Positions 1 to 64,000 of a stretch of DNA of 64,000 bases are shown here, in pieces. The stretch's first letter is position 1, and each line of letters starts with the position of its first letter. The position numbers and the translations under genes were made by a program. Source of the stretch: Hufsiella arboris (GTDB lineage Bacteria; Bacteroidota; Bacteroidia; Sphingobacteriales; Sphingobacteriaceae); contig NZ_WVHT01000004.1 in NCBI RefSeq assembly GCF_009834875.1, positions 124,001 through 188,000 on the forward strand. The letters run 5' to 3'. A model generated the notes under the pieces. The model searched no databases. It worked only from the letters and a program-made list of their open reading frames with translations, and was not told where the DNA came from.

Positions 1-1
1 G

Positions 2-2086
2 ATACCGGCAATAGCTGTCCCGGTGGCCATCATCGGTACCTTCTTCTTTATGCGATTATTCGGATTCAGCATTAACCTGTTGACGCTGTTTGCCCTCGTA
101 CTGGCGATCGGTATCGTAGTAGATGATGCCATAGTGGTTGTGGAAGCGGTGCACTCAAAAATGGAGCGCACGCGTCTGTCGGCAAGAAAGGCAACTATCG
201 AGTCGATGAGCGAAATATCGGGAGCGATCATATCAATCACGCTGGTAATGGCCGCGGTATTTGTCCCGGTAGGATTTATGCAAGGGCCCGCTGGTGTTTT
301 CTACAGGCAGTTTGCCTTTACGCTTGCCATCGCGATCCTGATTTCCGCCCTGAATGCATTAACGTTGAGTCCTGCGCTGAGTGCTTTGTTTCTTAAAAAC
401 CCACACGCCGACGAGCATGGTAGTCATTCTTCACGTAAAGGATTTGTCGCACGTTTTTTCGCAGCGTTTAACATTGCGTTTAACGCGATGACGGACAAAT
501 ATGTGAGGTCTCTACAATTCTTAATAAAACGTAAATGGGTTGCCATTTCAGGCTTGGCGTTGGTGGCAGCAGTCACTTTCGTAATGATTAAGCGCACTCC
601 TACCGGCTTCATCCCTACTGAAGACCAGGGATTTTTGCTCTATGCAGTCAACACGCCTCCAGGAAGTTCTCTAGAGCGTACGCACGAGGCTATGAAAGAG
701 ATCGATGATATCGTAAAGAACGACCCAATCACAAAAAATCATTACAAGGTTGAGGGTCTGAACTTCATATCAAATGCTAACGCTTCCTCATACGGCGCCG
801 GATTTATCAGGATGAAGCCACAGGACGAACGGGGCGACGTGAAGGATTTCAACCAGATCTCCGCGATGATGACACAAAAAGTTGCCTCGAAAGTTAAAGG
901 GGCAAGCGCGTTCTTCTTCACCTTCCCCACTGTTCAGGGTTTCGGAAATGTTAGCGGATTTGAATTCATGCTGCAGGATAAAACCAATGGTACGATGGGC
1001 AAACTGGATTCGACTACGCACGCATTCTTACGTGCACTTATGCAACGAAAAGAGATCGCGTATGCATTCACAACCTTTGCGGCAGGCAATCCGCAGTACG
1101 AAATGGAAGTAGATAATGCAAAAGCAAGGCAACTCGGTGTACCGGTAGCAAGCCTTTTGCAAACGCTCCAAATCTATTATGGTAGCAGCTTTGTAAGCGA
1201 TTTCAACCGGTTCGGGAAATATTACCGGGTAATGGTTCAGGCAGATGCCAATTACCGTACCAATACGACATCGCTTGATGATATTTTCGTAAAAAACTCG
1301 TCCGGAGAAATGGTTTCAGCCAACTCTCTGGTAACGCTGAAACGCGTTTACGGACCAGAAACTGTAACACGTAATAACCTGTTTAACGCCGTTACTATCA
1401 ACGGAGTGCCAAAACCAGGCTACAGCACTGGCGATGCGATCAAAGCCATACAGGAAACCGCCAAAGAATCGCTGCCAAGGGGATACGGGTATGAGTGGAC
1501 CGGCATGACCAGGGAAGAAATTAACTCCGGCTCACAGATCCTGTTGATATTTTTGATGAGTATGATCTTCGTTTACTTCCTGCTCGCAGCCCAGTACGAA
1601 AGTTATATTCTGCCTTTCGCTGTGATACTAACCATTCCGTTAGGAGTTTTCGGTGTAATGCTCTTTATAAATATGCTTGGCATCGATAATAATATCTATG
1701 TGCAGGTTTGCCTGATCATGCTCATTGGCTTGTTAGCGAAAAACGCAATTCTGATCGTGGAATATGCCGTTCAGCGCCGCAAGGCGGGCATGCCCCTGGT
1801 AGCGGCCGCTCTGGAAGCTTCAAAACTAAGACTACGCCCAATATTAATGACCTCGTTCGCTTTTATCGTCGGACTTATTCCGCTTATGCAAGCGAAAGGC
1901 GCTTCGGCATTGGGCAATCATTCTATTGGCGCGGGAGCTGTCGGCGGAATGCTTACCGGTGTAATTCTGGGCGTGTTTGTCATCCCTGTATTGTTTGTAA
2001 TATTCCAGGCATTGCAGGAAAAAGTTAGTAGAACATCCAGATCATCCGCAGAAAAAGAGGAGGAAATAGAACTGGAAACAGTTTGA
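2..2086 (+). CDS. RND efflux transporter, AcrB/HAE1 type (5'-truncated by window edge)
   Basis: Inner-membrane proton-driven pump of a tripartite efflux system. The reading frame is open from base 2, so the true start lies upstream and only the last ~694 residues are visible. The visible part starts at a typical AcrB segment (IPAIAVPVAIIGTF) and continues into a membrane helix with VVDDAIVVVEA, whose two Asp match the proton-relay pair of AcrB. The large second periplasmic porter domain follows, then the C-terminal helices with LLAKNAILIVEYA, where the Lys is the usual third relay residue. The tail is short and acidic. The outer-membrane factor gene follows after 13 bp, so the two are surely co-transcribed; the adaptor should lie upstream of the window. 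Substrate cannot be told. Family assignment is secure. Confidence 0.96.
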   Translation: MPAIAVPVAIIGTFFFMRLFGFSINLLTLFALVLAIGIVVDDAIVVVEAVHSKMERTRLSARKATIESMSEISGAIISITLVMAAVFVPVGFMQGPAGVFYRQFAFTLAIAILISALNALTLSPALSALFLKNPHADEHGSHSSRKGFVARFFAAFNIAFNAMTDKYVRSLQFLIKRKWVAISGLALVAAVTFVMIKRTPTGFIPTEDQGFLLYAVNTPPGSSLERTHEAMKEIDDIVKNDPITKNHYKVEGLNFISNANASSYGAGFIRMKPQDERGDVKDFNQISAMMTQKVASKVKGASAFFFTFPTVQGFGNVSGFEFMLQDKTNGTMGKLDSTTHAFLRALMQRKEIAYAFTTFAAGNPQYEMEVDNAKARQLGVPVASLLQTLQIYYGSSFVSDFNRFGKYYRVMVQADANYRTNTTSLDDIFVKNSSGEMVSANSLVTLKRVYGPETVTRNNLFNAVTINGVPKPGYSTGDAIKAIQETAKESLPRGYGYEWTGMTREEINSGSQILLIFLMSMIFVYFLLAAQYESYILPFAVILTIPLGVFGVMLFINMLGIDNNIYVQVCLIMLIGLLAKNAILIVEYAVQRRKAGMPLVAAALEASKLRLRPILMTSFAFIVGLIPLMQAKGASALGNHSIGAGAVGGMLTGVILGVFVIPVLFVIFQALQEKVSRTSRSSAEKEEEIELETV

Positions 2087-2099
2087 ACAAATTAATATC

Positions 2100-3515
2100 A
2101 TGAAAAGAATTCATCTCGTTATACTTACAGGCTTTATCGCCTCATCAATTATAAGTTCCTGTAAAGTCGGGCAGAACTATCAAAGGCCGTCCGTTCAATT
2201 ACCGGAGAAGTTTGAAACTACCGCATTTGCTGATACAAGCAGTATCGCAGATCTCGAGTGGAATAAGTTTTTTACGGACACCACGCTTCGCAATCTGATT
2301 GAACGCGGAATCAAGTATAATTACGATCTGCAGATTGCAATGAAAAACATCGACGTCGCACAACAGCGATTAAAAGAAGCCAAGCTTTTGCAGCTGCCGG
2401 AGGTGAACCTGCAGGTAAGTGCGCAATACAACCGGCCGTCTAAAAACAGTCTAAGCGGACTAAGCTCCTCCGGTTTTCTCGGAAGCAACCATATCGAAAC
2501 ATATAACGCCAATCTCGGACTATCCTGGGAAGCTGATATCTGGGGGAAAATACGAAGACAGAAGGAAGCATCTGTTGCCGCCTATCTCCAAACTTATGAA
2601 GCAACGAAAGCTGTACAAACCTCGCTGGTCGCGGACATTGCACAGGGTTATTTTAATTTACTGATGCTTGACAAGCAATTGAGGATCACCCGGCAAAACC
2701 TGCGCTTAAATGATACCACCTTGCGGCTTACGCAACTGCTAAAAGATGCAGGGGAAGTCACGTTGCTGGCAGTACAGCAGGCCGATGCCCAACGCCAGAC
2801 GACAACCTTACTTATCCCGCGTCTTGAACAACAAATCGCAATACAGGAGAATGTTTTACAGGTATTAACCGGACAGCTCCCTGGTAATTTAACACGTTCT
2901 TCTACTTTGGACAATACTACCGTTGAAGAAACAAGTACAACAGGTTTACCAGCTGCACTGATAAGCCGCAGACCAGACGTTCGTGCAAACGAAATGGCTT
3001 TAATGTCGGCAAATGCCCAGGTTGGTATAGCTCAGGCATATATGTACCCTTCGTTGGTGCTGAGTGCCTCCGGAGGTGTGGAAAGTTTAAAGGCCAGCAA
3101 CTGGTTCAGTGTTCCTGCTTCATTGTTCGGCATTGCCAACGGTTCGGTATTCCAGCCGCTGTTCAATCACAGAGCGTTAAAGACCCAATTCGAGGTTGAA
3201 AAAGTACAACGCGACCAGGCGGTTGCACAATTCCGACAGTCTGTATTAAATGCAGTCATGGAAGTAGACAATGCGCTGGTACAAACGGATAAGCTGGAAC
3301 AACAAAGGGAACTGGCTAATTCACAGGTAGAAACTTTGCGGAAAGCTGTAAAAAACGCTCAACTTCTCTTCAAAAGCGATATGGCAAATTACCTGGAGGT
3401 GATAACAGCGCAAAGAAATGCTTTACTTTCAGAACTTGATCTTGCATCAATTCAACGGGATCAGCTTGATGCGAAAATTGAATTATACCGCTCCCTTGGC
3501 GGAGGATGGAAGTAA
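2100..3515 (+). CDS. Outer-membrane efflux factor lipoprotein (TolC/NodT/OprM family)
   Basis: Outer-membrane channel of the tripartite RND pump encoded just upstream. The 471-residue product begins with a lipoprotein signal peptide (MKRIHLVILTG...) with lipobox SSC at about residue 21, followed by VGQNYQRP, the usual start of mature NodT-type factors. Two outer-membrane efflux protein repeats cover roughly residues 60-250 and 290-465, with the long helical segments and the SRRPDVRANE motif typical of the second repeat. The length is normal for the family. It lies 13 bp after the transporter gene. No clear terminator is seen after its stop. Confidence 0.95.
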   Translation: MKRIHLVILTGFIASSIISSCKVGQNYQRPSVQLPEKFETTAFADTSSIADLEWNKFFTDTTLRNLIERGIKYNYDLQIAMKNIDVAQQRLKEAKLLQLPEVNLQVSAQYNRPSKNSLSGLSSSGFLGSNHIETYNANLGLSWEADIWGKIRRQKEASVAAYLQTYEATKAVQTSLVADIAQGYFNLLMLDKQLRITRQNLRLNDTTLRLTQLLKDAGEVTLLAVQQADAQRQTTTLLIPRLEQQIAIQENVLQVLTGQLPGNLTRSSTLDNTTVEETSTTGLPAALISRRPDVRANEMALMSANAQVGIAQAYMYPSLVLSASGGVESLKASNWFSVPASLFGIANGSVFQPLFNHRALKTQFEVEKVQRDQAVAQFRQSVLNAVMEVDNALVQTDKLEQQRELANSQVETLRKAVKNAQLLFKSDMANYLEVITAQRNALLSELDLASIQRDQLDAKIELYRSLGGGWK

Positions 3516-3610
3516 TTGAGGAAAAACCGGCAACGAAATTATGCCATTTAAATTTTTTATGCTGACTTTTAACAAGTTAAATCGATTTATAAAAAATTAG
3601 AAAATAATAG

Positions 3611-3641
3611 TTGCGGGATATTGTTTATAGCCCTATATTTG
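3611..3641 (+). promoter_or_regulatory. Bacteroidota-type promoter of the tRNA-Lys gene
   Basis: TTG at 3611-3613 and TATATTTG at 3634-3641 are separated by 20 bp. This matches the -33 TTG / -7 TAnnTTTG consensus of the primary sigma factor of Bacteroidota. The predicted transcription start is about 35 bp before the tRNA. Confidence 0.8.
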
Positions 3642-3682
3642 CACCACTTTAAAGGAAACGGTTAAACGTTCTGAAAAAGTGA

Positions 3683-3755
3683 GATTCCGTAGCTCAGCCG
3701 GTAGAGCATAACACTTTTAATGTTGGGGTCCTGGGTTCGAGTCCCAGCGGGATCA
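3683..3755 (+). tRNA. tRNA-Lys (anticodon TTT)
   Basis: The 73-nt sequence folds as a full cloverleaf. The acceptor stem GATTCCG pairs with CGGGATC (one G-T pair). The D arm is GCTC/GAGC. The anticodon stem TAACA/TGTTG holds loop CTTTTAA with anticodon TTT. The T arm CTGGG-TTCGAGT-CCCAG is perfect. The discriminator base is A and CCA is not encoded. A consensus promoter precedes it and a terminator follows 24 bp after it. The sequence beyond the terminator carries a recombinase stub, so this tRNA was probably an integration target. Confidence 0.96.
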
Positions 3756-3779
3756 CAGAGTAAAACTCCAAAAACAACT

Positions 3780-3814
3780 AAAACCCTCTAAATCAAATGA
3801 TTAGAGGGTTTTTT
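3780..3814 (+). terminator. Intrinsic terminator after tRNA-Lys
   Basis: The inverted repeat AACCCTCTAA / TTAGAGGGTT with a 9-nt loop is followed by a run of T. It lies 24 bp after the tRNA and points the same way. Confidence 0.85.
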
Positions 3815-3858
3815 ATTTGGCTAAAATCATCGAAAAATGCAAGTTTTGCCCATTAAAA

Positions 3859-3960
3859 GGTGAGCGTTTCGGTGAGCGGTAATTAAAGGTTCCAAAACGC
3901 TCACCAAAAGTGGCATAAATATTTGAAAATCAAGATATTCGAAAATAAAACATCTTGATT
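3859..3960. repeat. Two nested sets of inverted repeats beside the tRNA (possible attachment or recombinase-binding region)
   Basis: GGTGAGCGTTT at 3859-3869 is repeated inverted as AAACGCTCACC at 3895-3905, and GGTGAGCG recurs directly at 3871-3878. A second pair, AATCAAGAT at 3928-3936 and ATCTTGATT at 3952-3960, lies just after. The position between a tRNA gene and a recombinase remnant suggests arm-type or accessory protein sites of a former integrative element. This role is inferred. Confidence 0.45.
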
Positions 3961-4003
3961 CCGAAGGACGACAGGTTTAATTTTAAACTAATAAATCTGT
4001 TAT

Positions 4004-4288
4004 ATGAACACTCGATTCAGTCTTCACTTTTTTTTAAGAAAGGCCAGTTACCACAACCTCGGCCCACTTCCAATCTATCTACGAATTACTGCCGGTAGCA
4101 AACGCTCCGAAGTCTCCATTCAGCGTAATTGTCTTCCGGAACGCTGGAACACTAGGGCCAGCCGGATGATCGGAACGAAGGAAGACGCCAGAGAGATAAT
4201 GCAAGTTATCGAAACAATAAGAAGGTTGGGCAGAATGTCGGTGCTTTTTAAAGAGCTGTATGAAGTAAGCTTTTTAGCGAAATCATAG
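4004..4288 (+). pseudogene. Tyrosine recombinase/integrase remnant (N-terminal arm-binding domain only)
   Basis: The 94-residue product resembles the N-terminal arm-DNA-binding domain of Bacteroidota tyrosine recombinases: HFFLRK near the start, then LPIYLRITAGSKRSEVSIQ, PERWN and GTKEDAREI, in the usual order. A complete integrase is about 400 residues; the core-binding and catalytic domains (Arg-His-Arg-Tyr) are missing and the frame closes at 4288 without them. It sits 249 bp downstream of tRNA-Lys and points away from it. I read it as a decayed stub of an element that used this tRNA. The rest of the element is not in the window. Confidence 0.75.
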
Positions 4289-4366
4289 AAGGAATATCTC
4301 GCTGATTTACAAACCGAATACGACTGATTATGAAAACATTGTTTTCTAAAGGTGCTTAATCATTGT

Positions 4367-6466
4367 TTAATTAATTTCATATTGATAAAGCGCATAACTG
4401 TTCGGCACTGCTAACTGACATTTTAAACGTCCGCTTGGTTCTGTCGTGGTCACGTAACTTTTGCCATCTCCGAGTACAGAAGTTAACGTTACTATTCTAC
4501 CGCCGGGCAACCAGGTAGAAAGCCAGGACGTTTTTTCGTTATTATTTTCCCTGATGATCAATAAATAACCTTTATTTCCAATGCTCGATTGAAAACCCGT
4601 CCATGATGTTCCGCTTGGCTCGTTACCTATCGGAAAGATCATTCCCGAGTGTATGGCTGTTTGAATGCCGCGGTATTTTTTGATGTTATTGGCGCTGGTG
4701 AATGCAGTTTCAGGAAGCCCTGTTGCTTCCATCCAGGCCAGGGGCTGCGCCATCATGGTTAAAGCAAACCCGTAGTCAAACGACAGCTTTGCAGGTGCAA
4801 GCAGATCGTTAGGGGCGTATTTATCGGTATTCCGGCTGTTATTCAAAAATTCGATTTGCAGGTTTTGAGGCGGTACATATCGCGATAACTGCCAGAGGTT
4901 GCGTAACGTAAAGTGCGGATAATAATTACCCCAGTCCGTATACCTGTTTTCCAGGAAAATGTTGCCGTACTCATTGAAATAATGATAACCGTTCCTCCGT
5001 CCTGCGGTAACGTCCAGGTTAAATACTACTTCGTTGTTAGTCACCGTCATGACTGAATCAAGTGTTCTGCGAAAATTCACCTCGCCTTTTTTGTCAACTA
5101 TCTGAACGCCATCAATTTTGAATGTACAGATACCGTAATGTTTATACAGATTGATCAGAGCGGCTGCATCATCTTTCCAATGGGTATAGCTGCTATCCTG
5201 ACTGGGATTAAACCATAAACAAATTTCGATACCAAGCTTTTTACCCAACTGTACTATAGGATCAAGGCCGTTTGGAAACTTTTGAGGGTCGGGCTTCCAA
5301 TAGTTTGGGTTACTCCAGATACTGTTAAGGCTTCCTCCCGGCAGGGCCGAGTTGGAAGAACGACCGCTTTGCCAGCCATCGTCGATCTGAAAATGGCTGA
5401 TACCCAAACGGTGGGCAGCGACCAAGTCCTTAAGAATGAATTTTTCGCTTATATGACTATCCTGTGCACGATCCCCCCAGGTGTTCATCATAACCATATC
5501 GTCGCGAAGCGGTTTGTGTATCCTTATGCGCTGCTGATAGTTACGCAAGGCCCTGAGTCTGCCCGCTTCGCCGCCAGCGGATAAACCAGTAACAACTCCA
5601 TAACATTTTGTCCATTTGACTGAATCAAGATCAGCGGGGGTAAGACCTATACCGACGCATTGTAAACTGCCGAATTTAGCAATATAATCAAACCCCGGAT
5701 AAGCCAATTGAACGTCTGATGTCGGTGCTTCTTTTAAAATGAAGATGCTTCTGTCACTCAATATTTCACTGGCGTACAACAGGTTGCCCCTAACCTTGCT
5801 TTCTCCCCTGTATAGTATTTGATCATAATCCTGAACCAGGTTATTGTTCCTGTCGGTTATATCAAAAAATTCTACAGCTTTAAGCCGCCAGTGTTTTCCG
5901 GGCAAGGCTAGAGTCTCCATTACAGTCGCTTGTGCGGTACCTTCCTTAGCGGCAGCATTGTTTTCTATATTTCGCAGTTCGCCGGCTTGTTTTATGGAAG
6001 TAAGCCATTGTGCTTTAATATTTCCACGAAGGTAGAAATCACATGCTATGGCCGGGCAATCGGGGTAAATTCTGAATACCCGCCTAACTTCCAGTTGATT
6101 GAATCTAACAGTAACGCTGACAGCCAAATAAGACGGCGTGGAAGCATTAGACGGTACAAATCTGGTTTGCAGATTGCCATCTATTGCCTTACCGGTTCCC
6201 GGGAAAAGACAATCGGGTGTACTTCCGCTTAATTGCCAGGTGAACTTATCTTTTTTGTCTGTAATCGATGCGCTGATCAGGTCGCCATTGTTCCATTTAT
6301 AAGTTCTGCTGATTACCGAATTACCAAGTGTTAATTCGTCGTTATTCAGCGTGGCGTAACAAGTTTTTACATCCTCAACTGCCGCAGAGAATGCCTTATC
6401 GGTTATTAGAATACTTAATGCTGCAAAACAAAATAGTATGCACAGCTTTCGGTTTAGATTGATCAT
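4367..6466 (-). CDS. Secreted melibiase-like glycoside hydrolase (clan GH-D, GH36-like)
   Basis: Predicted periplasmic or surface glycosidase, probably acting on alpha-galactosides or related sugars. The 699-residue protein has a signal peptide (residues 1-28, ending near AFSAAV), a beta-sandwich N-terminal region to about 310, a TIM barrel from about 320 to 600 and a C-terminal beta domain. In the barrel, FQIDDGW (360-365) and FKIDG (449-453, Asp452 the candidate nucleophile) match the positions of the clan GH-D motifs. NLDVTAGRRNGY (483-494) sits where GH36 enzymes carry the acid/base Asp. It is the last gene of the minus-strand PUL, downstream of susC, susD and a broken cellulase-like gene. 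Family is fairly sure; exact substrate is not. Confidence 0.8.
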   Translation of the reverse strand: MINLNRKLCILFCFAALSILITDKAFSAAVEDVKTCYATLNNDELTLGNSVISRTYKWNNGDLISASITDKKDKFTWQLSGSTPDCLFPGTGKAIDGNLQTRFVPSNASTPSYLAVSVTVRFNQLEVRRVFRIYPDCPAIACDFYLRGNIKAQWLTSIKQAGELRNIENNAAAKEGTAQATVMETLALPGKHWRLKAVEFFDITDRNNNLVQDYDQILYRGESKVRGNLLYASEILSDRSIFILKEAPTSDVQLAYPGFDYIAKFGSLQCVGIGLTPADLDSVKWTKCYGVVTGLSAGGEAGRLRALRNYQQRIRIHKPLRDDMVMMNTWGDRAQDSHISEKFILKDLVAAHRLGISHFQIDDGWQSGRSSNSALPGGSLNSIWSNPNYWKPDPQKFPNGLDPIVQLGKKLGIEICLWFNPSQDSSYTHWKDDAAALINLYKHYGICTFKIDGVQIVDKKGEVNFRRTLDSVMTVTNNEVVFNLDVTAGRRNGYHYFNEYGNIFLENRYTDWGNYYPHFTLRNLWQLSRYVPPQNLQIEFLNNSRNTDKYAPNDLLAPAKLSFDYGFALTMMAQPLAWMEATGLPETAFTSANNIKKYRGIQTAIHSGMIFPIGNEPSGTSWTGFQSSIGNKGYLLIIRENNNEKTSWLSTWLPGGRIVTLTSVLGDGKSYVTTTEPSGRLKCQLAVPNSYALYQYEIN

Positions 6467-6581
6467 GTTGTTAAAATGGTAATATTTCAGCGCACCTGTA
6501 CGTATTCTGCGTCGCCGAGATTTTTGAATGATAATATATTAGGTCGAACATTACTTATCGGTTTATTCAGATTGGACAGGA

Positions 6582-7226
6582 TCATAAGGTGAATCTTTTT
6601 ACAATCTTCGTATTTTCGACAGATGGCATGATTGGCGCATTTTTTATAATCGCTGTCATTTTCTGGTGCCATTCAACATCCTGCCACATACCTTCAAACT
6701 GAGGGCCGCAAAAATTGCTGGTAGCCATGGCAACCCACTGCCCGGTCGCGGCCGCAGTGGTTACACCCAATTCACACAGATCTTTGATCCAGTTCCATTC
6801 CAGCATGGGGTAATCCTTGTAATTAACCAGCGACCAGCATTCTGTCGAAATCAGCGGCTTACTCGCAGCTTTCGCGTCGGCAGCTAATTGCTTGATGCTG
6901 TTAGTCAGCACAGCGTCCCAATGTGTTTTATTCTCCTTATACAATGGTTCAGCTTTTTGAACGAGCCTGTGATAATCGTCGGCTGAAAAGCCATTCCAAT
7001 CCAGGCCAAGTTTATTATTGAATTCACCGTCATTCATACTGGACATCCAGATATGCTGTTCTATAAAGTCAAGAAAAGGTATCGAAGTATCGGCAAGTAA
7101 CTTTTCTTTGTAATGATCCATCGAAAAAGTATAGGGCACATCCGGATATTTTTGCCGTATAGGTTGTATGGCTCTTTTCATCCAGTCTAACGAAGCTGCT
7201 ATGTTCTGCTTATTATTTTCAGGAAG
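6582..7226 (-). pseudogene. Truncated cellulase-like protein, C-terminal fragment
   Basis: About 214 codons are open, but the N-terminal part is lost: reading upstream, the frame meets TAA about 45 bp before the first ATG (7179-7181). The sequence around that ATG (AASLDWMKRAIQPIR, then VPYTFSMDHY) already reads as the middle of a protein. The end (GVTTAAATGQWVAMATSNF, GPQFEGMWQDVEWHQ) resembles the C-terminal part of sugar-binding cellulase-like proteins (TIM-barrel type) found in Bacteroidota PULs. A full member would be about 400 residues or more. It lies between susD and the melibiase-like gene in the same direction, so it is probably a decayed PUL enzyme. Confidence 0.6.
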
Positions 7227-7564
7227 TTAATATAAACAAAACCCGTAAATATGATCGAGCGGAAAAGCTTTCACGAGAAAACTTTCACTTTTTTTAGACT
7301 TGAAATATACTCAGAGCCGATTATACCGGTATGATTTCTTACGAGTTTAATATAAGGGTGTCTGTTATTCCAGGAAAACGCTGATACTTTCAGAAACCTA
7401 AAAATTACTATGGTAAATTCAGCTGCCACAGTTCGACAATTATCACCGAAAACAATTAGGATAACAGGTGTTTAGGCGTCGACACATTTAGAATCAAGCG
7501 CATCCATAGAATTTACTTTGTTCTTTTTTGGAATCTGAAAATAGGAGGCGCTCCGTTATATCGG
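7227..7564. other. Gap of 338 bp after susD, no intact gene
   Basis: On the minus strand one ~60-codon frame (about 7295-7470) is open but has no start and no recognisable family. It may be eroded sequence belonging to the truncated cellulase-like gene. No terminator or promoter is evident. Confidence 0.4.
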
Positions 7565-8971
7565 TTAATATCCCGGGTTCTGAATCAAATTCGGATTCGC
7601 GTCCAGCTCAAATTGCGGGATAGGATATATCAATTTAGGATCGTTATATTTTTTACCGCCGACATCCTGCCGGGTACGTTTAATAACGTTATAAAGATCA
7701 CCTTCAAATGCCAGCTCTTTTCTTCTTTCAAGCAGGATCTGATCTACGCTGGTTATCGTTATTCCGCCAAGGCCGGATCTTCCCCTGATCAGGTTAATAT
7801 CCTGAGAGGGTGTTAAATCACCGACTTGCTGCCCGCTCCTGAAATTAGCTTCGGCCCGGGTAAGATGCATTTCTGCCAGGCGAACAATAGGAATAACAGC
7901 AAACCTGTCGGTCCATTTAGACGTCCTCAATATTCCAGGTTTGTCTCCCGTCCCTTCGTAAAATAAATCGCCCCGTGCATCTCCCGTTTCGTAAATCTGC
8001 AAATGACTGTCGTTGATATCGACATCGCCCCGGCCAATTCCAGGCATACTTGCATAAAACGTAGAAAGACCAGAATTGGCGGTGCCTGCATTCGCCTGCG
8101 CGTTTTGTTGTATCGCGAAAATATCTTCCGATGAGTTACTTGAATTATTAAACGCCTGTGAGATTGCAGGAACTAATCTGTAATGTCCGGAAGTAATAAC
8201 CGTGTTAGCGGCAGTCGCTGCTTTTTGCCAGTCTTCCTGGGCCAGATAAATCCGGGATAGAAAGGCCGCAGCGGCATATTTTGTTGCCCGTCCATCATCC
8301 ATCGTTTCGTTTAAAAGGCTTTCTGCGGAAGTTAGATCTGCGATGATCTGCGCATATACCTCCCCGACTGAATTCCGGCTTACATTTAATTCGTTTCCGA
8401 TCGTTGTTGTTGGGCTTAAAACAAGCGGAACACCGGCTTGCGAGTTAGTACCAGATGGGCCGCCGGTCCAGGGCTGAGCGTAAAACCTGATTAGTTCAAA
8501 ATAGACAATACCCCTGATAAACCTGGCTTCGCCAAGTATCTGATCTTTAATGGACGGATCAACCACTCCAATGCTTGCTTCTACATTGTTACAAATGTTA
8601 ATGGCGCTGTAAGCAGCGGTCCAGTCGTTAGCTGCATTCACGTTGGTGGCAGTCGCATTTTTATTGTTTATATCCCGGTAGCTGGTAAATGAGCCGCTCC
8701 AGGTGATGTCGGTTGTATTCACAAATAATTCACCGATCAGGTTGTAATTGGTACCGTAAAGAGTTCCAAGAGTGCCCGCTGTCGCCGGAATGCCATATGC
8801 TATGGTGCTATAAGCGCCGAACAATGTGTTCACAACTCCGGTAGAAGTTGTCAAAGCGACATCCGAATCTATAGATTGTTGCGGTTTAATATCATCCAGC
8901 TGCTTCTTACACGACAGATTGCTGATAACAACCGCGATAAAAATAAATCCTGTTTTTATAATTGACTTCAT
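7565..8971 (-). CDS. SusD/RagB-family outer-membrane glycan-binding lipoprotein
   Basis: Surface lipoprotein that captures oligosaccharides and forms the lid of the SusC transporter encoded just upstream. The 468-residue product has a lipoprotein signal peptide with lipobox NLSC (Cys about residue 21, then KKQLDDIKP). The SusD-like N-terminal TPR fold follows (residues about 40-230), then the RagB/SusD domain with typical segments GEARFIRGIVYFELIRFYA, RIYLAQEDWQKAA, VIPIVRLAEMHLTRAEANFR and the C-terminal LIYPIPQFELDANPNLIQNPGY. The length is usual for the smaller family members. Its start is 11 bp after the susC stop, so the two are one transcript. Confidence 0.96.
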   Translation of the reverse strand: MKSIIKTGFIFIAVVISNLSCKKQLDDIKPQQSIDSDVALTTSTGVVNTLFGAYSTIAYGIPATAGTLGTLYGTNYNLIGELFVNTTDITWSGSFTSYRDINNKNATATNVNAANDWTAAYSAINICNNVEASIGVVDPSIKDQILGEARFIRGIVYFELIRFYAQPWTGGPSGTNSQAGVPLVLSPTTTIGNELNVSRNSVGEVYAQIIADLTSAESLLNETMDDGRATKYAAAAFLSRIYLAQEDWQKAATAANTVITSGHYRLVPAISQAFNNSSNSSEDIFAIQQNAQANAGTANSGLSTFYASMPGIGRGDVDINDSHLQIYETGDARGDLFYEGTGDKPGILRTSKWTDRFAVIPIVRLAEMHLTRAEANFRSGQQVGDLTPSQDINLIRGRSGLGGITITSVDQILLERRKELAFEGDLYNVIKRTRQDVGGKKYNDPKLIYPIPQFELDANPNLIQNPGY

Positions 8972-8982
8972 GATGCTCTTTC

Positions 8983-11900
8983 TTAAAACTTGAGATTAAC
9001 GCCAAAAGTGATGGTACGCGCCTGCGGAGCGGTATAAAAATCCACGCCATTATCGATATTGGAAATAGTGGTTGTATTCACTTCCGGATCGCCGTTATTG
9101 TAATTGGTAAAAGTTAAAAGGTTAAAGCCCGACACATACACTCTTGCGCTGCTAAAAAAGTTTTTAACCATTCGGCCAGGAATCGTATATCCCAGCGAAG
9201 CGGACTTCAGGCGCAAATACGAGCCATCCGAAAGCCACCGAGATGAAGTCCTGGTGCCGTTCGATTGTAAAAAACGCGCCTGCGGCACATTGGTTATATC
9301 ACCCGGTTTTTGCCATCGGTTTAATTGATCGGAAGTTTGGTTGTCGAAGAAATCAGCATTAACCGATTGGTAGATACCAGCACCATTATAAATATCATTG
9401 CCGGATACAAACTGGAAGAAAATATTGAAATCAAAGTTTTTATAAGAAAAGTTATTTGTAAAGCCGCCTGTAAAATCTGGGTTTGAATCGCCCACAACCT
9501 GCCTGAAAGCGGAATTATAGTCATTTGTTGTTGTCCCGTCCTGCAAATAATAAAGTGCATCGCCATTTTGCGGATCAACCCCCGCGTACTTCGCTGTAAA
9601 AAAGACACCAATTGGCTGACCTTCAATTGCCCGCTGAGGCGCCCTTCCGGTTCCAAGGATTACCTGGCCGTCAAGGTCTTTAACCTTGTTCCTGTTAAAC
9701 GAAATATTGAAATTGGTACTCCATTTAAATGCCCCAACAAAATTCTGCGAGTTTAATGTAAGCTCTAAGCCCTTGTTTTCCAGCGAACCTACATTCTTTA
9801 AAACCGTTGCAAAACCAGAGGTAGCGGGTACGTTCACATTTAAAAGCAGATCTTTTGTCTGTTTATTATAGTAAGAAAAATCACCACTCAAACGGTTATT
9901 GAAAAATCCAAATTCAAGTCCGGCGTCAAAAGATCCAGTCTTCTCCCATTTCAAGTCTGGATTTTCAACTTGTGTCGGTGTATAACCAGGCATGTTCGGA
10001 TAAACGGAAGAACCGAATAATGCCAGCGACTGGAAATCAAGAATGCTGGAATTTCCCGTATAACCATAGCCGGCTCTCAACTTTAAAAAACTAAGCCATT
10101 CCGCGCCGCTCAAAAACTTTTCCTTGCTGATGATCCATCCGGCAGAAATTGCGGGAAAAAATCCATAACGGTTATTGGCGCCAAACTTACTTGAACCGTC
10201 ATAACGGGCACTTAGAGCCACCAAATATTTATCGGTGAAACGGTAATTAGCCCGGGCAAAATAGGATACAAGCGCTTCGTCTGTTCCGAAAGAAGAACCG
10301 AAAGTAATATCGGAAGCACTAGCCAGGTTTTTGAAATCATCAGAAGGGAAACCTTCGCCAACTACTTGTGAGGTTTTTACGTCTTGTTTCTGGTAAGAGA
10401 ATCCTCCAACGGCTTCCAGGTTGTGCTTCTCGCCAAATTTTGTGTTATAGCTTAAAAAGGTGTTCGAAGTATAATTCAACGACGTAACTGTTCTGTAATT
10501 TCCGTTACCTGTTGGGTTGCCCTGGGTTTGCCGTCCCTGGAAACCATCTTCCGATTGGTTCAGCACGTCAACTCCAAACTCCGTTCTTAAATTCAGTGCA
10601 GGCAAAATTTTATAGGAGGCGTATGCATTTGATATATTCCGGTAAACGATCGTTTTAAAATATGCATCACGTGCCTCAATCAATCCGTTGTAATATGGCC
10701 CTGTTGTGCTTAATTCGTTAGTTGATGGATCGATGACGGGCTGAATAGGCGGCAAAGCCACCAACTGGCCCGGCGTACTGAATGAATTATCGTTTGCCAC
10801 ACGATCATTTCTGCTCCTGGCAAGATTCAGGTTTACACCCAGCGAAAGTTTATCCGTAGCCGAGTGATCGAGATTTAACCGTCCGCTAATGCGCTTAAAT
10901 GCGTTCTGAATTAAAATACCTTCTTGATTCGAGTAGGCTCCCGATGTAAAGAATCGCGTTTTTTCGTTTCCACCCGTGGCCGAGATCTCGTACTGGCTAT
11001 TGCCGGCAGAGGACCGGAACTGCTCATCCTGCCAATTCGTATTGACAACGGCATTCCGCCAATCGGTTCCGGCAGAAAATGCATCAAAGTTATCTTCCAG
11101 GTATTGTGTATAGGCATCGATGGCTTCCTGCTCGTTTGCGGCAGGTCCAAAATTTTCTATATCGTTAGCAAAATCATACTTACCTCCGTTTACAGCCGCT
11201 TCTTCAAACAGCTCGACGTATTGCTGCGAGTTTAAAAAGTCCCGCTTTACTGCCGGTTTGCTGATGCCGGTAAAATAGTCAAGGGTAAAAACCGTTTTAC
11301 CGCTTTTACCTTTTTTTGTTGTTATCAATATAACGCCATTTGAAGCTCTTGACCCGTAGATGGCGGATGCGGAAGCATCTTTTAAAACTTCGATCGATTC
11401 AATATCATTAGGGTTAATATCTGCCAGCGGATTACTAGGATCAAAATTCACCGCATCGCCTACACTTACCGATGTGATGGGAATGCCATCGACAACATAT
11501 AGCGGCTGATTACCGGCAGTTACCGAAGAAGATCCCCGCACGCGGATAGCGATGCCCTGCCCTACTTTGCCAGAACCCGATGAAACAACGACACCCGCGG
11601 CTTTTCCCTGTATAGCTGATTCAAATGATTGTACCGGTTGGTTTTCAATTTCCCTGGAATTTACTTTTGCTACCGAACCCGTAAGGTTTTGCCGTATTTG
11701 GGTTCCGTAGCCAACAACAACCACCTCAGAAAGCTGCTTTTGTTCACTTTCAAGCTTAACATTGATTACTGTTGAAGTTATTGATACTGTTTTCTGCTGA
11801 TACGAAATATATCTAAACACCAGGTTTTTGGCATTCGCGGGTACACTTAAACTGTAACTTCCTGATGCATTGGTTTGAGTACCGAGACCAGGGATTTCCT

Positions 11901-12039
11901 GTACCACTATACTTACACCGGGTAACTCGCTCCCATCTTTAGCGTCTGTCACCTTTCCGGTGATGGCCCTGGTCTGGGCAAATGCGATTACATTTAGAAG
12001 AAAAAGTAAAGGAATAAAGCACGTAAATCTTTTTTTCAT
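8983..12039 (-). CDS. SusC/RagA-family TonB-dependent outer-membrane transporter
   Basis: Outer-membrane importer of a glycan, partner of the SusD lipoprotein. The start chosen at 12039 gives MKKRFTCFIPLLFLLNVIAFAQ, a normal signal peptide preceded by AAAGGA; a start seven codons upstream (12060) is possible but gives a poor N-terminus. Domains in order: carboxypeptidase-regulatory-like domain (mature residues about 25-100, ITGKVTDAKDG), plug domain with VVVVGYGT, VRGSSSV, PLYVVDGIP and a DASASAIYGSRASNGVILITTKKG segment, then the 22-stranded barrel ending in ITFGVNLKF. About 1018 residues, normal for SusC. A 19-bp palindrome lies about 110 bp upstream and may be the operator of the neighbouring two-component system. 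Confidence 0.97.
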   Translation of the reverse strand: MKKRFTCFIPLLFLLNVIAFAQTRAITGKVTDAKDGSELPGVSIVVQEIPGLGTQTNASGSYSLSVPANAKNLVFRYISYQQKTVSITSTVINVKLESEQKQLSEVVVVGYGTQIRQNLTGSVAKVNSREIENQPVQSFESAIQGKAAGVVVSSGSGKVGQGIAIRVRGSSSVTAGNQPLYVVDGIPITSVSVGDAVNFDPSNPLADINPNDIESIEVLKDASASAIYGSRASNGVILITTKKGKSGKTVFTLDYFTGISKPAVKRDFLNSQQYVELFEEAAVNGGKYDFANDIENFGPAANEQEAIDAYTQYLEDNFDAFSAGTDWRNAVVNTNWQDEQFRSSAGNSQYEISATGGNEKTRFFTSGAYSNQEGILIQNAFKRISGRLNLDHSATDKLSLGVNLNLARSRNDRVANDNSFSTPGQLVALPPIQPVIDPSTNELSTTGPYYNGLIEARDAYFKTIVYRNISNAYASYKILPALNLRTEFGVDVLNQSEDGFQGRQTQGNPTGNGNYRTVTSLNYTSNTFLSYNTKFGEKHNLEAVGGFSYQKQDVKTSQVVGEGFPSDDFKNLASASDITFGSSFGTDEALVSYFARANYRFTDKYLVALSARYDGSSKFGANNRYGFFPAISAGWIISKEKFLSGAEWLSFLKLRAGYGYTGNSSILDFQSLALFGSSVYPNMPGYTPTQVENPDLKWEKTGSFDAGLEFGFFNNRLSGDFSYYNKQTKDLLLNVNVPATSGFATVLKNVGSLENKGLELTLNSQNFVGAFKWSTNFNISFNRNKVKDLDGQVILGTGRAPQRAIEGQPIGVFFTAKYAGVDPQNGDALYYLQDGTTTNDYNSAFRQVVGDSNPDFTGGFTNNFSYKNFDFNIFFQFVSGNDIYNGAGIYQSVNADFFDNQTSDQLNRWQKPGDITNVPQARFLQSNGTRTSSRWLSDGSYLRLKSASLGYTIPGRMVKNFFSSARVYVSGFNLLTFTNYNNGDPEVNTTTISNIDNGVDFYTAPQARTITFGVNLKF

Positions 12040-12148
12040 ATCCTTTATTATTAAAGTCAATAGTCAGCATGAGGATATTCCTAACGCAGCTCAACATGCT
12101 CAGAAAGAAATACCTTTCTTAAATCTACGACCATAAAAAACGGATAAC

Positions 12149-12167
12149 ATCACCCTAAAAGGGTGAT
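12149..12167. promoter_or_regulatory. 19-bp palindrome upstream of susC (candidate operator)
   Basis: ATCACCCTAAAAGGGTGAT is a perfect 8-bp inverted repeat with a 3-bp centre, 110 bp before the susC start. A closely similar site lies before the histidine kinase gene at 16211-16229. Two-fold symmetry fits binding of a dimeric NarL-type regulator. The role is inferred. Confidence 0.6.
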
Positions 12168-12512
12168 TTTTAAGAAGATAGCTAAAAAGATAGAATTGTA
12201 TTTCAATCCTATTATCATTCAGAAAATATCACATTGATTTTGAAAGATTTATTAGGTGATTGAATGGAAATGACTTTCGTTTGCTCTCATAAACTTCCAT
12301 ATGAGAAGATTTCAGTGCGAGACATTGTAAACGAACGCTCGTCACTTTTTGCATTTGCAGCCCCGCCATTCGGTACAAGTCCTCACTCCAGCGCCTGGCC
12401 TTCGCTTCGTTCCGGGCTTTTCCCTACTGTCGGGTTTAATGCTGAAAGGTTTGATTTCGTCGGCTAGCGGATTTGCCGAAAAACCTTGCTTTCAAATAAA
12501 TTAAGCCGATGA
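12168..12512. other. Intergenic region between susC and the response regulator gene
   Basis: The 345 bp hold no convincing gene. The 67-codon frame on the plus strand (12264-12467) has no family resemblance and lies in a locally GC-richer stretch that looks like degenerate intergenic repeat sequence. The susC promoter should lie at the left end. Confidence 0.4.
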
Positions 12513-13145
12513 TTAAATGAGCTTGTTTTTTCGTGCTGTCTTTAGAGCATCAGCACGGGAATTTACGTCTAGTTTCATGTAGATGTTTTTGATGTGGCTT
12601 CTGACGGTTTCCAGGTCGATAAAAAGTTCCCGGGCGATCTGGCTTCGATTTTTACCATTTCCTACCAGCTCGAGGACTTGTGTTTCCCGCTTTGACAAAG
12701 GCGAGTCCGGGTTCCGCTGAAACGATTTGATTACCATCCTGGCGATATTGATACTCATCGGCCCACCGCCTTCTTTCACTTCGCGGATTGATTCGACAAT
12801 TTTAAAAGAGCTCGAATTTTTTGTCAGGTAACCGGAGGCACCGCTGGCAAGGGCATCAAAAATTAATTTTTCCGAGTCATACACGGTGAGAATAAGGACA
12901 AATGCATCCGGTACGATTTTTTTTAGTTTTGGCAGCGCCTCAATGCCGTTAGTGCCCGGAAGTTCAATATCCAGCAGGATAACTTCAGGCTCGTCTGCCG
13001 ATATTTTTTTTGCGGCTTCATCAAACGACGCATATTTGTTAACGACATGAAAACCGGGTTCTTTTCCGATCAGAAAAGCGTAACCATTACGGATGATTTC
13101 GTCGTCTTCAATAATTACAACTCTGATCACATCCTCACTGCTCAT
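12513..13145 (-). CDS. NarL/FixJ-type response regulator
   Basis: DNA-binding regulator of a two-component pair. The 210-residue protein has an N-terminal receiver domain (about 6-122) with the acidic pocket IIEDDE, phosphorylation site Asp59 in VILLDIELPG and Lys109 in GYLTKNSSS. The C-terminal LuxR-type HTH (about 147-208) contains LSKRETQVLELVGNGKNRSQIARELFID-like signature residues. Its start overlaps the end of the histidine kinase gene by 11 bp, so the two are translationally coupled. The likely targets are the susCD operon and its own operon, given the shared palindrome. Confidence 0.95.
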   Translation of the reverse strand: MSSEDVIRVVIIEDDEIIRNGYAFLIGKEPGFHVVNKYASFDEAAKKISADEPEVILLDIELPGTNGIEALPKLKKIVPDAFVLILTVYDSEKLIFDALASGASGYLTKNSSSFKIVESIREVKEGGGPMSINIARMVIKSFQRNPDSPLSKRETQVLELVGNGKNRSQIARELFIDLETVRSHIKNIYMKLDVNSRADALKTARKNKLI

Positions 13146-16100
13146 ATCCCAGGTTTAATTCTTTTGAAATCGATAATCTGATCGCCGTTCCTCTATCCTG
13201 TGTTGAATTTATATCTAATTCTGCCCCAATTCGCTTTGCCCGGACGGCAATATTATTTAAACCAGTTCCTTTGCCGGCGCTTGTCTGGCTAAATCCTTTA
13301 CCATCATCTGACAACTCAATTTCTACGAATCTTTCAAATTGATTAACCTTTAACGACACATGATTTGCGCCGGAGTGCCGCAATGAATTATTTAACGATT
13401 CTTTAAATATCATGCTGATATTGCGACTGAATTCCATGCCAAGCTTAATGTCCGAAAGATTTTCTTGAATCCCATAAAAGTTGAATTCTATCGCAGTATC
13501 CTGAAAAAGCTCCAAACCAAATTCGCTGATATGGCTTAGTATCTCAAATAAATTATCGCTCTTGGGATCCAATGCCCATAAAATATCTTTTGTGCCGCGA
13601 TACAGGGACGACGCGTTTTCTTTTATCTGGCTTATCAGATGGCGCTCTTCGGCATGCTCACCGTTGAGTTTAGTATTTAGAATATCTGTGAGGATAGAAA
13701 TACGTGTTAACTTATTTCCGAAGTCGTCATGAAAGTCTTCCGCGGTTTGCCTTCGTGTTTTCAAACGCTCCTGCTGTTTCATCTCTTCGATAACCCGCAG
13801 CCGTTGGTTTTTGCGTTTGTGTAAATAAGTTTGAAAACCAATTCCAATCAGAACCAAGCTTAAAACAGCTAGAAGCCGGAATATAATAGTCTGATAAAAA
13901 GCCTGCCGGATACTGAATGGAAATTTTAGAATATTGTCTGAATAACTTCCCGATTTATTGAAGGCTCTGGCTTCAAAAACATAGTCGCCGGGCGGCAATG
14001 CCTGGTAATTTACACTGGAATTCGGTGTAGGCCTGGAAAAGGCATCGTCAATACCTGATAACCTGTATTGATATAAAACTTCCGATGGGTTGGTAAAATA
14101 AATTCCTTTAAAATTCAGGCTGAGCTGATTTTTGCGGTATTCAAGTTCCAGGTTTTTCGGCAATATATACCCATCTGTGCGGCTCAGGTATGGTTGCTGC
14201 TTTGCAATTGAGGAAGAAAATAGTTTGACTGACTGAAGAACAATATGGGGTCGTTCTTTTTTTTGGTTGTCTGGGTTTAGCTCAAAAGTTACGGCGCCTT
14301 TAGTGGTTCCGAACCACAGCTTGTCTCCATCTTGATAAACTGCATTTTGATTACACTCCACCACAAGTCTTTTCGATTTTTCGGCGCCCGAAATTGTGAA
14401 TTTCCGGGATGATGGATTGATCTTTATCTTATTAATGCCGCGCCCCGTGCCAGCCCAAATAGTTCCGTTCTCATCGTTGGTTAAACTATAAATGGTATTC
14501 GAGTACAATCCTTGTTTTGCTGTCAGGTTTTTGAAAGAATGATCTTTTAAATTCCAGATCCAGATACCTTCATCTCCGGTGCCTAAAAAAACCTGGTCGT
14601 TCAATTTCAACATCGAATATATCTCCGCTTTCTCTGCGTGACGCCATTTTAATTCTTTAACCTCATGATTTTTACCAATGATTAAATACTTGCCTGCCGG
14701 CGAGATTGCCAAAACAGAATCGATTCCGATTTCGGCCAGGCTGGTTGCGGGAAAATTAAAGTTCTTGATATGAGAAAATTTTCCTTTTGCCATTATGTAA
14801 CATCCTTTTGGAGTAGCAAACCAGATCGTTCCCTGTTTATCTTCAATGATCTGACGAATTACGTTAACTTTTGTTCCTGCCAAAAAAGGAATGCTTTTAA
14901 AAGCGCCGCCATCATATTTCCATAAACCGGCGCCTAATGTTCCGATCCAGATATTACCTGCCCGATCATTGAACAAATGCAGAATTCCGTATGAAACTGA
15001 GTCGGGAACCGGAATCTTTATCAGGCTTTTTTCGCCGTTTTTTATCTTTAACAAGTCCTTTCCATAAGAGTGTATCCAAAAATTACCACTTTTATCTTTC
15101 GCGAACCCCATCACAACTTCGTTAGACAAGCCCTGCCCTTTGTCTAAAATCATGGTTCTATCGCCATCGTATTTATAAATGCCCGCTCCTTCGGTTCCAA
15201 ACCAAACATTATTTTCGGTGTCTTTGAAAATTTGGTTGACCATATTATCGGTAAAGCCGTTTCCGGAATTAAAGAATGTTATTTTTTGCGGTTCAATGTA
15301 ATAAGCTCCGGAATTTGCACCTATCCATAGATTTGACTTTTCGTCCTGCATAATTGAAACCATGAAATTATTTCCAGTTCCGATAACATTAGTCTGATAC
15401 GGCCTAAGTAGGTTATTTTCTGAAATATATAGTCTTCGTGGCGTCATTACCCACAACTTATCTTTAGCAGCACGATCAAAAAGCAAAGACGTAATCATTA
15501 TCTTTTTTTCGGCAGCCGGCAGATCAAGTATCTTAATCCATTGATTGCGATTCAGTTCAAAAATTCCCTTATCATAAACTGCGGCAACCAGCTTTCCCTC
15601 GCCACTGATTGTTAAAGCGGTAACTAAGCCATTAGGAATGCCTCGTTGTTTAACAAAGCTAAGTTCGCTTCCTGAAAAGGTAAATATCTGATTATTGATT
15701 AAACCATAAATATTCCCATTATTTCCGTTAATTAATTTTGTTACCCACGAAGCCTGGGATTGATTGGAAACACGATAATTTTGAATTTTTAAACCATCGT
15801 ACACTGAAAGGCCGTTTAAAGTGCCAATATAAATTTTGCCATTATCGCCAGTCGCAATAGCAGTAGCCCCGGACCCCGCAAGATTGTTTTCTGTTCGCGT
15901 TAAAGAAAAAAACTGGCTTCCGTCAAAGCGGGACACACCGCCCTGGGTAGCCATCCATAAATGATGACTAGGGCTTTGTGCAAAAGCTTTGACTTGCGAC
16001 TGGATTAAGCCGTCTTCGATATCATAATGGGAGAAATTAAAACGCTGAGCTATTGAGACACTATGACAAAAGGCGAAGAAAAGAGCTGTAACAGCGAGTT

Positions 16101-16164
16101 TACGATATCTGCAAAATGGATTAAAGACGCCCATTAATCTAGATTTAAACAATCTTGTTCCCAA
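13135..16164 (-). CDS. Two-component sensor histidine kinase with periplasmic beta-propeller (PUL sensor)
   Basis: Membrane kinase that senses a glycan fragment in the periplasm. The 1009-residue product has a signal/anchor near the N-terminus (about residues 20-40) and then many two-component-regulator propeller repeats (about 40-665: repeated LWMATQGGVSRFDG, IWIGTLGAGLWKYDG, IWAGTGRGINKI). A Y_Y_Y domain follows (about 690-755), then one TM helix (about 765-785). The cytoplasmic dimerisation/phosphoacceptor domain is HisKA_3 type (His in TAEDFHDDFGNKLT), followed by a HATPase domain (DDGKGF, GTGLNNI). Unlike many Bacteroidota PUL sensors it is not fused to its regulator; the regulator is a separate overlapping gene. 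Met11 (16134) is an alternative start. Confidence 0.95.
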   Translation of the reverse strand: MGTRLFKSRLMGVFNPFCRYRKLAVTALFFAFCHSVSIAQRFNFSHYDIEDGLIQSQVKAFAQSPSHHLWMATQGGVSRFDGSQFFSLTRTENNLAGSGATAIATGDNGKIYIGTLNGLSVYDGLKIQNYRVSNQSQASWVTKLINGNNGNIYGLINNQIFTFSGSELSFVKQRGIPNGLVTALTISGEGKLVAAVYDKGIFELNRNQWIKILDLPAAEKKIMITSLLFDRAAKDKLWVMTPRRLYISENNLLRPYQTNVIGTGNNFMVSIMQDEKSNLWIGANSGAYYIEPQKITFFNSGNGFTDNMVNQIFKDTENNVWFGTEGAGIYKYDGDRTMILDKGQGLSNEVVMGFAKDKSGNFWIHSYGKDLLKIKNGEKSLIKIPVPDSVSYGILHLFNDRAGNIWIGTLGAGLWKYDGGAFKSIPFLAGTKVNVIRQIIEDKQGTIWFATPKGCYIMAKGKFSHIKNFNFPATSLAEIGIDSVLAISPAGKYLIIGKNHEVKELKWRHAEKAEIYSMLKLNDQVFLGTGDEGIWIWNLKDHSFKNLTAKQGLYSNTIYSLTNDENGTIWAGTGRGINKIKINPSSRKFTISGAEKSKRLVVECNQNAVYQDGDKLWFGTTKGAVTFELNPDNQKKERPHIVLQSVKLFSSSIAKQQPYLSRTDGYILPKNLELEYRKNQLSLNFKGIYFTNPSEVLYQYRLSGIDDAFSRPTPNSSVNYQALPPGDYVFEARAFNKSGSYSDNILKFPFSIRQAFYQTIIFRLLAVLSLVLIGIGFQTYLHKRKNQRLRVIEEMKQQERLKTRRQTAEDFHDDFGNKLTRISILTDILNTKLNGEHAEERHLISQIKENASSLYRGTKDILWALDPKSDNLFEILSHISEFGLELFQDTAIEFNFYGIQENLSDIKLGMEFSRNISMIFKESLNNSLRHSGANHVSLKVNQFERFVEIELSDDGKGFSQTSAGKGTGLNNIAVRAKRIGAELDINSTQDRGTAIRLSISKELNLGYEQ

Positions 16165-16210
16165 AATCCAGGAGAAATGACAAATTAATATTTTTACAGG
16201 TTGATTTCAA

Positions 16211-16229
16211 ATCACCCTAACCGGGGGAT
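16211..16229. promoter_or_regulatory. Second copy of the 19-bp palindrome, upstream of the histidine kinase gene
   Basis: ATCACCCTAACCGGGGGAT matches the susC-upstream palindrome at 16 of 19 positions, including the complete left half. It lies 47 bp before the kinase start, suggesting autoregulation. Confidence 0.55.
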
Positions 16230-17109
16230 AATATAAGTTACCGTTTATTCGACTAATGGAATGGTATGTTCGATTATCGATAATGTTAATTGATATCGAT
16301 ATAAATAAATATCGCGCAGCTGTTCAAACTAAATGGTTTCTAAAATACACTCGTTTTGTTACAATTCATGACCAAAACCGGTATTCATTTTGCATAACCG
16401 GCATTTCCAATTCAAAAGTTTATCGGCTGATCAAGAAAAAATGCGTTGTATCCTCAAAAACCCCAATGTTGTATAAACGGCGCCAGAAACACTTTACAAC
16501 ATTTCTCAAAAACTAAACAATAAATGTAGACTATATTTCTCTGTATTGCACATTTTGTAGAAAAAAATACACGATTTATTCATTGCATTTTTGATGATAA
16601 TTATTAAATTTGAAGGGTTAACAACTTTTTATGTCACTTTTTTCAAGAAAATGGGATTTTAATAATTAATTTTTCAAACCTGAGAAACGTCCTTTTTAAA
16701 TGGGAAAAGCGCTTTTTAAAATTTCACATTTTCGAATTAAATAGAATTATAAATATTTTAATAATTAGAAATGCTTTTTTCCTAATATTAGCCAGCTAAA
16801 TTGTCCCTTTATTATTGAGGCACAGTTTATGAAAAGAAATCCTTGCAACGTTAGTTATACATTGCATCATTTGGCGAAAGCCATTCTCTTTAATGCCCGT
16901 TGAAGAGACTATCTATGACGACAAGATCGTATACTGGTATTACAGACAAGAACCCTGTAATTGTTCTTTATATCAACACTACAGTTTATAACTGTATCGA
17001 ATTGAATCAACCAACTGCCTTGCTAATTATATTGTAATTATTCTCATGAACTCTTTTTAGAGTTTATTTGAACTTGGCTACCATCTACTTTAACATAAAT
17101 TTTAAAACT
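16230..17109. other. Long AT-rich intergenic region between the PUL and the EPS locus
   Basis: About 880 bp with no convincing gene. An 86-codon frame at 16256-16516 has no signal, domain or family look and is probably chance. The region holds one consensus promoter (16583-16612) and a small hairpin AACTCT-TTTT-AGAGTT at 17049-17064 just before the first HTH gene. Confidence 0.5.
16583..16612 (+). promoter_or_regulatory. Bacteroidota-type promoter far upstream of the first HTH gene
   Basis: TTG at 16583-16585 and TAAATTTG at 16605-16612 are separated by 19 bp, a consensus match. If used, it gives a leader of about 490 nt before the HTH gene at 17110. Confidence 0.5.
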
Positions 17110-17472
17110 ATGGACAAACATTACGGACAAATTGTAGAGTATCGTGTAAGAAAAAACGGCTACAGCATTACCGATCTTGCCAGATGCATGAATGTAAATA
17201 GAAGATCTATTTACAACTGGTTTAATCAAAAGTATTTGAAATCAGATATAATTTTTCGTATCGGGTGTGTCATCCGGCATAATTTCTCCCAGGAATTTCC
17301 AGAATTGTTTATAGATGAGGATTTCAACATGATAAGCAATCCGGAATCGCAATCGTTCCGCGCCAGGTATTACTCATACAATGAGAACGAGAATTGGAAA
17401 GCTAAATACATTTCTTTGCTGGAGAAGTATAACGAAATGCTATCAAGAGAGTCTACATACCAGGCTGTGTAA
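17110..17472 (+). CDS. Small HTH DNA-binding protein, paralogue A
   Basis: Predicted transcription regulator of 120 residues. The start at 17110 (MDKHYGQIVEY) is chosen because the paralogue at 20701-21066 begins with the same residues; the frame is open 14 codons further upstream but that part is not conserved. Residues about 7-60 look like an HTH fold: SITDLARCMNVNRRSIYNWFNQK, with NRRSIYNWF the likely recognition helix. The C-terminal part ends in a conserved stretch WKAKYISLLEKYNEML that looks helical and may mediate dimerisation. No named family is recognised beyond XRE-like HTH. It faces its paralogue across a TonB-dependent receptor and a lipoprotein gene. Confidence 0.8.
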   Translation: MDKHYGQIVEYRVRKNGYSITDLARCMNVNRRSIYNWFNQKYLKSDIIFRIGCVIRHNFSQEFPELFIDEDFNMISNPESQSFRARYYSYNENENWKAKYISLLEKYNEMLSRESTYQAV

Positions 17473-17664
17473 CATTTTTACAATTAACAGTTCTCAAAAA
17501 TCAGATTCCTTGCGGCCAGATCACGCAACTTCGAATTAACGGGGCTCAATTAACATAATACCGTCTGTTGAATAGTACAATCAAAGATTAACATATTGTT
17601 AGCGCTTCAAAATTGCTATTGCTCTGTTAGCCCTTATACTTTTTGCAGTTACCAGCCATTTAAC

Positions 17665-20022
17665 ATGACTTTTAAAAAATTTATTTTTAACGCATTTTTA
17701 CTTTTCTATTTTCTTCCCGCATCCACGCAAACACTATCCAGTATTAGTGGAAGTATTACTAACGGCGTAACTCCAGTTTCAGGAGTAAGCATACATTTAT
17801 TGAACACGTCAATCCTTACAACTACTGATCAAAACGGTATTTTCACAATACACGATGTTCCTTACGGACGATATATTATTAGCTTTAATTCATCCGGCTA
17901 TGCTGTTGCGCAGCAAGAAATTTTATTAAGCAAACCGTCCGAGACCATTCAAATTACATTAACAAGCAGCGCTAAGCAATTGGATGAAGTTGTAGTAACC
18001 GCTCAAAAACATGACGAGACTGCAAAGAAATTACCCTTGAGTTTGTCTACACTAACGAGCAAGCAGATTGAAGAATACAAATTGTGGAACGCCAGGGATT
18101 TAACTGCAATCGTTCCTAACTTATACTCTTCTAATCCTGGTGACAACAGGAATGTTACTTCATTAAGAGGTATTGCAACAACATCCTACGACCCTTCCGT
18201 TGCGACTTACATTGATGGGGTAAATCAATTTAGTCTTGACACATATATCGCACAATTGCAGGATATAGAACAAATCGAAGTCCTGCGCGGCCCGCAAGGA
18301 ACGTTATATGGCAGAAATGCCATGGGTGGCGTAATTAATATCACCACGAAACAACCGACTAATCATACACAAGGATTTGCCGAGATTAATTTTGGCAACT
18401 TTGGCCTGCAGCGTTATAATATTGGCTTTCGCACCCCGCTTATACAGAACAAGTTATTCTTCGGAGTATCGGGGATGTATTCCTCATCTAATGGTTTTTA
18501 CACAAACGAATTTAATAATACCAATTTTGACGACCAGCACACTTTTTTAGGTAATTATTTTTTGAAATACCAGGTTGATAATAAATGGGCTGTTATTCTT
18601 AATCTAAAAAATGCTACAAATAAAAATGGCGGAGCGTTTCCGTTAGCTGCCGACAAGGAATCTGCTTTTGAAAACCCTTTTACAGTTAATCAAAATGCGA
18701 CCACCGACATGGTTGACAATCAGTTAAATTCCTCTTTATCAGTTAACTACAACGGATCTAATTTCAATTTTACATCTCAGAGCACTTATCAAACAGACTA
18801 CCGTTATTATAAACAACCAATAGATGGTGACTTTTCGCCAATAGATGGCGTTTCAATCGTTAACAATTATGGCAAAGACTGGAATAAAGTAAAGGTAGGC
18901 ACGCAAGAATTTAGATTCTCCTCTCCGGCAGCAATTTCGTCCCCGTTTAAATGGATTGCAGGAGTTTATGGATTTTACCAGGACAATCCGGTTAAACAGG
19001 GTACACATTTTGGCGAAGACGCAGAATTAGTTGGTGCTCCGTTCCCGAACTTTACCTCCATTAACATTAATCAGCAAAAAAAATATGGATTTGCGCTTTT
19101 CGGGCAGGGAACCTATTCTATTTCAACTAAGCTTGACTTTACTCTTGGCTTAAGATATGATTACGAGCACGATAAACAAGCAGTTGAAGGACAGTTCCAG
19201 CCAGACGGCGAAGACGTAATAATTACTCAGCCTGATACTTCTTCAAAAGCCCATTTCGACGCGTTTTCTCCGAAGCTTAGTTTGTTGTATAAGCTGGATC
19301 CCTCGAATAACATTTATGCTGTCTATAGCAAAGGTTTTCGTGCTGGCGGCATAAGTCAGCTTTCATCAGATCCGTCACAGCCGCCTCTATTTTCTTATAA
19401 TCCGGAGTCAAGCAACAACTACGAACTTGGTTTTAAAAGCACATTGTTCAATAAACGTGCTGACTTTAATATCAGTCTATTTTATACAGCGGTCAATAAT
19501 GCGCAAGTTCCAACACTGGTGCTGCCAGATGCAATTACGATTACCCGCAACGCCGGTAAACTTGAAAGCAAAGGGCTGGAATTTGAGGCACTACTCAAGC
19601 CCGTCAACGGTCTAGAAATAGATTATAGCTTTGGCTACACTGATGCTGAATATACTAAACTGGATGTTCCCTCGGATGGATCCGCGATTGATTTAAGCGG
19701 AAACAAGCAAATATTTACACCGGATATTACCTCACTATTAGCTGTTCAGTACGGTTATAAGTTCAAAAACAATATTCAGGCAGTTATTCGTGGCGAATGG
19801 AAATACCTGGGCAAACAATATTTTAATTTGGCGAATACCATCGAACAGAATCCTTACGATATTTTTAATGCACGTATAGGTATGTCTTACAACGACTATG
19901 GCATTTTCTTCTGGGGTTCCAATCTTTTTGATAAAACTTACATCGACTACGCTTATGATTTTGGCGCTGTGCACCTCGGCAATCCTAAAACTTACGGCCT
20001 AACATTTTCAAAGCGGTTTTAA
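17665..20022 (+). CDS. TonB-dependent outer-membrane receptor with carboxypeptidase-like N-terminal domain (not SusC type)
   Basis: Outer-membrane active transporter. The start at 17665 gives a clean signal peptide (MTFKKFIFNAFLLFYFLPASTQ); the longer frame from 17596 would place a Cys-rich stretch before it. After a carboxypeptidase-regulatory-like domain (SISGSITNGVTPVSGVSIH, mature residues about 1-80) comes a plug with VVVTAQK, LRGIATTSYDPSVATYIDGV and VLRGPQGTLYGRNAMGGVINI, then a barrel ending in KTYGLTFSKRF. At about 785 residues and without a SusD neighbour it resembles siderophore or small-ligand receptors rather than SusC. It lies between two paralogous HTH genes, and the next gene is a small lipoprotein. 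Ligand unknown. Confidence 0.92.
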   Translation: MTFKKFIFNAFLLFYFLPASTQTLSSISGSITNGVTPVSGVSIHLLNTSILTTTDQNGIFTIHDVPYGRYIISFNSSGYAVAQQEILLSKPSETIQITLTSSAKQLDEVVVTAQKHDETAKKLPLSLSTLTSKQIEEYKLWNARDLTAIVPNLYSSNPGDNRNVTSLRGIATTSYDPSVATYIDGVNQFSLDTYIAQLQDIEQIEVLRGPQGTLYGRNAMGGVINITTKQPTNHTQGFAEINFGNFGLQRYNIGFRTPLIQNKLFFGVSGMYSSSNGFYTNEFNNTNFDDQHTFLGNYFLKYQVDNKWAVILNLKNATNKNGGAFPLAADKESAFENPFTVNQNATTDMVDNQLNSSLSVNYNGSNFNFTSQSTYQTDYRYYKQPIDGDFSPIDGVSIVNNYGKDWNKVKVGTQEFRFSSPAAISSPFKWIAGVYGFYQDNPVKQGTHFGEDAELVGAPFPNFTSININQQKKYGFALFGQGTYSISTKLDFTLGLRYDYEHDKQAVEGQFQPDGEDVIITQPDTSSKAHFDAFSPKLSLLYKLDPSNNIYAVYSKGFRAGGISQLSSDPSQPPLFSYNPESSNNYELGFKSTLFNKRADFNISLFYTAVNNAQVPTLVLPDAITITRNAGKLESKGLEFEALLKPVNGLEIDYSFGYTDAEYTKLDVPSDGSAIDLSGNKQIFTPDITSLLAVQYGYKFKNNIQAVIRGEWKYLGKQYFNLANTIEQNPYDIFNARIGMSYNDYGIFFWGSNLFDKTYIDYAYDFGAVHLGNPKTYGLTFSKRF

Positions 20023-20141
20023 GCAATGCTTCATGGGAAAATTGCGTGAAAAAGTTTTTACGTTTTTTCCCAAACTGATATACAAGCTCAGGAAAAATGC
20101 TTTGAGAAACCTGATGATTGGTATTTTTAAGTTATCTATTA

Positions 20142-20579
20142 ATGAAAACACACAAAGCCAATCAGATTATGGAAGAACTAAGATTAAAAAGAAAATCAAC
20201 GTCAAAAAAAGCCTTTATAAAGGTTTCATCAGTCATTTTATTGATTTCGATGATTGCAACACTTGGATGTAAAAAAGGAAAAAAGGAGGATGAAGACATC
20301 TATTACGGCTACGGAAAATTAACGGTGGAATGTGAGAAAAAATGTCATGTAGAATATGGAGAAGGCGACAAAACAAATAATTATGATGTTGAAGCGACTA
20401 AGGCTACCTACTATTTTAGATACCATTTAAATTACAATCTGAACATTAGTATAACACCTTCAGATACAACTCAAACAATGACGCTGAACGTTTTCAATAG
20501 GGAAACGAAACAAATTTTTAACAATACTACAAGGAAAAAGAAAGACGAGACCTGGAATTCAACTATCCTTGTACCCTAA
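20142..20579 (+). CDS. Small lipoprotein of unknown function
   Basis: A 145-residue product (start 20142; Met at 20169 is also possible) with a basic N-terminus (LRLKRKSTSKKAF), a hydrophobic stretch VSSVILLISMIATL and lipobox LGC, then a Lys-rich linker. The remaining ~90 residues alternate like a small beta-sandwich (YGKLTVECEKKCHVEYGEG... ending STILVP) and contain two extra Cys. I do not recognise a family. It follows the TonB-dependent receptor by about 120 bp in the same direction and ends before a strong bidirectional terminator, so it is probably that receptor's partner. Confidence 0.7.
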   Translation: MKTHKANQIMEELRLKRKSTSKKAFIKVSSVILLISMIATLGCKKGKKEDEDIYYGYGKLTVECEKKCHVEYGEGDKTNNYDVEATKATYYFRYHLNYNLNISITPSDTTQTMTLNVFNRETKQIFNNTTRKKKDETWNSTILVP

Positions 20580-20650
20580 TAAGCAACGGGGGAGTTAACT
20601 AAAATTTATCAGTGTACTGAGAAACTGCTTTTACATATTATTGGAAGATA

Positions 20651-20690
20651 AAAAGAATGCCGATTAAATTATTAATCGGCATTCTTTTTT
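20651..20690. terminator. Strong bidirectional terminator
   Basis: A perfect 17-bp stem (AAAAGAATGCCGATTAA and its complement) with a 4-nt loop has A/T runs on both sides. It separates the plus-strand lipoprotein gene from the convergent minus-strand HTH gene. Confidence 0.92.
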
Positions 20691-20700
20691 GATGTTTGAT

Positions 20701-21066
20701 TTACAAGTCTTGACCAATTCTGGCAGAAAGCAAAGAGTTATATTTCTCTAAAAGTGCTATGTATTTGTCTTTCCATGTAATTTGATTTGAAGATTCATAG
20801 ACAGATTGATCATTATTATTACTCGGCGCATTCGGCTTAGGAGTAACAGTAAAGTCTTCTTTTGTAAAAAGCTCAGGAAATTCCGCGGAAAAATCATGAT
20901 GGATTATGCAGCCAATGCGGTAAATAATTTCCGGCTTAAGATATTTTTGATTAAACCAATTATATACAGACCTCCGGTTTATGTATGTTAAACGAGCAAG
21001 TTCACTAATACAATAACCTTTTTTCCGTATAACTAACTCAACTATTTGGCCATAGTGTTTGTCCAT
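20701..21066 (-). CDS. Small HTH DNA-binding protein, paralogue B
   Basis: A 121-residue paralogue of the protein at 17110-17472, in inverted orientation. It shares MDKHYGQIVE at the start, RRSVYNWFNQKYLKPEIIYRIGC in the middle and WKDKYIALLEKYNSLL near the end; the central linker differs (here rich in Pro, Asn and Ser). The start at 21066 is set by this conservation. A 20-bp inverted repeat (AATTAGT-N6-ACTAATT) lies 25-44 bp upstream and is a candidate autoregulatory site. It is followed upstream by the UpxY-like antiterminator in the same direction, so both may be one transcript controlling the EPS locus. Function as regulator is inferred. Confidence 0.8.
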   Translation of the reverse strand: MDKHYGQIVELVIRKKGYCISELARLTYINRRSVYNWFNQKYLKPEIIYRIGCIIHHDFSAEFPELFTKEDFTVTPKPNAPSNNNDQSVYESSNQITWKDKYIALLEKYNSLLSARIGQDL

Positions 21067-21090
21067 AACATTGAAATTTAAGTTAACAGC

Positions 21091-21110
21091 AATTAGTATT
21101 GACACTAATT
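21091..21110. promoter_or_regulatory. Inverted repeat between UpxY-like and HTH genes (candidate operator)
   Basis: AATTAGT at 21091-21097 and ACTAATT at 21104-21110 form a 7-bp inverted repeat with 6-bp spacing immediately upstream of the HTH gene. A looser AT-rich dyad (TAATTA-TATTG-TAATTA) occurs about 75 bp before the first HTH gene. Confidence 0.4.
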
Positions 21111-21175
21111 AGCTATGATTTACGGTTGCCATTCTCTGATTAACCTTCGTAATAAAGGCTAATTGAATATAGCTG

Positions 21176-21700
21176 TTAAAAAACGCGTTGTTGTTCGGCT
21201 GGATAAAGTTTACGAGGGTTAATTTTTACCGTTAAAGCGCAATTGATATTTTCTATTACCATAACAACAGACTTGCCCTGGACCTGGTAAACCTCACCCT
21301 TATAATCTAAAAAAGGTCCGTTGGCAACCTTGACACTGTCTCCGACATTAATACTGCTTAACGATACAGTTTCAACGTCGGAGTATTCTTTAACAATGCT
21401 TCGTATACGTTCTATTTCTGTATCATTAATTGTAGCGGGTTTGCCGCAATGAGATATAAAGTTAACCACACCAGAGGTCTGCATTACTTTCGAGTGTTCG
21501 AAAGGATTTAGCTTTACAAAAAGATATGAGTTAAATAAAGGTATCTCTACCACCTTATTCCTATCTACCCATTGCCTGTTTGATTTAACCAATGGGCAAA
21601 AAGAATTTATATTCTGATCCTTAAGAAGCTTGTCAACCTTTTTTTCCCACCGCGCTCGTGTATAAAGGACCATCCAATTTTTATTCAAAGTTTCTTTCAT
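21176..21700 (-). CDS. UpxY-like NusG-family transcription antiterminator
   Basis: Specialised NusG paralogue that lets RNA polymerase read through long polysaccharide operons. The 174-residue protein has an N-terminal NGN domain (about 8-110: WMVLYTRARWEKKVDKLL, then FNSYLFVKL) and a C-terminal KOW domain (about 118-170: VGDSVKVANGPFLDYKGEV). This length and the early WYVLYT-type motif match UpxY proteins of Bacteroides capsule loci. Unlike those, it is not the first gene of the operon but is divergently transcribed from it, 433 bp away. No UpxZ-like inhibitor gene is seen nearby. Action on the 22134-48896 transcript is inferred. Confidence 0.88.
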   Translation of the reverse strand: MKETLNKNWMVLYTRARWEKKVDKLLKDQNINSFCPLVKSNRQWVDRNKVVEIPLFNSYLFVKLNPFEHSKVMQTSGVVNFISHCGKPATINDTEIERIRSIVKEYSDVETVSLSSINVGDSVKVANGPFLDYKGEVYQVQGKSVVMVIENINCALTVKINPRKLYPAEQQRVF

Positions 21701-22133
21701 GATAAATGTTTATGTAGAATTTAATTAATCTGATAGCAAAGCGATGTTATATCAAAATTTAATTCGTCATTCTAAAAATAAATCAAAAGCGTAAATGAAT
21801 TTGCTACCTGAGAAGGGTTGTATAGTAATATGTGAAAAACCGCGAAAAAGAAATTACAGCTTTTATTTTTATATCGAGAACGCTTATTACAATCGCATCG
21901 TGATCCTGATTATATTTAATAAAAGACAACAAATAAGTGGTTTTTTTACTAAATTCTCAGGTTTACACATTTAACTTCACAAGTTTTTTAATTAACTGCT
22001 TATTTGATTGATAAATAGTAATATTGTGTTAATAACGATTAGCTCTCTGTCCTTTCCGTCGAGTCTCTCACTATGTAAGTGAGATAGCGCTAGTTTTACA
22101 CTTCAAGCTCGGTTATCCACTTTTTTAGTACTT
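21701..22133. promoter_or_regulatory. Divergent control region between the antiterminator and the EPS locus
   Basis: A 433-bp AT-rich region without genes. Its right end carries a hairpin TCTCACT-ATGTA-AGTGAGA at 22066-22084, 50 bp before the first surface-protein gene, in the place where a UpxY-recruiting leader element would be expected. No consensus TAnnTTTG promoter is certain (TAATATTG at about 22018-22025 is one base off). Confidence 0.45.
22066..22084 (+). other. Hairpin in the leader of the EPS locus
   Basis: TCTCACT-ATGTA-AGTGAGA forms a 7-bp stem with a 5-nt loop and no T run after it, so it is not a terminator. It sits 50 bp upstream of the first surface-protein gene and may be a pause or antiterminator-loading site. 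Confidence 0.4.
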
Positions 22134-25100
22134 GTGATGATGATTAAGTGCTTCTTATTTCAACTATTTTTTATCTGTTGTTTTTGTTGCAATGCCAACG
22201 CTTATACAGAAAGCAGCTGTAGTAATTATACCAGGAGTGACTCATGTATTCCAATAAGCCCACTACCTTGTGCCTTAATTAAAAAAAGCATTCCGTTTAG
22301 TTTGAGTTATAATACATCTGTAACAAACTCAGTAAATGACAAGAACGGAGTCGGAACCGGGTTTACAACTATAAATAGTTCGTCCGCGAGCCGTATGCCT
22401 GTCGACGGATCACCTTCGATTCCTTCATTACCCGGCTATGAACCATCAAGAATAACAATAGCGGGAGGACGTCTGCAAATTTTGGCAGCGAAAGGCATTG
22501 ACTATCTGCAAAACAATAATCAAATCAATACACTTGGCGTTCAAATAAACGCCGCAGGCAAATTACAGCTGGAAGTAGATATAATTAATCCTTACAATGG
22601 TACTCAATCTCAGCAAGCTGGATTGTGGTACGGATTAAGCGATAAGACATTTATAAAACTTGATATATACGGCAATAAAGTAGAATTACGTAAAGAGTTC
22701 AATGACGTTTCGAGCGTTGTCGCTACAAACAACCCTGATCAACGGGTGACACAAGCCATCACCGGCTTAAATACCAAGACTGTCAGGCTGCGAATGGTTA
22801 TAGATTCTGTAGCTCAAACCGCGGAGGGTTTTTACTCTACAGATGGTGGAGTATCTTATAAAAGTAGTGGCGCCAGCGGTTATAGCTCTTCCAAAATAAA
22901 CATAGCATCCATGGGACTAACTTCAGGTTTAGTTTATGCCGGAATTTATTCTTCTTATCGTAGTGGAACGTCTGCTGTCAGTTACACTTTCGACAACTTC
23001 AGTATTGTCAATACACTTCAAAAGTCGTTATCTTTTTCACGTAATGTTTTAAATTTTACAGTATTAAAAGGAACTACCGTTATACCGCAGGCAGTCAAGC
23101 TAACAAGCAGTCCCTCAACATCAACGTATGTACTTACTAAATCGGAAGCCAGCTGGCTTGAGTTACCACAAATCGCCGCTGACAGCCTTAGATTTAATTC
23201 TCTTAATGTTAATTCAGACATAGCCGTCGGCACCTATCAGGCTTTGATAACATGCACCGCGAATGGCTATCCACCGGCAACGTTACTAATTAACTTAAAT
23301 GTTATAGAAAAAAAAGAGGGTACGAATTTTAAAGTAAATTTTCAGGATGCTCAAACCGTTCCGCCGTTTGGCTACTATAGAGATTATGGACAATCGTTTG
23401 GCTCTAGAAATGGACTATATCAGGGTTCGAATCAGCAATATGGTTGGAAAAAAAGATCAGATGGAAGCTTGATAAATATTACCGGAAATGGCAGAAATCG
23501 TAACACACCAGAAGATCTTCTATTAGCCACTCTTATACATATGCAGGCCAATAATATTGCAGGATCTTTCACCGGCAGCAAAATAGAAAGTTATTGGGAA
23601 GCCAAAGTAATGAACGGTACGTATGATGTAAGCGTTTCGGTCGGCGACGGCACAGTTAATACGGCACCAGAAAGTCATACCATTAATGTGGAAGGACAAA
23701 ACGTTATTTCGGCCTTTGTTCCAAGCGGAAAACAAGGCACAATAAGTCGCTTTAAGTCTGCAACGATACGAATAAACGTCACAGATGAATTGTTGACAAT
23801 CAACGCTGACGGTGGGAAAAACACAAAAATTAACTACGCAGAAATCCAGCCTGTATCACTAGCTCCATATCTTTATTGGTCATCTGCCAATCAAAATATT
23901 TTAATAAAAAAGGGTACTACCGAAAGCAAATCTTTTACACTGACTTTGGGCAACTCTACCAATGCTACAAAAACATATTCTATAGCCGCTACATATGGTG
24001 CTGGCGCTACCGGTTGGCTAAGCTTTAGTGCTTCACAAACCGGTGTTCAGCCAACGATCACTTTCAATTATTCAACAGCAAAAAACTTAGCCGTCGGAAC
24101 ATACTACGCAACGTTAAAAGCGACATCCAGTCAATATACAAGTGCAGAGGCAACAATTCAGTTGAGTGTTATCGATAGCTTAAAACCCTATGTAATTTCT
24201 TCTTCTCCCCCAAATGGCGCAATGAAAGTGGATGTAAACACTGTTAGCATTGCAGCAAATAATCTTCACGTGCCTGTGGTAGCTGGTTTTCAAGGCGGGG
24301 TGGATAACAGTACGATTACCAATACAACAGTAAAACTTTTCAAATTAGTTGATACAACGGCTACACCAGTGACAGGAACAGTGCAGGGTACCGGAGGTGG
24401 CGACGCTGTTAGCTTTTCTCCCTCAACAAGCTTGCTGCCAAGTACAAAATACAAATTTGTGGTAACATCGGGTGTGAAATCCTATTCAGGTCTAGAATTT
24501 TCGCCCTACGAGGCAACTTTTATAACAGATGTAGCGAAAATTGACTCAAGTGCCTTTTTATATGCGCAGTTCACCAAAATACCCATTCCTGGCACACAAA
24601 ATATCAAATATACTTCATTAGCTATCGGGCCGGACAGCATGTTCTATGCTTTGCGCCTGGACGGAGCTATTGAAAGATACACAATCAATCATAGCGATGG
24701 ATCATTATCAAATAAAACAACCATAAATACTTTAATCGACAAATATGGCGAGCGATCTGCGATCGGCTTAACTTTCGACCCGGCATCAACAGCCTTAGCT
24801 CCAATCGCCTGGGTTTCACATTGTTCGGCCGGGTTAACAACCGCACCCGCTTTTGATGGAAATATTTCGAAGTTAGATGGGCCTGATTTATCAAATGAGC
24901 AATTGATGATAACAAAACTGCCCAGATCTACCAGAGATCACATGGTAAACGGCTTAGCATTCGGACCAGACAGCGCTTTGTACATCTGCCAGGGTAGTAA
25001 TAGCTCGGCCGGATCATTCGACAACGACTGGCAACGTAATGAATCTCTCCTGTCGGGCTGTGTACTGCGTTTAAATATTCAAAAACTAAGCACATTTACT

Positions 25101-26579
25101 TTACCGTTAAATGTTCAAACAACCTCAAATCAAAATCTAATAAACGCAGCTCCTGATTCAACAACGGTAATGAGCGATGGAACCTATAATCCATACGCAA
25201 ACGGCTCGCCGTTGACCATTTTCGCTTCGGGTGTACGTAATGCTTTCGACCTTGTTTGGCATTCCAATGGTCAGTTGTATTTACCTACCAACGGATCCGG
25301 AGGAGGTGGTAATTCACCAGGTTCCATAACTGGCACAAGAAGACCAGATGGTTCTTTTTATAATGGGCCAGCTATTCCTGCAACAACGGGAGTAAAAGTT
25401 CAGGACGACTGGCTTTTCAGGGTGAATCCAGCTATGCCGATCGGTTATTTTGGCCATCCGAATCCGCTAAGGGGTGAATATGTGATAAATCGTGGTTACA
25501 TCGATAATCCGCTTTACTCTCCGGCAATTTCAGCTGATGTAAATTACCGACCGTCATATGATTTTGGTTTGAACCATTCTCCGGACGGAGCTATAGAATA
25601 TAAAAGCGGAGCGTTTAACAATGCCTTGAAAAACAAGCTGTTAGTTTGCCGTTTCAGCGGCGGAAGCGATATCGTCGTAATGGAGCCAGGTTCATTGGTA
25701 AAAACAACTTATTCCGGCAATGACGACCATATTTATGACATTGTAAAAGTTACAACAGGATCTTCGAACAGTGGCTTGGTTGGCATGTCCAGCTTTGCAA
25801 ATCCGCTTGATCTCGTCGAAGACGTTGTAACCGGAAATCTCTATGTAAGTGAATTTAACTGGAATGACAACTCCAATCTAACCGCCCAAATCACTTTATT
25901 AAAGGTCCAGTCACAGCCAACTCCTCCTCCAACTTTATTCGCCTTAAGTGCTGCTCCGGAGCTTTCGGAAAATACGTACACAAATCAAAAATATATCGTC
26001 ACACTAAGTAATAAAGGTGACAAAGCGCTTAGAGTAAAGGATATCAAATTATCCGGTGATGATGCCTCTCAATTTAAAATTCTGAACATTCCACTACCGT
26101 CGAATTCAGAACCACTTTTACTTTCAAAAAACAGCTCTCTTACATTTAAAGTATCGTTACCGCCGTCTGCTCTAAAAGCTTTGTCGGCTAAACTAAAAGT
26201 TACCAGCGTTGACGATACTGTTAAAGAGGTCCAGATAGATAAGATACCAGACTTAGATTCAATTCAAACTATTAATAAAGCGATTACTAATGCCAATAAT
26301 TTCAAGATGGAGGAGCGCAGTTTAACAATTTACCCAAATCCCAATTACGGGAGCCCTGTTAACGTGAGATTAAGGAACTTTAACAAGCAGGAACCTGTAA
26401 CAATCTATCTGTATGATATGATGGGCTACGTATTGAAATCGATCAAGGCTGTTACTGACCTCAATGGGGAATTTCATACACAAATTTCAGTCGAGAATAT
26501 GCATAAAAGCAATTTTTACATTGTAAGAGCATTATTTTCAACAGGTTCAAGATTTGCTAAGCTTATCATGACCAAATAA
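22134..26579 (+). CDS. Giant T9SS-secreted protein: LamG-like, malectin-like, Ig-like and PQQ sugar-dehydrogenase-like domains
   Basis: A 1481-residue surface or secreted protein. A Cys-rich signal peptide covers residues 1-24. Domains in order: LamG/concanavalin-like sandwich (about 60-292, IDYLQNNNQ, YTFDNFSI), BACON-like Ig domain (300-392), malectin-like carbohydrate-binding domain (398-575), second BACON-like domain (590-680), bacterial Ig domain (685-798), glucose/sorbosone dehydrogenase-like propeller (810-1258), another Ig-type domain (1265-1370) and a T9SS sorting domain (1398-1481, LTIYPNP ... FAKLIMTK). In the propeller, RDHMVNGLAFGPD puts His936 where PQQ glucose dehydrogenases have the catalytic base, and SGVRNAFDLVW puts Arg1035 at the cofactor-binding position. 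It is the first gene of the EPS region. Domains are clear; enzymatic activity is inferred. Confidence 0.88.
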   Translation: MMMIKCFLFQLFFICCFCCNANAYTESSCSNYTRSDSCIPISPLPCALIKKSIPFSLSYNTSVTNSVNDKNGVGTGFTTINSSSASRMPVDGSPSIPSLPGYEPSRITIAGGRLQILAAKGIDYLQNNNQINTLGVQINAAGKLQLEVDIINPYNGTQSQQAGLWYGLSDKTFIKLDIYGNKVELRKEFNDVSSVVATNNPDQRVTQAITGLNTKTVRLRMVIDSVAQTAEGFYSTDGGVSYKSSGASGYSSSKINIASMGLTSGLVYAGIYSSYRSGTSAVSYTFDNFSIVNTLQKSLSFSRNVLNFTVLKGTTVIPQAVKLTSSPSTSTYVLTKSEASWLELPQIAADSLRFNSLNVNSDIAVGTYQALITCTANGYPPATLLINLNVIEKKEGTNFKVNFQDAQTVPPFGYYRDYGQSFGSRNGLYQGSNQQYGWKKRSDGSLINITGNGRNRNTPEDLLLATLIHMQANNIAGSFTGSKIESYWEAKVMNGTYDVSVSVGDGTVNTAPESHTINVEGQNVISAFVPSGKQGTISRFKSATIRINVTDELLTINADGGKNTKINYAEIQPVSLAPYLYWSSANQNILIKKGTTESKSFTLTLGNSTNATKTYSIAATYGAGATGWLSFSASQTGVQPTITFNYSTAKNLAVGTYYATLKATSSQYTSAEATIQLSVIDSLKPYVISSSPPNGAMKVDVNTVSIAANNLHVPVVAGFQGGVDNSTITNTTVKLFKLVDTTATPVTGTVQGTGGGDAVSFSPSTSLLPSTKYKFVVTSGVKSYSGLEFSPYEATFITDVAKIDSSAFLYAQFTKIPIPGTQNIKYTSLAIGPDSMFYALRLDGAIERYTINHSDGSLSNKTTINTLIDKYGERSAIGLTFDPASTALAPIAWVSHCSAGLTTAPAFDGNISKLDGPDLSNEQLMITKLPRSTRDHMVNGLAFGPDSALYICQGSNSSAGSFDNDWQRNESLLSGCVLRLNIQKLSTFTLPLNVQTTSNQNLINAAPDSTTVMSDGTYNPYANGSPLTIFASGVRNAFDLVWHSNGQLYLPTNGSGGGGNSPGSITGTRRPDGSFYNGPAIPATTGVKVQDDWLFRVNPAMPIGYFGHPNPLRGEYVINRGYIDNPLYSPAISADVNYRPSYDFGLNHSPDGAIEYKSGAFNNALKNKLLVCRFSGGSDIVVMEPGSLVKTTYSGNDDHIYDIVKVTTGSSNSGLVGMSSFANPLDLVEDVVTGNLYVSEFNWNDNSNLTAQITLLKVQSQPTPPPTLFALSAAPELSENTYTNQKYIVTLSNKGDKALRVKDIKLSGDDASQFKILNIPLPSNSEPLLLSKNSSLTFKVSLPPSALKALSAKLKVTSVDDTVKEVQIDKIPDLDSIQTINKAITNANNFKMEERSLTIYPNPNYGSPVNVRLRNFNKQEPVTIYLYDMMGYVLKSIKAVTDLNGEFHTQISVENMHKSNFYIVRALFSTGSRFAKLIMTK

Positions 26580-26625
26580 TCTATATCTGTAACTAGTACA
26601 GATCTTATTTAAATTACCTTGAATA

Positions 26626-29436
26626 ATGAGTGCCCCAATATTCATACACAAGCGCTTTGTTTTTTTAGCTTTTTTATTGGCTGTATTTGTTTTATTATTT
26701 CTTAAGACGTATAGTTCCTTTATTAACGCATCCGCCAGTAAAAAAGAGCTGGATAATCCGGACATTTTTAATCTAGTTGAAGTTCCTGTAATTGAACCAA
26801 TAAAAATAAACTTTCAGGATGAGAACACGGTTCCTCCTCCTGGCTGGCTAAAGGATTCCGGTGAACCTTTTGGAAAACGCGCAGGAATTTATGAAGGTTC
26901 TCAATTAGAATATGGCTGGCGAAAAAGAAGCAATAACGCACCTCTCGATTTAAGTGGCAATGGAAGAGCTCGAATTGAGCCTGAAGATGTTTTGCTGTCA
27001 ACTTTTATTCATATGCAGGCCGATAACATCAATACTTTAAGATATGGCGCTTTTGACGGCAAAAAAACGGAAGGTTATTGGGAATTGAAAGTGCTTAATG
27101 GCGTTTATAAAGTTTCGGTGGCTGTAGGTGACGGGATGGTAGGAAAAGCGGCGGAAAACGACTGTATCAACATTGAAGGTGTAAAAGCGATTTCAAACTT
27201 TGTTCCGATCGGAAAATTAAGGAGTCCCGGCAGATTTAAAGAAACAACTGTAACGGTTTCTGTAAGTGACGGATATCTAACAATAGACGCCGATGGGGGA
27301 ACAAACACTAAACTTTGTTATGCCGATATTACTCCAATTTCCGTCGCTCCGTTTGTTTATCTTAAACCAGGTACGCAAAACCTGTTAATCGAAAATGGCA
27401 CGAAAGAGCAAAAGAAATTTGTTGTTGGATTGCATAACAATCTGAACTCCGATTTGCAGTACCACCTGTCGGCAACCTATAGTGGACAAACTACTAACTG
27501 GTTAAATTTTTCTGCTGAAAATACCGCTAATGATTCGATCATAATCTTTGATTATTCAAAAGCAAGCGTGCTTTCGCCTGGAATCTATTATGCAAAAATC
27601 AAAGTTTCCGCAGATGGTTATTCAAGTACATCTATGGATATTCAGCTAAGGGTTGTTGATCACAACCGGCCTTACGTGATTGCCTCTGTACCAGTAAATG
27701 GTGCCCGTATGTTAAAATCAGTTACGATTGCGGCTAATGATTTATCTGTACCTGAAGTAAAAGGATACAAGGGAGGAACGGATAACTCAACGATTAATAA
27801 CAATACAGTCAAATTATATAAGATACATCACAACGGATTAATCAACGTTCAGGGGGTTGTACAAGGAACTGGTGGTGGAGATGCCATCAGTTTTTCTCCT
27901 TCCCGTCCCCTGGACCCCAACAGCAGTTATAAATTTGTGATTACCGATGGAGTCAAATCATATAGCGGCGCTTCATTCGTGCCATTTGAAACTTCGTTTT
28001 CTACTGAGGCTACCCCAGTTGATTCCACTAATCTTTTAACTGCCGAGTTTACCAAAATATCCATTCCAGGAACGCAAAATAAAAAATACACGTCGCTCAC
28101 ATTTGGCCCGGATGGTAAATTCTACGCATTAAAGATTGATGGAACAATTGAACGTTTCGACGTAGATCATACCGATGGTATGTTAAACAATATGGCTTCA
28201 ATTAATACGCTGGTAAAAAAATATGGCGAGCTAACCGCAATAGGATTAACTTTTGATGTCCGTTCGACAGCCAAAAATCTAATTGCTTATGTGTCTTACT
28301 CTTCTTCGGGATTGAACGAAGCGCCCGCTTTTGATGGCCGTATTTCCAGGCTTAGCGGAACCAATCTCCAAAACGAACAAAAACTCATTATGAATTTACC
28401 AAGATCAACACGTGATCACATGGTAAATAGTATGGCATTCGGACCAGACAGTGCTTTGTATGTTTCTGTTGGAAGTAATAGCTCAGCGGGCAGATATGAC
28501 AAGGGCTGGCAGCGGGATGAAACACTTTTGGCGGGATCAATCTTAAGGCTTGACCTAAAAAAGCTTGCTCAGGTAAAACTGCCACTAGACGTGAGAACTA
28601 CTGCTAATCAGAATTTAATCAACAAAGCTCCAAAGGAATCAATAACACTTAAAGACGGCACTTATAATCCCTATAGCGTTAATTCGCCGCTAACAATATA
28701 TGCGTCAGGAATAAGAAATGGCTACGACCTTATATGGCATAGTAACGGGCAATTATATATTCCGGCAAACGGTTCTGGCGGCGGCGGTAATTCACCCGAA
28801 TCGGTTAAAGGAACCCGACGACCTAATGGCAAGTTCTATGATGGACCAGATATCGAAGCAACGAGCGATGTTCCGGTGCAGCATGACTGGCTATTTCGTG
28901 TAAATCCTAATCGCCCGGTCGGTTATTTTGGCCACCCTAATCCACTTCGCGGAGAATATGTAATAAACAGAGGTTATGCTGACAACCCGGTTTATGACCC
29001 TCGGGTAAAACCAGATGTTAACTATCGAGGAGCCGCCTTTGATTTTGGCTTCAACAAGTCGCCTAATGGCGTAATCGAATACAAGAGCAATACATTTGAT
29101 GGCGATCTAAAAGGTAAGTTGCTGGTGTGCAGGTTCAGCGGCGGAGGTGATATTATGGTAATGGAGCCTGGTTCAATGAAAAAGCTAAAATTAGCAAATA
29201 ACAACAATGACCATATTTATGATATTGTCAGTGCAACATCTGGTGCAAGTAATTATGGATTAATTGGAATGGCGGGTTTTGCTAATCCATTGGATATTAC
29301 CGAAGATGTCACCAACGGAAACCTGTATGTAAGTGAGTTCAATTGGAATGACAACGCTAATCTTATCTCCCAAATAACATTATTAAAAGCTAAGCAAAAC
29401 CCTGTAAACAAGGCAATTGCTAAAACAAATCACTAA
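26626..29436 (+). CDS. Membrane-anchored paralogue: malectin-like, Ig-like and PQQ sugar-dehydrogenase-like domains
   Basis: A 936-residue paralogue of the preceding protein lacking both its LamG-like domain and its T9SS tail. The N-terminus has a TM helix (about 11-29, FVFLAFLLAVFVLLFL) preceded by basic residues, so it may remain membrane-anchored rather than exported by T9SS. Domains: malectin-like (about 58-240, INFQDENTVPPPGW), BACON-like (245-345), Ig-like (350-460) and glucose/sorbosone dehydrogenase-like propeller (470-920). The propeller keeps the catalytic-type His598 (RDHMVNSMAFGPD) and Arg697 (ASGIRNGYDLIW). It begins 47 bp after its paralogue ends, showing a tandem duplication with domain loss. 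Two location variants of one enzyme type is an inference. Confidence 0.87.
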   Translation: MSAPIFIHKRFVFLAFLLAVFVLLFLKTYSSFINASASKKELDNPDIFNLVEVPVIEPIKINFQDENTVPPPGWLKDSGEPFGKRAGIYEGSQLEYGWRKRSNNAPLDLSGNGRARIEPEDVLLSTFIHMQADNINTLRYGAFDGKKTEGYWELKVLNGVYKVSVAVGDGMVGKAAENDCINIEGVKAISNFVPIGKLRSPGRFKETTVTVSVSDGYLTIDADGGTNTKLCYADITPISVAPFVYLKPGTQNLLIENGTKEQKKFVVGLHNNLNSDLQYHLSATYSGQTTNWLNFSAENTANDSIIIFDYSKASVLSPGIYYAKIKVSADGYSSTSMDIQLRVVDHNRPYVIASVPVNGARMLKSVTIAANDLSVPEVKGYKGGTDNSTINNNTVKLYKIHHNGLINVQGVVQGTGGGDAISFSPSRPLDPNSSYKFVITDGVKSYSGASFVPFETSFSTEATPVDSTNLLTAEFTKISIPGTQNKKYTSLTFGPDGKFYALKIDGTIERFDVDHTDGMLNNMASINTLVKKYGELTAIGLTFDVRSTAKNLIAYVSYSSSGLNEAPAFDGRISRLSGTNLQNEQKLIMNLPRSTRDHMVNSMAFGPDSALYVSVGSNSSAGRYDKGWQRDETLLAGSILRLDLKKLAQVKLPLDVRTTANQNLINKAPKESITLKDGTYNPYSVNSPLTIYASGIRNGYDLIWHSNGQLYIPANGSGGGGNSPESVKGTRRPNGKFYDGPDIEATSDVPVQHDWLFRVNPNRPVGYFGHPNPLRGEYVINRGYADNPVYDPRVKPDVNYRGAAFDFGFNKSPNGVIEYKSNTFDGDLKGKLLVCRFSGGGDIMVMEPGSMKKLKLANNNNDHIYDIVSATSGASNYGLIGMAGFANPLDITEDVTNGNLYVSEFNWNDNANLISQITLLKAKQNPVNKAIAKTNH

Positions 29437-29582
29437 GGAAACCAGTTTTAAGTAATAACTTCAAGAGCTAAAACAATTGCATGCAATTTATTTGCATGTT
29501 TTTGTCGTTGCATTCTTTCCGAACACGCCATCTGTTTTTGTATACCAATTATACATCGTTAACGCATTTTAATTTTCACGCT

Positions 29583-32500
29583 ATGATAAAATTAAATTAC
29601 CTGAAAGTATTTTCTTTGACTGCAGTCTATAAATCCACCACGGCTTTAATTGTTGTGGCTCTTCTTCACGGGAATTTATACAGTGCAGCTCGGCTTCGCA
29701 CCGATAAGAATCTGTATTTCACCAATACTGGACGTGTCGCGCCACCAGACACCTGCGCGCCGGTAAGCACACTTTCCTGTAGCGTGATAAAAGTAAATTC
29801 GCCATACGTCCTGACTTTTGATTCGGCGACGACGGGAACGATACTTGACAAAAACGGACTTGGCACCGGCTTTACGACTGTGAATACCTATTCAGGTACC
29901 CGGCTAGCCGTCGATGGATCGTCATCAAATCCTGCAGTTCCCGGATATGAGCCATCCCGCATCACACTTACAGGCGGCAGGCTACAGTTACTGGCTGCAA
30001 AAGGAATCGACTATCAAGCCAATAACAATCAGTTAAATTCACTTGGGGTTCAGATTTCCGCAGCAGGAAAAGTGCAAATAGAGGTCGATATCATAAATCC
30101 ATACAATGGAACACAATCTCAGCAGGCAGGAATATGGTATGGATTAAGCGATAAAACATACATTAAACTTGGCGTTACCGGGAATAAAGTTGAATTACGA
30201 AAAGAATTAAATGACGCGTCAAGTACGGTTGCCAATGCAAACCCCGATCAGCGGGTTACCGCAGCAATAAGCGGTCTTAATACGCAAACTGTTAGACTTC
30301 GTCTTGTTATTGATTCGGTAGCTCAAACAGCCGAAGGCTTCTATTCTACCAATGGGGGATCAACATATATAAGTACAGGTGCCAGCGGTTATTCTACTTC
30401 AAGTGTAAATATCTCGGCAATGAATGTTACATCCGGCAATGTATATGCGGCGATTTTCGCAACATACCGTAATGCAACATCTGCTGTAACTTATACTTTC
30501 GATAATTTCAGCGTTACGTCAGAAAGTATTCCATCTTCGTTTCAAACAGTAAACATTAATTTTCAACCAGCTAGTGTCACTCCTCCGGCAGGATATAAAG
30601 CAGACACTGGGCTACCTTTTGACGCGACCCGCAAATATGGCTGGATAAGCCCGACAACAGGCCAGCCTGTGAGCCTGGAAGCAAACATGCGACTACGCAG
30701 CGGAACCGGAGACATTAAGCAATTGACCGTCGTGCAAATGCAGGCCAATACTAGCGGACAAGTACCTGGCACATGGGAATATAGTGTCCCAAACGGAACT
30801 TATCGGGTAAAGGTTAGCGCTGGTGATAACGGCTATTATGACAGCGACCATCAAATTAATATTGAAGGGCTGCCGGTAATTACAGATTTTATCCCAACAT
30901 CTTCAAATAAATTCCTCGAAGCGACCGCAACTGTTCAGGTTAATGACGGCAAGTTAACAGTTGATTCAAAAGGCGGTGTTAACACCAAGATGAATTATGT
31001 TTCTATCGGAGAGGCAACGACAATTGCAGATAATACTCCTCCGACTGCAAGTGCAAGATTTGTAGGAACTGCTAGTTCTCCTAACGTTTACAGCAACGAA
31101 GTACAAATTATTGTTACATCCCGTGATGCCGGAGGATCTGGCATTGCATCCCTGCAATATTCTATAAATAATGGTACGTACGTAAATTATACGGTTCCAT
31201 TCACTTTGGCGACAGCCGGCAATTATACGATGTCAATTAAAGCGGTGGATGGTAACGGCAACCAAACTATCACGTCTGCTTACAATTTTAGTATCGTTCA
31301 AGCCGCATCGGGGGCGTATATGGTGTTAAAAAACATGGACAATTTTCCGGCAGACGACCAACTTGTTTTTTCCAGGATACAAGTTCCATGGCGTCGGACG
31401 AGTCCCGATACAACAGCTTTCAATTCCAATCATGACAAAGTGAGGTTAAGGATAAACAATAAAGGAACGGGAAAATTGACGATAACAAGTCTTGCGCTGT
31501 CAAATCCCACCGCATGGAAAATCGTTTCAATAGGTACTGACACGCTAGCAACATTGCCAATCTCAATCAGCACAAACACCTATAAAGACGTTACCATACA
31601 ATTTATCGCACAAAATGCTGCAACTCGCCTTCGGATATTAACTGACACCCTTTACATTTCAAGTAATGATGATTTGGTTCCATTTAAAAAAATAGGACTT
31701 CGTGGAATCTGGCAGGCCGCAGGAGAAGGCGTTGCCGAACCGTATGCTCAGCAAATTATAACTGCCTTTGGATTTAAAACCAATACTGGCTACGGACACG
31801 ATGATGGTAATATTGATGGAAGTACAATAGTGCCGAACTCCAACGAAATTACAGCCTCATTTTTTGTCAGGGCAGACGCCTCCAAACCGGTTACTATATA
31901 CCAGATGGCTGCTTATCATGGATGCTGTGCATCTATTGAAACAATAAGTTATTATTCGAAAGGAACGACTACCACAAAGTCTGTATTTACTCATAACCCT
32001 TTAGATGGACAGTCTGTCATTCCCCGATTGCAGAGCTCAAGTACGAGCCCCGCGCAGGGTTCATTTGTTCCGACCGGAACTTTCGGCTTAAAAGTAGGGT
32101 CAGCATGGTCTGACAGGACCAAAAACTACAATGGACTGATCGGTATACGTTTTTGGAAAGTGCTTGACGCCAATGGTAACATTGTACCCAACGCCTATAT
32201 TATTGGTGGCGATTATTTGGGCACAACTTTTACCAATTACGATTACCAGGACAATGTATATTATGTTGACAATATTCGTCCTGATTCGGGTAGTGTGAAT
32301 TATTCACCGTTGGCTAGTACGACAGGATCATCAGTAAATTTTGATACAGCGACGACAGGAAGTACAACAACGGTTTCGGTTACATTAAAAAATATGGGCA
32401 TCAGCTATCCGGACGGCAGTAGCGATCCGTCTATTAAACTAACCGGAGTAAAAATTGTAGGTCCTAATGCCGGTGAGTTCTCCGTGGGAACACTCAGCAC

Positions 32501-33476
32501 TACTAACCTCGCTATACAGGCAACTACTTCCCTCGCCGTCAGATTTGTACCAAACACCGCTGGCATTAAAAACGCAGCTTTACTGGTAAGCTATAATAGT
32601 TCGGCGTTACCTTTACGAATTCCGTTATACGGCATTAGTAACAGCAGCACGAAAACTGTCAGCATTTTAAAGCGTATCAAGAGCGGTTCTAACGCCGCTG
32701 TAACCATTGGAGGAAATACTTATGAGGCAGACAACAGCTACAGGCAAGGTTCAATCAAACTTGATAACCAGGTAACACCAAGTGACGTTGCTGGAACTGA
32801 CGATGACATTTTATACCAAACTTATCTCTCTGCAAATGCGGATTTAGCAGAAACGAGATATGCGATCCCTTTAGCCAATGGAAATTATGCTGTTCGTCTA
32901 CACTTTGTCGAGAACTATTGGACAACTGTTGGCTCCCGCGTTTTTAATACAACCATCGAAGACAAGCTTGTGCTGCCTAATTTTGACATTTTTAACGAAA
33001 TTGGCTATAGAGTCGCATTAGTCAAGGATTTTAATGTAACTATCTCAGATGGCACGCTAAACATTAAATTCAATCCGACAGCCAACAGAGTAGCAATTTC
33101 CGGCATAGAAATATTCCAGATTACCGATGTAACTCAGCCTGTTATGCTTGCATCACTTAAAGGTGAAACAGCACTTACTAAAGTCACAGAAGTTAAGGCC
33201 CCGACACCGTCTTTAAGAAAAATAACCCTTTACCCAAATCCAATATCGGGGAATAGTTTTTACGTAAACGCAAGCAATTTTGCAAGTCGTGATAAAGTTC
33301 AGTTAGTTATATCAGATATATCAGGTAGAGTATTGCAAACGCAGACGTTTATTACTGACGAATCTGGATCTGCAAACGTGTATTTGACAATGAAAACAAC
33401 ACCTGAGAAGGGCGTATATATTGTTCAGGCTAGGTCGCAAACTAGCAATGTAAATTCTCGTTTGTTAGTTCAGTAA
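29583..33476 (+). CDS. Giant T9SS-secreted lectin-like protein: LamG-like, malectin-like, Ig-like, second malectin
   Basis: A 1297-residue surface or secreted protein; start at 29583 (MIKLNYLKVF) is preferred to an in-frame ATG at 29481 because it gives a normal signal sequence. The LamG-like domain (about 60-315 of the mature frame) is very close to that of the first giant protein. Next come a malectin-like domain (about 320-478), an Ig-like domain (484-572), choice-of-anchor-type beta domains (about 578-1025) containing HDDGNIDGS, a true malectin domain (about 1030-1182, TYEADNSYRQG ... GYRVALVKDFNV) and a T9SS sorting domain (about 1213-1297, ITLYPNP). The propeller is absent. It is a carbohydrate-binding candidate, placed directly before the EPS export genes. 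Confidence 0.87.
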   Translation: MIKLNYLKVFSLTAVYKSTTALIVVALLHGNLYSAARLRTDKNLYFTNTGRVAPPDTCAPVSTLSCSVIKVNSPYVLTFDSATTGTILDKNGLGTGFTTVNTYSGTRLAVDGSSSNPAVPGYEPSRITLTGGRLQLLAAKGIDYQANNNQLNSLGVQISAAGKVQIEVDIINPYNGTQSQQAGIWYGLSDKTYIKLGVTGNKVELRKELNDASSTVANANPDQRVTAAISGLNTQTVRLRLVIDSVAQTAEGFYSTNGGSTYISTGASGYSTSSVNISAMNVTSGNVYAAIFATYRNATSAVTYTFDNFSVTSESIPSSFQTVNINFQPASVTPPAGYKADTGLPFDATRKYGWISPTTGQPVSLEANMRLRSGTGDIKQLTVVQMQANTSGQVPGTWEYSVPNGTYRVKVSAGDNGYYDSDHQINIEGLPVITDFIPTSSNKFLEATATVQVNDGKLTVDSKGGVNTKMNYVSIGEATTIADNTPPTASARFVGTASSPNVYSNEVQIIVTSRDAGGSGIASLQYSINNGTYVNYTVPFTLATAGNYTMSIKAVDGNGNQTITSAYNFSIVQAASGAYMVLKNMDNFPADDQLVFSRIQVPWRRTSPDTTAFNSNHDKVRLRINNKGTGKLTITSLALSNPTAWKIVSIGTDTLATLPISISTNTYKDVTIQFIAQNAATRLRILTDTLYISSNDDLVPFKKIGLRGIWQAAGEGVAEPYAQQIITAFGFKTNTGYGHDDGNIDGSTIVPNSNEITASFFVRADASKPVTIYQMAAYHGCCASIETISYYSKGTTTTKSVFTHNPLDGQSVIPRLQSSSTSPAQGSFVPTGTFGLKVGSAWSDRTKNYNGLIGIRFWKVLDANGNIVPNAYIIGGDYLGTTFTNYDYQDNVYYVDNIRPDSGSVNYSPLASTTGSSVNFDTATTGSTTTVSVTLKNMGISYPDGSSDPSIKLTGVKIVGPNAGEFSVGTLSTTNLAIQATTSLAVRFVPNTAGIKNAALLVSYNSSALPLRIPLYGISNSSTKTVSILKRIKSGSNAAVTIGGNTYEADNSYRQGSIKLDNQVTPSDVAGTDDDILYQTYLSANADLAETRYAIPLANGNYAVRLHFVENYWTTVGSRVFNTTIEDKLVLPNFDIFNEIGYRVALVKDFNVTISDGTLNIKFNPTANRVAISGIEIFQITDVTQPVMLASLKGETALTKVTEVKAPTPSLRKITLYPNPISGNSFYVNASNFASRDKVQLVISDISGRVLQTQTFITDESGSANVYLTMKTTPEKGVYIVQARSQTSNVNSRLLVQ

Positions 33477-33776
33477 ACTTGTTTTCACCAAATTTCACAG
33501 CATCTTCTCAGTATTATACATAAAGATACCAACACACTTAAGCTCAAGCATTTCCTTGAAAATTTAGTAATATTTGTAAAGGTTAATTGAAAATCTTGCG
33601 ATGATCTTAACAATTATCGACAAAATTAACAATTACAAATTGAGAAAAAAAATCGCCTATGTAAGCGATATGGCGAAGCTTTATCAGCTTGTCTGGTCAA
33701 AGTGACCAATTAACTAATCAATTAAAACGCATCTGTTATGGATGCCGTCGCTATCTGAACATCAAATACTAATTGA
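33477..33776. promoter_or_regulatory. Intergenic region before the EPS assembly genes, with palindromes
   Basis: A 300-bp region without a gene. It contains AAGCT-TTATC-AGCTT at 33676-33690 and TGGTCA-AAG-TGACCA at 33694-33708, two adjacent dyads 70-100 bp before the Wza-like gene. It may hold a second promoter for the assembly genes; no full consensus is seen. Confidence 0.4.
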
Positions 33777-34583
33777 ATGAAAACAACAACCCGCCTGTTA
33801 ACCGCAATTGTATTATTAAACATTATTTCGATTTTATTAAGCTCATGCAGCACTAAACGATTAAAATACTTTCAGGACATTCCAAATACTTATAGTGCCA
33901 ACAAAATTGAGCTTTCAAATTTTACTGATCCGGTTATTAAGCCTGATGATATTCTGATCATTAACATTAACACAACTGATCCTGCAGCTACCGTAAGTAT
34001 AAACAGCAGAAATGGAACATATATTAACAATAGCAGTAACCTTGGATCTGGCTCGGCAAATCCTCTGTTAGGTTACCTGGTCGATAAGGAAGGATTTGTT
34101 GAAATTCCGATAATCGGAAAACTAAAAATGTCTGGTCTCACTACCGCTCAAGCCAAAACCACTATCCGCGAAAAGGCGGTAAAATCATTTAATGATCCTG
34201 TCATCGATGTTAGATTTTCAAATTTCAAAATAAGTGTTCTCGGTGAAGTAAACAGGCCGGCTATGTATGTAATGCCTAATGAGCAAAATACTGTTTTGGA
34301 CGCTATAAGCTATGCCGGGGATATGACTTTTTATGGCGACAGACATAATGTGCTATTGATCCGTAAGGGTCTTGACGGCAACAATTTAACCGTAAAATTC
34401 GACATGACCAAGAAGGAATCTCTGGCTTCACCCTACTTTTACCTTAGGCAGAATGACGTGATATATGTGGAACCCACCAAAACCAAAGTGTTAAATAACG
34501 ACAATAACGTTGTAAAATATTTAACCCTTTTGGCCACCTTAGTTACAGCAACAGTAGTGACGTTGAATTACGCTAATAAGTAA
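33777..34583 (+). CDS. Wza-like polysaccharide export outer-membrane lipoprotein
   Basis: Outer-membrane polysaccharide export protein. The 268-residue product has a lipoprotein signal peptide with lipobox LSSC (about residue 24), the polysaccharide export (Poly_export) domain (about 50-140, IKPDDILIININT, LGYLVDKEGFVEIPIIGKLK) and one SLBB domain (about 148-225, ISVLGEVNRPAMYVM). The C-terminus has a hydrophobic segment (YLTLLATLVTATVVTLNY), common in the Bacteroidota version. It is directly followed by the Wzc-like kinase gene, the usual partner. Confidence 0.94.
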   Translation: MKTTTRLLTAIVLLNIISILLSSCSTKRLKYFQDIPNTYSANKIELSNFTDPVIKPDDILIININTTDPAATVSINSRNGTYINNSSNLGSGSANPLLGYLVDKEGFVEIPIIGKLKMSGLTTAQAKTTIREKAVKSFNDPVIDVRFSNFKISVLGEVNRPAMYVMPNEQNTVLDAISYAGDMTFYGDRHNVLLIRKGLDGNNLTVKFDMTKKESLASPYFYLRQNDVIYVEPTKTKVLNNDNNVVKYLTLLATLVTATVVTLNYANK

Positions 34584-34619
34584 CGAATTGCATGCATCTA
34601 CTTTTCAACCATCATTGAA

Positions 34620-36923
34620 ATGAAAACATATTCAGAAAAAGAAAAGAACATAAGTTTCAGCTACTTTTTTTCACAACTAAAGCAAAATTGGTATTTATAT
34701 GCTATAAGTCTAATTATCTTTCTAGGCTTAGGATATACCTATAACTGGCTTGCCACAAAGTATTACCTAACAAGCAGCACAATGCTTTTGCAAGCCCAGC
34801 CGATTACCCCGGATCCATCTTCACAATATGCTAACGGAGGTGTTTCATCAGCTCTAAATTTACCTGACAATGTTAAAAATGAGGGCGACGTACTTCGATC
34901 AAGAAATCTGATAAAAGAGGTTGTTCAGGATATGCGACTGAATATTAAAACATTTTCCGGCACAGGTATACTGGCTTCTGAGATTTACCAGGAATCACCT
35001 TTCAGCGTTCAAATACTACGAGCAAAAGTTGATACGTTAAAAAAAATGAACTATGATATCTCCATCATAGACAACAAGAAATTGACTATAAGCAATGAGG
35101 ATGAAAGTGTAAGCAAAACTGTCTTTTTTGGAAAGCCGATTCATCTTCCGCAATACGATATCGTAATATTCCGAGCTCCTGGAATAACAGCTCCCGAATC
35201 AAGCTATTCTTTTCAAATCGTGTCAGAAGATGATGCTATAATCGACATCCAAAACAACTACGATGCAGAATTTGTAGATAAATCTACCACCACAATTGGT
35301 TTGACGCTATATTACCCCAATTCAAAAAAAGGCGAAGCTATTCTGCAAAATATAATGAGTCAATATCTTGTAGACAACATTGATAACAAGAGAAGAATAA
35401 TTGACAGTACAATAAATTTTATCAACAGCCGCATTGCGTCTGTTGAAGGAGAATTAAACAACGTTGAAAAGAATTACCAGGAGTATCGTGCGAATAACAG
35501 CATCGCTGATATTGCCGAGCAATCCAGAGTACTTGAAGGAAACGCCAATGAGTATGCCAACAAGTATCAGCAACAAAAAATCCAACTTTCAATAGTTAAT
35601 GATCTGAGAAACAGACTGAGTGAATCAGGGAACAGGCAAGTTATTCCCAGCTCTCTGAGCATTCAAAACGCATCGTTCGCCGCCAGCCTCGATCAATATA
35701 ATTCGTTGTTAACTCAAAGAGCTAAAGAACGATTATCATATACCGATACTAATCCGGTGATAGTAAATCTTGATCAGCAGATAGAACTTGTTCGACATAA
35801 TCTTTTGGAAAGCATTTCAAGCTATGAAAAGGAAATGCAATTAAATACTGCCGGACTAAGTAACCAAAACAGTATTATCAACAGCAGTATCAGACAGGCC
35901 CCGGAAAAACAAAGAACTGTAATGGACTTTAATAGACAACAGGATCTTAAACACCAGCTCTACATTTACCTGCTACAAAAAAGAGAAGAAGCATCAATGG
36001 CACAGGCCGCAGATATGCCCTATTCACGAATAATTGATAATGCAAAAAGTACTAAAGCACCAGCAAAGCCAATCAAGCCAATCATCTATGTGATGACATT
36101 TTTCCTTGGATTGATTGTACCTTTTGGCTACGTGAATGCTAAAAATATATTTGCATCAAAAATCAATTCCGACGCGGACATTGAAAAACAGACCGATGTG
36201 GAAATAATTGGTAAAATCGGGCATCATTCTATGAAAAACAACAAACTATTGGATGCGCCACACCATCAATCAATCGTAGCAGAAAGCTTCCGTACGCTTC
36301 GCACAAAACTTAGAAATATCCTTAATAGTGACCAATCAAACGTAATAATGGTTACCTCAAGTGTAAACGGCGAAGGTAAAACCTTTTTAACGTGGAATTT
36401 GGGTAACATTTTGGCACTATCGGAAAAAAAGGTCGTACTTATCGAGCTAGATTTAAGGAAGCCAAAACTATCATCTATGATTGGTATTGATAACAAAGAT
36501 TTTGGCTTTTCAAACTATGTCATCGATGATTTAGATGTTGACAGCATCATTAAACCCAGTGCCCTAAACAGCAATTTGTCAATAATATCTTCGGGACCTG
36601 TTGTTGTGAATGCCAGTGAATTGCTGCTTAGTTACAAGTTACCACAGCTGATTAACGAGCTTAAGAAAAAGTTCGATTTTATAATATTGGACAGCTCACC
36701 GATTGGCCTTGTGTCCGACGCGCTGATTATACAAAAACAAGCCGATATGACGATCTATGTATGCCGTCATAATTATACTGATAAGGCACAGATAGATATC
36801 ATAAACGACCTAAAAACAAAAGACAATGTCGACAACATTTATCTTGTTGTAAACGATGTCAATTTTGCAAAAGCTGGATATACCGGCTACGGATACGGAA
36901 TGGGTTACGGAAATTATAATTAA
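34620..36923 (+). CDS. Wzc-like chain-length regulator and tyrosine kinase
   Basis: Inner-membrane polysaccharide co-polymerase with a cytoplasmic BY-kinase. Of 767 residues, 15-100 form the Wzz domain with the first TM helix (about 25-45), 250-470 a long coiled coil and GNVR region, and 485-503 the second TM helix. The kinase domain has Walker A SVNGEGKTF (581-589), Walker A' VVLIELDLRKPK (605-616) and Walker B FIILDSSP (687-694). The C-terminal tail is Tyr- and Gly-rich (seven Tyr in the last 14 residues), the expected autophosphorylation cluster. No Wzb-type phosphatase gene is in the window. It lies 36 bp after the Wza-like gene. Confidence 0.95.
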   Translation: MKTYSEKEKNISFSYFFSQLKQNWYLYAISLIIFLGLGYTYNWLATKYYLTSSTMLLQAQPITPDPSSQYANGGVSSALNLPDNVKNEGDVLRSRNLIKEVVQDMRLNIKTFSGTGILASEIYQESPFSVQILRAKVDTLKKMNYDISIIDNKKLTISNEDESVSKTVFFGKPIHLPQYDIVIFRAPGITAPESSYSFQIVSEDDAIIDIQNNYDAEFVDKSTTTIGLTLYYPNSKKGEAILQNIMSQYLVDNIDNKRRIIDSTINFINSRIASVEGELNNVEKNYQEYRANNSIADIAEQSRVLEGNANEYANKYQQQKIQLSIVNDLRNRLSESGNRQVIPSSLSIQNASFAASLDQYNSLLTQRAKERLSYTDTNPVIVNLDQQIELVRHNLLESISSYEKEMQLNTAGLSNQNSIINSSIRQAPEKQRTVMDFNRQQDLKHQLYIYLLQKREEASMAQAADMPYSRIIDNAKSTKAPAKPIKPIIYVMTFFLGLIVPFGYVNAKNIFASKINSDADIEKQTDVEIIGKIGHHSMKNNKLLDAPHHQSIVAESFRTLRTKLRNILNSDQSNVIMVTSSVNGEGKTFLTWNLGNILALSEKKVVLIELDLRKPKLSSMIGIDNKDFGFSNYVIDDLDVDSIIKPSALNSNLSIISSGPVVVNASELLLSYKLPQLINELKKKFDFIILDSSPIGLVSDALIIQKQADMTIYVCRHNYTDKAQIDIINDLKTKDNVDNIYLVVNDVNFAKAGYTGYGYGMGYGNYN

Positions 36924-36975
36924 CCCTCCACGATTTACACGTAGTTTAATATAACCAGCACGTTACATCAATATT

Positions 36976-38298
36976 ATGTTGCAGCAATCGTTGGTATACG
37001 CTCAATCAAACCAGACTACGAGCACCTACCTGTCCAGATTAATTAATTTCTCGATCTTATTTTTTCCGCTAACCAGTTTCTTGTTGATTCCAGCTATTCC
37101 TGGAACGACAGTTATTACGGTTTTAGTAGTGCCGATATTTATCATGATAACGGTATCTCCATTAAACAATAGCAAGATCGCCTTTTTCAAAGAGCTGACT
37201 TATTTTTTCTGTGTAATTATTTTTTTCAGCGTATCCTCACAGTTAATAAATCTTGTCACAAATCTAAAACTACCTTCAGGATTAAATCTGATAAACAGAT
37301 TAGATTACACTATGACGTTTTACAGGCTGTCTCACATCACGCAGTCGCTGCCTTTAATTGTCGGATTTATAATCTATTTATATGTTAAATATTATTCGAA
37401 CGAGTCAGTAATAAAATATATCTATTGGGGCCTGCGCCTGCTTTGCTTTTATGGCATCTACGAATTTCTTTTCTTTTTATTAACCGGACAAAACGGAGAT
37501 TTTTTATCAAATCGGACTTTTGGTTATAATGAAAAACCCGGCTCATTGTTTCAAACTATGGATATTGCAGGGATGAGTTTGATGCGTTTAAAGGGATTTA
37601 CAGGTGAACCATCAATGTTTGTATTCACTGTATTTCCATTTTGGCTTTTAACATTAGTATTAAATCGGAGGTTTGATAGCTACTTACTGTTGGGATGCAT
37701 GATACTTTCATTCTCGACCACCGCTTATCTGGGCATTTTAGGCGTAGCCGTTTACCGGATGATCTACAACAGGCAGTTCAAAATATTTTATTACTTGATC
37801 ATTCTTGTCGTCGTTGCCTGCTTTTTCTTACAGCTCGATGCATTTAAAAATGTCCTGGATAGTGTTTACGATGTTACCATTGGAAAAATTTATGGAAACA
37901 ATAATTCGACCCGATCGCGGTCAAGTTATTTCATAAATCATCTTCTCTTCTGGTCTAACCAGAATATATTCAATCAACTTTTTGGAATTGGATTTGGGTA
38001 TATCAGGTCGACTGACTTTTTTTCTACGATTTTACTTAACGGCGGACTGTTGGGATTTTTGACTTTTAGCTGGTTTGTATTGAAGAATCTGGCATTAAGA
38101 ATTTCAGCTAAGCTCTTATCAATTTACTATAAATTGGGAATAATAATGGTCTACCTGATCATGATGTTGACCGTACCCGAGTTCTCATATCCGTCGTTGT
38201 GGATTTACATAGCACTGGGCTTTATCTTAAGCGACAATCAGAAAAGAAACCTGTTGACAAATTGGGCAGAAGTCTCTGGCCCATCTTTAGCACGCTAA
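36976..38298 (+). CDS. O-antigen/EPS polymerase, Wzy-like membrane protein
   Basis: A 440-residue polytopic membrane protein with about 11-12 predicted helices and a larger loop near the middle (about residues 165-215, GQNGDFLSNRTFGYNEK ... KGFTGEPSMF). GEPSMF followed by hydrophobic stretches is seen in Wzy/O-antigen ligase-type proteins. Position between the kinase and glycosyltransferases fits the polymerase role. Sequence conservation in this family is poor, so the call rests on topology and context. Confidence 0.78.
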   Translation: MLQQSLVYAQSNQTTSTYLSRLINFSILFFPLTSFLLIPAIPGTTVITVLVVPIFIMITVSPLNNSKIAFFKELTYFFCVIIFFSVSSQLINLVTNLKLPSGLNLINRLDYTMTFYRLSHITQSLPLIVGFIIYLYVKYYSNESVIKYIYWGLRLLCFYGIYEFLFFLLTGQNGDFLSNRTFGYNEKPGSLFQTMDIAGMSLMRLKGFTGEPSMFVFTVFPFWLLTLVLNRRFDSYLLLGCMILSFSTTAYLGILGVAVYRMIYNRQFKIFYYLIILVVVACFFLQLDAFKNVLDSVYDVTIGKIYGNNNSTRSRSSYFINHLLFWSNQNIFNQLFGIGFGYIRSTDFFSTILLNGGLLGFLTFSWFVLKNLALRISAKLLSIYYKLGIIMVYLIMMLTVPEFSYPSLWIYIALGFILSDNQKRNLLTNWAEVSGPSLAR

Positions 38299-38319
38299 GC
38301 GAATATTATCAGCTACCAA

Positions 38320-39300
38320 ATGCTCAGAACCTGTTATACATTTCTAGCACTTATCCTCTGCCTAACACTGACGTCACAAGATGCCGGAAAAAGTATCATT
38401 TGGGGAATAAACGGTCATCCGTTGACAAAACAAGACTATAAAAAAAATTGGCCGGCTCAAATCCAAGCAATTAAGGATCTTAAACTAAGCAGTTACAGAT
38501 TTGATCTCTTAATTGACACTAACGGCTATGCGAGAGATGAAGAGTCCTGTCTAAAACTGTTTAAAGTCTTAAAAAGCAATAATATCGCTCCCCTTCCCGC
38601 TATAATGCAAAAAGGATTCAACGATTTAGATTTAAATGATAGATATCGATTAAGTTATAAACAAGGACAAAACTTTGCATTAAGATACGGAGAATACTTA
38701 TCGGTAATTGAAGTAAACAACGAAGTTGACGTTAAATCAATGTTGTCTAAAAATTTTGATGGCAGAAAACAAAACGGTTATGACAACCCCAAGCTTATCC
38801 GATACATTACCGCTATCAAGGGCTTTATTGATGGATTAAAGCAAGTAAAACCATCAGTTAAAGTGACTTTATCGTTCAGTTGGCTGCACTTCTATTACCT
38901 AACTGCATTAGAGGAAAACAACGTTAACTACGACATTATTGGCTGCCATTGGTATTCGAATATGGGCGACATTACCAACGTAAAATCAATCGGTAACGTA
39001 CTGGAATTACTTCGTCAGCGATATAAAAAGCCAATTTGGATTACTGAATTCAACTATTTTAAAGGTACTACGACAGCCAGTTTAGCAAAGCAAAATGAGT
39101 TTTTAAGTACCAGTATTCATCCAATATTAGCTCAAAATATAGTTACAGGTTTTTTTATTTACGAGCTGTATGACCAGCCGGCAATAAATCAAAGAAGTCC
39201 GGGTGAAAGCAAATACGGTTTAATCTCGCAAGATAGCCAGGGAAACCTCGTCAAAAAAGATGCTTACATGACTTATAAGCAAATTGTTGCCGGTCACTGA
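38320..39300 (+). CDS. Secreted clan GH-A glycoside hydrolase (EPS locus copy 1)
   Basis: Predicted periplasmic or secreted TIM-barrel hydrolase of 326 residues with signal peptide (MLRTCYTFLALILCLTLTS). Key residues: acid/base Glu135 in IEVNNEVD (end of beta-4), His210-Trp211-Tyr212 in GCHWYS and nucleophile Glu243 in PIWITEFN (beta-7), the clan GH-A pattern. INGHPL near the N-terminus is shared with the paralogue at 42859-43959. It lies 21 bp after the polymerase gene and 11 bp before a glycosyltransferase, so it belongs to the EPS operon and may cut or edit the polymer. The exact GH family (5, 39, 53 or other) cannot be fixed by eye. Confidence 0.8.
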   Translation: MLRTCYTFLALILCLTLTSQDAGKSIIWGINGHPLTKQDYKKNWPAQIQAIKDLKLSSYRFDLLIDTNGYARDEESCLKLFKVLKSNNIAPLPAIMQKGFNDLDLNDRYRLSYKQGQNFALRYGEYLSVIEVNNEVDVKSMLSKNFDGRKQNGYDNPKLIRYITAIKGFIDGLKQVKPSVKVTLSFSWLHFYYLTALEENNVNYDIIGCHWYSNMGDITNVKSIGNVLELLRQRYKKPIWITEFNYFKGTTTASLAKQNEFLSTSIHPILAQNIVTGFFIYELYDQPAINQRSPGESKYGLISQDSQGNLVKKDAYMTYKQIVAGH

Positions 39301-39311
39301 TTCTCATTATC

Positions 39312-40400
39312 ATGGAAATATTCATAAATGGCAAGTATTTAACACAACCGGTTTCAGGTGTCCAGCGCTACGCATTTGAACTTACAAAAGGTTTGATTGC
39401 GAAAGGCAGCAACGTCAAAATTCTTGTACCCAATTTTTTTGATATAAAATCTACGGAAATTAACGATCGCTTTTTTGTTTCTACGGGGGATTTTAAAAAC
39501 ACGAATCTGTGGGAACAAGTTCATCTTCCATTATTTTTCCGTAAACGAAAAAGCAGCCTGCTAATAAATTTATGCAATACCGGACCTGTATTAATTAAAA
39601 ATCAGATTGTCTGTCTCCATGACATCGCGTTTTTCAAAAATCCACAATGGTATTCGAGAGCTTTTTATTTGTATTATAAATTTCTAATTCCGCTTATAGT
39701 TCGCAATTCAAAACATATTGTCACGGTAAGTGAATTCTCAAAAGACGAAATAACAGGCAGATTTAGATTTGCAGCAAATAAAATATCTGTTATTTACAAT
39801 GCTCCTGCTAAAATTTTCACTATACCTGCCGATAAATTAATATTAAAAAAAGACGACTTTTTCCTTTTTGTAGGCTCTTTTGATCCGAGAAAAAACTTAA
39901 TAACGCTGTTGAAAGCGTTTGAATCCGATAAACTTAAAAAATTTAAGTTAATAGTGGTGGGTAAAAGAAGCGCTTCCTTTCGGGATCAGAAACTTATTAT
40001 CCCTGACAATGTAACAATACTTGACAATTGTAATGATGAGGATCTGAGTGTGTTATATAAGCATGCTTCAGGCTTAATCAATTGTTCAATATATGAAGGA
40101 TTTGGTCTTCCCTTAGTTGAAGCGATGTCGAGCGGCTGCCCATTAGTTTTGTCAGACATTCCGGTGTTTAGAGAAATTGCCGGAGACCGCGCCTCGTATT
40201 TTGATCCTATCTCCTCTGATTCTATTGTACACGCTATAAAAAGCTTAGCGGATAAAAAACCTGAAGATCTTAATTCTGATATTCAACATAATCACACGTT
40301 GAGTTCAAGATTTTCATGGGCTGATTCTTCTACCGAACTTTTCAGCCTAACTTATAAGTTACTGCCCCAGGCTGATCGACACCTTAATCATCCTATATAA
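39312..40400 (+). CDS. Glycosyltransferase family 4
   Basis: Cytoplasmic GT-B enzyme of 362 residues that adds a sugar to the lipid-linked EPS repeat. The N-terminal domain starts with the ligand-loop segment TQPVSGVQRYAFEL. The C-terminal glycosyltransferase-1 domain (about 185-340) has FVGSFDPRKNL and the donor-site EX7E region EGFGLPLVEAMSSGCPLVLSD. Donor sugar unknown. It lies in the EPS operon, 11 bp after a hydrolase gene. Confidence 0.93.
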   Translation: MEIFINGKYLTQPVSGVQRYAFELTKGLIAKGSNVKILVPNFFDIKSTEINDRFFVSTGDFKNTNLWEQVHLPLFFRKRKSSLLINLCNTGPVLIKNQIVCLHDIAFFKNPQWYSRAFYLYYKFLIPLIVRNSKHIVTVSEFSKDEITGRFRFAANKISVIYNAPAKIFTIPADKLILKKDDFFLFVGSFDPRKNLITLLKAFESDKLKKFKLIVVGKRSASFRDQKLIIPDNVTILDNCNDEDLSVLYKHASGLINCSIYEGFGLPLVEAMSSGCPLVLSDIPVFREIAGDRASYFDPISSDSIVHAIKSLADKKPEDLNSDIQHNHTLSSRFSWADSSTELFSLTYKLLPQADRHLNHPI

Positions 40401-40443
40401 CTTTTGTTCTAAAAACTTCAGTTACATTTTAAACCAAATTCTT

Positions 40444-41616
40444 ATGAAACTTGCAATAGTACATGACGACCTCGTACGCCGGGGTGGCGGAGAACAAGTA
40501 GCATTGAGCTTTCACAGAACATTTCCGGAAGCGCCGATCTATACGCTTACTTATGATCCGAAAAACACATATCCGGAGTTTAAAAATTGTGATATCAGAA
40601 CCAGCTGGCTCGGCAACGTTATTAAAAGCGAGACCGCAATGAAACGTTATTACTTCCCTTTCGGAATAATGGCTATGCAACAATTAGATTTGTCAGAATT
40701 CGATGTAATACTTCAGTCTACAACACACTGCGCAAAGTATGTTAAAACAAGTCCAAGCGCCTTAGTTATTACATATTGCCACAATCCTTTCCGGCTGGTG
40801 TGGAGCACTGAGTCGTATAAGGTAGTAACAGGCGCAGGTCTGGTAAAAAGAAAACTTTATGACAATGTCATCTCCTTTCTAAAGGATGTTGATTTAAAAT
40901 ACGCCAAAAGAACCGACTGGTTTTTAACAAATGCGCGAGAAGTTGTTTCAAGAATTGAAAAAGCATACAAACCAACCAGGGCGATTACTATTATTAATCC
41001 ACCTGTTAAATGTGACAATTTTTATGTTGCAGATTCTGTAAGTGACTATTTCTTGGTGGTTTCCAGATTAGAATCATACAAAAAGGTCGATCTTGTAATA
41101 GAAGCTTTTAACGAAATGCCCGATAAGAAATTGATAATCGTTGGAAAAGGTTCGAGGGAAAAAGAATTAAAGGAGAAAGCGGCCGGGAACATTACGTTTC
41201 TAAAAGGCCTTGACGCCAAAAATTTAGCCAGCGTCTATGCCAATTGTTTGGCCTTCATTTTTCCACAACTGGAAGATTATGGAATAACCCCATTAGAAGC
41301 TAATGCCTCCGGCAGACCAGTGGTAGCCTATGGAAAAGGTGGCGTTCTTGACACCATGATACCTTATGAAAATGATTCTTCAAAAGCCACTTCCGTATTT
41401 TTTCAGGAGCAAACCAAAGACTCGCTTAAAGAGGCGATCGATTTATTTGAGACACTACAATTTGACCCGACATTCATTCGTAAGCACGCTGAGTCATTCG
41501 ACGAAAGCCACTTTATTGAAAAAATCAAGTCATTTGTTTCTGCTAAATATCATTCGCGCGTTGAACTTCGGTCGGATACTTTTAACAGCCACAAATCACT
41601 CCCAGCGGTTGTATGA
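40444..41616 (+). CDS. Glycosyltransferase family 4
   Basis: GT-B enzyme of 390 residues. The start MKLAIVHDDLVRRGGGEQVAL carries the Gly-rich acceptor loop, and CHNPFRLVW matches a subgroup of GT4 enzymes from EPS loci. The C-terminal domain (about 195-360) has VVSRLESYKKVDL, a short GKGSREKEL segment and EDYGITPLEANASGRPVVAYGKGG, with the EX7E pair. Its last codons overlap the next glycosyltransferase start by 4 bp (ATGA), so the two are translationally coupled. Confidence 0.93.
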   Translation: MKLAIVHDDLVRRGGGEQVALSFHRTFPEAPIYTLTYDPKNTYPEFKNCDIRTSWLGNVIKSETAMKRYYFPFGIMAMQQLDLSEFDVILQSTTHCAKYVKTSPSALVITYCHNPFRLVWSTESYKVVTGAGLVKRKLYDNVISFLKDVDLKYAKRTDWFLTNAREVVSRIEKAYKPTRAITIINPPVKCDNFYVADSVSDYFLVVSRLESYKKVDLVIEAFNEMPDKKLIIVGKGSREKELKEKAAGNITFLKGLDAKNLASVYANCLAFIFPQLEDYGITPLEANASGRPVVAYGKGGVLDTMIPYENDSSKATSVFFQEQTKDSLKEAIDLFETLQFDPTFIRKHAESFDESHFIEKIKSFVSAKYHSRVELRSDTFNSHKSLPAVV

Positions 41617-42830
41617 AAATTTTGATTATCAACACCTTTTATTATCCAACGTTTATAGGTGGAGCTGAAATCTCAGTCCAACTTTTAGCAGAGAACTTAG
41701 TAAAAGAAGGTAATCGGGTTTTTATATTTTGCAACGGTCCTCAAAACCGTGTCTATCGCGTTAATAATGTAATTGTAATTAGTTGTAAGCAGCGAAATTT
41801 GTTTACTAACTATGGCGGGGCCGGTGCGACTAAATTATCAAAAATACTTTGGCATTTAATTGATTCATGCAATCCCTTTTATCACTTTAAACTTTTAAGC
41901 ATTTTAAAGAAGAAAAAGCCTCAGGTCGTACATACTAACAATATCCAGGGATTTTCACCCTTTGTTTGGTTAACCGTAAAAAGCACAAAAACACCACTGG
42001 TGCACACGATACGAGACTATTATCTTCTATGCCACAAGAGCAATATGTTTAACAATAACAAAAATTGCACAAGGCTATGTACAGAATGCAAAATAACTAA
42101 TTCAATAAAGTCCCGGTTTATCAATTATCCAAACCACTTTATTGGGATAAGTAAATACATAACGACCGTTCATGCTGACTTCTTTCCCACTCGTAAACGG
42201 AATTTCAGTGTTGTGTACAACGCAGCGGCAGCAAACAAGTTCCCGGTAACACATTCTGAAAGCGAAATAGTTGTTTTTGGCTACATTGGTCGTATAGAAA
42301 AAGATAAAGGAGTTGAGTACCTGGCAAACGAACTTGCAAACTTAAATGCCGATAACAAACTGTCTTTTAAAATTCTTTTTGCGGGTAAGGGAGAGGATAT
42401 ATTTATAACCCAATTAAAGGAAAAACTGGCGGGTACTCATTTTGAGTTTCTGGGTGTCGTTCAGCCCGCTGATTTTTTTTCAAAGATTGATGTCTTACTA
42501 GTTCCAGCACTTTGGAATGAGCCCTTCGGAAGAACAGTCATAGAAGCTTTATCTTTTTCAATCCCGGTTTGCCATACAGATCGGGGTGGCTTAAAAGAGC
42601 TTTATGACCCCGAGTGTGCCTGGATGTTTACGCCAGAAAAAGGAAATCTTTCAAAAATCATTTCAGATATTGTAGAAAATAAAGCAGAATTAAGTTCAAA
42701 AAAAGCACTATTGATGAATAAACTACAAAATCGCTTTTCAACGACTAACTATATTAACAATTATCTGTCTGTATATAAAAGAGCGATCGGTGGTGAAGAA
42801 ATAACAAGCCAGGCAATATTGACGGAATGA
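41613..42830 (+). CDS. Glycosyltransferase family 4
   Basis: GT-B enzyme of 405 residues. It starts with FYYPTFIGGAEISVQLLAENL (acceptor loop), has HTIRDYYLLCHKS with a Cys-rich segment (about 135-165, four Cys) typical of some GT4 members, and a C-terminal domain with YIGRIEKDKGV and NEPFGRTVIEALSFSIPV carrying the EX7E donor motif. Overlap of 4 bp with the preceding gene indicates coupling. The next gene is on the opposite strand, so this transcript unit either ends here or continues as antisense through it. Confidence 0.93.
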   Translation: MKILIINTFYYPTFIGGAEISVQLLAENLVKEGNRVFIFCNGPQNRVYRVNNVIVISCKQRNLFTNYGGAGATKLSKILWHLIDSCNPFYHFKLLSILKKKKPQVVHTNNIQGFSPFVWLTVKSTKTPLVHTIRDYYLLCHKSNMFNNNKNCTRLCTECKITNSIKSRFINYPNHFIGISKYITTVHADFFPTRKRNFSVVYNAAAANKFPVTHSESEIVVFGYIGRIEKDKGVEYLANELANLNADNKLSFKILFAGKGEDIFITQLKEKLAGTHFEFLGVVQPADFFSKIDVLLVPALWNEPFGRTVIEALSFSIPVCHTDRGGLKELYDPECAWMFTPEKGNLSKIISDIVENKAELSSKKALLMNKLQNRFSTTNYINNYLSVYKRAIGGEEITSQAILTE

Positions 42831-42858
42831 TATCGATATCGCCTGGACTGTCTTTATG

Positions 42859-43959
42859 TTATTTAACCGTAAGGGATTGAGCAATCATTTTCTTTGTCCA
42901 ACTTGTATACTTTGTCGTCCACTTGTTCAAACCGTAATTTTTCTCTAAAGTGCTGTTCTTCTGAGGTTCATCAAAAAGCTCATAGAATATAAGAACCTTA
43001 ACCTGAGGATTATTTTTACATTTTTGAATAAACTTTTTAATGAATGCATCTTGTTTTACTTCGAAGTCTGCATCGTCAGCTTTGTAGCGGCTGTTTACTT
43101 CAGTAAACCAGATGGGCTTAGTAAAAAGACTTGAAAGTTTTAAGGTGATATCCGGTATGTTATACGTTTTATTACCGCCCAATGATTCCATCTCTGAATA
43201 CCAGTGATAGGCAATGATGTCAAACTTAACACCATACCATTCAAGCATTCTGAGATATCCATAATGCAGCCAACTGGCATCAATCATAGTCTTAGCATCC
43301 GGATCTTGGGATTTTATACCTTCATCCATGCCTTTTAGATAGGCAGCTGTTACATTAAATTTTGTACGATCATAATGCAGCTGACTTTGGCCACTTCTCC
43401 CTGGTAACAGAAGCTTAAGTTCTAATTCATTACCAAGGTTATAGTAGGTGAAATATTTACCATACTTCGCTGCAAAATCAGCACCTAATTTTTTGCCCGC
43501 AGAATAGGAAGCCGATTGTGTCGCATTTAAGTCAAGAGTCCGTGTTTTAAGTGCCGGAAGAATTTTAACGCCTCCCGATGTCGCAGCTGCCATTAAGGGA
43601 TCGAAAAGATAAGGAACAGTGATACGGCCATCGCTCATAGTTGTGACATCTGCCCTGTACCAATTCATTCCCATTTTTTGCAGCATTTCGATTTGCTTTG
43701 AGGCCGACACGTGACTGTACGGACCTGTTCCATCTAATGGATGGCCGTTTATTCCCAGTTCTAAGGACGACCCAGATAAAAGTGGTGATAACGGTACGCT
43801 GGTTGCCATTAAAGCGTCCGATTTGTTTAAGGCCACGCCGTTAGCAGAGACCAATCCATTTTGAGATTCTAAATCCGCATCTTTTTTACAGGATACCGTA
43901 AATAAGCCAATGGCTAAGATGGATAGAAATGTTTTTCGGAGGTAGGTGTGTTTTAACAT
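42859..43959 (-). CDS. Clan GH-A glycoside hydrolase lipoprotein (EPS locus copy 2, antisense to the locus)
   Basis: A 366-residue lipoprotein: signal peptide with lipobox TVSC (about residue 24, then KKDADL), a Ser-rich linker, then a TIM barrel. Acid/base Glu178 in YYNLGNELE, YHWYS (251-255) and nucleophile Glu287 in PIWFTEVN match clan GH-A, and INGHPLDG is shared with the copy at 38320. About 30-35 percent identity by eye, so they are diverged paralogues. It is the only minus-strand gene between 22134 and 50701, which implies separate regulation. Its start region is separated from the Wzx-like gene by 168 bp of AT-rich DNA. A surface enzyme acting on the finished EPS is a plausible inference. 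Confidence 0.8.
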   Translation of the reverse strand: MLKHTYLRKTFLSILAIGLFTVSCKKDADLESQNGLVSANGVALNKSDALMATSVPLSPLLSGSSLELGINGHPLDGTGPYSHVSASKQIEMLQKMGMNWYRADVTTMSDGRITVPYLFDPLMAAATSGGVKILPALKTRTLDLNATQSASYSAGKKLGADFAAKYGKYFTYYNLGNELELKLLLPGRSGQSQLHYDRTKFNVTAAYLKGMDEGIKSQDPDAKTMIDASWLHYGYLRMLEWYGVKFDIIAYHWYSEMESLGGNKTYNIPDITLKLSSLFTKPIWFTEVNSRYKADDADFEVKQDAFIKKFIQKCKNNPQVKVLIFYELFDEPQKNSTLEKNYGLNKWTTKYTSWTKKMIAQSLTVK

Positions 43960-44127
43960 AGCTAAATTTTGTTTGTTTTTTTTGCACTAGAACGATGATT
44001 GTAATACAAATGTTGCATAGAAACTAAAAAAAATTGCAAATTCTAAAAAAAGAAAACTTTTTAAAACAAAGATTACAAAACGATAACAGTTGGAAATAAT
44101 GCAATAGCTTGCAAATGCTTTCAAAAA

Positions 44128-45651
44128 ATGATAATAAACTCAGATCCTTTTGATAATAATGAGAGTAAGATGGATACTACTATAAATCACTCAGCGAGGC
44201 GCGAGGACAAAAAGATGGTGGCGTCCGGCATCTTCTGGAACTTCATTCAGCTGATTGTCAACCAATCGTTCGCCTTTATTTTAAAACTAATACTCGCCAA
44301 ACTTCTTTTTCCAAATCAATTCGGATTAGTTGGTATGGCGGCAATATTTACCGGGTTTGTTCAAATATTAAATGACCTTGGCGTTGGAGCGGCTTTGGTG
44401 CAGAAAAAAGAAGAAACACTCAGGAAAGAGCATTTTCATACAGCTTTCTGGACAGGAATTGTATGGTCGGTTTTTTTATTTATTATAATGAGTTTGGCGA
44501 TCGCGCCACTGGCTGCCTCATTTTATAAGGAACCTTTATTAAGAAATATCATTCCGGTTCTAAGCGTTGGAATCCTGATCAGCCCGGTAAATCTTGTTCA
44601 TAAAGCTCAGTTGACGAAGCAAATGAACTTTAAGAAACTTGCGTTCATTGATAATACGTCAAACATAATGGCGGGTTCGATTGCGCTGATACTTGCTTTT
44701 TGGGGAGCCGGAGTTTGGGCTTTGGTATTTAACACCGTCGCCACGATTTTTTTTGCTATGCCCCTATATTTCAGGGCGACAGGATGGAAACCCGCATTTA
44801 TAGCAGATAAAAAAGCGTTCAGAGAGATCTTTGGATTTGGGATTTATACTACTGGCTCTAACATCCTGAATTATCTTTACAACAACCTGGATTATTTATT
44901 AATCGGCAAGCTATTAGGCGCTTCTTCGTTGGGTATCTACACCTTAGCTTTTGTTTTAACTGACACTTTCAGAAGCAGGTTAATGGCTGTGATTAATAAT
45001 GTAATGTATCCTATTTATGGAAAAAACCAGCGTGACTACGATTCCTTAAAAAAATATTATCTCAAGGTGGTCCAGTTTAACTGCATTTTCATATTTCCTG
45101 TGATGACATATTTCATTGCAGAAGCAAACAATTTTATCATAAATATTTTTGGCACTAAGTGGCATCAAACCGTCGCGCCATTACAAATTCTTTCCCTGTC
45201 TGTAATGTTTCATATCCTGGTAAGCGGTAACACAGCTTTACTTAGAGGATTAGGCAGACCAGGTTTAGAAATGAAACAACAAATTTTAAAAGCGGCGATT
45301 TTTCTACCGACGCTTGCCGTAGGTATATATTTTTATGGTATTATCGGAGCAGCTTACGCTATACTTTTAAACAAAATAATTCTTGTTGCCGTAGCCCAAT
45401 ATACATTCTCTATTATACCTGTAAAAATATCTTTGAAGGATATTTTCATGAGTGTAAAGGCCCCGGTTACGGCCTCGCTTGTAGCTTTTTCAGCAACTTA
45501 TTTTTTAAACCGTTTAAATGCTAACTACCTCCTCGCCGGAGTAATATTAGTTGCCGTTTATTTCGGTGTAATCTGGCTTTTAATGGGTAACGAATTAAAA
45601 ACAATTATAAATGGACTGAAAAAAAATAAGACATCTTCCTCAATTACGTAA
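44128..45651 (+). CDS. Wzx/WzxC-like polysaccharide flippase (MOP superfamily)
   Basis: Inner-membrane transporter of lipid-linked repeat units. The 507-residue protein has 12-14 predicted TM helices and the family features GIFWNFIQLIVNQSFAFILKLILAKLLFPNQFGLVGMA near the N-terminus and GASSLGIYTLAF mid-way (MOP superfamily, WzxC/LPS biosynthesis type). Start at 44128 is taken; Met15 (44170) or Met30 (44215) are possible. The GT2 gene follows after 11 bp. Confidence 0.92.
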   Translation: MIINSDPFDNNESKMDTTINHSARREDKKMVASGIFWNFIQLIVNQSFAFILKLILAKLLFPNQFGLVGMAAIFTGFVQILNDLGVGAALVQKKEETLRKEHFHTAFWTGIVWSVFLFIIMSLAIAPLAASFYKEPLLRNIIPVLSVGILISPVNLVHKAQLTKQMNFKKLAFIDNTSNIMAGSIALILAFWGAGVWALVFNTVATIFFAMPLYFRATGWKPAFIADKKAFREIFGFGIYTTGSNILNYLYNNLDYLLIGKLLGASSLGIYTLAFVLTDTFRSRLMAVINNVMYPIYGKNQRDYDSLKKYYLKVVQFNCIFIFPVMTYFIAEANNFIINIFGTKWHQTVAPLQILSLSVMFHILVSGNTALLRGLGRPGLEMKQQILKAAIFLPTLAVGIYFYGIIGAAYAILLNKIILVAVAQYTFSIIPVKISLKDIFMSVKAPVTASLVAFSATYFLNRLNANYLLAGVILVAVYFGVIWLLMGNELKTIINGLKKNKTSSSIT

Positions 45652-45662
45652 AATATTATCCG

Positions 45663-46559
45663 ATGGTATCTGTAATTATCCCTTGTTACAATTGTGAAGG
45701 TTTTATTAGCAGAGCTATTAACAGTGTGCTGAATCAAACTTATAAAAACTTTGAAATTATATTAGTCAATAACAATTCGTCAGATAATACTATGCAGGTA
45801 TTGGCTGATCTAAAAGCAAAATATCCTGATAAAATTTCCATCTATGAAGAATTTAAACCTGGTGCCCCGGCTGCCCGGAACTGCGGACTGAAAAACGCGA
45901 AAGGCAAATGGATACAGTTCCTGGACGCCGATGACGAAATACTCCCAAATAAGCTTTTGCAGCAAATTCATCTGGCAAATTGTACCGGTGCAAGTGTGGT
46001 TGCAGGCAACTCCCTTCTGGAATATACAATTAAAGGAAAAATCAAGAAAGTTGTCAGGCGTACTAATAGAAACATTTGGAAAGGTCTAATTACGTCCAAT
46101 CTTGGAATTACAAGTTCTAATTTATGGCAAAAAGATCTCCTTTTGGATGTTAATGGCTGGGATGAAAATGTGACATCCTCCCAGGAATATGATCTCCTTT
46201 TTCGCTTGTTGAAAAAAGAAGCACGTATTGTCACCGACAAATCAGTAGATACAATAGTACACTTTTCGGAAAACTCAGTTTCAAAAAGCACTGACGTAAA
46301 CAAGCTTAAAAAAATCCTAAATAACCGTGTAACGCTAAGGTTGAAAATTAAGGAGGAGCTGGAACGGACAAACTCCCTGACTAAAAACTTATCGCTCTTA
46401 ATCGACGACTATATATATACTGAAATTATGAGCTTTTACAGGCATTTCCCTCAATATGCCAGAGAACTTTTAAAAGAGCATAATCCCAAGATAAAATTAA
46501 GTAAGGCACTAAAACTTAAAACGAAAAATTTCTTAAAGAGCCTGCTGTCAAAGAAATAA
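45663..46559 (+). CDS. Glycosyltransferase family 2
   Basis: GT-A enzyme of 298 residues with MVSVIIPCYNCEGFISRAINSVLNQTYKNFEIILVNNNSSDNT as classic N-terminal fold, the donor/metal motif FLDADDE (DXD type, about residues 82-88) and a C-terminal acceptor part with SSQEYDLLFRL, the ED-like catalytic region. It adds a sugar in EPS repeat assembly. Second half is Lys-rich and ends in a basic tail. Confidence 0.94.
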   Translation: MVSVIIPCYNCEGFISRAINSVLNQTYKNFEIILVNNNSSDNTMQVLADLKAKYPDKISIYEEFKPGAPAARNCGLKNAKGKWIQFLDADDEILPNKLLQQIHLANCTGASVVAGNSLLEYTIKGKIKKVVRRTNRNIWKGLITSNLGITSSNLWQKDLLLDVNGWDENVTSSQEYDLLFRLLKKEARIVTDKSVDTIVHFSENSVSKSTDVNKLKKILNNRVTLRLKIKEELERTNSLTKNLSLLIDDYIYTEIMSFYRHFPQYARELLKEHNPKIKLSKALKLKTKNFLKSLLSKK

Positions 46560-46619
46560 TATATAGCCTCAATTATTTATTGAATTCTTCTACCAACGGA
46601 AAAAACTAATCCCTTTACC

Positions 46620-47510
46620 ATGAATAAAACATTTGTATCCATTATCATACCGACTTTTAAAGATTGGCGAAGGTTGGCTTTGTGTTTGCGCTCATTAGCA
46701 GTTCAAAGTTATGATGTCAATTTATTCGAGATTATTGTTGTCAACAATCACGCTTCAGATAAAATACCGGAAAACTACTTCATACCGAACAATTGCAGAA
46801 TTGTTATAGAGGAAAAGCCGGGGTCGTATGCTGCAAGAAATACCGGTGTAAATTTATCTACTGGTTCTATCATTGGCTTCACCGATTCGGACTGCATTGC
46901 TGACAAAGATTGGATAAAAAATGCAGTCGCTTTTTTTCATAATAACCCAGACTGCTCGAGAATTGCAGGCAAAATCCGCTTATTCTATAAATCAGAAAAA
47001 TTAACTAAAGCAGAACTCTACGAAAAGATTTATGCATTTAATCAGGATGTATATGTTGAGCAGGACGGAACCGGAGTAACTGCCAATATGTTTGCTTACA
47101 GGGATGCATTCGACACCATCGGGTACTTTAAGGATGACTTGCTATCGGGAGGAGACTACGAGTGGTCTATAAGAGCCAGAGATGCTGGTTTTAAAATTAA
47201 ATACTCAGAACAAACGATAGTTAATCATCCGGCACGATATCAGTTAACAGAGTTAATAAAAAAAGCTAAGCGGGTCGGCGGTGGTCAGGCCGGATTTGAG
47301 CCTGCTAAAGCATCCATAGGAGAGTCTATAATAAAATTTGTCTATGACCTGAGACCTCCCGTAAAAAGCATTCCGCTTATTGTTGCGAAGGGAAAAGATC
47401 TTCATTTTGCCCAAAAGTGTCTGATCTTTTATATAAGATATTATTTATCAATTACAACAGCCCGCGAAAAACTAAAAGTAAGCCTCGGAAAGACCGCCCA
47501 ACGGGTATAA
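46620..47510 (+). CDS. Glycosyltransferase family 2
   Basis: GT-A enzyme of 296 residues. The N-terminus (VSIIIPTFKDWRRLALCLRSL) and GFTDSDCIAD (DXD-type motif, about 83-92) mark the donor site; GGDYEWSIRARDAGF (about 179-193) is the acceptor-side catalytic motif. It lies 60 bp after the first GT2 gene and 54 bp before the UDP-glucose dehydrogenase gene, same direction. Confidence 0.94.
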   Translation: MNKTFVSIIIPTFKDWRRLALCLRSLAVQSYDVNLFEIIVVNNHASDKIPENYFIPNNCRIVIEEKPGSYAARNTGVNLSTGSIIGFTDSDCIADKDWIKNAVAFFHNNPDCSRIAGKIRLFYKSEKLTKAELYEKIYAFNQDVYVEQDGTGVTANMFAYRDAFDTIGYFKDDLLSGGDYEWSIRARDAGFKIKYSEQTIVNHPARYQLTELIKKAKRVGGGQAGFEPAKASIGESIIKFVYDLRPPVKSIPLIVAKGKDLHFAQKCLIFYIRYYLSITTAREKLKVSLGKTAQRV

Positions 47511-47564
47511 GCTTATTAAAATCATCGTAATACCATTTATTAATTAATCACTAAAATTTAACTT

Positions 47565-48896
47565 ATGAAAATCGCTGTAATTGGAACGGGCTATGTAGGC
47601 CTTGTGACGGGAACCTGTTTATCAGAAACGGGCAATGATGTAACCTGCGTGGACATTAACAAACAGAAAGTACAAATGATGCAACAAGGACAGCTACCTA
47701 TTTATGAGCCAGGCCTTGAGTTACTTTTCCTACGGAATATCATCCAGGACAGGCTTCGTTTTACTACAGATTTGGCTGACGCTATTAAAGACGCCGAAAT
47801 AATATTCCTGGCTTTGCCTACTCCCCCAGGTGAAGACGGTTCGGCAGACTTAAGCTACGTATTGGGAGCAGCCAAAGACATTGCAAAACTGGTTACTTCT
47901 TACAAAGTTGTGGTAACAAAATCAACCGTTCCGGTTGGCACTGCAGATAAAGTGAAAGCAGTGTTTAATGAACACACAGACGTTGAGGTAGCTGTCGTCT
48001 CCAATCCGGAATTTTTGAGGGAAGGTGTTGCTGTCGAAGATTTTATGAAGCCGGATCGTGTAGTGGTTGGCACTACCGATGAAAGAGCTCGTAAATTGAT
48101 GCATGATCTATATTCGCCATACGTACGTCAGGGTAATCCAATTATTTTCATGGATGAGCGTTCCTCAGAGCTGACAAAGTATGCCGCGAACTCGTTTCTC
48201 GCTACAAAAATTTCATTCATGAATGAAATTGCGAATTTATGCGAACTGGTTGGCGCGAACGTAGACATGGTAAGACTTGGCGTTGGTTCCGATGACCGTA
48301 TTGGTAAACGCTTTTTGTTCCCTGGAATAGGCTACGGAGGCAGCTGCTTTCCTAAGGATGTTCAGGCATTGGCGAAATCAGCTGAAGACAACAAATATGA
48401 TTTCAAAATCTTGAATTCTGTAATGGAAGTTAACACGATTCAGAAAAAAATTCTTGTTGAAAAATTAAAAAAATATTACGGAGGTGACTTGAAAGATAAG
48501 ACTTTCGCTTTGTGGGGGCTTGCGTTTAAGCCCGAAACTGACGACATAAGAGAAGCGCCGGCACTATATATCATTGATGAGTTACTACAGGCCGGTGCAA
48601 AAGTTACCGTGTTCGACCCTGAAGCGATAAATAATGTTAAATATTTACTGGAAGATAAAATTGCTTACGCAGATGATCAGTACGAAGCGTTGGAAGAAGC
48701 TGATGCATTGCTGATATTAACAGAGTGGAGCGTTTTCCGAAATCCTGATTTTAACCGAATAGCCTCAACCCTTAAAGAAAAGGTCATTTTCGATGGACGA
48801 AATCTTTTCGATCTGGATAAAATGATAGACCTCGGCTTTTACTACAATAGTATCGGGCGTGATCTGGTACCTCAAGACACTTTTACAACCCTTTAA
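47565..48896 (+). CDS. ugd: UDP-glucose 6-dehydrogenase
   Basis: Oxidises UDP-glucose to UDP-glucuronate with two NAD, supplying an acidic sugar for the EPS. The 443-residue protein has the NAD fold IGTGYVGLVTG (6-16), the middle domain with NPEFLREG (147-154) and the catalytic Cys261 in GYGGSCFPKD, then the UDP-binding C-terminal domain (from about 320). Full length. It ends the main EPS gene run and is followed at once by a strong terminator. UDP-glucose rather than UDP-mannose as substrate fits the motif set, and the related UDP-ManNAc dehydrogenases are less similar. Confidence 0.95.
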   Translation: MKIAVIGTGYVGLVTGTCLSETGNDVTCVDINKQKVQMMQQGQLPIYEPGLELLFLRNIIQDRLRFTTDLADAIKDAEIIFLALPTPPGEDGSADLSYVLGAAKDIAKLVTSYKVVVTKSTVPVGTADKVKAVFNEHTDVEVAVVSNPEFLREGVAVEDFMKPDRVVVGTTDERARKLMHDLYSPYVRQGNPIIFMDERSSELTKYAANSFLATKISFMNEIANLCELVGANVDMVRLGVGSDDRIGKRFLFPGIGYGGSCFPKDVQALAKSAEDNKYDFKILNSVMEVNTIQKKILVEKLKKYYGGDLKDKTFALWGLAFKPETDDIREAPALYIIDELLQAGAKVTVFDPEAINNVKYLLEDKIAYADDQYEALEEADALLILTEWSVFRNPDFNRIASTLKEKVIFDGRNLFDLDKMIDLGFYYNSIGRDLVPQDTFTTL

Positions 48897-48902
48897 CAAA
48901 TT

Positions 48903-48936
48903 AAAGAAGCCGTCCATTAAGACGGCTTCTTTTTTG
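48903..48936 (+). terminator. Intrinsic terminator after ugd
   Basis: A 12-bp stem AAAGAAGCCGTC / GACGGCTTCTTT with a 6-nt loop and a following T run lies 6 bp after the ugd stop. It marks the end of the main EPS transcript. Confidence 0.92.
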
Positions 48937-49318
48937 CATAATATGAATTAAAAAACTACCACTACATGTCCCCAATTCGAGAAAAGAAATTCAATTTTCA
49001 CTGAAAGTTTTATCGAAAAGCACGGTGTACACATTTTAATCATAATTACAACACCAAAATTTCCCAGTATTTCACAAAACCTACTCGAATTTACAAACTG
49101 ACAATTATCACCAAAATTTATTATGATATTGGTATCAATAATTCAATTTAATTGAGTTTTTGCTTATTAAAAATTGAATTTTGTGAATTTAAGCTAAAGC
49201 GATTTTTTACTCTGAAATAAAAAAAAATCGTTTAAATCCTATTTCATCATTTAGATGAATATAAAATTAATAGCTCTTACAATTAAGATAAATCAGTTGA
49301 AATTTAAATCTCCCCACC
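48937..49318. promoter_or_regulatory. AT-rich region upstream of the sugar-phosphate transferase gene
   Basis: About 380 bp with no gene, extremely AT-rich. It must hold a separate promoter since it follows a terminator. A short palindrome CAATT-T-AATTG is at about 49144-49154; no certain -7 element. Confidence 0.35.
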
Positions 49319-50701
49319 ATGAAAACGCGTTATCTATATTTGATTTATTTTGTAATATCCATTCTTGATATAGCAGTTGTTAATATTGCTTTTTATATCA
49401 CTTGTGATTATCTCAAATTAAATATAAACACTAATCTAAATCTTCTTATCGTTGCCAACTATCTTTGGTTACTTGCCGCGTTAGCATTAAAATTATATAA
49501 TGCGAAGTTTATTAAAGGCATTATTCATAACTGTATATTGACGTTAAAAAGCTTCATACTTTTCGCATTTATCTTTTTCTCATATATACTTTTAACAAAA
49601 GAAAATCATGCGTTTGCTGAAAACCTGATTGTCTTCTACTTTTTCACAATATCAGGTCTATTAAGTATTAGATACGCAATTTCCAAAGCAGAAAAAATGC
49701 TGAAAAAGCACTTTAAGATTGCTAGACCTGTCGCCGTAATCGGTATGAATTCAATGGGGATTCGACTAGCGGGTTTTTTCCAGGATCAAGACAATCATTT
49801 CGCATTTGAAGGATTTTTAAATAAAGAGAATACATCGTATTTAGACCATTCCGGTCAGGTCCTGCCATCGATATTAGAGCAAATTAAGTCTGCCGCTTCA
49901 AATGGTGTAAATGATGTATATGTTTCATTATCACCAGATAAAATTCACGAGTTCGCCTCTCTCCAAAGAGAAGCTGATAAATGCTGCTTACGTTTGAAAT
50001 TGGTTCCAGATTTATCCCAGTTATTAAGCGACCAGCTGAAGGTCAGCTACATGAATAATTTTACTGTTTTAAGCAACAGAAACGAGCCCTTAGAAGAAGT
50101 AGAAAATAGATTCCAGAAAAGAGCTTTTGACATAGTATTCAGCTCACTGGTTATCATATTTATAATGAGCTGGTTTTATCCATTGGTCGGCTTACTCATT
50201 AAATTGCAAAGCCCCGGCCCGATTTTATTCAAGCAACTAAGAAGTGGAAAGAATAACAAGCAGTTCGTTTGTTATAAATTCCGAAGCATGAAAATCAACA
50301 ATGAAAGTAATAGCAGATTAACAAATAAAACAGATAGCCGGATTACAAAAATCGGAGCGTTTTTACGCAAGACAAGCTTAGATGAATTACCACAATTTTT
50401 CAATGTATTTTTAGGCGATATGAGTGTAATAGGCCCTCGTCCCCACCCAATATTCGTAACTGAACAATATAGCCCGATAATCAATAAATTTATGGTAAGA
50501 CATTTTTTAAAGTCGGGTATTACCGGATGGGCGCAAGTTAACGGGTACAGAGGCGGAGGTGACGAAGAAAATACTCCCCATATGCAAAAAAGAATTGAGC
50601 ATGATATCTGGTATCTCGAAAACTGGTCGATGTGGCTTGACCTTAAGATCGTTTATATGACTGTTAGAAACCTGATTAAGGGCGAAGAAAATGCTTATTA
50701 G
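49319..50701 (+). CDS. Undecaprenyl-phosphate sugar-phosphate transferase (EPS priming enzyme, WcaJ-like)
   Basis: Membrane enzyme that starts EPS synthesis by moving a sugar-1-phosphate to undecaprenyl phosphate. Of 460 residues, 1-120 form four TM helices, about 135-260 a CoA-binding-like domain, and from about 265 the bacterial sugar transferase domain: a TM helix after KRAFDIVFSSLVIIF, then SPGPILFKQLRSGKN, CYKFRSMK, LRKTSLDELPQFFNVFLGDMS, GPRPHP, SGITGWAQVNGYRG and the C-terminal IEHDIWYLENWSMWLDLKI. This is the full WcaJ/GumD layout. It is separated from the main operon by a terminator and probably has its own promoter. Confidence 0.94.
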   Translation: MKTRYLYLIYFVISILDIAVVNIAFYITCDYLKLNINTNLNLLIVANYLWLLAALALKLYNAKFIKGIIHNCILTLKSFILFAFIFFSYILLTKENHAFAENLIVFYFFTISGLLSIRYAISKAEKMLKKHFKIARPVAVIGMNSMGIRLAGFFQDQDNHFAFEGFLNKENTSYLDHSGQVLPSILEQIKSAASNGVNDVYVSLSPDKIHEFASLQREADKCCLRLKLVPDLSQLLSDQLKVSYMNNFTVLSNRNEPLEEVENRFQKRAFDIVFSSLVIIFIMSWFYPLVGLLIKLQSPGPILFKQLRSGKNNKQFVCYKFRSMKINNESNSRLTNKTDSRITKIGAFLRKTSLDELPQFFNVFLGDMSVIGPRPHPIFVTEQYSPIINKFMVRHFLKSGITGWAQVNGYRGGGDEENTPHMQKRIEHDIWYLENWSMWLDLKIVYMTVRNLIKGEENAY

Positions 50702-50718
50702 TTAAACTGATTGAGCGA

Positions 50719-51030
50719 TTAAATTGCAACGTCTCTAAGCTTCTCTTGCATCAAATCTAATTTGTAATGAAAGTGTTTGTAGCTGATCCGTGCAGTTTCG
50801 ACAGCAGCTACTAACCATTCTAATTCGATGTTAATTCCCTGGTGTTCAGTAATTCCATCAGCTACTAAAACTTCTCCGTCATTATAACGGATAAATTCAG
50901 GTTCAGCAGAGTTTAGCTTATTTTGAATAATGTCCATTTTGGTTTTTTCGGCCTTAATTAAATTTAAAACCGCGACATTATTATAGCACCTAATAATATT
51001 CAGCGCCCTTTGTCTTTGCCTGTTAATCAT
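50719..51030 (-). CDS. Small protein of unknown function
   Basis: A 103-residue cytoplasmic protein, mostly helical with a short beta-like centre (EFIRYNDGEVLVADGITEHQ) and no Cys. I do not recognise a family. A promoter-like site on this strand (TACATTTG at 51082-51089, with TTG 16 bp further) supports that it is a real gene with a leader of about 45 nt. Met32 (MDIIQ) is an alternative start. It converges with the priming enzyme gene. Confidence 0.55.
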   Translation of the reverse strand: MINRQRQRALNIIRCYNNVAVLNLIKAEKTKMDIIQNKLNSAEPEFIRYNDGEVLVADGITEHQGINIELEWLVAAVETARISYKHFHYKLDLMQEKLRDVAI

Positions 51031-51081
51031 GAATAATTCTATGAATCGTGTCTAAACTCAATGCTTTTGAAAAAAGCTCAA

Positions 51082-51108
51082 CAAATGTAAGAAGATTACT
51101 TCAGACAA
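51082..51108 (-). promoter_or_regulatory. Promoter-like site for the small gene 50719-51030
   Basis: Read on the minus strand: TTG at 51108-51106 and TACATTTG at 51089-51082, spaced 16 bp, slightly short of the usual 17-23. Confidence 0.4.
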
Positions 51109-51196
51109 TTAAGCTTTTGAAAAGTTTCTATTAAATTATTATAAATAAATGATTATTGGGTAAAGAGAATTTTTGACAGAAATTTAAAATACGAAG

Positions 51197-51220
51197 AGCC
51201 TCCTCATGGGAGGCTTTTTT
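51197..51220 (+). terminator. Intrinsic terminator-like hairpin before the kinase gene
   Basis: AGCCTCC-TCATG-GGAGGCT with T6 after it. No plus-strand gene ends close by (nearest stop 50701), so it may end read-through from the priming gene, or belong to an unseen small transcript. Confidence 0.7.
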
Positions 51221-51302
51221 ATTGCCGTTAAATAAAGGATTTACAATTAACTTTCATCGAAAAAGCGATTGAAATATTATTTTAAACTAATACCTTTCAC
51301 AA

Positions 51303-52823
51303 ATGACCTACACAATTGGTATTGATATTGGGACCGGTAGTACAAAGGCTATAGCGATAACCGCTGACGGAACAACTATTGCAGCATCACAATATCTTTA
51401 CCCAACAAAAATACCTGAAATTGATGCTAATGAACAAGACCAGGAACTTGTTTGGCAAGCATTTATCGATTGTATCCGTGACATAGCTTTGAAATTGAAT
51501 GGCGCTCCCGTGTCGATATGTTTAAGCAGTGCTATGCATAGCGTAATTCCGGTAGATGATAAAGGTTCAGCTTTAAGCGATATGATAACCTGGGCTGACA
51601 ACCGCAGTTCAAAAATAGCTGAAGAGCTACGTAATAGTCAATCAGCTGAATACCTTTATCGACGCACCGGAACGCCGATTCACGCTATGTCGCCGCTTAC
51701 GAAAATAATATGGCTGAAGCGCAGTAAGCCAGCGATATTTGAACTTACGGCAAAATTCATTTCAATTAAGGAATTTATATGGTACCGGCTATTCGGTGTT
51801 TTTGAAATTGACTATTCGCTGGCATCGGCCACCGGCCTGTTTGATCTGGAAAATAAGGAATGGAACGCTACAGCGCTCGCACTGGCATCGATCGACAAGT
51901 CGGTACTTTCTTCACCGGTTGATGTTTTCCATAACCGGGACCGCCTGGGTAAATCAATGGCTGATCTGCTGTCAATCTCTCAACAAACAAAATTTATAAT
52001 TGGAGCAAGCGACGGATGCCTGGCAAATCTCGGCAGCCAATGCTTGTCTCCGGATGTAGCAGCCCTTACTATCGGTACCAGCGCGGCGGTTAGAATTACC
52101 TCGCGGAAACCAATTTTCAATTTTCGCCAAATGACGTTTAATTATTTGTTAGACAACGAAAATTTCGTTTGTGGCGGACCAGTTAACAACGGTGGGAATG
52201 TAGTAAAATGGCTGATCAGGAATTTTTTGGATGAAGACATCAATCAAAATACTTATGCTAAATTATTTGGAAAAATTGCCGAAGTAGCGTCAGGATCTGA
52301 CGGGCTTCTTTTTCTACCATATATCTACGCGGAGCGTGCTCCAATATGGGATTCGAATAGTTGTGGAATGTATTTCGGAATAAAAAACCGGCATAAAACA
52401 GCTCATTTTTTAAGAGCCGCAGTGGAAGGAATCTGTTTCGGATTAAGGAGCATTATAGAAACTCTCGAACAAACTCAGAAAATAAATCAGCTGCATGTAA
52501 GCGGAGGATTTACTCATTCACGAGTTTGGCTGCAAATCCTGGCAGATGTAACGGGGAAAACTTTGGTGCTTGTAGACAGTAACGATGCCTCGGCCGTGGG
52601 AGCAGCAATGCTTGGATTTAAACTATCCGGTGATCTAAAAGATTACCGGGATTTTTTCAAACCGGAAAAAAATACAGTTATAAATCCTGACGCTTCCGTA
52701 ACCGATCTATACACAAACCTTTTCAATATTTACAAAGATTTATACCCGGCAACCGAGTTATCCATGCATAACTTGGCGAAGTTGTCTAATACTGATCAGC
52801 GCTCCAATAAAACACAGTTGTAA
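51303..52823 (+). CDS. FGGY-family carbohydrate kinase, gluconokinase type
   Basis: Cytoplasmic sugar kinase of 506 residues. The FGGY N-terminal domain (about 3-245) starts with the phosphate-binding GIDIGTGSTKAIAI, has MITWADNRS and SATGLFD, and the C-terminal domain (about 255-455) has the phosphate-2 motif LTIGTSAAVRI, ERAPIWDSNSCGMYFGI and the adenosine motif VSGGFTHSRVWLQILADV. The pattern (AMHS, ADNR, GTPIHAMSPL) fits gluconokinase best; xylulokinase is the alternative. It stands alone between a terminator and the DUF47 gene. Confidence 0.88.
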   Translation: MTYTIGIDIGTGSTKAIAITADGTTIAASQYLYPTKIPEIDANEQDQELVWQAFIDCIRDIALKLNGAPVSICLSSAMHSVIPVDDKGSALSDMITWADNRSSKIAEELRNSQSAEYLYRRTGTPIHAMSPLTKIIWLKRSKPAIFELTAKFISIKEFIWYRLFGVFEIDYSLASATGLFDLENKEWNATALALASIDKSVLSSPVDVFHNRDRLGKSMADLLSISQQTKFIIGASDGCLANLGSQCLSPDVAALTIGTSAAVRITSRKPIFNFRQMTFNYLLDNENFVCGGPVNNGGNVVKWLIRNFLDEDINQNTYAKLFGKIAEVASGSDGLLFLPYIYAERAPIWDSNSCGMYFGIKNRHKTAHFLRAAVEGICFGLRSIIETLEQTQKINQLHVSGGFTHSRVWLQILADVTGKTLVLVDSNDASAVGAAMLGFKLSGDLKDYRDFFKPEKNTVINPDASVTDLYTNLFNIYKDLYPATELSMHNLAKLSNTDQRSNKTQL

Positions 52824-52878
52824 AATTAATATTAATTTAACATTGAACTCTTAACTTAGTATTGCCAATTACAATACC

Positions 52879-53517
52879 ATGTTAAACACACTGATCAAAA
52901 AGCTTACGCCATCTTACAAAAAGACGTTCTACACTGAATTCCAGCAATTTGGCTCGCATTTATTTGAAATGGCAGCGTTACAGCAGGACTTCCTTAAAGC
53001 AAAGTCAAAAGAGGAAACCTCCATTCTTATGGATCGAATGACGAATTTTGAAAAGCGAAGCGATATTTTAAACCGTACATTGGTTTCAGAGCTGAGCCGT
53101 TCCTTTATCACGCCGTTTGACAGGTCAGATATTTATGCACTTGGTCGGGCTATCCACAAAATAACCAGTAATATTTTTCAATCGTCGGCCAAAATCAGCG
53201 CTTACAGTGGACTGCAACACGATGCAGAAGTTACAAGACTATCATCGATTATGCTTGATTGTTGTAATCATCTGAAAACAATACTCTACAGCTTAAACCA
53301 GATCGTCGAAACAAAGACAATAACCGATTCCTTTTTCAGGATTAACCGGCTAAAGAAAGAGGCTGAATATATTTACAACCTCGCTGTATCGCAACTTCTT
53401 GAAAAAGAAATACCAGCTAATTCTATGAAACTCGGAGATCTTTTGGCCACTCAGGAAGCCGCAATCAATGGATGTAAAGAGGCAGTACTTGTTGTAGAAA
53501 ATATTACAATCAGGTAA
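52879..53517 (+). CDS. DUF47/PhoU-like protein
   Basis: A 212-residue all-helical cytoplasmic protein. FYTEFQQFGSHLFEMAALQQDFL near the N-terminus, ERRSD-type FEKRSDILNRTLVSEL and FITPFDRSDIYAL are the signature of the DUF47 (PhoU_div) family, which associates with Pit-type phosphate transporters. The normal downstream pit gene is missing here; the next gene is convergent. Start at 52879 gives the usual N-terminus. Regulation of phosphate uptake is a family-level inference. Confidence 0.88.
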   Translation: MLNTLIKKLTPSYKKTFYTEFQQFGSHLFEMAALQQDFLKAKSKEETSILMDRMTNFEKRSDILNRTLVSELSRSFITPFDRSDIYALGRAIHKITSNIFQSSAKISAYSGLQHDAEVTRLSSIMLDCCNHLKTILYSLNQIVETKTITDSFFRINRLKKEAEYIYNLAVSQLLEKEIPANSMKLGDLLATQEAAINGCKEAVLVVENITIR

Positions 53518-53537
53518 ATCTTTATGACTTACCTGAT
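53509..53537. terminator. Hairpin between convergent genes
   Basis: ATCAGGTAA and TTACCTGAT form a perfect 9-bp stem with an 11-nt loop that includes the stop codon of the DUF47 gene. Without a long T run it is a weaker terminator candidate; position between convergent genes fits. Confidence 0.5.
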
Positions 53538-53544
53538 CGACAAT

Positions 53545-53859
53545 CTAAACACCTTCAACGATATAATGCTCGGTAACTGTAACTGAATCCGGATCGTTCA
53601 AAAAAGTATTTCTTTCTTGTATATCCTTAACAGGGCAATAGCCTGTTATTCCGCGATAAACCAGCCCTCCGCCTACGGCAACTTCGCCCAGCGCTAAGAT
53701 CGGATGCGAAAAGAGATTCGTGATTCCTTTAATAAATATGAATGCGCCTGCAGCAACCGAAACAATACGTTCCGACTGCTCGATGTTTGCATTATCATTC
53801 GGGTGAGCCCATGAATCTTTAATATTTTCAGCAAGTCTGCTTATTTCATTAGTTATCAT
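53545..53859 (-). CDS. DUF2892-family small membrane protein
   Basis: A 104-residue protein whose centre (SERIVSVAAGAFIFIKGI, then SHPILALGEVAVGGGLVYRGITGYCPVK) has the two short TM helices and the RGxTGYCP-type motif of the YgaP-like transmembrane/DUF2892 family. N- and C-terminal ends are polar. Exact role unknown. It lies 73 bp downstream of the histidine kinase gene in the same direction. Confidence 0.78.
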   Translation of the reverse strand: MITNEISRLAENIKDSWAHPNDNANIEQSERIVSVAAGAFIFIKGITNLFSHPILALGEVAVGGGLVYRGITGYCPVKDIQERNTFLNDPDSVTVTEHYIVEGV

Positions 53860-53932
53860 AATGTCTGTTTTTATAGGTTGTATGTATAACAGCTCCGCCT
53901 CTTGCTGGTTTTATAAATTCAAAATAAATAGG

Positions 53933-56545
53933 CTAACCGGCAGTCAGCGGTATTGAAAAACTAAACGTAGAACCTCTGCCCTCCTCACTTTCGAACCATA
54001 TTTTGCCGCCGCATCGTTTGATAATTTCTGAAGAAATATATAAACCCAACCCTAAACCTGGATATACTAAATGTGCCTTTTCGTTAACCCTGTAAAATTG
54101 TTCGAATACTTTGTCCTGCTTGTTTTTGCTGATCCCAATTCCATAATCAATCACGCGAAAAACTACTTCTCGGGGCTTGACAAAACTCTGAGCTACGATA
54201 TCTCCCGGCTGAGGTGAATATTTTATAGCATTTTCAACAAGGTTGGTAATTACCTGGCCGATTTTATCTTTATCCGCGTAAATTTCAGGCATTTCCTCCT
54301 GCACTATTCGAATCGCATGTTTAGTTGTTGTGTGCTGTAAATCGACAACGATTTCGCTTACCAGTGTATTAAAATCAAAATAGGAATTGTTGAATTGCAA
54401 TTTACCGGTTTGTATTTTGGTGACATCTAATAAATCGCCGATCAAACTGTTTAACCTGTTTAATTGCTTGTCCATGCGGGAAACCATGTCAATTTTAGTA
54501 GCATCCCCTTCCCTTTTTAAAATTCGTTCTAAAACCTGCGTATAAGCCTTTAAACTTGTAACGGGTGTTTTTAGTTCATGACTCGCGATCCCTAAAAACT
54601 CATCTTTCAAATTCTGCAAATGAACCTGCCGGGTAAGGTCAACAGCCATATTGATGATACCGTAGACATTGCCGTTAACGTCATGCAAGGGCCTGTAAGT
54701 GAAGTTGAACCAAAACCTTTGCAATGTTCCGTCGACAACTAAATCCGCGGGTTGCTGATCGGTATGATAGTCGATACCACTTTCAAAAACATTTCGCAGT
54801 AATTGGTGAAATGGCTGACTTGAAAGTTCGGGAAGTGCTTCATGCAGCGTTTTGCCAATAACAGTCGAATCCTTTCCCCACAGTTTGATCATTTCATCAT
54901 TAGCTATTTCAATCTTCATCTCCTTCCCGATATAAAGCGCTGTTGGAAACGGCGCCTCTAGAATCAGATTTCTGAAACTTTTCTCGCTTTCCAGGAGCGC
55001 TTTCTTAGACGCGATTTCGGGTCTAAGATCACGTATTGTTGCTCCGCGCAGTGAAATAGCACCGCTTAAGGGATCTGATATTCCTATAAAATTTGCGAAG
55101 CAGGGAATCGCCTCCCCTGTTTTAAAATGGCTGAATGTTATTTCGCCTGACCATTTATTTTTTTCTCTCAGAGAAGTAACGACTTCATCGCTGATAAGCT
55201 TGAAATGCTCGGATTTATAAAAGTCCGTTGCGTTTAATGACCGCACATCCACATCCGGGTCTATGCCTACAAGCTCTTTTCCCGCACTATTTATATAGAA
55301 AACATTACCATCTCCATCAGCTATACCCATATAATCTGCACTGTTTTCAACCAGTGACAATAGTTTTTTCTGCTCTTCCTGAAGCAATATATCTGATGTG
55401 ATGTCCTGGCAAATACCGATGATCGACAAGGGTTTCTTTGATGCACTAAACTCACAAGTCGCCTGTACTTTAATCCAGTGAATTGACTGATCATAATGGA
55501 TAAACCTGGCGATAAATGACATTTTACCACTTGTCATCACATCATGCATAGCTAATTCCCGAATAGTCTTGTCGTCCGGATGAATGAATTTAAAAAAATC
55601 GGCTCTTTTAAAATCTTCGGTTTCCCTGCCTGTTATTATTCTGCAAAGCTGTGGTGAATAAATTATTGAATCATCGACAAGGTTTATGTTGAACGTTCCG
55701 ATACCAACACCTTCAACCGCCACCTTCGCCATGCGTTCATTATCGTTGATTTTTTTGGCAGCTTCAACCTGTTCTGAAATATCCTGTGCGATACCGGAAA
55801 ACCGGTAAGCCTGATTTTCATCATTGAAGTAAGCCTGCCCCTTACAATGCAGCCATCTGATTTTCTTGTCTTCGGCGCCAACCGTTCGAAATTGAATATC
55901 GTAAACACCGCCTGACGCAAAATCAAGAGCATTATTTACGGCGGTTCTTACAGATTCTTCATCATCGGGATGAGTGAGGGCTAAAACACTTTCATACCCT
56001 ACATTATCATCTTTAGAGTAACCATAAAGCTGTTTACAACGCTCGTTCCACGTAACGACCCTGGTTTTAATATCCAGGTCCCATGTTCCGATGTCCGCGG
56101 CCTTTAAAGCAAATTCAAGACTTTCCTTACTTTCTTCAATTCGTTGCTTAAGCAGTGAAACTTCTGAAATATCAACGATCGATCCAATGATGTGTACAGC
56201 CGTGTTTTCCCGGGCAATCACGCGCCCGGTTACGTTTATATGGACATATGTTTGATCTCCCCGTCTAAATTTGCATGAAAACGAAATATCGCTTGCGGTT
56301 TTAGTCGCATTAAGTACGATGTCGTCTACCCGGTTGCGATCATCCGGATGAACACGGTCCAACCACCAACCTGAAGCGCTTTCTATCTCATTTTCGCTGT
56401 AACTATATTGCTCATTAAATGCGGTATTCTTCCAAACCGTATCATTATCGATATCCCAATCAAAAAGAACGTCCCGGCTTAAATTAGCCAGCAGTTCAAA
56501 TCGCTTCTCATCGCCGTAAATAAACGATGGTTTTGAATTACTCAT
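53933..56545 (-). CDS. Multi-PAS sensor histidine kinase (cytoplasmic)
   Basis: An 870-residue kinase with no TM helix or signal peptide. At least five PAS/PAC units are visible (first ~10-130, then 140-265, 270-390, 395-510 and 515-640), with PAC motifs such as YRFSGIAQDISE and IIGICQDITSD. The HisKA domain has His in FLGIASHELKTPVTS (about 650), followed by HATPase_c with NLVENAIKYSP (N box), DYGIGISKNKQDKVFEQF and GLGLGLYIS. No receiver domain is fused and no response regulator gene is adjacent. Its start is 2 bp from the upstream region of a divergent AraC-type gene. Signal unknown. Confidence 0.95.
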   Translation of the reverse strand: MSNSKPSFIYGDEKRFELLANLSRDVLFDWDIDNDTVWKNTAFNEQYSYSENEIESASGWWLDRVHPDDRNRVDDIVLNATKTASDISFSCKFRRGDQTYVHINVTGRVIARENTAVHIIGSIVDISEVSLLKQRIEESKESLEFALKAADIGTWDLDIKTRVVTWNERCKQLYGYSKDDNVGYESVLALTHPDDEESVRTAVNNALDFASGGVYDIQFRTVGAEDKKIRWLHCKGQAYFNDENQAYRFSGIAQDISEQVEAAKKINDNERMAKVAVEGVGIGTFNINLVDDSIIYSPQLCRIITGRETEDFKRADFFKFIHPDDKTIRELAMHDVMTSGKMSFIARFIHYDQSIHWIKVQATCEFSASKKPLSIIGICQDITSDILLQEEQKKLLSLVENSADYMGIADGDGNVFYINSAGKELVGIDPDVDVRSLNATDFYKSEHFKLISDEVVTSLREKNKWSGEITFSHFKTGEAIPCFANFIGISDPLSGAISLRGATIRDLRPEIASKKALLESEKSFRNLILEAPFPTALYIGKEMKIEIANDEMIKLWGKDSTVIGKTLHEALPELSSQPFHQLLRNVFESGIDYHTDQQPADLVVDGTLQRFWFNFTYRPLHDVNGNVYGIINMAVDLTRQVHLQNLKDEFLGIASHELKTPVTSLKAYTQVLERILKREGDATKIDMVSRMDKQLNRLNSLIGDLLDVTKIQTGKLQFNNSYFDFNTLVSEIVVDLQHTTTKHAIRIVQEEMPEIYADKDKIGQVITNLVENAIKYSPQPGDIVAQSFVKPREVVFRVIDYGIGISKNKQDKVFEQFYRVNEKAHLVYPGLGLGLYISSEIIKRCGGKIWFESEEGRGSTFSFSIPLTAG

Positions 56546-56649
56546 AATTGCCTAAATATACAACCGGGAAGATTTTAACTACAAATTTTCTTGGGGAAAC
56601 CTTATCAATTAATGACAATACTGCCTTCACTTTCAATTATTTTTACACG

Positions 56650-57225
56650 ATGCTTGAATTGACGATAAAGAACATGGTTTGCCCGCGTTGTATTACCGCG
56701 GTTAACAATATTTTTCATGAGCTGAAACTAGAACCAACCTCGGTCGAACTGGGAACCGTCCGGCTTGCAGATGATAAGCTTGCTCCCGAAAAATTGCACG
56801 AAATTAAAAAGATACTCGCGGAACAAGGATTTGAACTTCTCGACGATTCAAATCAGAAACTGATCGGGCGGATCAAAACACTGGTTATAGAAAAGATATT
56901 CCATTCACAGCATCTCGACCTGAAAACAAACTGGTCTGACATTATCAGCCAGGCCCTTCATCACGATTATGGCAGCCTCAGCGGATTATTCTCTTCCGTG
57001 GAAGGTATCACCCTGGAACAATACATCATCCGGCAAAAGATCGAACGTGTAAAAGAATTGCTGATGTATAACGAACTCTCCCTAAGCGAAATTTACTGGA
57101 AGCTCGGCTACAGCAGTGTGGCGCATCTATCGGCACAGTTCAAGAAAATTACGGGTGATACGCCGTCTCATTTTAAAAACCAGCGAAGCAGCGCGTCAGA
57201 AAGGAAACCGATTGATTCGATTTAA
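56650..57225 (+). CDS. AraC-family regulator with N-terminal HMA-like metal-binding domain
   Basis: Probable copper-responsive regulator. The start at 56650 (MLELTIKNMVCPRC) is preferred over 56548 because the HMA-like domain starts there. Residues about 1-72 have a heavy-metal-associated fold with Cys11-Pro-Arg-Cys14 in place of the MxCxxC of copper chaperones. Residues about 90-185 form an AraC HTH: QALHHDYGSLSGLFSSVEGITLEQYIIRQKIERVKELL, then LSLSEIYWKLGYSSVAHLSAQFKKITGDTPS, the standard second-HTH signature. It points towards copA and the chaperone gene, about 590 bp away. Sensing by the fused HMA domain is inferred from domain fusion and context. Confidence 0.86.
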   Translation: MLELTIKNMVCPRCITAVNNIFHELKLEPTSVELGTVRLADDKLAPEKLHEIKKILAEQGFELLDDSNQKLIGRIKTLVIEKIFHSQHLDLKTNWSDIISQALHHDYGSLSGLFSSVEGITLEQYIIRQKIERVKELLMYNELSLSEIYWKLGYSSVAHLSAQFKKITGDTPSHFKNQRSSASERKPIDSI

Positions 57226-57695
57226 GTATATTTTCCTATTAAAAATAAAAAGTGTTTTAATGAGATTCTATAAGATTTAAAATATAACAATTCGGCAATC
57301 TATTTTTTGGAAACGAACGGACGCGTATTATCGCATCTGCAGCCCTGCTGACCGTTTCAAGTTTTTTGGCCTCATCCCCCGCCTTCTCCAGAGGAGAAGG
57401 AGCCCAGCAAAAAAAGCTTTCACTAACATCAGGTTTATTGAACAAAGCATTGTTCAACTATGAACCTTCAGCCTGGGCATTTGCAGGCAATTTCTGCTAC
57501 GTTATCTGCGTTCATAGAAAGACAAACCCGCCGGTTTTAAACCCGATCTTCGCGGAAAGCCTTCAGAATGCACCAATGTTCAAATCCCCTGATCCATTCC
57601 CCTGAAGCTTGAAGCATGAGCGGGACTATCGGTGGCGAAGAAAACAGGAACCTGCTTTCCAAAATCTTATTTCTCTAACAACCAACTTGTAAGCG
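57226..57695. other. Intergenic region with a palindromic repeat element
   Basis: About 470 bp without a convincing gene. The 79-codon frame at 57366-57605 has no family look. CCTTCTCC-AGA-GGAGAAGG at 57382-57400 is a perfect 8-bp dyad within a stretch that resembles intergenic repeats common in Sphingobacteria (memory-based, not checked). The copA control region should be at the right end. Confidence 0.45.
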
Positions 57696-57815
57696 ATGGA
57701 ATCCCTTTTGTTAGCGCTGACCGGACTTCAGCTGCCCAAATTATATAAAACCTACCATGAATTATATAAGCCTATAGCGTTTGCGTTCCCGATATTTGCG
57801 GAACAATCGTACTAA
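57696..57815 (+). CDS. Possible 39-codon leader ORF before copA
   Basis: An ATG-started frame of 39 codons (MESLLLALTGLQLPKLYKTY... ending in EQSY) ends 2 bp before the copA start, so coupled translation is possible. The peptide is hydrophobic at the start and has no Cys or His cluster. Forty open codons can occur by chance. It could also be a fragment of an older gene. Confidence 0.25.
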   Translation: MESLLLALTGLQLPKLYKTYHELYKPIAFAFPIFAEQSY

Positions 57816-57817
57816 TT

Positions 57818-60028
57818 ATGCATTCAGTTAAACAAACTTTCCCGGTAACCGGCATGAGTTGTGCCAGCTGCGCGACAAGCGTTGAATCGATGTTGAAAAA
57901 CACGATTGGTGTTACTGACGCGGGGGTAAACTTTGCAAATCAAACCGCGTGGGCAAGTTACGATGAGGATAAAACATCGTTGTCAAAACTGCAGCAGGCC
58001 GTTCAGTCGATTGGATATGATTTAATAGTTGACGAAGAAGACCCCGCTGCCAAACAACTGGAGCTGCAGGAAAACGCCTATAAACAATTAAAAAGACAAA
58101 CCGTCTGGGCGGCAATACTCACTTTGCCGGTATTTATTCTCGGCATGTTCTTTATGGAAATGCCGTACACCAGTTGGATTTCACTCATTTTTACAGCGCC
58201 GGTACTTTTCATTTTTGGCAAACCTTTTTTTATCAACGGCTGGAAACAAGCAAAACATGGCAAAGCCAACATGGACACATTGGTGGCTTTGAGCACCGGA
58301 ATTGCCTTTCTTTTCAGCGTATTTAACACGGTTTATCCTGAGTACTGGCATAAACAGGGACTGCATGCCCATGTTTATTATGAAGCCGCCGCGGTGATCA
58401 TCGTTTTTATTTCTTTAGGAAAACTCCTGGAGGAAAAGGCTAAAGCCAACACGTCTTCTGCGATAAAAAAGCTGATCGGGTTGCAGCCGAAAACTGTTAC
58501 GGTGATAGTCGGTGGCGGGGAACAGGAAGTGCCTGTTTCCGCTATTCAACCCGGTGACTTGATCCAGGTGAAACCCGGTGAAAAAATCGCCGTCGACGGT
58601 AAAATCGTTAATGGCTCGTCATATGTTGACGAGAGCATGATCACTGGCGAGCCGGTTGCGGTTGACAAACAAGCGGGCGATGCAATATTTTCCGGAACGA
58701 TCAACCAGCGGGGCAGCTTCACTATGAAAGCGGAAAAAGTCGGCGGGAAAACGGTACTTGCACACATCATAAAGCTTGTGCAGGAAGCGCAGGGCAGTAA
58801 AGCACCGGTTCAAAAACTGGTTGACAAAATTGCCGGAATATTTGTGCCGGTTATTATCCTGATAGCGATTTTGACATTTGCCGCTTGGATGTTCTTTGAT
58901 CCCGGCAACGGTGTTACTCATGGCCTGCTAACTTCCGTGTCGGTGCTGGTGATCGCCTGCCCTTGCGCACTTGGCCTTGCAACGCCCACAGCAATTATGG
59001 TAGGTATTGGCAAAGGTGCCGAAGACCACATGCTGATCAAGGATGCCGAAAGCCTGGAAACGGCGCATAAAGTTACCGCGTTGGTACTCGACAAAACCGG
59101 CACCATAACTGAAGGAAAGCCTGCAGTTTCCGAAATCGCCTGGCTTGATGAAGCAGATCGAACACTGCATGAGCAAATTCTATACAGCATGCAGCTTCGG
59201 TCTGAACATCCGCTCGCTGCAGCTGTCGTCGAAAGCCTGAAAGCAAAAAATACGCAAAAGTTAATTGTCGGCAATTTTGAAAACATCACCGGTCGCGGTA
59301 TTAAGGCTGTGTGTGAAGGTAAAAACTACCTTGTCGGTAACGCAAAGCTTTTAGAAGAAAATGGCATCAATCCGGATGATGCGCTCAAAACTAAAGCCAT
59401 CGAACACCAGTTAAACGCCGAAACGGTATCCTTTTTCGCGGAAGATAAGCGGATATTGGCCTTGATCGCCATGACTGACAAGATCAAACCCTCGTCCAAA
59501 GCGGCGATTCAACAACTCAAAAGACAGGGCGTCGAGGTGTTCATGCTTACAGGCGACAATGAGTCGACAGCCAAAGCCATTGCTCAACAAGCCGGGATTG
59601 ATCAATTTAAGGCGCAAACAAGTCCGGAACAAAAGGCTGCGTTCATTAAGGAACTGCAGAAAAAAGGAAAGGTTGTGGCGATGGTTGGCGACGGCATCAA
59701 CGATTCCCCCGCCCTGTCGGCCGCCGATGTTAGCATCGCCATGGGCCAAGGCTCAGATATCGCGCTTGACGTAGCTAAAATTACGCTGATTACTTCCGAC
59801 CTTGCCTTGATCCCAAAAGTGCTGGACTTGTCACGCAGAACCGTGCGCACCATTCGTCAGAACTTGTTTTGGGCATTTATTTATAACCTCATCGGTATAC
59901 CAATCGCTGCCGGTTTACTTTATCCGTTCAATGGATTCCTGTTAAACCCGATGATTGCCGGCGCGGCGATGGCATTCAGCTCGGTATCCGTTGTATTGAA
60001 TAGTTTACGATTAAAATATACAAACTAA
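57818..60028 (+). CDS. copA: Copper-exporting P1B-type ATPase
   Basis: Inner-membrane Cu(I) pump. The 736-residue protein has one HMA domain (residues about 6-70) with CASC at 15-18, then P-type ATPase features: TGEP (276-279) in the actuator domain, CPC (381-383) in TM6, DKTGT (425-429, phosphorylated Asp425), SEHPLAA (462-468), TGDN (578-581) and GDGIND (624-629), then two TM helices with YN in helix 7 (689-690) and SS in helix 8 (721-722), the CopA-type metal set. The HMA chaperone gene follows after 6 bp. Specificity for Cu(I) or Ag(I) is a strong family inference. Confidence 0.95.
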   Translation: MHSVKQTFPVTGMSCASCATSVESMLKNTIGVTDAGVNFANQTAWASYDEDKTSLSKLQQAVQSIGYDLIVDEEDPAAKQLELQENAYKQLKRQTVWAAILTLPVFILGMFFMEMPYTSWISLIFTAPVLFIFGKPFFINGWKQAKHGKANMDTLVALSTGIAFLFSVFNTVYPEYWHKQGLHAHVYYEAAAVIIVFISLGKLLEEKAKANTSSAIKKLIGLQPKTVTVIVGGGEQEVPVSAIQPGDLIQVKPGEKIAVDGKIVNGSSYVDESMITGEPVAVDKQAGDAIFSGTINQRGSFTMKAEKVGGKTVLAHIIKLVQEAQGSKAPVQKLVDKIAGIFVPVIILIAILTFAAWMFFDPGNGVTHGLLTSVSVLVIACPCALGLATPTAIMVGIGKGAEDHMLIKDAESLETAHKVTALVLDKTGTITEGKPAVSEIAWLDEADRTLHEQILYSMQLRSEHPLAAAVVESLKAKNTQKLIVGNFENITGRGIKAVCEGKNYLVGNAKLLEENGINPDDALKTKAIEHQLNAETVSFFAEDKRILALIAMTDKIKPSSKAAIQQLKRQGVEVFMLTGDNESTAKAIAQQAGIDQFKAQTSPEQKAAFIKELQKKGKVVAMVGDGINDSPALSAADVSIAMGQGSDIALDVAKITLITSDLALIPKVLDLSRRTVRTIRQNLFWAFIYNLIGIPIAAGLLYPFNGFLLNPMIAGAAMAFSSVSVVLNSLRLKYTN

Positions 60029-60034
60029 AAATCC

Positions 60035-60232
60035 ATGAAATTTAAAACCAACATTAAATGCGGCGGCTGTATCGCCACTGTAACTCCAAATCTGAATAAA
60101 ACCGTAGGCGAAAACAACTGGCAGGTAGATTTAAACAGCCCTGAGAAAACGCTTACTGTTGCCGACCAGGCTGATGAGAAAAAGATCGTCGATGCTTTGA
60201 AGGAAGTAGGTTATAGCGCTGAGAGAATTTAG
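60035..60232 (+). CDS. Small HMA-domain copper chaperone
   Basis: A 65-residue single HMA domain. MKFKTNIKCGGCIATVTPNL carries the CxxC metal site (Cys9 and Cys12) in an otherwise CopZ-like sequence, although the usual Met before the first Cys is Lys here. The C-terminal half (VDALKEVGYSAERI) ends the fold. It starts 6 bp after the copA stop, so it is co-transcribed and probably passes Cu(I) to the pump. Confidence 0.9.
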   Translation: MKFKTNIKCGGCIATVTPNLNKTVGENNWQVDLNSPEKTLTVADQADEKKIVDALKEVGYSAERI

Positions 60233-60601
60233 GGAAAATATTTTAAGATTTGTGTGATAGTAACGTGGACGTTTCCGAATATCGTGTCGTATTTTACTTT
60301 TAAGATTTGAAAATGAACGTCTCTGCAATTAGTTAGCACCCTGTCCATCCGATGAAAGAATGTCCAGACATTTTAAACCCGGGTGGCAGCGATAGTTTTG
60401 CCAATGGTACTCCCTGAACTGGCAGAAATATTCAAGGCAAAACTAAAGCAGAACACGGGAATATCTTAACCAAAGAAGCATTGCCCTTGCTTTTCAAAAA
60501 GGCAATCTAATCGGTATTAACAAACTATACTTGCTATCCTGGCGTACGGTCAACAACCTTAGAATTATTGCCGTTAAACAATACAAAATCGATTTATCCC
60601 T
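60233..60601. other. Gap of 369 bp between copper chaperone and aminotransferase genes
   Basis: No intact gene. Short open stretches (about 60400-60470 and 60500-60600) read like parts of a coding sequence but in different frames, which could mean a decayed gene; no family can be named. Confidence 0.3.
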
Positions 60602-61441
60602 TTACCTCACCAACTCATTCAACTTATCGATCAAAATCTTACTGGTTTCATAAAAATAACGCTTCCGGCCATAACCCATCACCCATTGTATACCGCGACT
60701 GGCATTGGTTAAAAATACCTCTTCCGCTTCGTTTAAAATTTGCGGGTTGATTTCCGCTTCGATCAGCTCAAAACCATTTTCCTGCGCGAGCGTCATCACT
60801 ACGGAGCGCATAACACCTGCAATGCAACCCTGGCTTAACGCCGGCGTGTAAATTTTACGGTCGTAAACAACGAAAACATTCGAACTCATCGCCTCACAAA
60901 GCAAACCCTGTTGGTTGAGAATTAACACCTCGTCGAGCTTATTTTGATTTTTATAGATGCCCGCCATTACAAAAGGCAGCGAATTGCAAGTTTTAAAATT
61001 CGAAAGCGAGTTAATCGGCTTGGTGACATCGTCAAAAACGTCTATTATCAAGCCACGGGGGTTGCGCTTATAGGAACTATCTTCAGTTTTCGTGGCTTCC
61101 AGGCAATAAGCCGACTGGTTTTCATCGGGACTATATAACCCTGCCCCTTCCCTGAAAACGGTTAGGCGGAGCCGGGCATTGCTTAACTTGTTCCTTCGCA
61201 GCAGTTCATCGCATTTTTCTTTAAAGAAATAGCTGTCGAACTTGTTGTAACCTTCCAGTTTTAAACCCTTCATCCCTGTTTCCAGCCGCTCAGCGTGATG
61301 CTCAGCAAACTTCAAACTTCCTTTTATCACACGCATCGACTCAAACAATCCGTCGCCGTAACGAAAACCGCGGTTATGAATGGTCAACAGGGGTTGGTCT
61401 GACGGGAAAATCTCCCCGTTGAAATTGATAAAATCTCTCAT
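60602..61441 (-). CDS. Class IV pyridoxal-phosphate aminotransferase (branched-chain aminotransferase / ADC lyase family)
   Basis: A 279-residue fold type IV enzyme. NHRGFRYGDGLFES near the N-terminus, catalytic Lys in SNFKTCNSLP (about residue 150) and the PLP-binding Glu in CEAMSSNVF are the family motifs. Size fits 4-amino-4-deoxychorismate lyase, which makes p-aminobenzoate for folate, but branched-chain aminotransferase-like members look similar. Its ATG overlaps the rluD stop by one base (TAATG), so it is the second gene of that operon. Substrate open. Confidence 0.88.
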   Translation of the reverse strand: MRDFINFNGEIFPSDQPLLTIHNRGFRYGDGLFESMRVIKGSLKFAEHHAERLETGMKGLKLEGYNKFDSYFFKEKCDELLRRNKLSNARLRLTVFREGAGLYSPDENQSAYCLEATKTEDSSYKRNPRGLIIDVFDDVTKPINSLSNFKTCNSLPFVMAGIYKNQNKLDEVLILNQQGLLCEAMSSNVFVVYDRKIYTPALSQGCIAGVMRSVVMTLAQENGFELIEAEINPQILNEAEEVFLTNASRGIQWVMGYGRKRYFYETSKILIDKLNELVR

Positions 61442-62499
61442 TATACGTTTAAAGCGGCCGCACCCGGGTTATTATTGGTATTTGCATAATTGCGCCACTT
61501 TTCAAGCACTAAAGCAAAGTTATCAGGCAAAGGTTTTTCAAAATAGATATATTTTTTTGTCGTTGGATGAACAAAACCCAGCGTTTGCGCGTGAAGCGCC
61601 TGTCTTGGCAAAAGTTCAAAACAATTATCTACAAACTGCCTGTATTTTGTAAAAACGGTTCCCTTCAAAATCTTATCGCCGCCGTAAGTCGCATCGTTAA
61701 ATAACGGATGGCCAATGTGCTTCATATGTGCCCTGATCTGGTGTGTCCGACCGGTTTCCAGCTGGCATTCGATCAATGTTACGTAGCCGAACCGTTCAAG
61801 GACTTTATAGTGTGTAACGGACCATTTTCCTTTCTCCTCATCGTCGTAAACCGACATGATTTTCCGGTCCTTTAAACTTCGCCCGATATAGCCTGTCACG
61901 GTTCCGTCTTCGGCGATATCGCCCCAGGCAAGTGCCAGGTACTTACGGGTTATACTGTGATCAAAAAACTGCCTTGCGAGATAAGTCATCGAACGTTCGT
62001 TTTTACTGATCAGCAACAGACCGGAAGTATCTTTATCGATGCGATGCACCAAACCCGGCCGCCCGTCATTTCCCGGAAGCTCCGGCAATTGCTGAAAGTG
62101 GTAAACCAGGGCGTTAACAAGGGTTCCGGTATAATTATTATATCCGGGATGAACGACCATGCCGGCATCCTTATTCACAACGATCACATCATCGTCTTCA
62201 TACACAATATCCAAAGGAATATTTTCTGGATAAACCTCTGTGTCGCGCGGAGGATGCGGTAACACGACCGAAATTACATCCGCAGGCTTTACTTTGTAAC
62301 TGGCTTTAACCGGTTTATCGTTCACCAGCACATTTTCCGCCTCAATCGCATTTTGAATACGGTTGCGCGAAGCATTTTCAATACGATGCATCAAAAATTT
62401 GTCGATCCTTAAAAGCGATTGGCCCTTATCAACAACAACCCGTAAATGTTCGTATAAATCCTGCTCTTCCTGCTCTGGCAATTCGATTTCTTCCTGCAT
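61441..62499 (-). CDS. rluD: RluA/RluD-family 23S rRNA pseudouridine synthase
   Basis: Converts uridines in rRNA to pseudouridine. The start at 62499 (MQEEIELPEQEEQ) is chosen because a promoter element lies just upstream and the next upstream Met (62538) would add an unlikely N-terminus. The 352-residue product has an N-terminal S4 RNA-binding domain (about 30-90, LRIDKFLMHRIENASRNRIQNAI) and the synthase domain with HRIDKDTSGLLLI (catalytic Asp), RTHQIRAHM and ARQALHA. Typical length for RluD. It is the first gene of the operon with the class IV aminotransferase. Confidence 0.93.
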   Translation of the reverse strand: MQEEIELPEQEEQDLYEHLRVVVDKGQSLLRIDKFLMHRIENASRNRIQNAIEAENVLVNDKPVKASYKVKPADVISVVLPHPPRDTEVYPENIPLDIVYEDDDVIVVNKDAGMVVHPGYNNYTGTLVNALVYHFQQLPELPGNDGRPGLVHRIDKDTSGLLLISKNERSMTYLARQFFDHSITRKYLALAWGDIAEDGTVTGYIGRSLKDRKIMSVYDDEEKGKWSVTHYKVLERFGYVTLIECQLETGRTHQIRAHMKHIGHPLFNDATYGGDKILKGTVFTKYRQFVDNCFELLPRQALHAQTLGFVHPTTKKYIYFEKPLPDNFALVLEKWRNYANTNNNPGAAALNV

Positions 62500-62503
62500 G
62501 GTG

Positions 62504-62511
62504 CAAAGGTA
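62504..62511 (-). promoter_or_regulatory. -7 element directly upstream of rluD
   Basis: Minus strand reads TACCTTTG, then CACC and the ATG of rluD. The spacing would place transcription start at or near the ATG, giving an almost leaderless message. No good -33 TTG is seen at the right distance. Confidence 0.55.
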
Positions 62512-62878
62512 TAGAATTGACGGATATGAGAGTGGCATTACCGGTCCTGAAGTTTTGATTGCAATTTATTTCTGAAGTATCGATGATTTAGAAAATGAAC
62601 GCTATGTGCTACGATCGGTAGCTGGCCCTGTTTTCCGCTTTTACTCCTCGCCCCTTGCATATTTGCATCGCCCCGCTGCGGGGTAACGCTTCAACCAGGT
62701 TTATACTGAACGTTCATACACAAAATGCATAGCGCAGATCAATAAGTAGGAAAATACTGTCGCAATTGTAACAACGATCAGCATTGCTAATAGCTGAACA
62801 TCAACGTAAAAAATCAATTGATAATCCCTATTTTAGTTGACACTAATCAATCCCATAAACCACTGCAATTAATTATTC
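62512..62878. other. Divergent intergenic region between rluD and the GH3 gene
   Basis: About 365 bp, no gene. It holds a GC-rich dyad CCCCGC-T-GCGGGG at 62671-62683 inside a GC-richer island of unknown meaning. The GH3 promoter should be at the right end; no consensus -7 element is seen. Confidence 0.4.
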
Positions 62879-64000
62879 ATGAAAAAAAATTTACCAGCTT
62901 GCCTGCTTCTTGTAGCCGGTTCGGCTTCGATTACATTTGCCCAAACAACTGTACAAAGTCAAACCGAAAAATCTTATATCGAAATCAGTTCAGGTAAAGG
63001 CCAGAAACTTGCTTATAACCCTTCATCGGGCATAAAAATTCTAAAGGTTGGGGGATTATCCTTCAAGGACTTAAACAAAAACGGAAAACTCGATAAATAC
63101 GAGGACTGGCGCCTGCCTGCCGAAGAACGGGCACAAGACCTTGCCTCGAAAATGTCGGTTGAGCAGATAGCAGGATTGATGCTGTACAGCCGGCACCAGC
63201 CAATTCCTAATCCTCCCGGCGGCCCATTTGCCGGCACTTACAAAGGCAAACCATATCCGGCAAGTGGTGCCAAACCGTCGGATCTCAGTGATCAGCAAAT
63301 TCAGTTTATCACAAAAGACAATGTCAGGCATATTTTGATCACCTCCGTTCAAACTCCGGCAATTGCTGCCGAGTGGAACAATAATGTGCAGGCCTTGGCC
63401 GAAGTTACCGGCCTGGGTATTCCCGCAAACAACAGTTCGGACCCGCGGCATGGAACAGTTGCTTTCGCGGAATTCAATGCAGGCGCAGGCGGACAAATTT
63501 CTATGTGGCCCGGCTCTTTGGGTTTAGCCGCAACGTTCGATCCGCAGCTGGTTGAGCATTTCGGGCATATCGCCGCAACAGAATACCGTGCTTTAGGGAT
63601 CGGAACAGCACTTTCGCCGCAGGTTGATATTGCTACCGAACCTCGTTGGTGGCGCTTTAACGGAACCTTCGGTGAAAACCCATTGCTCGCAACCGACATG
63701 GCACGCGCGTACATTGATGGCTTCCAAACTTCAACCGGTACCAAAGAAATTCACGACGGCTGGGGTTACAACAGCGTCAACGCGATGGTTAAACACTGGC
63801 CGGGCGGTGGCTCGGGCGAAGGCGGTCGCGATTCACATTACGGTTTTGGAAAATACGCGGTTTACCCGGGTAACAACTTCAGCACACACTTCGACCCTTT
63901 CGTAAAGGGTGCATTCAAATTGAAAGGTAAAACGGGAACGGCTGCTTCGGTAATGCCATTTTATACAATCTCTTACAACCAGGACACAAAGTATGGAGAG
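62879..64000 (+). CDS. Glycoside hydrolase family 3 beta-glucosidase-like enzyme (3'-truncated by window edge)
   Basis: Secreted or periplasmic exo-glycosidase. The frame is open from ATG 62879 to the last base (374 codons) with no stop, so the C-terminal part is outside the window. A signal peptide (MKKNLPACLLLVAGSASITFAQ) is followed by a short GKLDKYEDW segment and the GH3 N-terminal barrel: LPAEERAQDLASKMSVEQIAGLM, NSSDPRHGT, WPGSLGLAATFDPQLV, LSPQVDIATEPRWWRFNGTFGENP and MVKHWPGGG (KHF-type Lys-His substrate-binding motif). The nucleophile Asp and the second domain are expected beyond the edge. Related genes of this layout often belong to PULs. Confidence 0.94.
   Translation, partial: MKKNLPACLLLVAGSASITFAQTTVQSQTEKSYIEISSGKGQKLAYNPSSGIKILKVGGLSFKDLNKNGKLDKYEDWRLPAEERAQDLASKMSVEQIAGLMLYSRHQPIPNPPGGPFAGTYKGKPYPASGAKPSDLSDQQIQFITKDNVRHILITSVQTPAIAAEWNNNVQALAEVTGLGIPANNSSDPRHGTVAFAEFNAGAGGQISMWPGSLGLAATFDPQLVEHFGHIAATEYRALGIGTALSPQVDIATEPRWWRFNGTFGENPLLATDMARAYIDGFQTSTGTKEIHDGWGYNSVNAMVKHWPGGGSGEGGRDSHYGFGKYAVYPGNNFSTHFDPFVKGAFKLKGKTGTAASVMPFYTISYNQDTKYGE

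Follow-up and report, generated by a model that had tools for sequence, protein, structure and literature searches.

Two short palindromes in a 64,000-nucleotide stretch of Hufsiella arboris DNA (the window) are very probably operators of the response regulator encoded at 12513-13145, as judged from comparative analysis of the family. One precedes the operon for a sensor kinase and this regulator, the other precedes susC, and the system would be a two-component system that regulates itself and a few neighbouring genes, with an unusual pairing of sensor and regulator. Control of susCD and of its own operon by the regulator, as proposed in the initial annotation, is supported by the exclusivity of the two sites in the genome, by their counterparts in 35 of 35 orthologue operons, by the co-occurrence of motif and regulator, by the spacing to a promoter box, and by the co-variation of half-site and recognition helix.

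The Two Palindromes and Their Locus

On the minus strand, the genes follow the order sensor kinase, overlapping NarL-type regulator, susC, and susD. Site B lies in front of the kinase and site A between the regulator stop and susC. The main features are the following:

7565-8971, minus strand: susD, presumed to belong to the susC operon
8983-12039, minus strand: susC (SusC/RagA TonB-linked receptor; TIGR04056), the predicted target
12149-12167, minus strand: putative operator A, ATCACCCTTTTAGGGTGAT in minus-strand reading, at the susC promoter; a perfect 7-N5-7 inverted repeat
12513-13145, minus strand: NarL/LuxR-type response regulator (REC and GerE), the predicted binder of both operators, with recognition helix ETVRSHIKNIY
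13135-16134, minus strand: sensor kinase (Reg_prop propeller, Y_Y_Y, HisKA_3, HATPase_c); its gene overlaps that of the regulator
16211-16229, minus strand: putative operator B, ATCCCCCGGTTAGGGTGAT in minus-strand reading, at the kinase-regulator promoter; with conserved counterparts in L073 and L074 of Daejeonella

The palindromes ATCACCCTAAAAGGGTGAT at 12149-12167 and ATCACCCTAACCGGGGGAT at 16211-16229 have 16 of 19 bases in common and lie where the initial annotation had placed them. Its distance of 110 bp from site A to the susC ATG at 12039 is also correct, while the 47 bp given for site B applies to the TTG at 16164, where the longest open frame of the kinase begins; measured to the likelier start, the ATG at 16134, the distance is about 76 bp. 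The unit described there as 8-N3-8 has to be redrawn, as the conserved unit is 7-N5-7, that is, ATC[A/C]CCC-N5-GGG[G/T]GAT. Site B is imperfect, with one differing base in its 7-base arms, one of which reads ATCCCCC, and A/C variation at position 4 is normal across the family sites.

A scan of the window at up to three mismatches gave three matches, two from site A, which matches on either strand, and one from site B; the expectation for shuffled sequence is 0.02. Over all 4.8 Mb of the genome, ATCACCCTNNNAGGGTGAT at up to two mismatches was found at sites A and B only; the other eight places all have three mismatches, a threshold at which the reversed control gave two. With at most one mismatch allowed, the family consensus ATCMCCCN5GGGKGAT likewise returned sites A and B only and its reversed control none. 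Numerous copies at random places, which had been named as evidence that would count against a regulatory role, did not appear in the genome scan, which gave two sites only. A further imperfect palindrome, AT-rich, with 19-nt arms that are 84% complementary and containing TATCGATA, lies at 16283-16312, upstream of the kinase promoter.

The regulator consists of a receiver (PF00072, E 4.9e-21) and a C-terminal GerE helix-turn-helix (PF00196, E 3.3e-17), and its phosphorylation residues D14, D15, D59, T87, and K109 are invariant in 10 diverse orthologues. Among solved structures its best matches are VraR, DevR, and DesR, with NarL further down, and it scores below the cut-off of each NCBIfam equivalog among the matches listed. 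The periplasmic part of the sensor kinase matches PF07494 (Reg_prop) and PF07495 (Y_Y_Y).

Downstream of susCD, the window contains a Melibiase-like gene (4367-6466) and a truncated cellulase-like gene (6582-7181). The latter, on the minus strand, encodes a protein (PF12876) that matches only profile positions 177-355 of 355, and each of the three frames in the stretch between it and susD is interrupted by stops, so that the gene looks truncated at its start. In the closest related susCD locus (L073), no evident glycosidase follows susD. Elsewhere in the window, two paralogues of about 134 aa, at 17068-17472 (plus strand, MDKHYGQIVEY..) and 20701-21105 (minus strand, MDKHYGQIVEL..), flank a TonB receptor; the first has a weak HTH match, and the pair adjoins a NusG-like gene (21176-21700).

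Occurrence of Site and Regulator in the Family

The regulator protein was searched in 398 family genomes, and the loci at its matches were fetched with or without the motif. Kinase-promoter sites were scored as ATC[A/C]CCC-N5-GGG[G/T]GAT with at most one mismatch. Among close orthologues (at least 68% identity), the site is found at the 5′ end of the kinase gene in all 35 operons with an intact upstream region, a 36th being left out as cut by a contig end; in the next tier (53-63% identity), it is present in 42 of 55. The shuffle expectation for this count is 0.00 and the reversed pattern gave 0. The regulator is present in 51 of the 58 motif-bearing genomes, against 97 regulator genomes among 399, a co-occurrence with a Fisher p of about 1e-29 that ignores relatedness and is thus overstated. 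After removal of sites whose surroundings are more than 70% alike, 48 kinase-promoter sites and 35 second sites are left, in which the core is fixed and the flanks diverge. A conserved site block is also visible in the Daejeonella alignments, and the named relatives comprise Daejeonella, Mucilaginibacter, Pedobacter, Hufsiella, and Nubsella.

The kinase-promoter site is absent from Pedobacter loci L169 and L170, and three relatives at 67% identity (L220, L221, and L223) have only a degenerate site. Sites within genes (L082, L083, and L085) were counted as background, and those of genome G180 (L078 and L079) were left out because their spacing of about 200 bp is like that of a repeat array. Locus L078 holds six copies of a TTCACCC..GGGTGAT-like palindrome at this spacing, probably a repeat array. 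In a group of Pedobacter loci (L125, L128-L130, L132, L143-L145, L147, L149, and L152), two palindromes about 40 bp apart precede the kinase, and the regulators have VKTH or VRTH helices.

Recognition Helix and Half-Site

The half-site changes with the recognition helix of the linked regulator. VRSHIK regulators are accompanied by ATC half-sites in 74 cases and by ATA-type half-sites in 2, whereas for VKTHIK regulators the numbers are 17 and 37. The association has a p of about 6e-17, which is overstated, many of the genomes being related. The helix positions that vary correspond, we assume, to the contact residues of NarL. On comparative grounds, the strongest indication that the site would be read by the linked regulator itself is this co-variation.

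The sites might instead belong to another DNA-binding protein, of AraC type or another of LuxR type, their linkage to the regulator being incidental. The genome does offer candidates, with 16 GerE matches and an AraC relative elsewhere. However, the eight other readable GerE helices all differ from that of the regulator, the AraC relative sits at another susC locus that has no site, and the sites track the regulator across genomes and change with its helix. Another owner is therefore very unlikely.

Promoter Geometry

The Bacteroidetes −7 element is TAnnTTTG, with a second element near −33 (PMC7366714). Both palindromes in the window are followed by a similar box:

12120-12127, minus strand: predicted −7 box TAGATTTA, 5/6 to TAnnTTTG, offset 21 nt after operator A
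16181-16188, minus strand: predicted −7 box TTAATTTG, 5/6 and imperfect, offset 22 nt after operator B

Across the family, 27 of 35 second sites have a box resembling TAnnTTTG at offset 21, against an average of 0.75 per offset. At the 48 kinase promoters the peak is weaker: offset 21 has 13 boxes and offset 22 has 8, the mean being 1.26. Given the known −7 and −33 elements, a box 21-22 nt downstream puts the palindrome centre near −42 relative to the predicted start, and the end of the palindrome falls roughly at the expected place of the −33 element.

An operator centred near −41.5 occupies the position typical of class II activators. In both promoter sets, with start sites predicted, the centre falls near this position at a fixed spacing from the core promoter. 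The site geometry is thus, for the predicted start sites, an arrangement for activation, and activation rather than repression is the probable outcome of binding. It could be argued that the regulator binds both sites as a repressor, blocking polymerase until a signal releases it, since the palindrome abuts the promoter and a bound dimer could occlude it. Repressor sites would nevertheless vary more in position, including overlaps with the −7 box or the start site, whereas constant spacing to the −7 box and a centre near −42 are classical for activators, and repression is accordingly considered unlikely.

The same geometry bears on a reading of the palindromes as RNA hairpins, that is, terminators or attenuators in a leader or 3′ region. 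The repeats can fold, a coding-strand T-run follows in 48 of 79 kinase-promoter sites, and positions 4 and 16 co-vary above chance. On the other hand, the site is upstream of the −7 box and so outside the transcript from that promoter; in 41 of 136 sites, positions 4 and 16 hold an A.G or C.T mismatch, the pairing of positions 8 and 12 is no higher than expected, and a T-run follows in none of 57 second sites. Taken together, these observations make a hairpin function extremely improbable. The terminator form was rejected, as neither site in the window has a terminator-like prediction and pairing is not kept across the family sites.

Proposed Mechanism

If the palindromes are operators, the membrane sensor kinase (13135-16134) would detect a nutrient cue through its periplasmic propeller and Y_Y_Y part and phosphorylate the response regulator. 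A dimer of the regulator, whose binding presumably depends on this phosphorylation, would then occupy ATC[A/C]CCC-N5-GGG[G/T]GAT centred at about −42. There it would take the place of the −33 element and recruit the polymerase of the main sigma factor to the −7 box 21-22 nt downstream. Only two promoters would respond, namely, that of the kinase-regulator operon, which would give positive feedback, and that of susCD.

Circuit Layout across the Family and Its Possible Rewiring

The second site has another neighbour in one Pedobacter group and in most Mucilaginibacter loci: it precedes a glyoxalase-like (VOC) gene with an AraC-type regulator, or AraC alone, and no site accompanies susC where these loci have it. 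In the window, by comparison, the VOC-AraC pair is absent from the locus and the second site is at susC. Daejeonella-like L073 has two sites, one ahead of susC and one ahead of a gene for 172 aa, and in L220, L221, and L223 the degenerate site precedes VOC, AraC, kinase, and regulator genes in one run. The genome of the window has a VOC-AraC pair with susC elsewhere (G000, contig C3:23364-24212, L286), beside what appears to be another kinase and response regulator, and the palindrome is absent from that locus. The presence of this set without the site indicates that the pieces of the circuit are separable.

Judging from gene order and sites, the circuit of the window appears shorter, with the regulator acting on susCD directly. 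There is perhaps an even chance that one conserved kinase-regulator pair of the Sphingobacteriaceae controls a movable regulon whose specificity code is readable, governing VOC-AraC and metallopeptidases, and thereby peptide use, in Mucilaginibacter, and rewired in the lineage of the window directly to susCD with the AraC step dropped.

Relation to Known Systems

The hybrid two-component systems (HTCS) of Bacteroides PULs resemble the present system in their sensor, with periplasmic Reg_prop propellers and Y_Y_Y, and in local susCD control. In an HTCS, however, a single polypeptide holds the kinase, receiver, and AraC domains, whereas the window has a separate kinase and a regulator with a GerE domain; the shared sensor is insufficient to make it an HTCS. 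HTCS and SusR motifs have been described as direct repeats with long spacers (PMC3878776), unlike the short inverted repeat of the window. Among the PUL regulators described from Bacteroides, SusR-like proteins, HTCS, and ECF sigma factors predominate, and the survey includes no LuxR-type regulator (PMC3878776).

With NarL/FixJ regulators (NarL, VraR, DevR, and DesR), the regulator shares the REC and GerE architecture and palindromic operators, but it has its own motif, ATCMCCC-N5-GGGKGAT. As in other two-component systems that control their own operon and a small local regulon, two sites would serve the own operon and a neighbour, while relatives differ in routing the output through the VOC-AraC pair or to peptidases. 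No description of the motif or of this regulator type was found in the literature searched, which included few subscription journals.

The pairing of a propeller-type sensor with a NarL-type regulator extends over Pedobacter, Mucilaginibacter, Daejeonella, and Hufsiella, and with it go a short, defined operator, the predicted promoter geometry, and a code in the recognition helix. A defined operator allows regulons to be predicted by sequence search, and the loci offer a natural series of rewired circuits.

Distal Sites and Peptidase Genes

Sites far from the regulator are nearly all in Mucilaginibacter; they are intergenic, and the box spacing is preserved in most. Among the 28 distal sites, 17 adjoin a metallopeptidase or DUF885 gene, or 11 if DUF885, which we take to belong with the metallopeptidases, is not counted. 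The families are M24, M16, M13, M1, TldD/PmbA, DUF4953, and DUF885, and the sites are located as follows:

L065, L068, L071, L072, L076, L091, L094, L095, L314, L315, L320, L321, L324-L327, L329: distal sites before metallopeptidase or DUF885 genes

Direct Pfam scans of 30 further genes from these neighbourhoods gave no metallopeptidase, and with this small control the enrichment has a Fisher p of 1e-7 (9e-5 without DUF885). The counts were tallied by hand from tables and include several genes orthologous to one another; a few distal genes were assigned because their N-terminal residues resemble those of a homologue that had been scanned.

Since distal Mucilaginibacter sites precede metallopeptidase genes, the cue may be a peptide rather than a polysaccharide, at least in this genus. 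SusCD-type transporters have been linked to the uptake of proteins or peptides (PMC11817032). RagAB-type peptide uptake is only an analogy, for the relatives; the locus in the window also has glycosidase-like genes. The label of PUL sensor used in the initial annotation is doubtful: the regulon of the relatives is tied to peptidases and the VOC-AraC pair. The metallopeptidase link suggests that propeller sensors beside susCD need not sense glycans. One palindrome (L318, 4044-4062, G384) lies before the gene for a 1238-aa Reg_prop histidine kinase, a possible kinase-to-kinase link.
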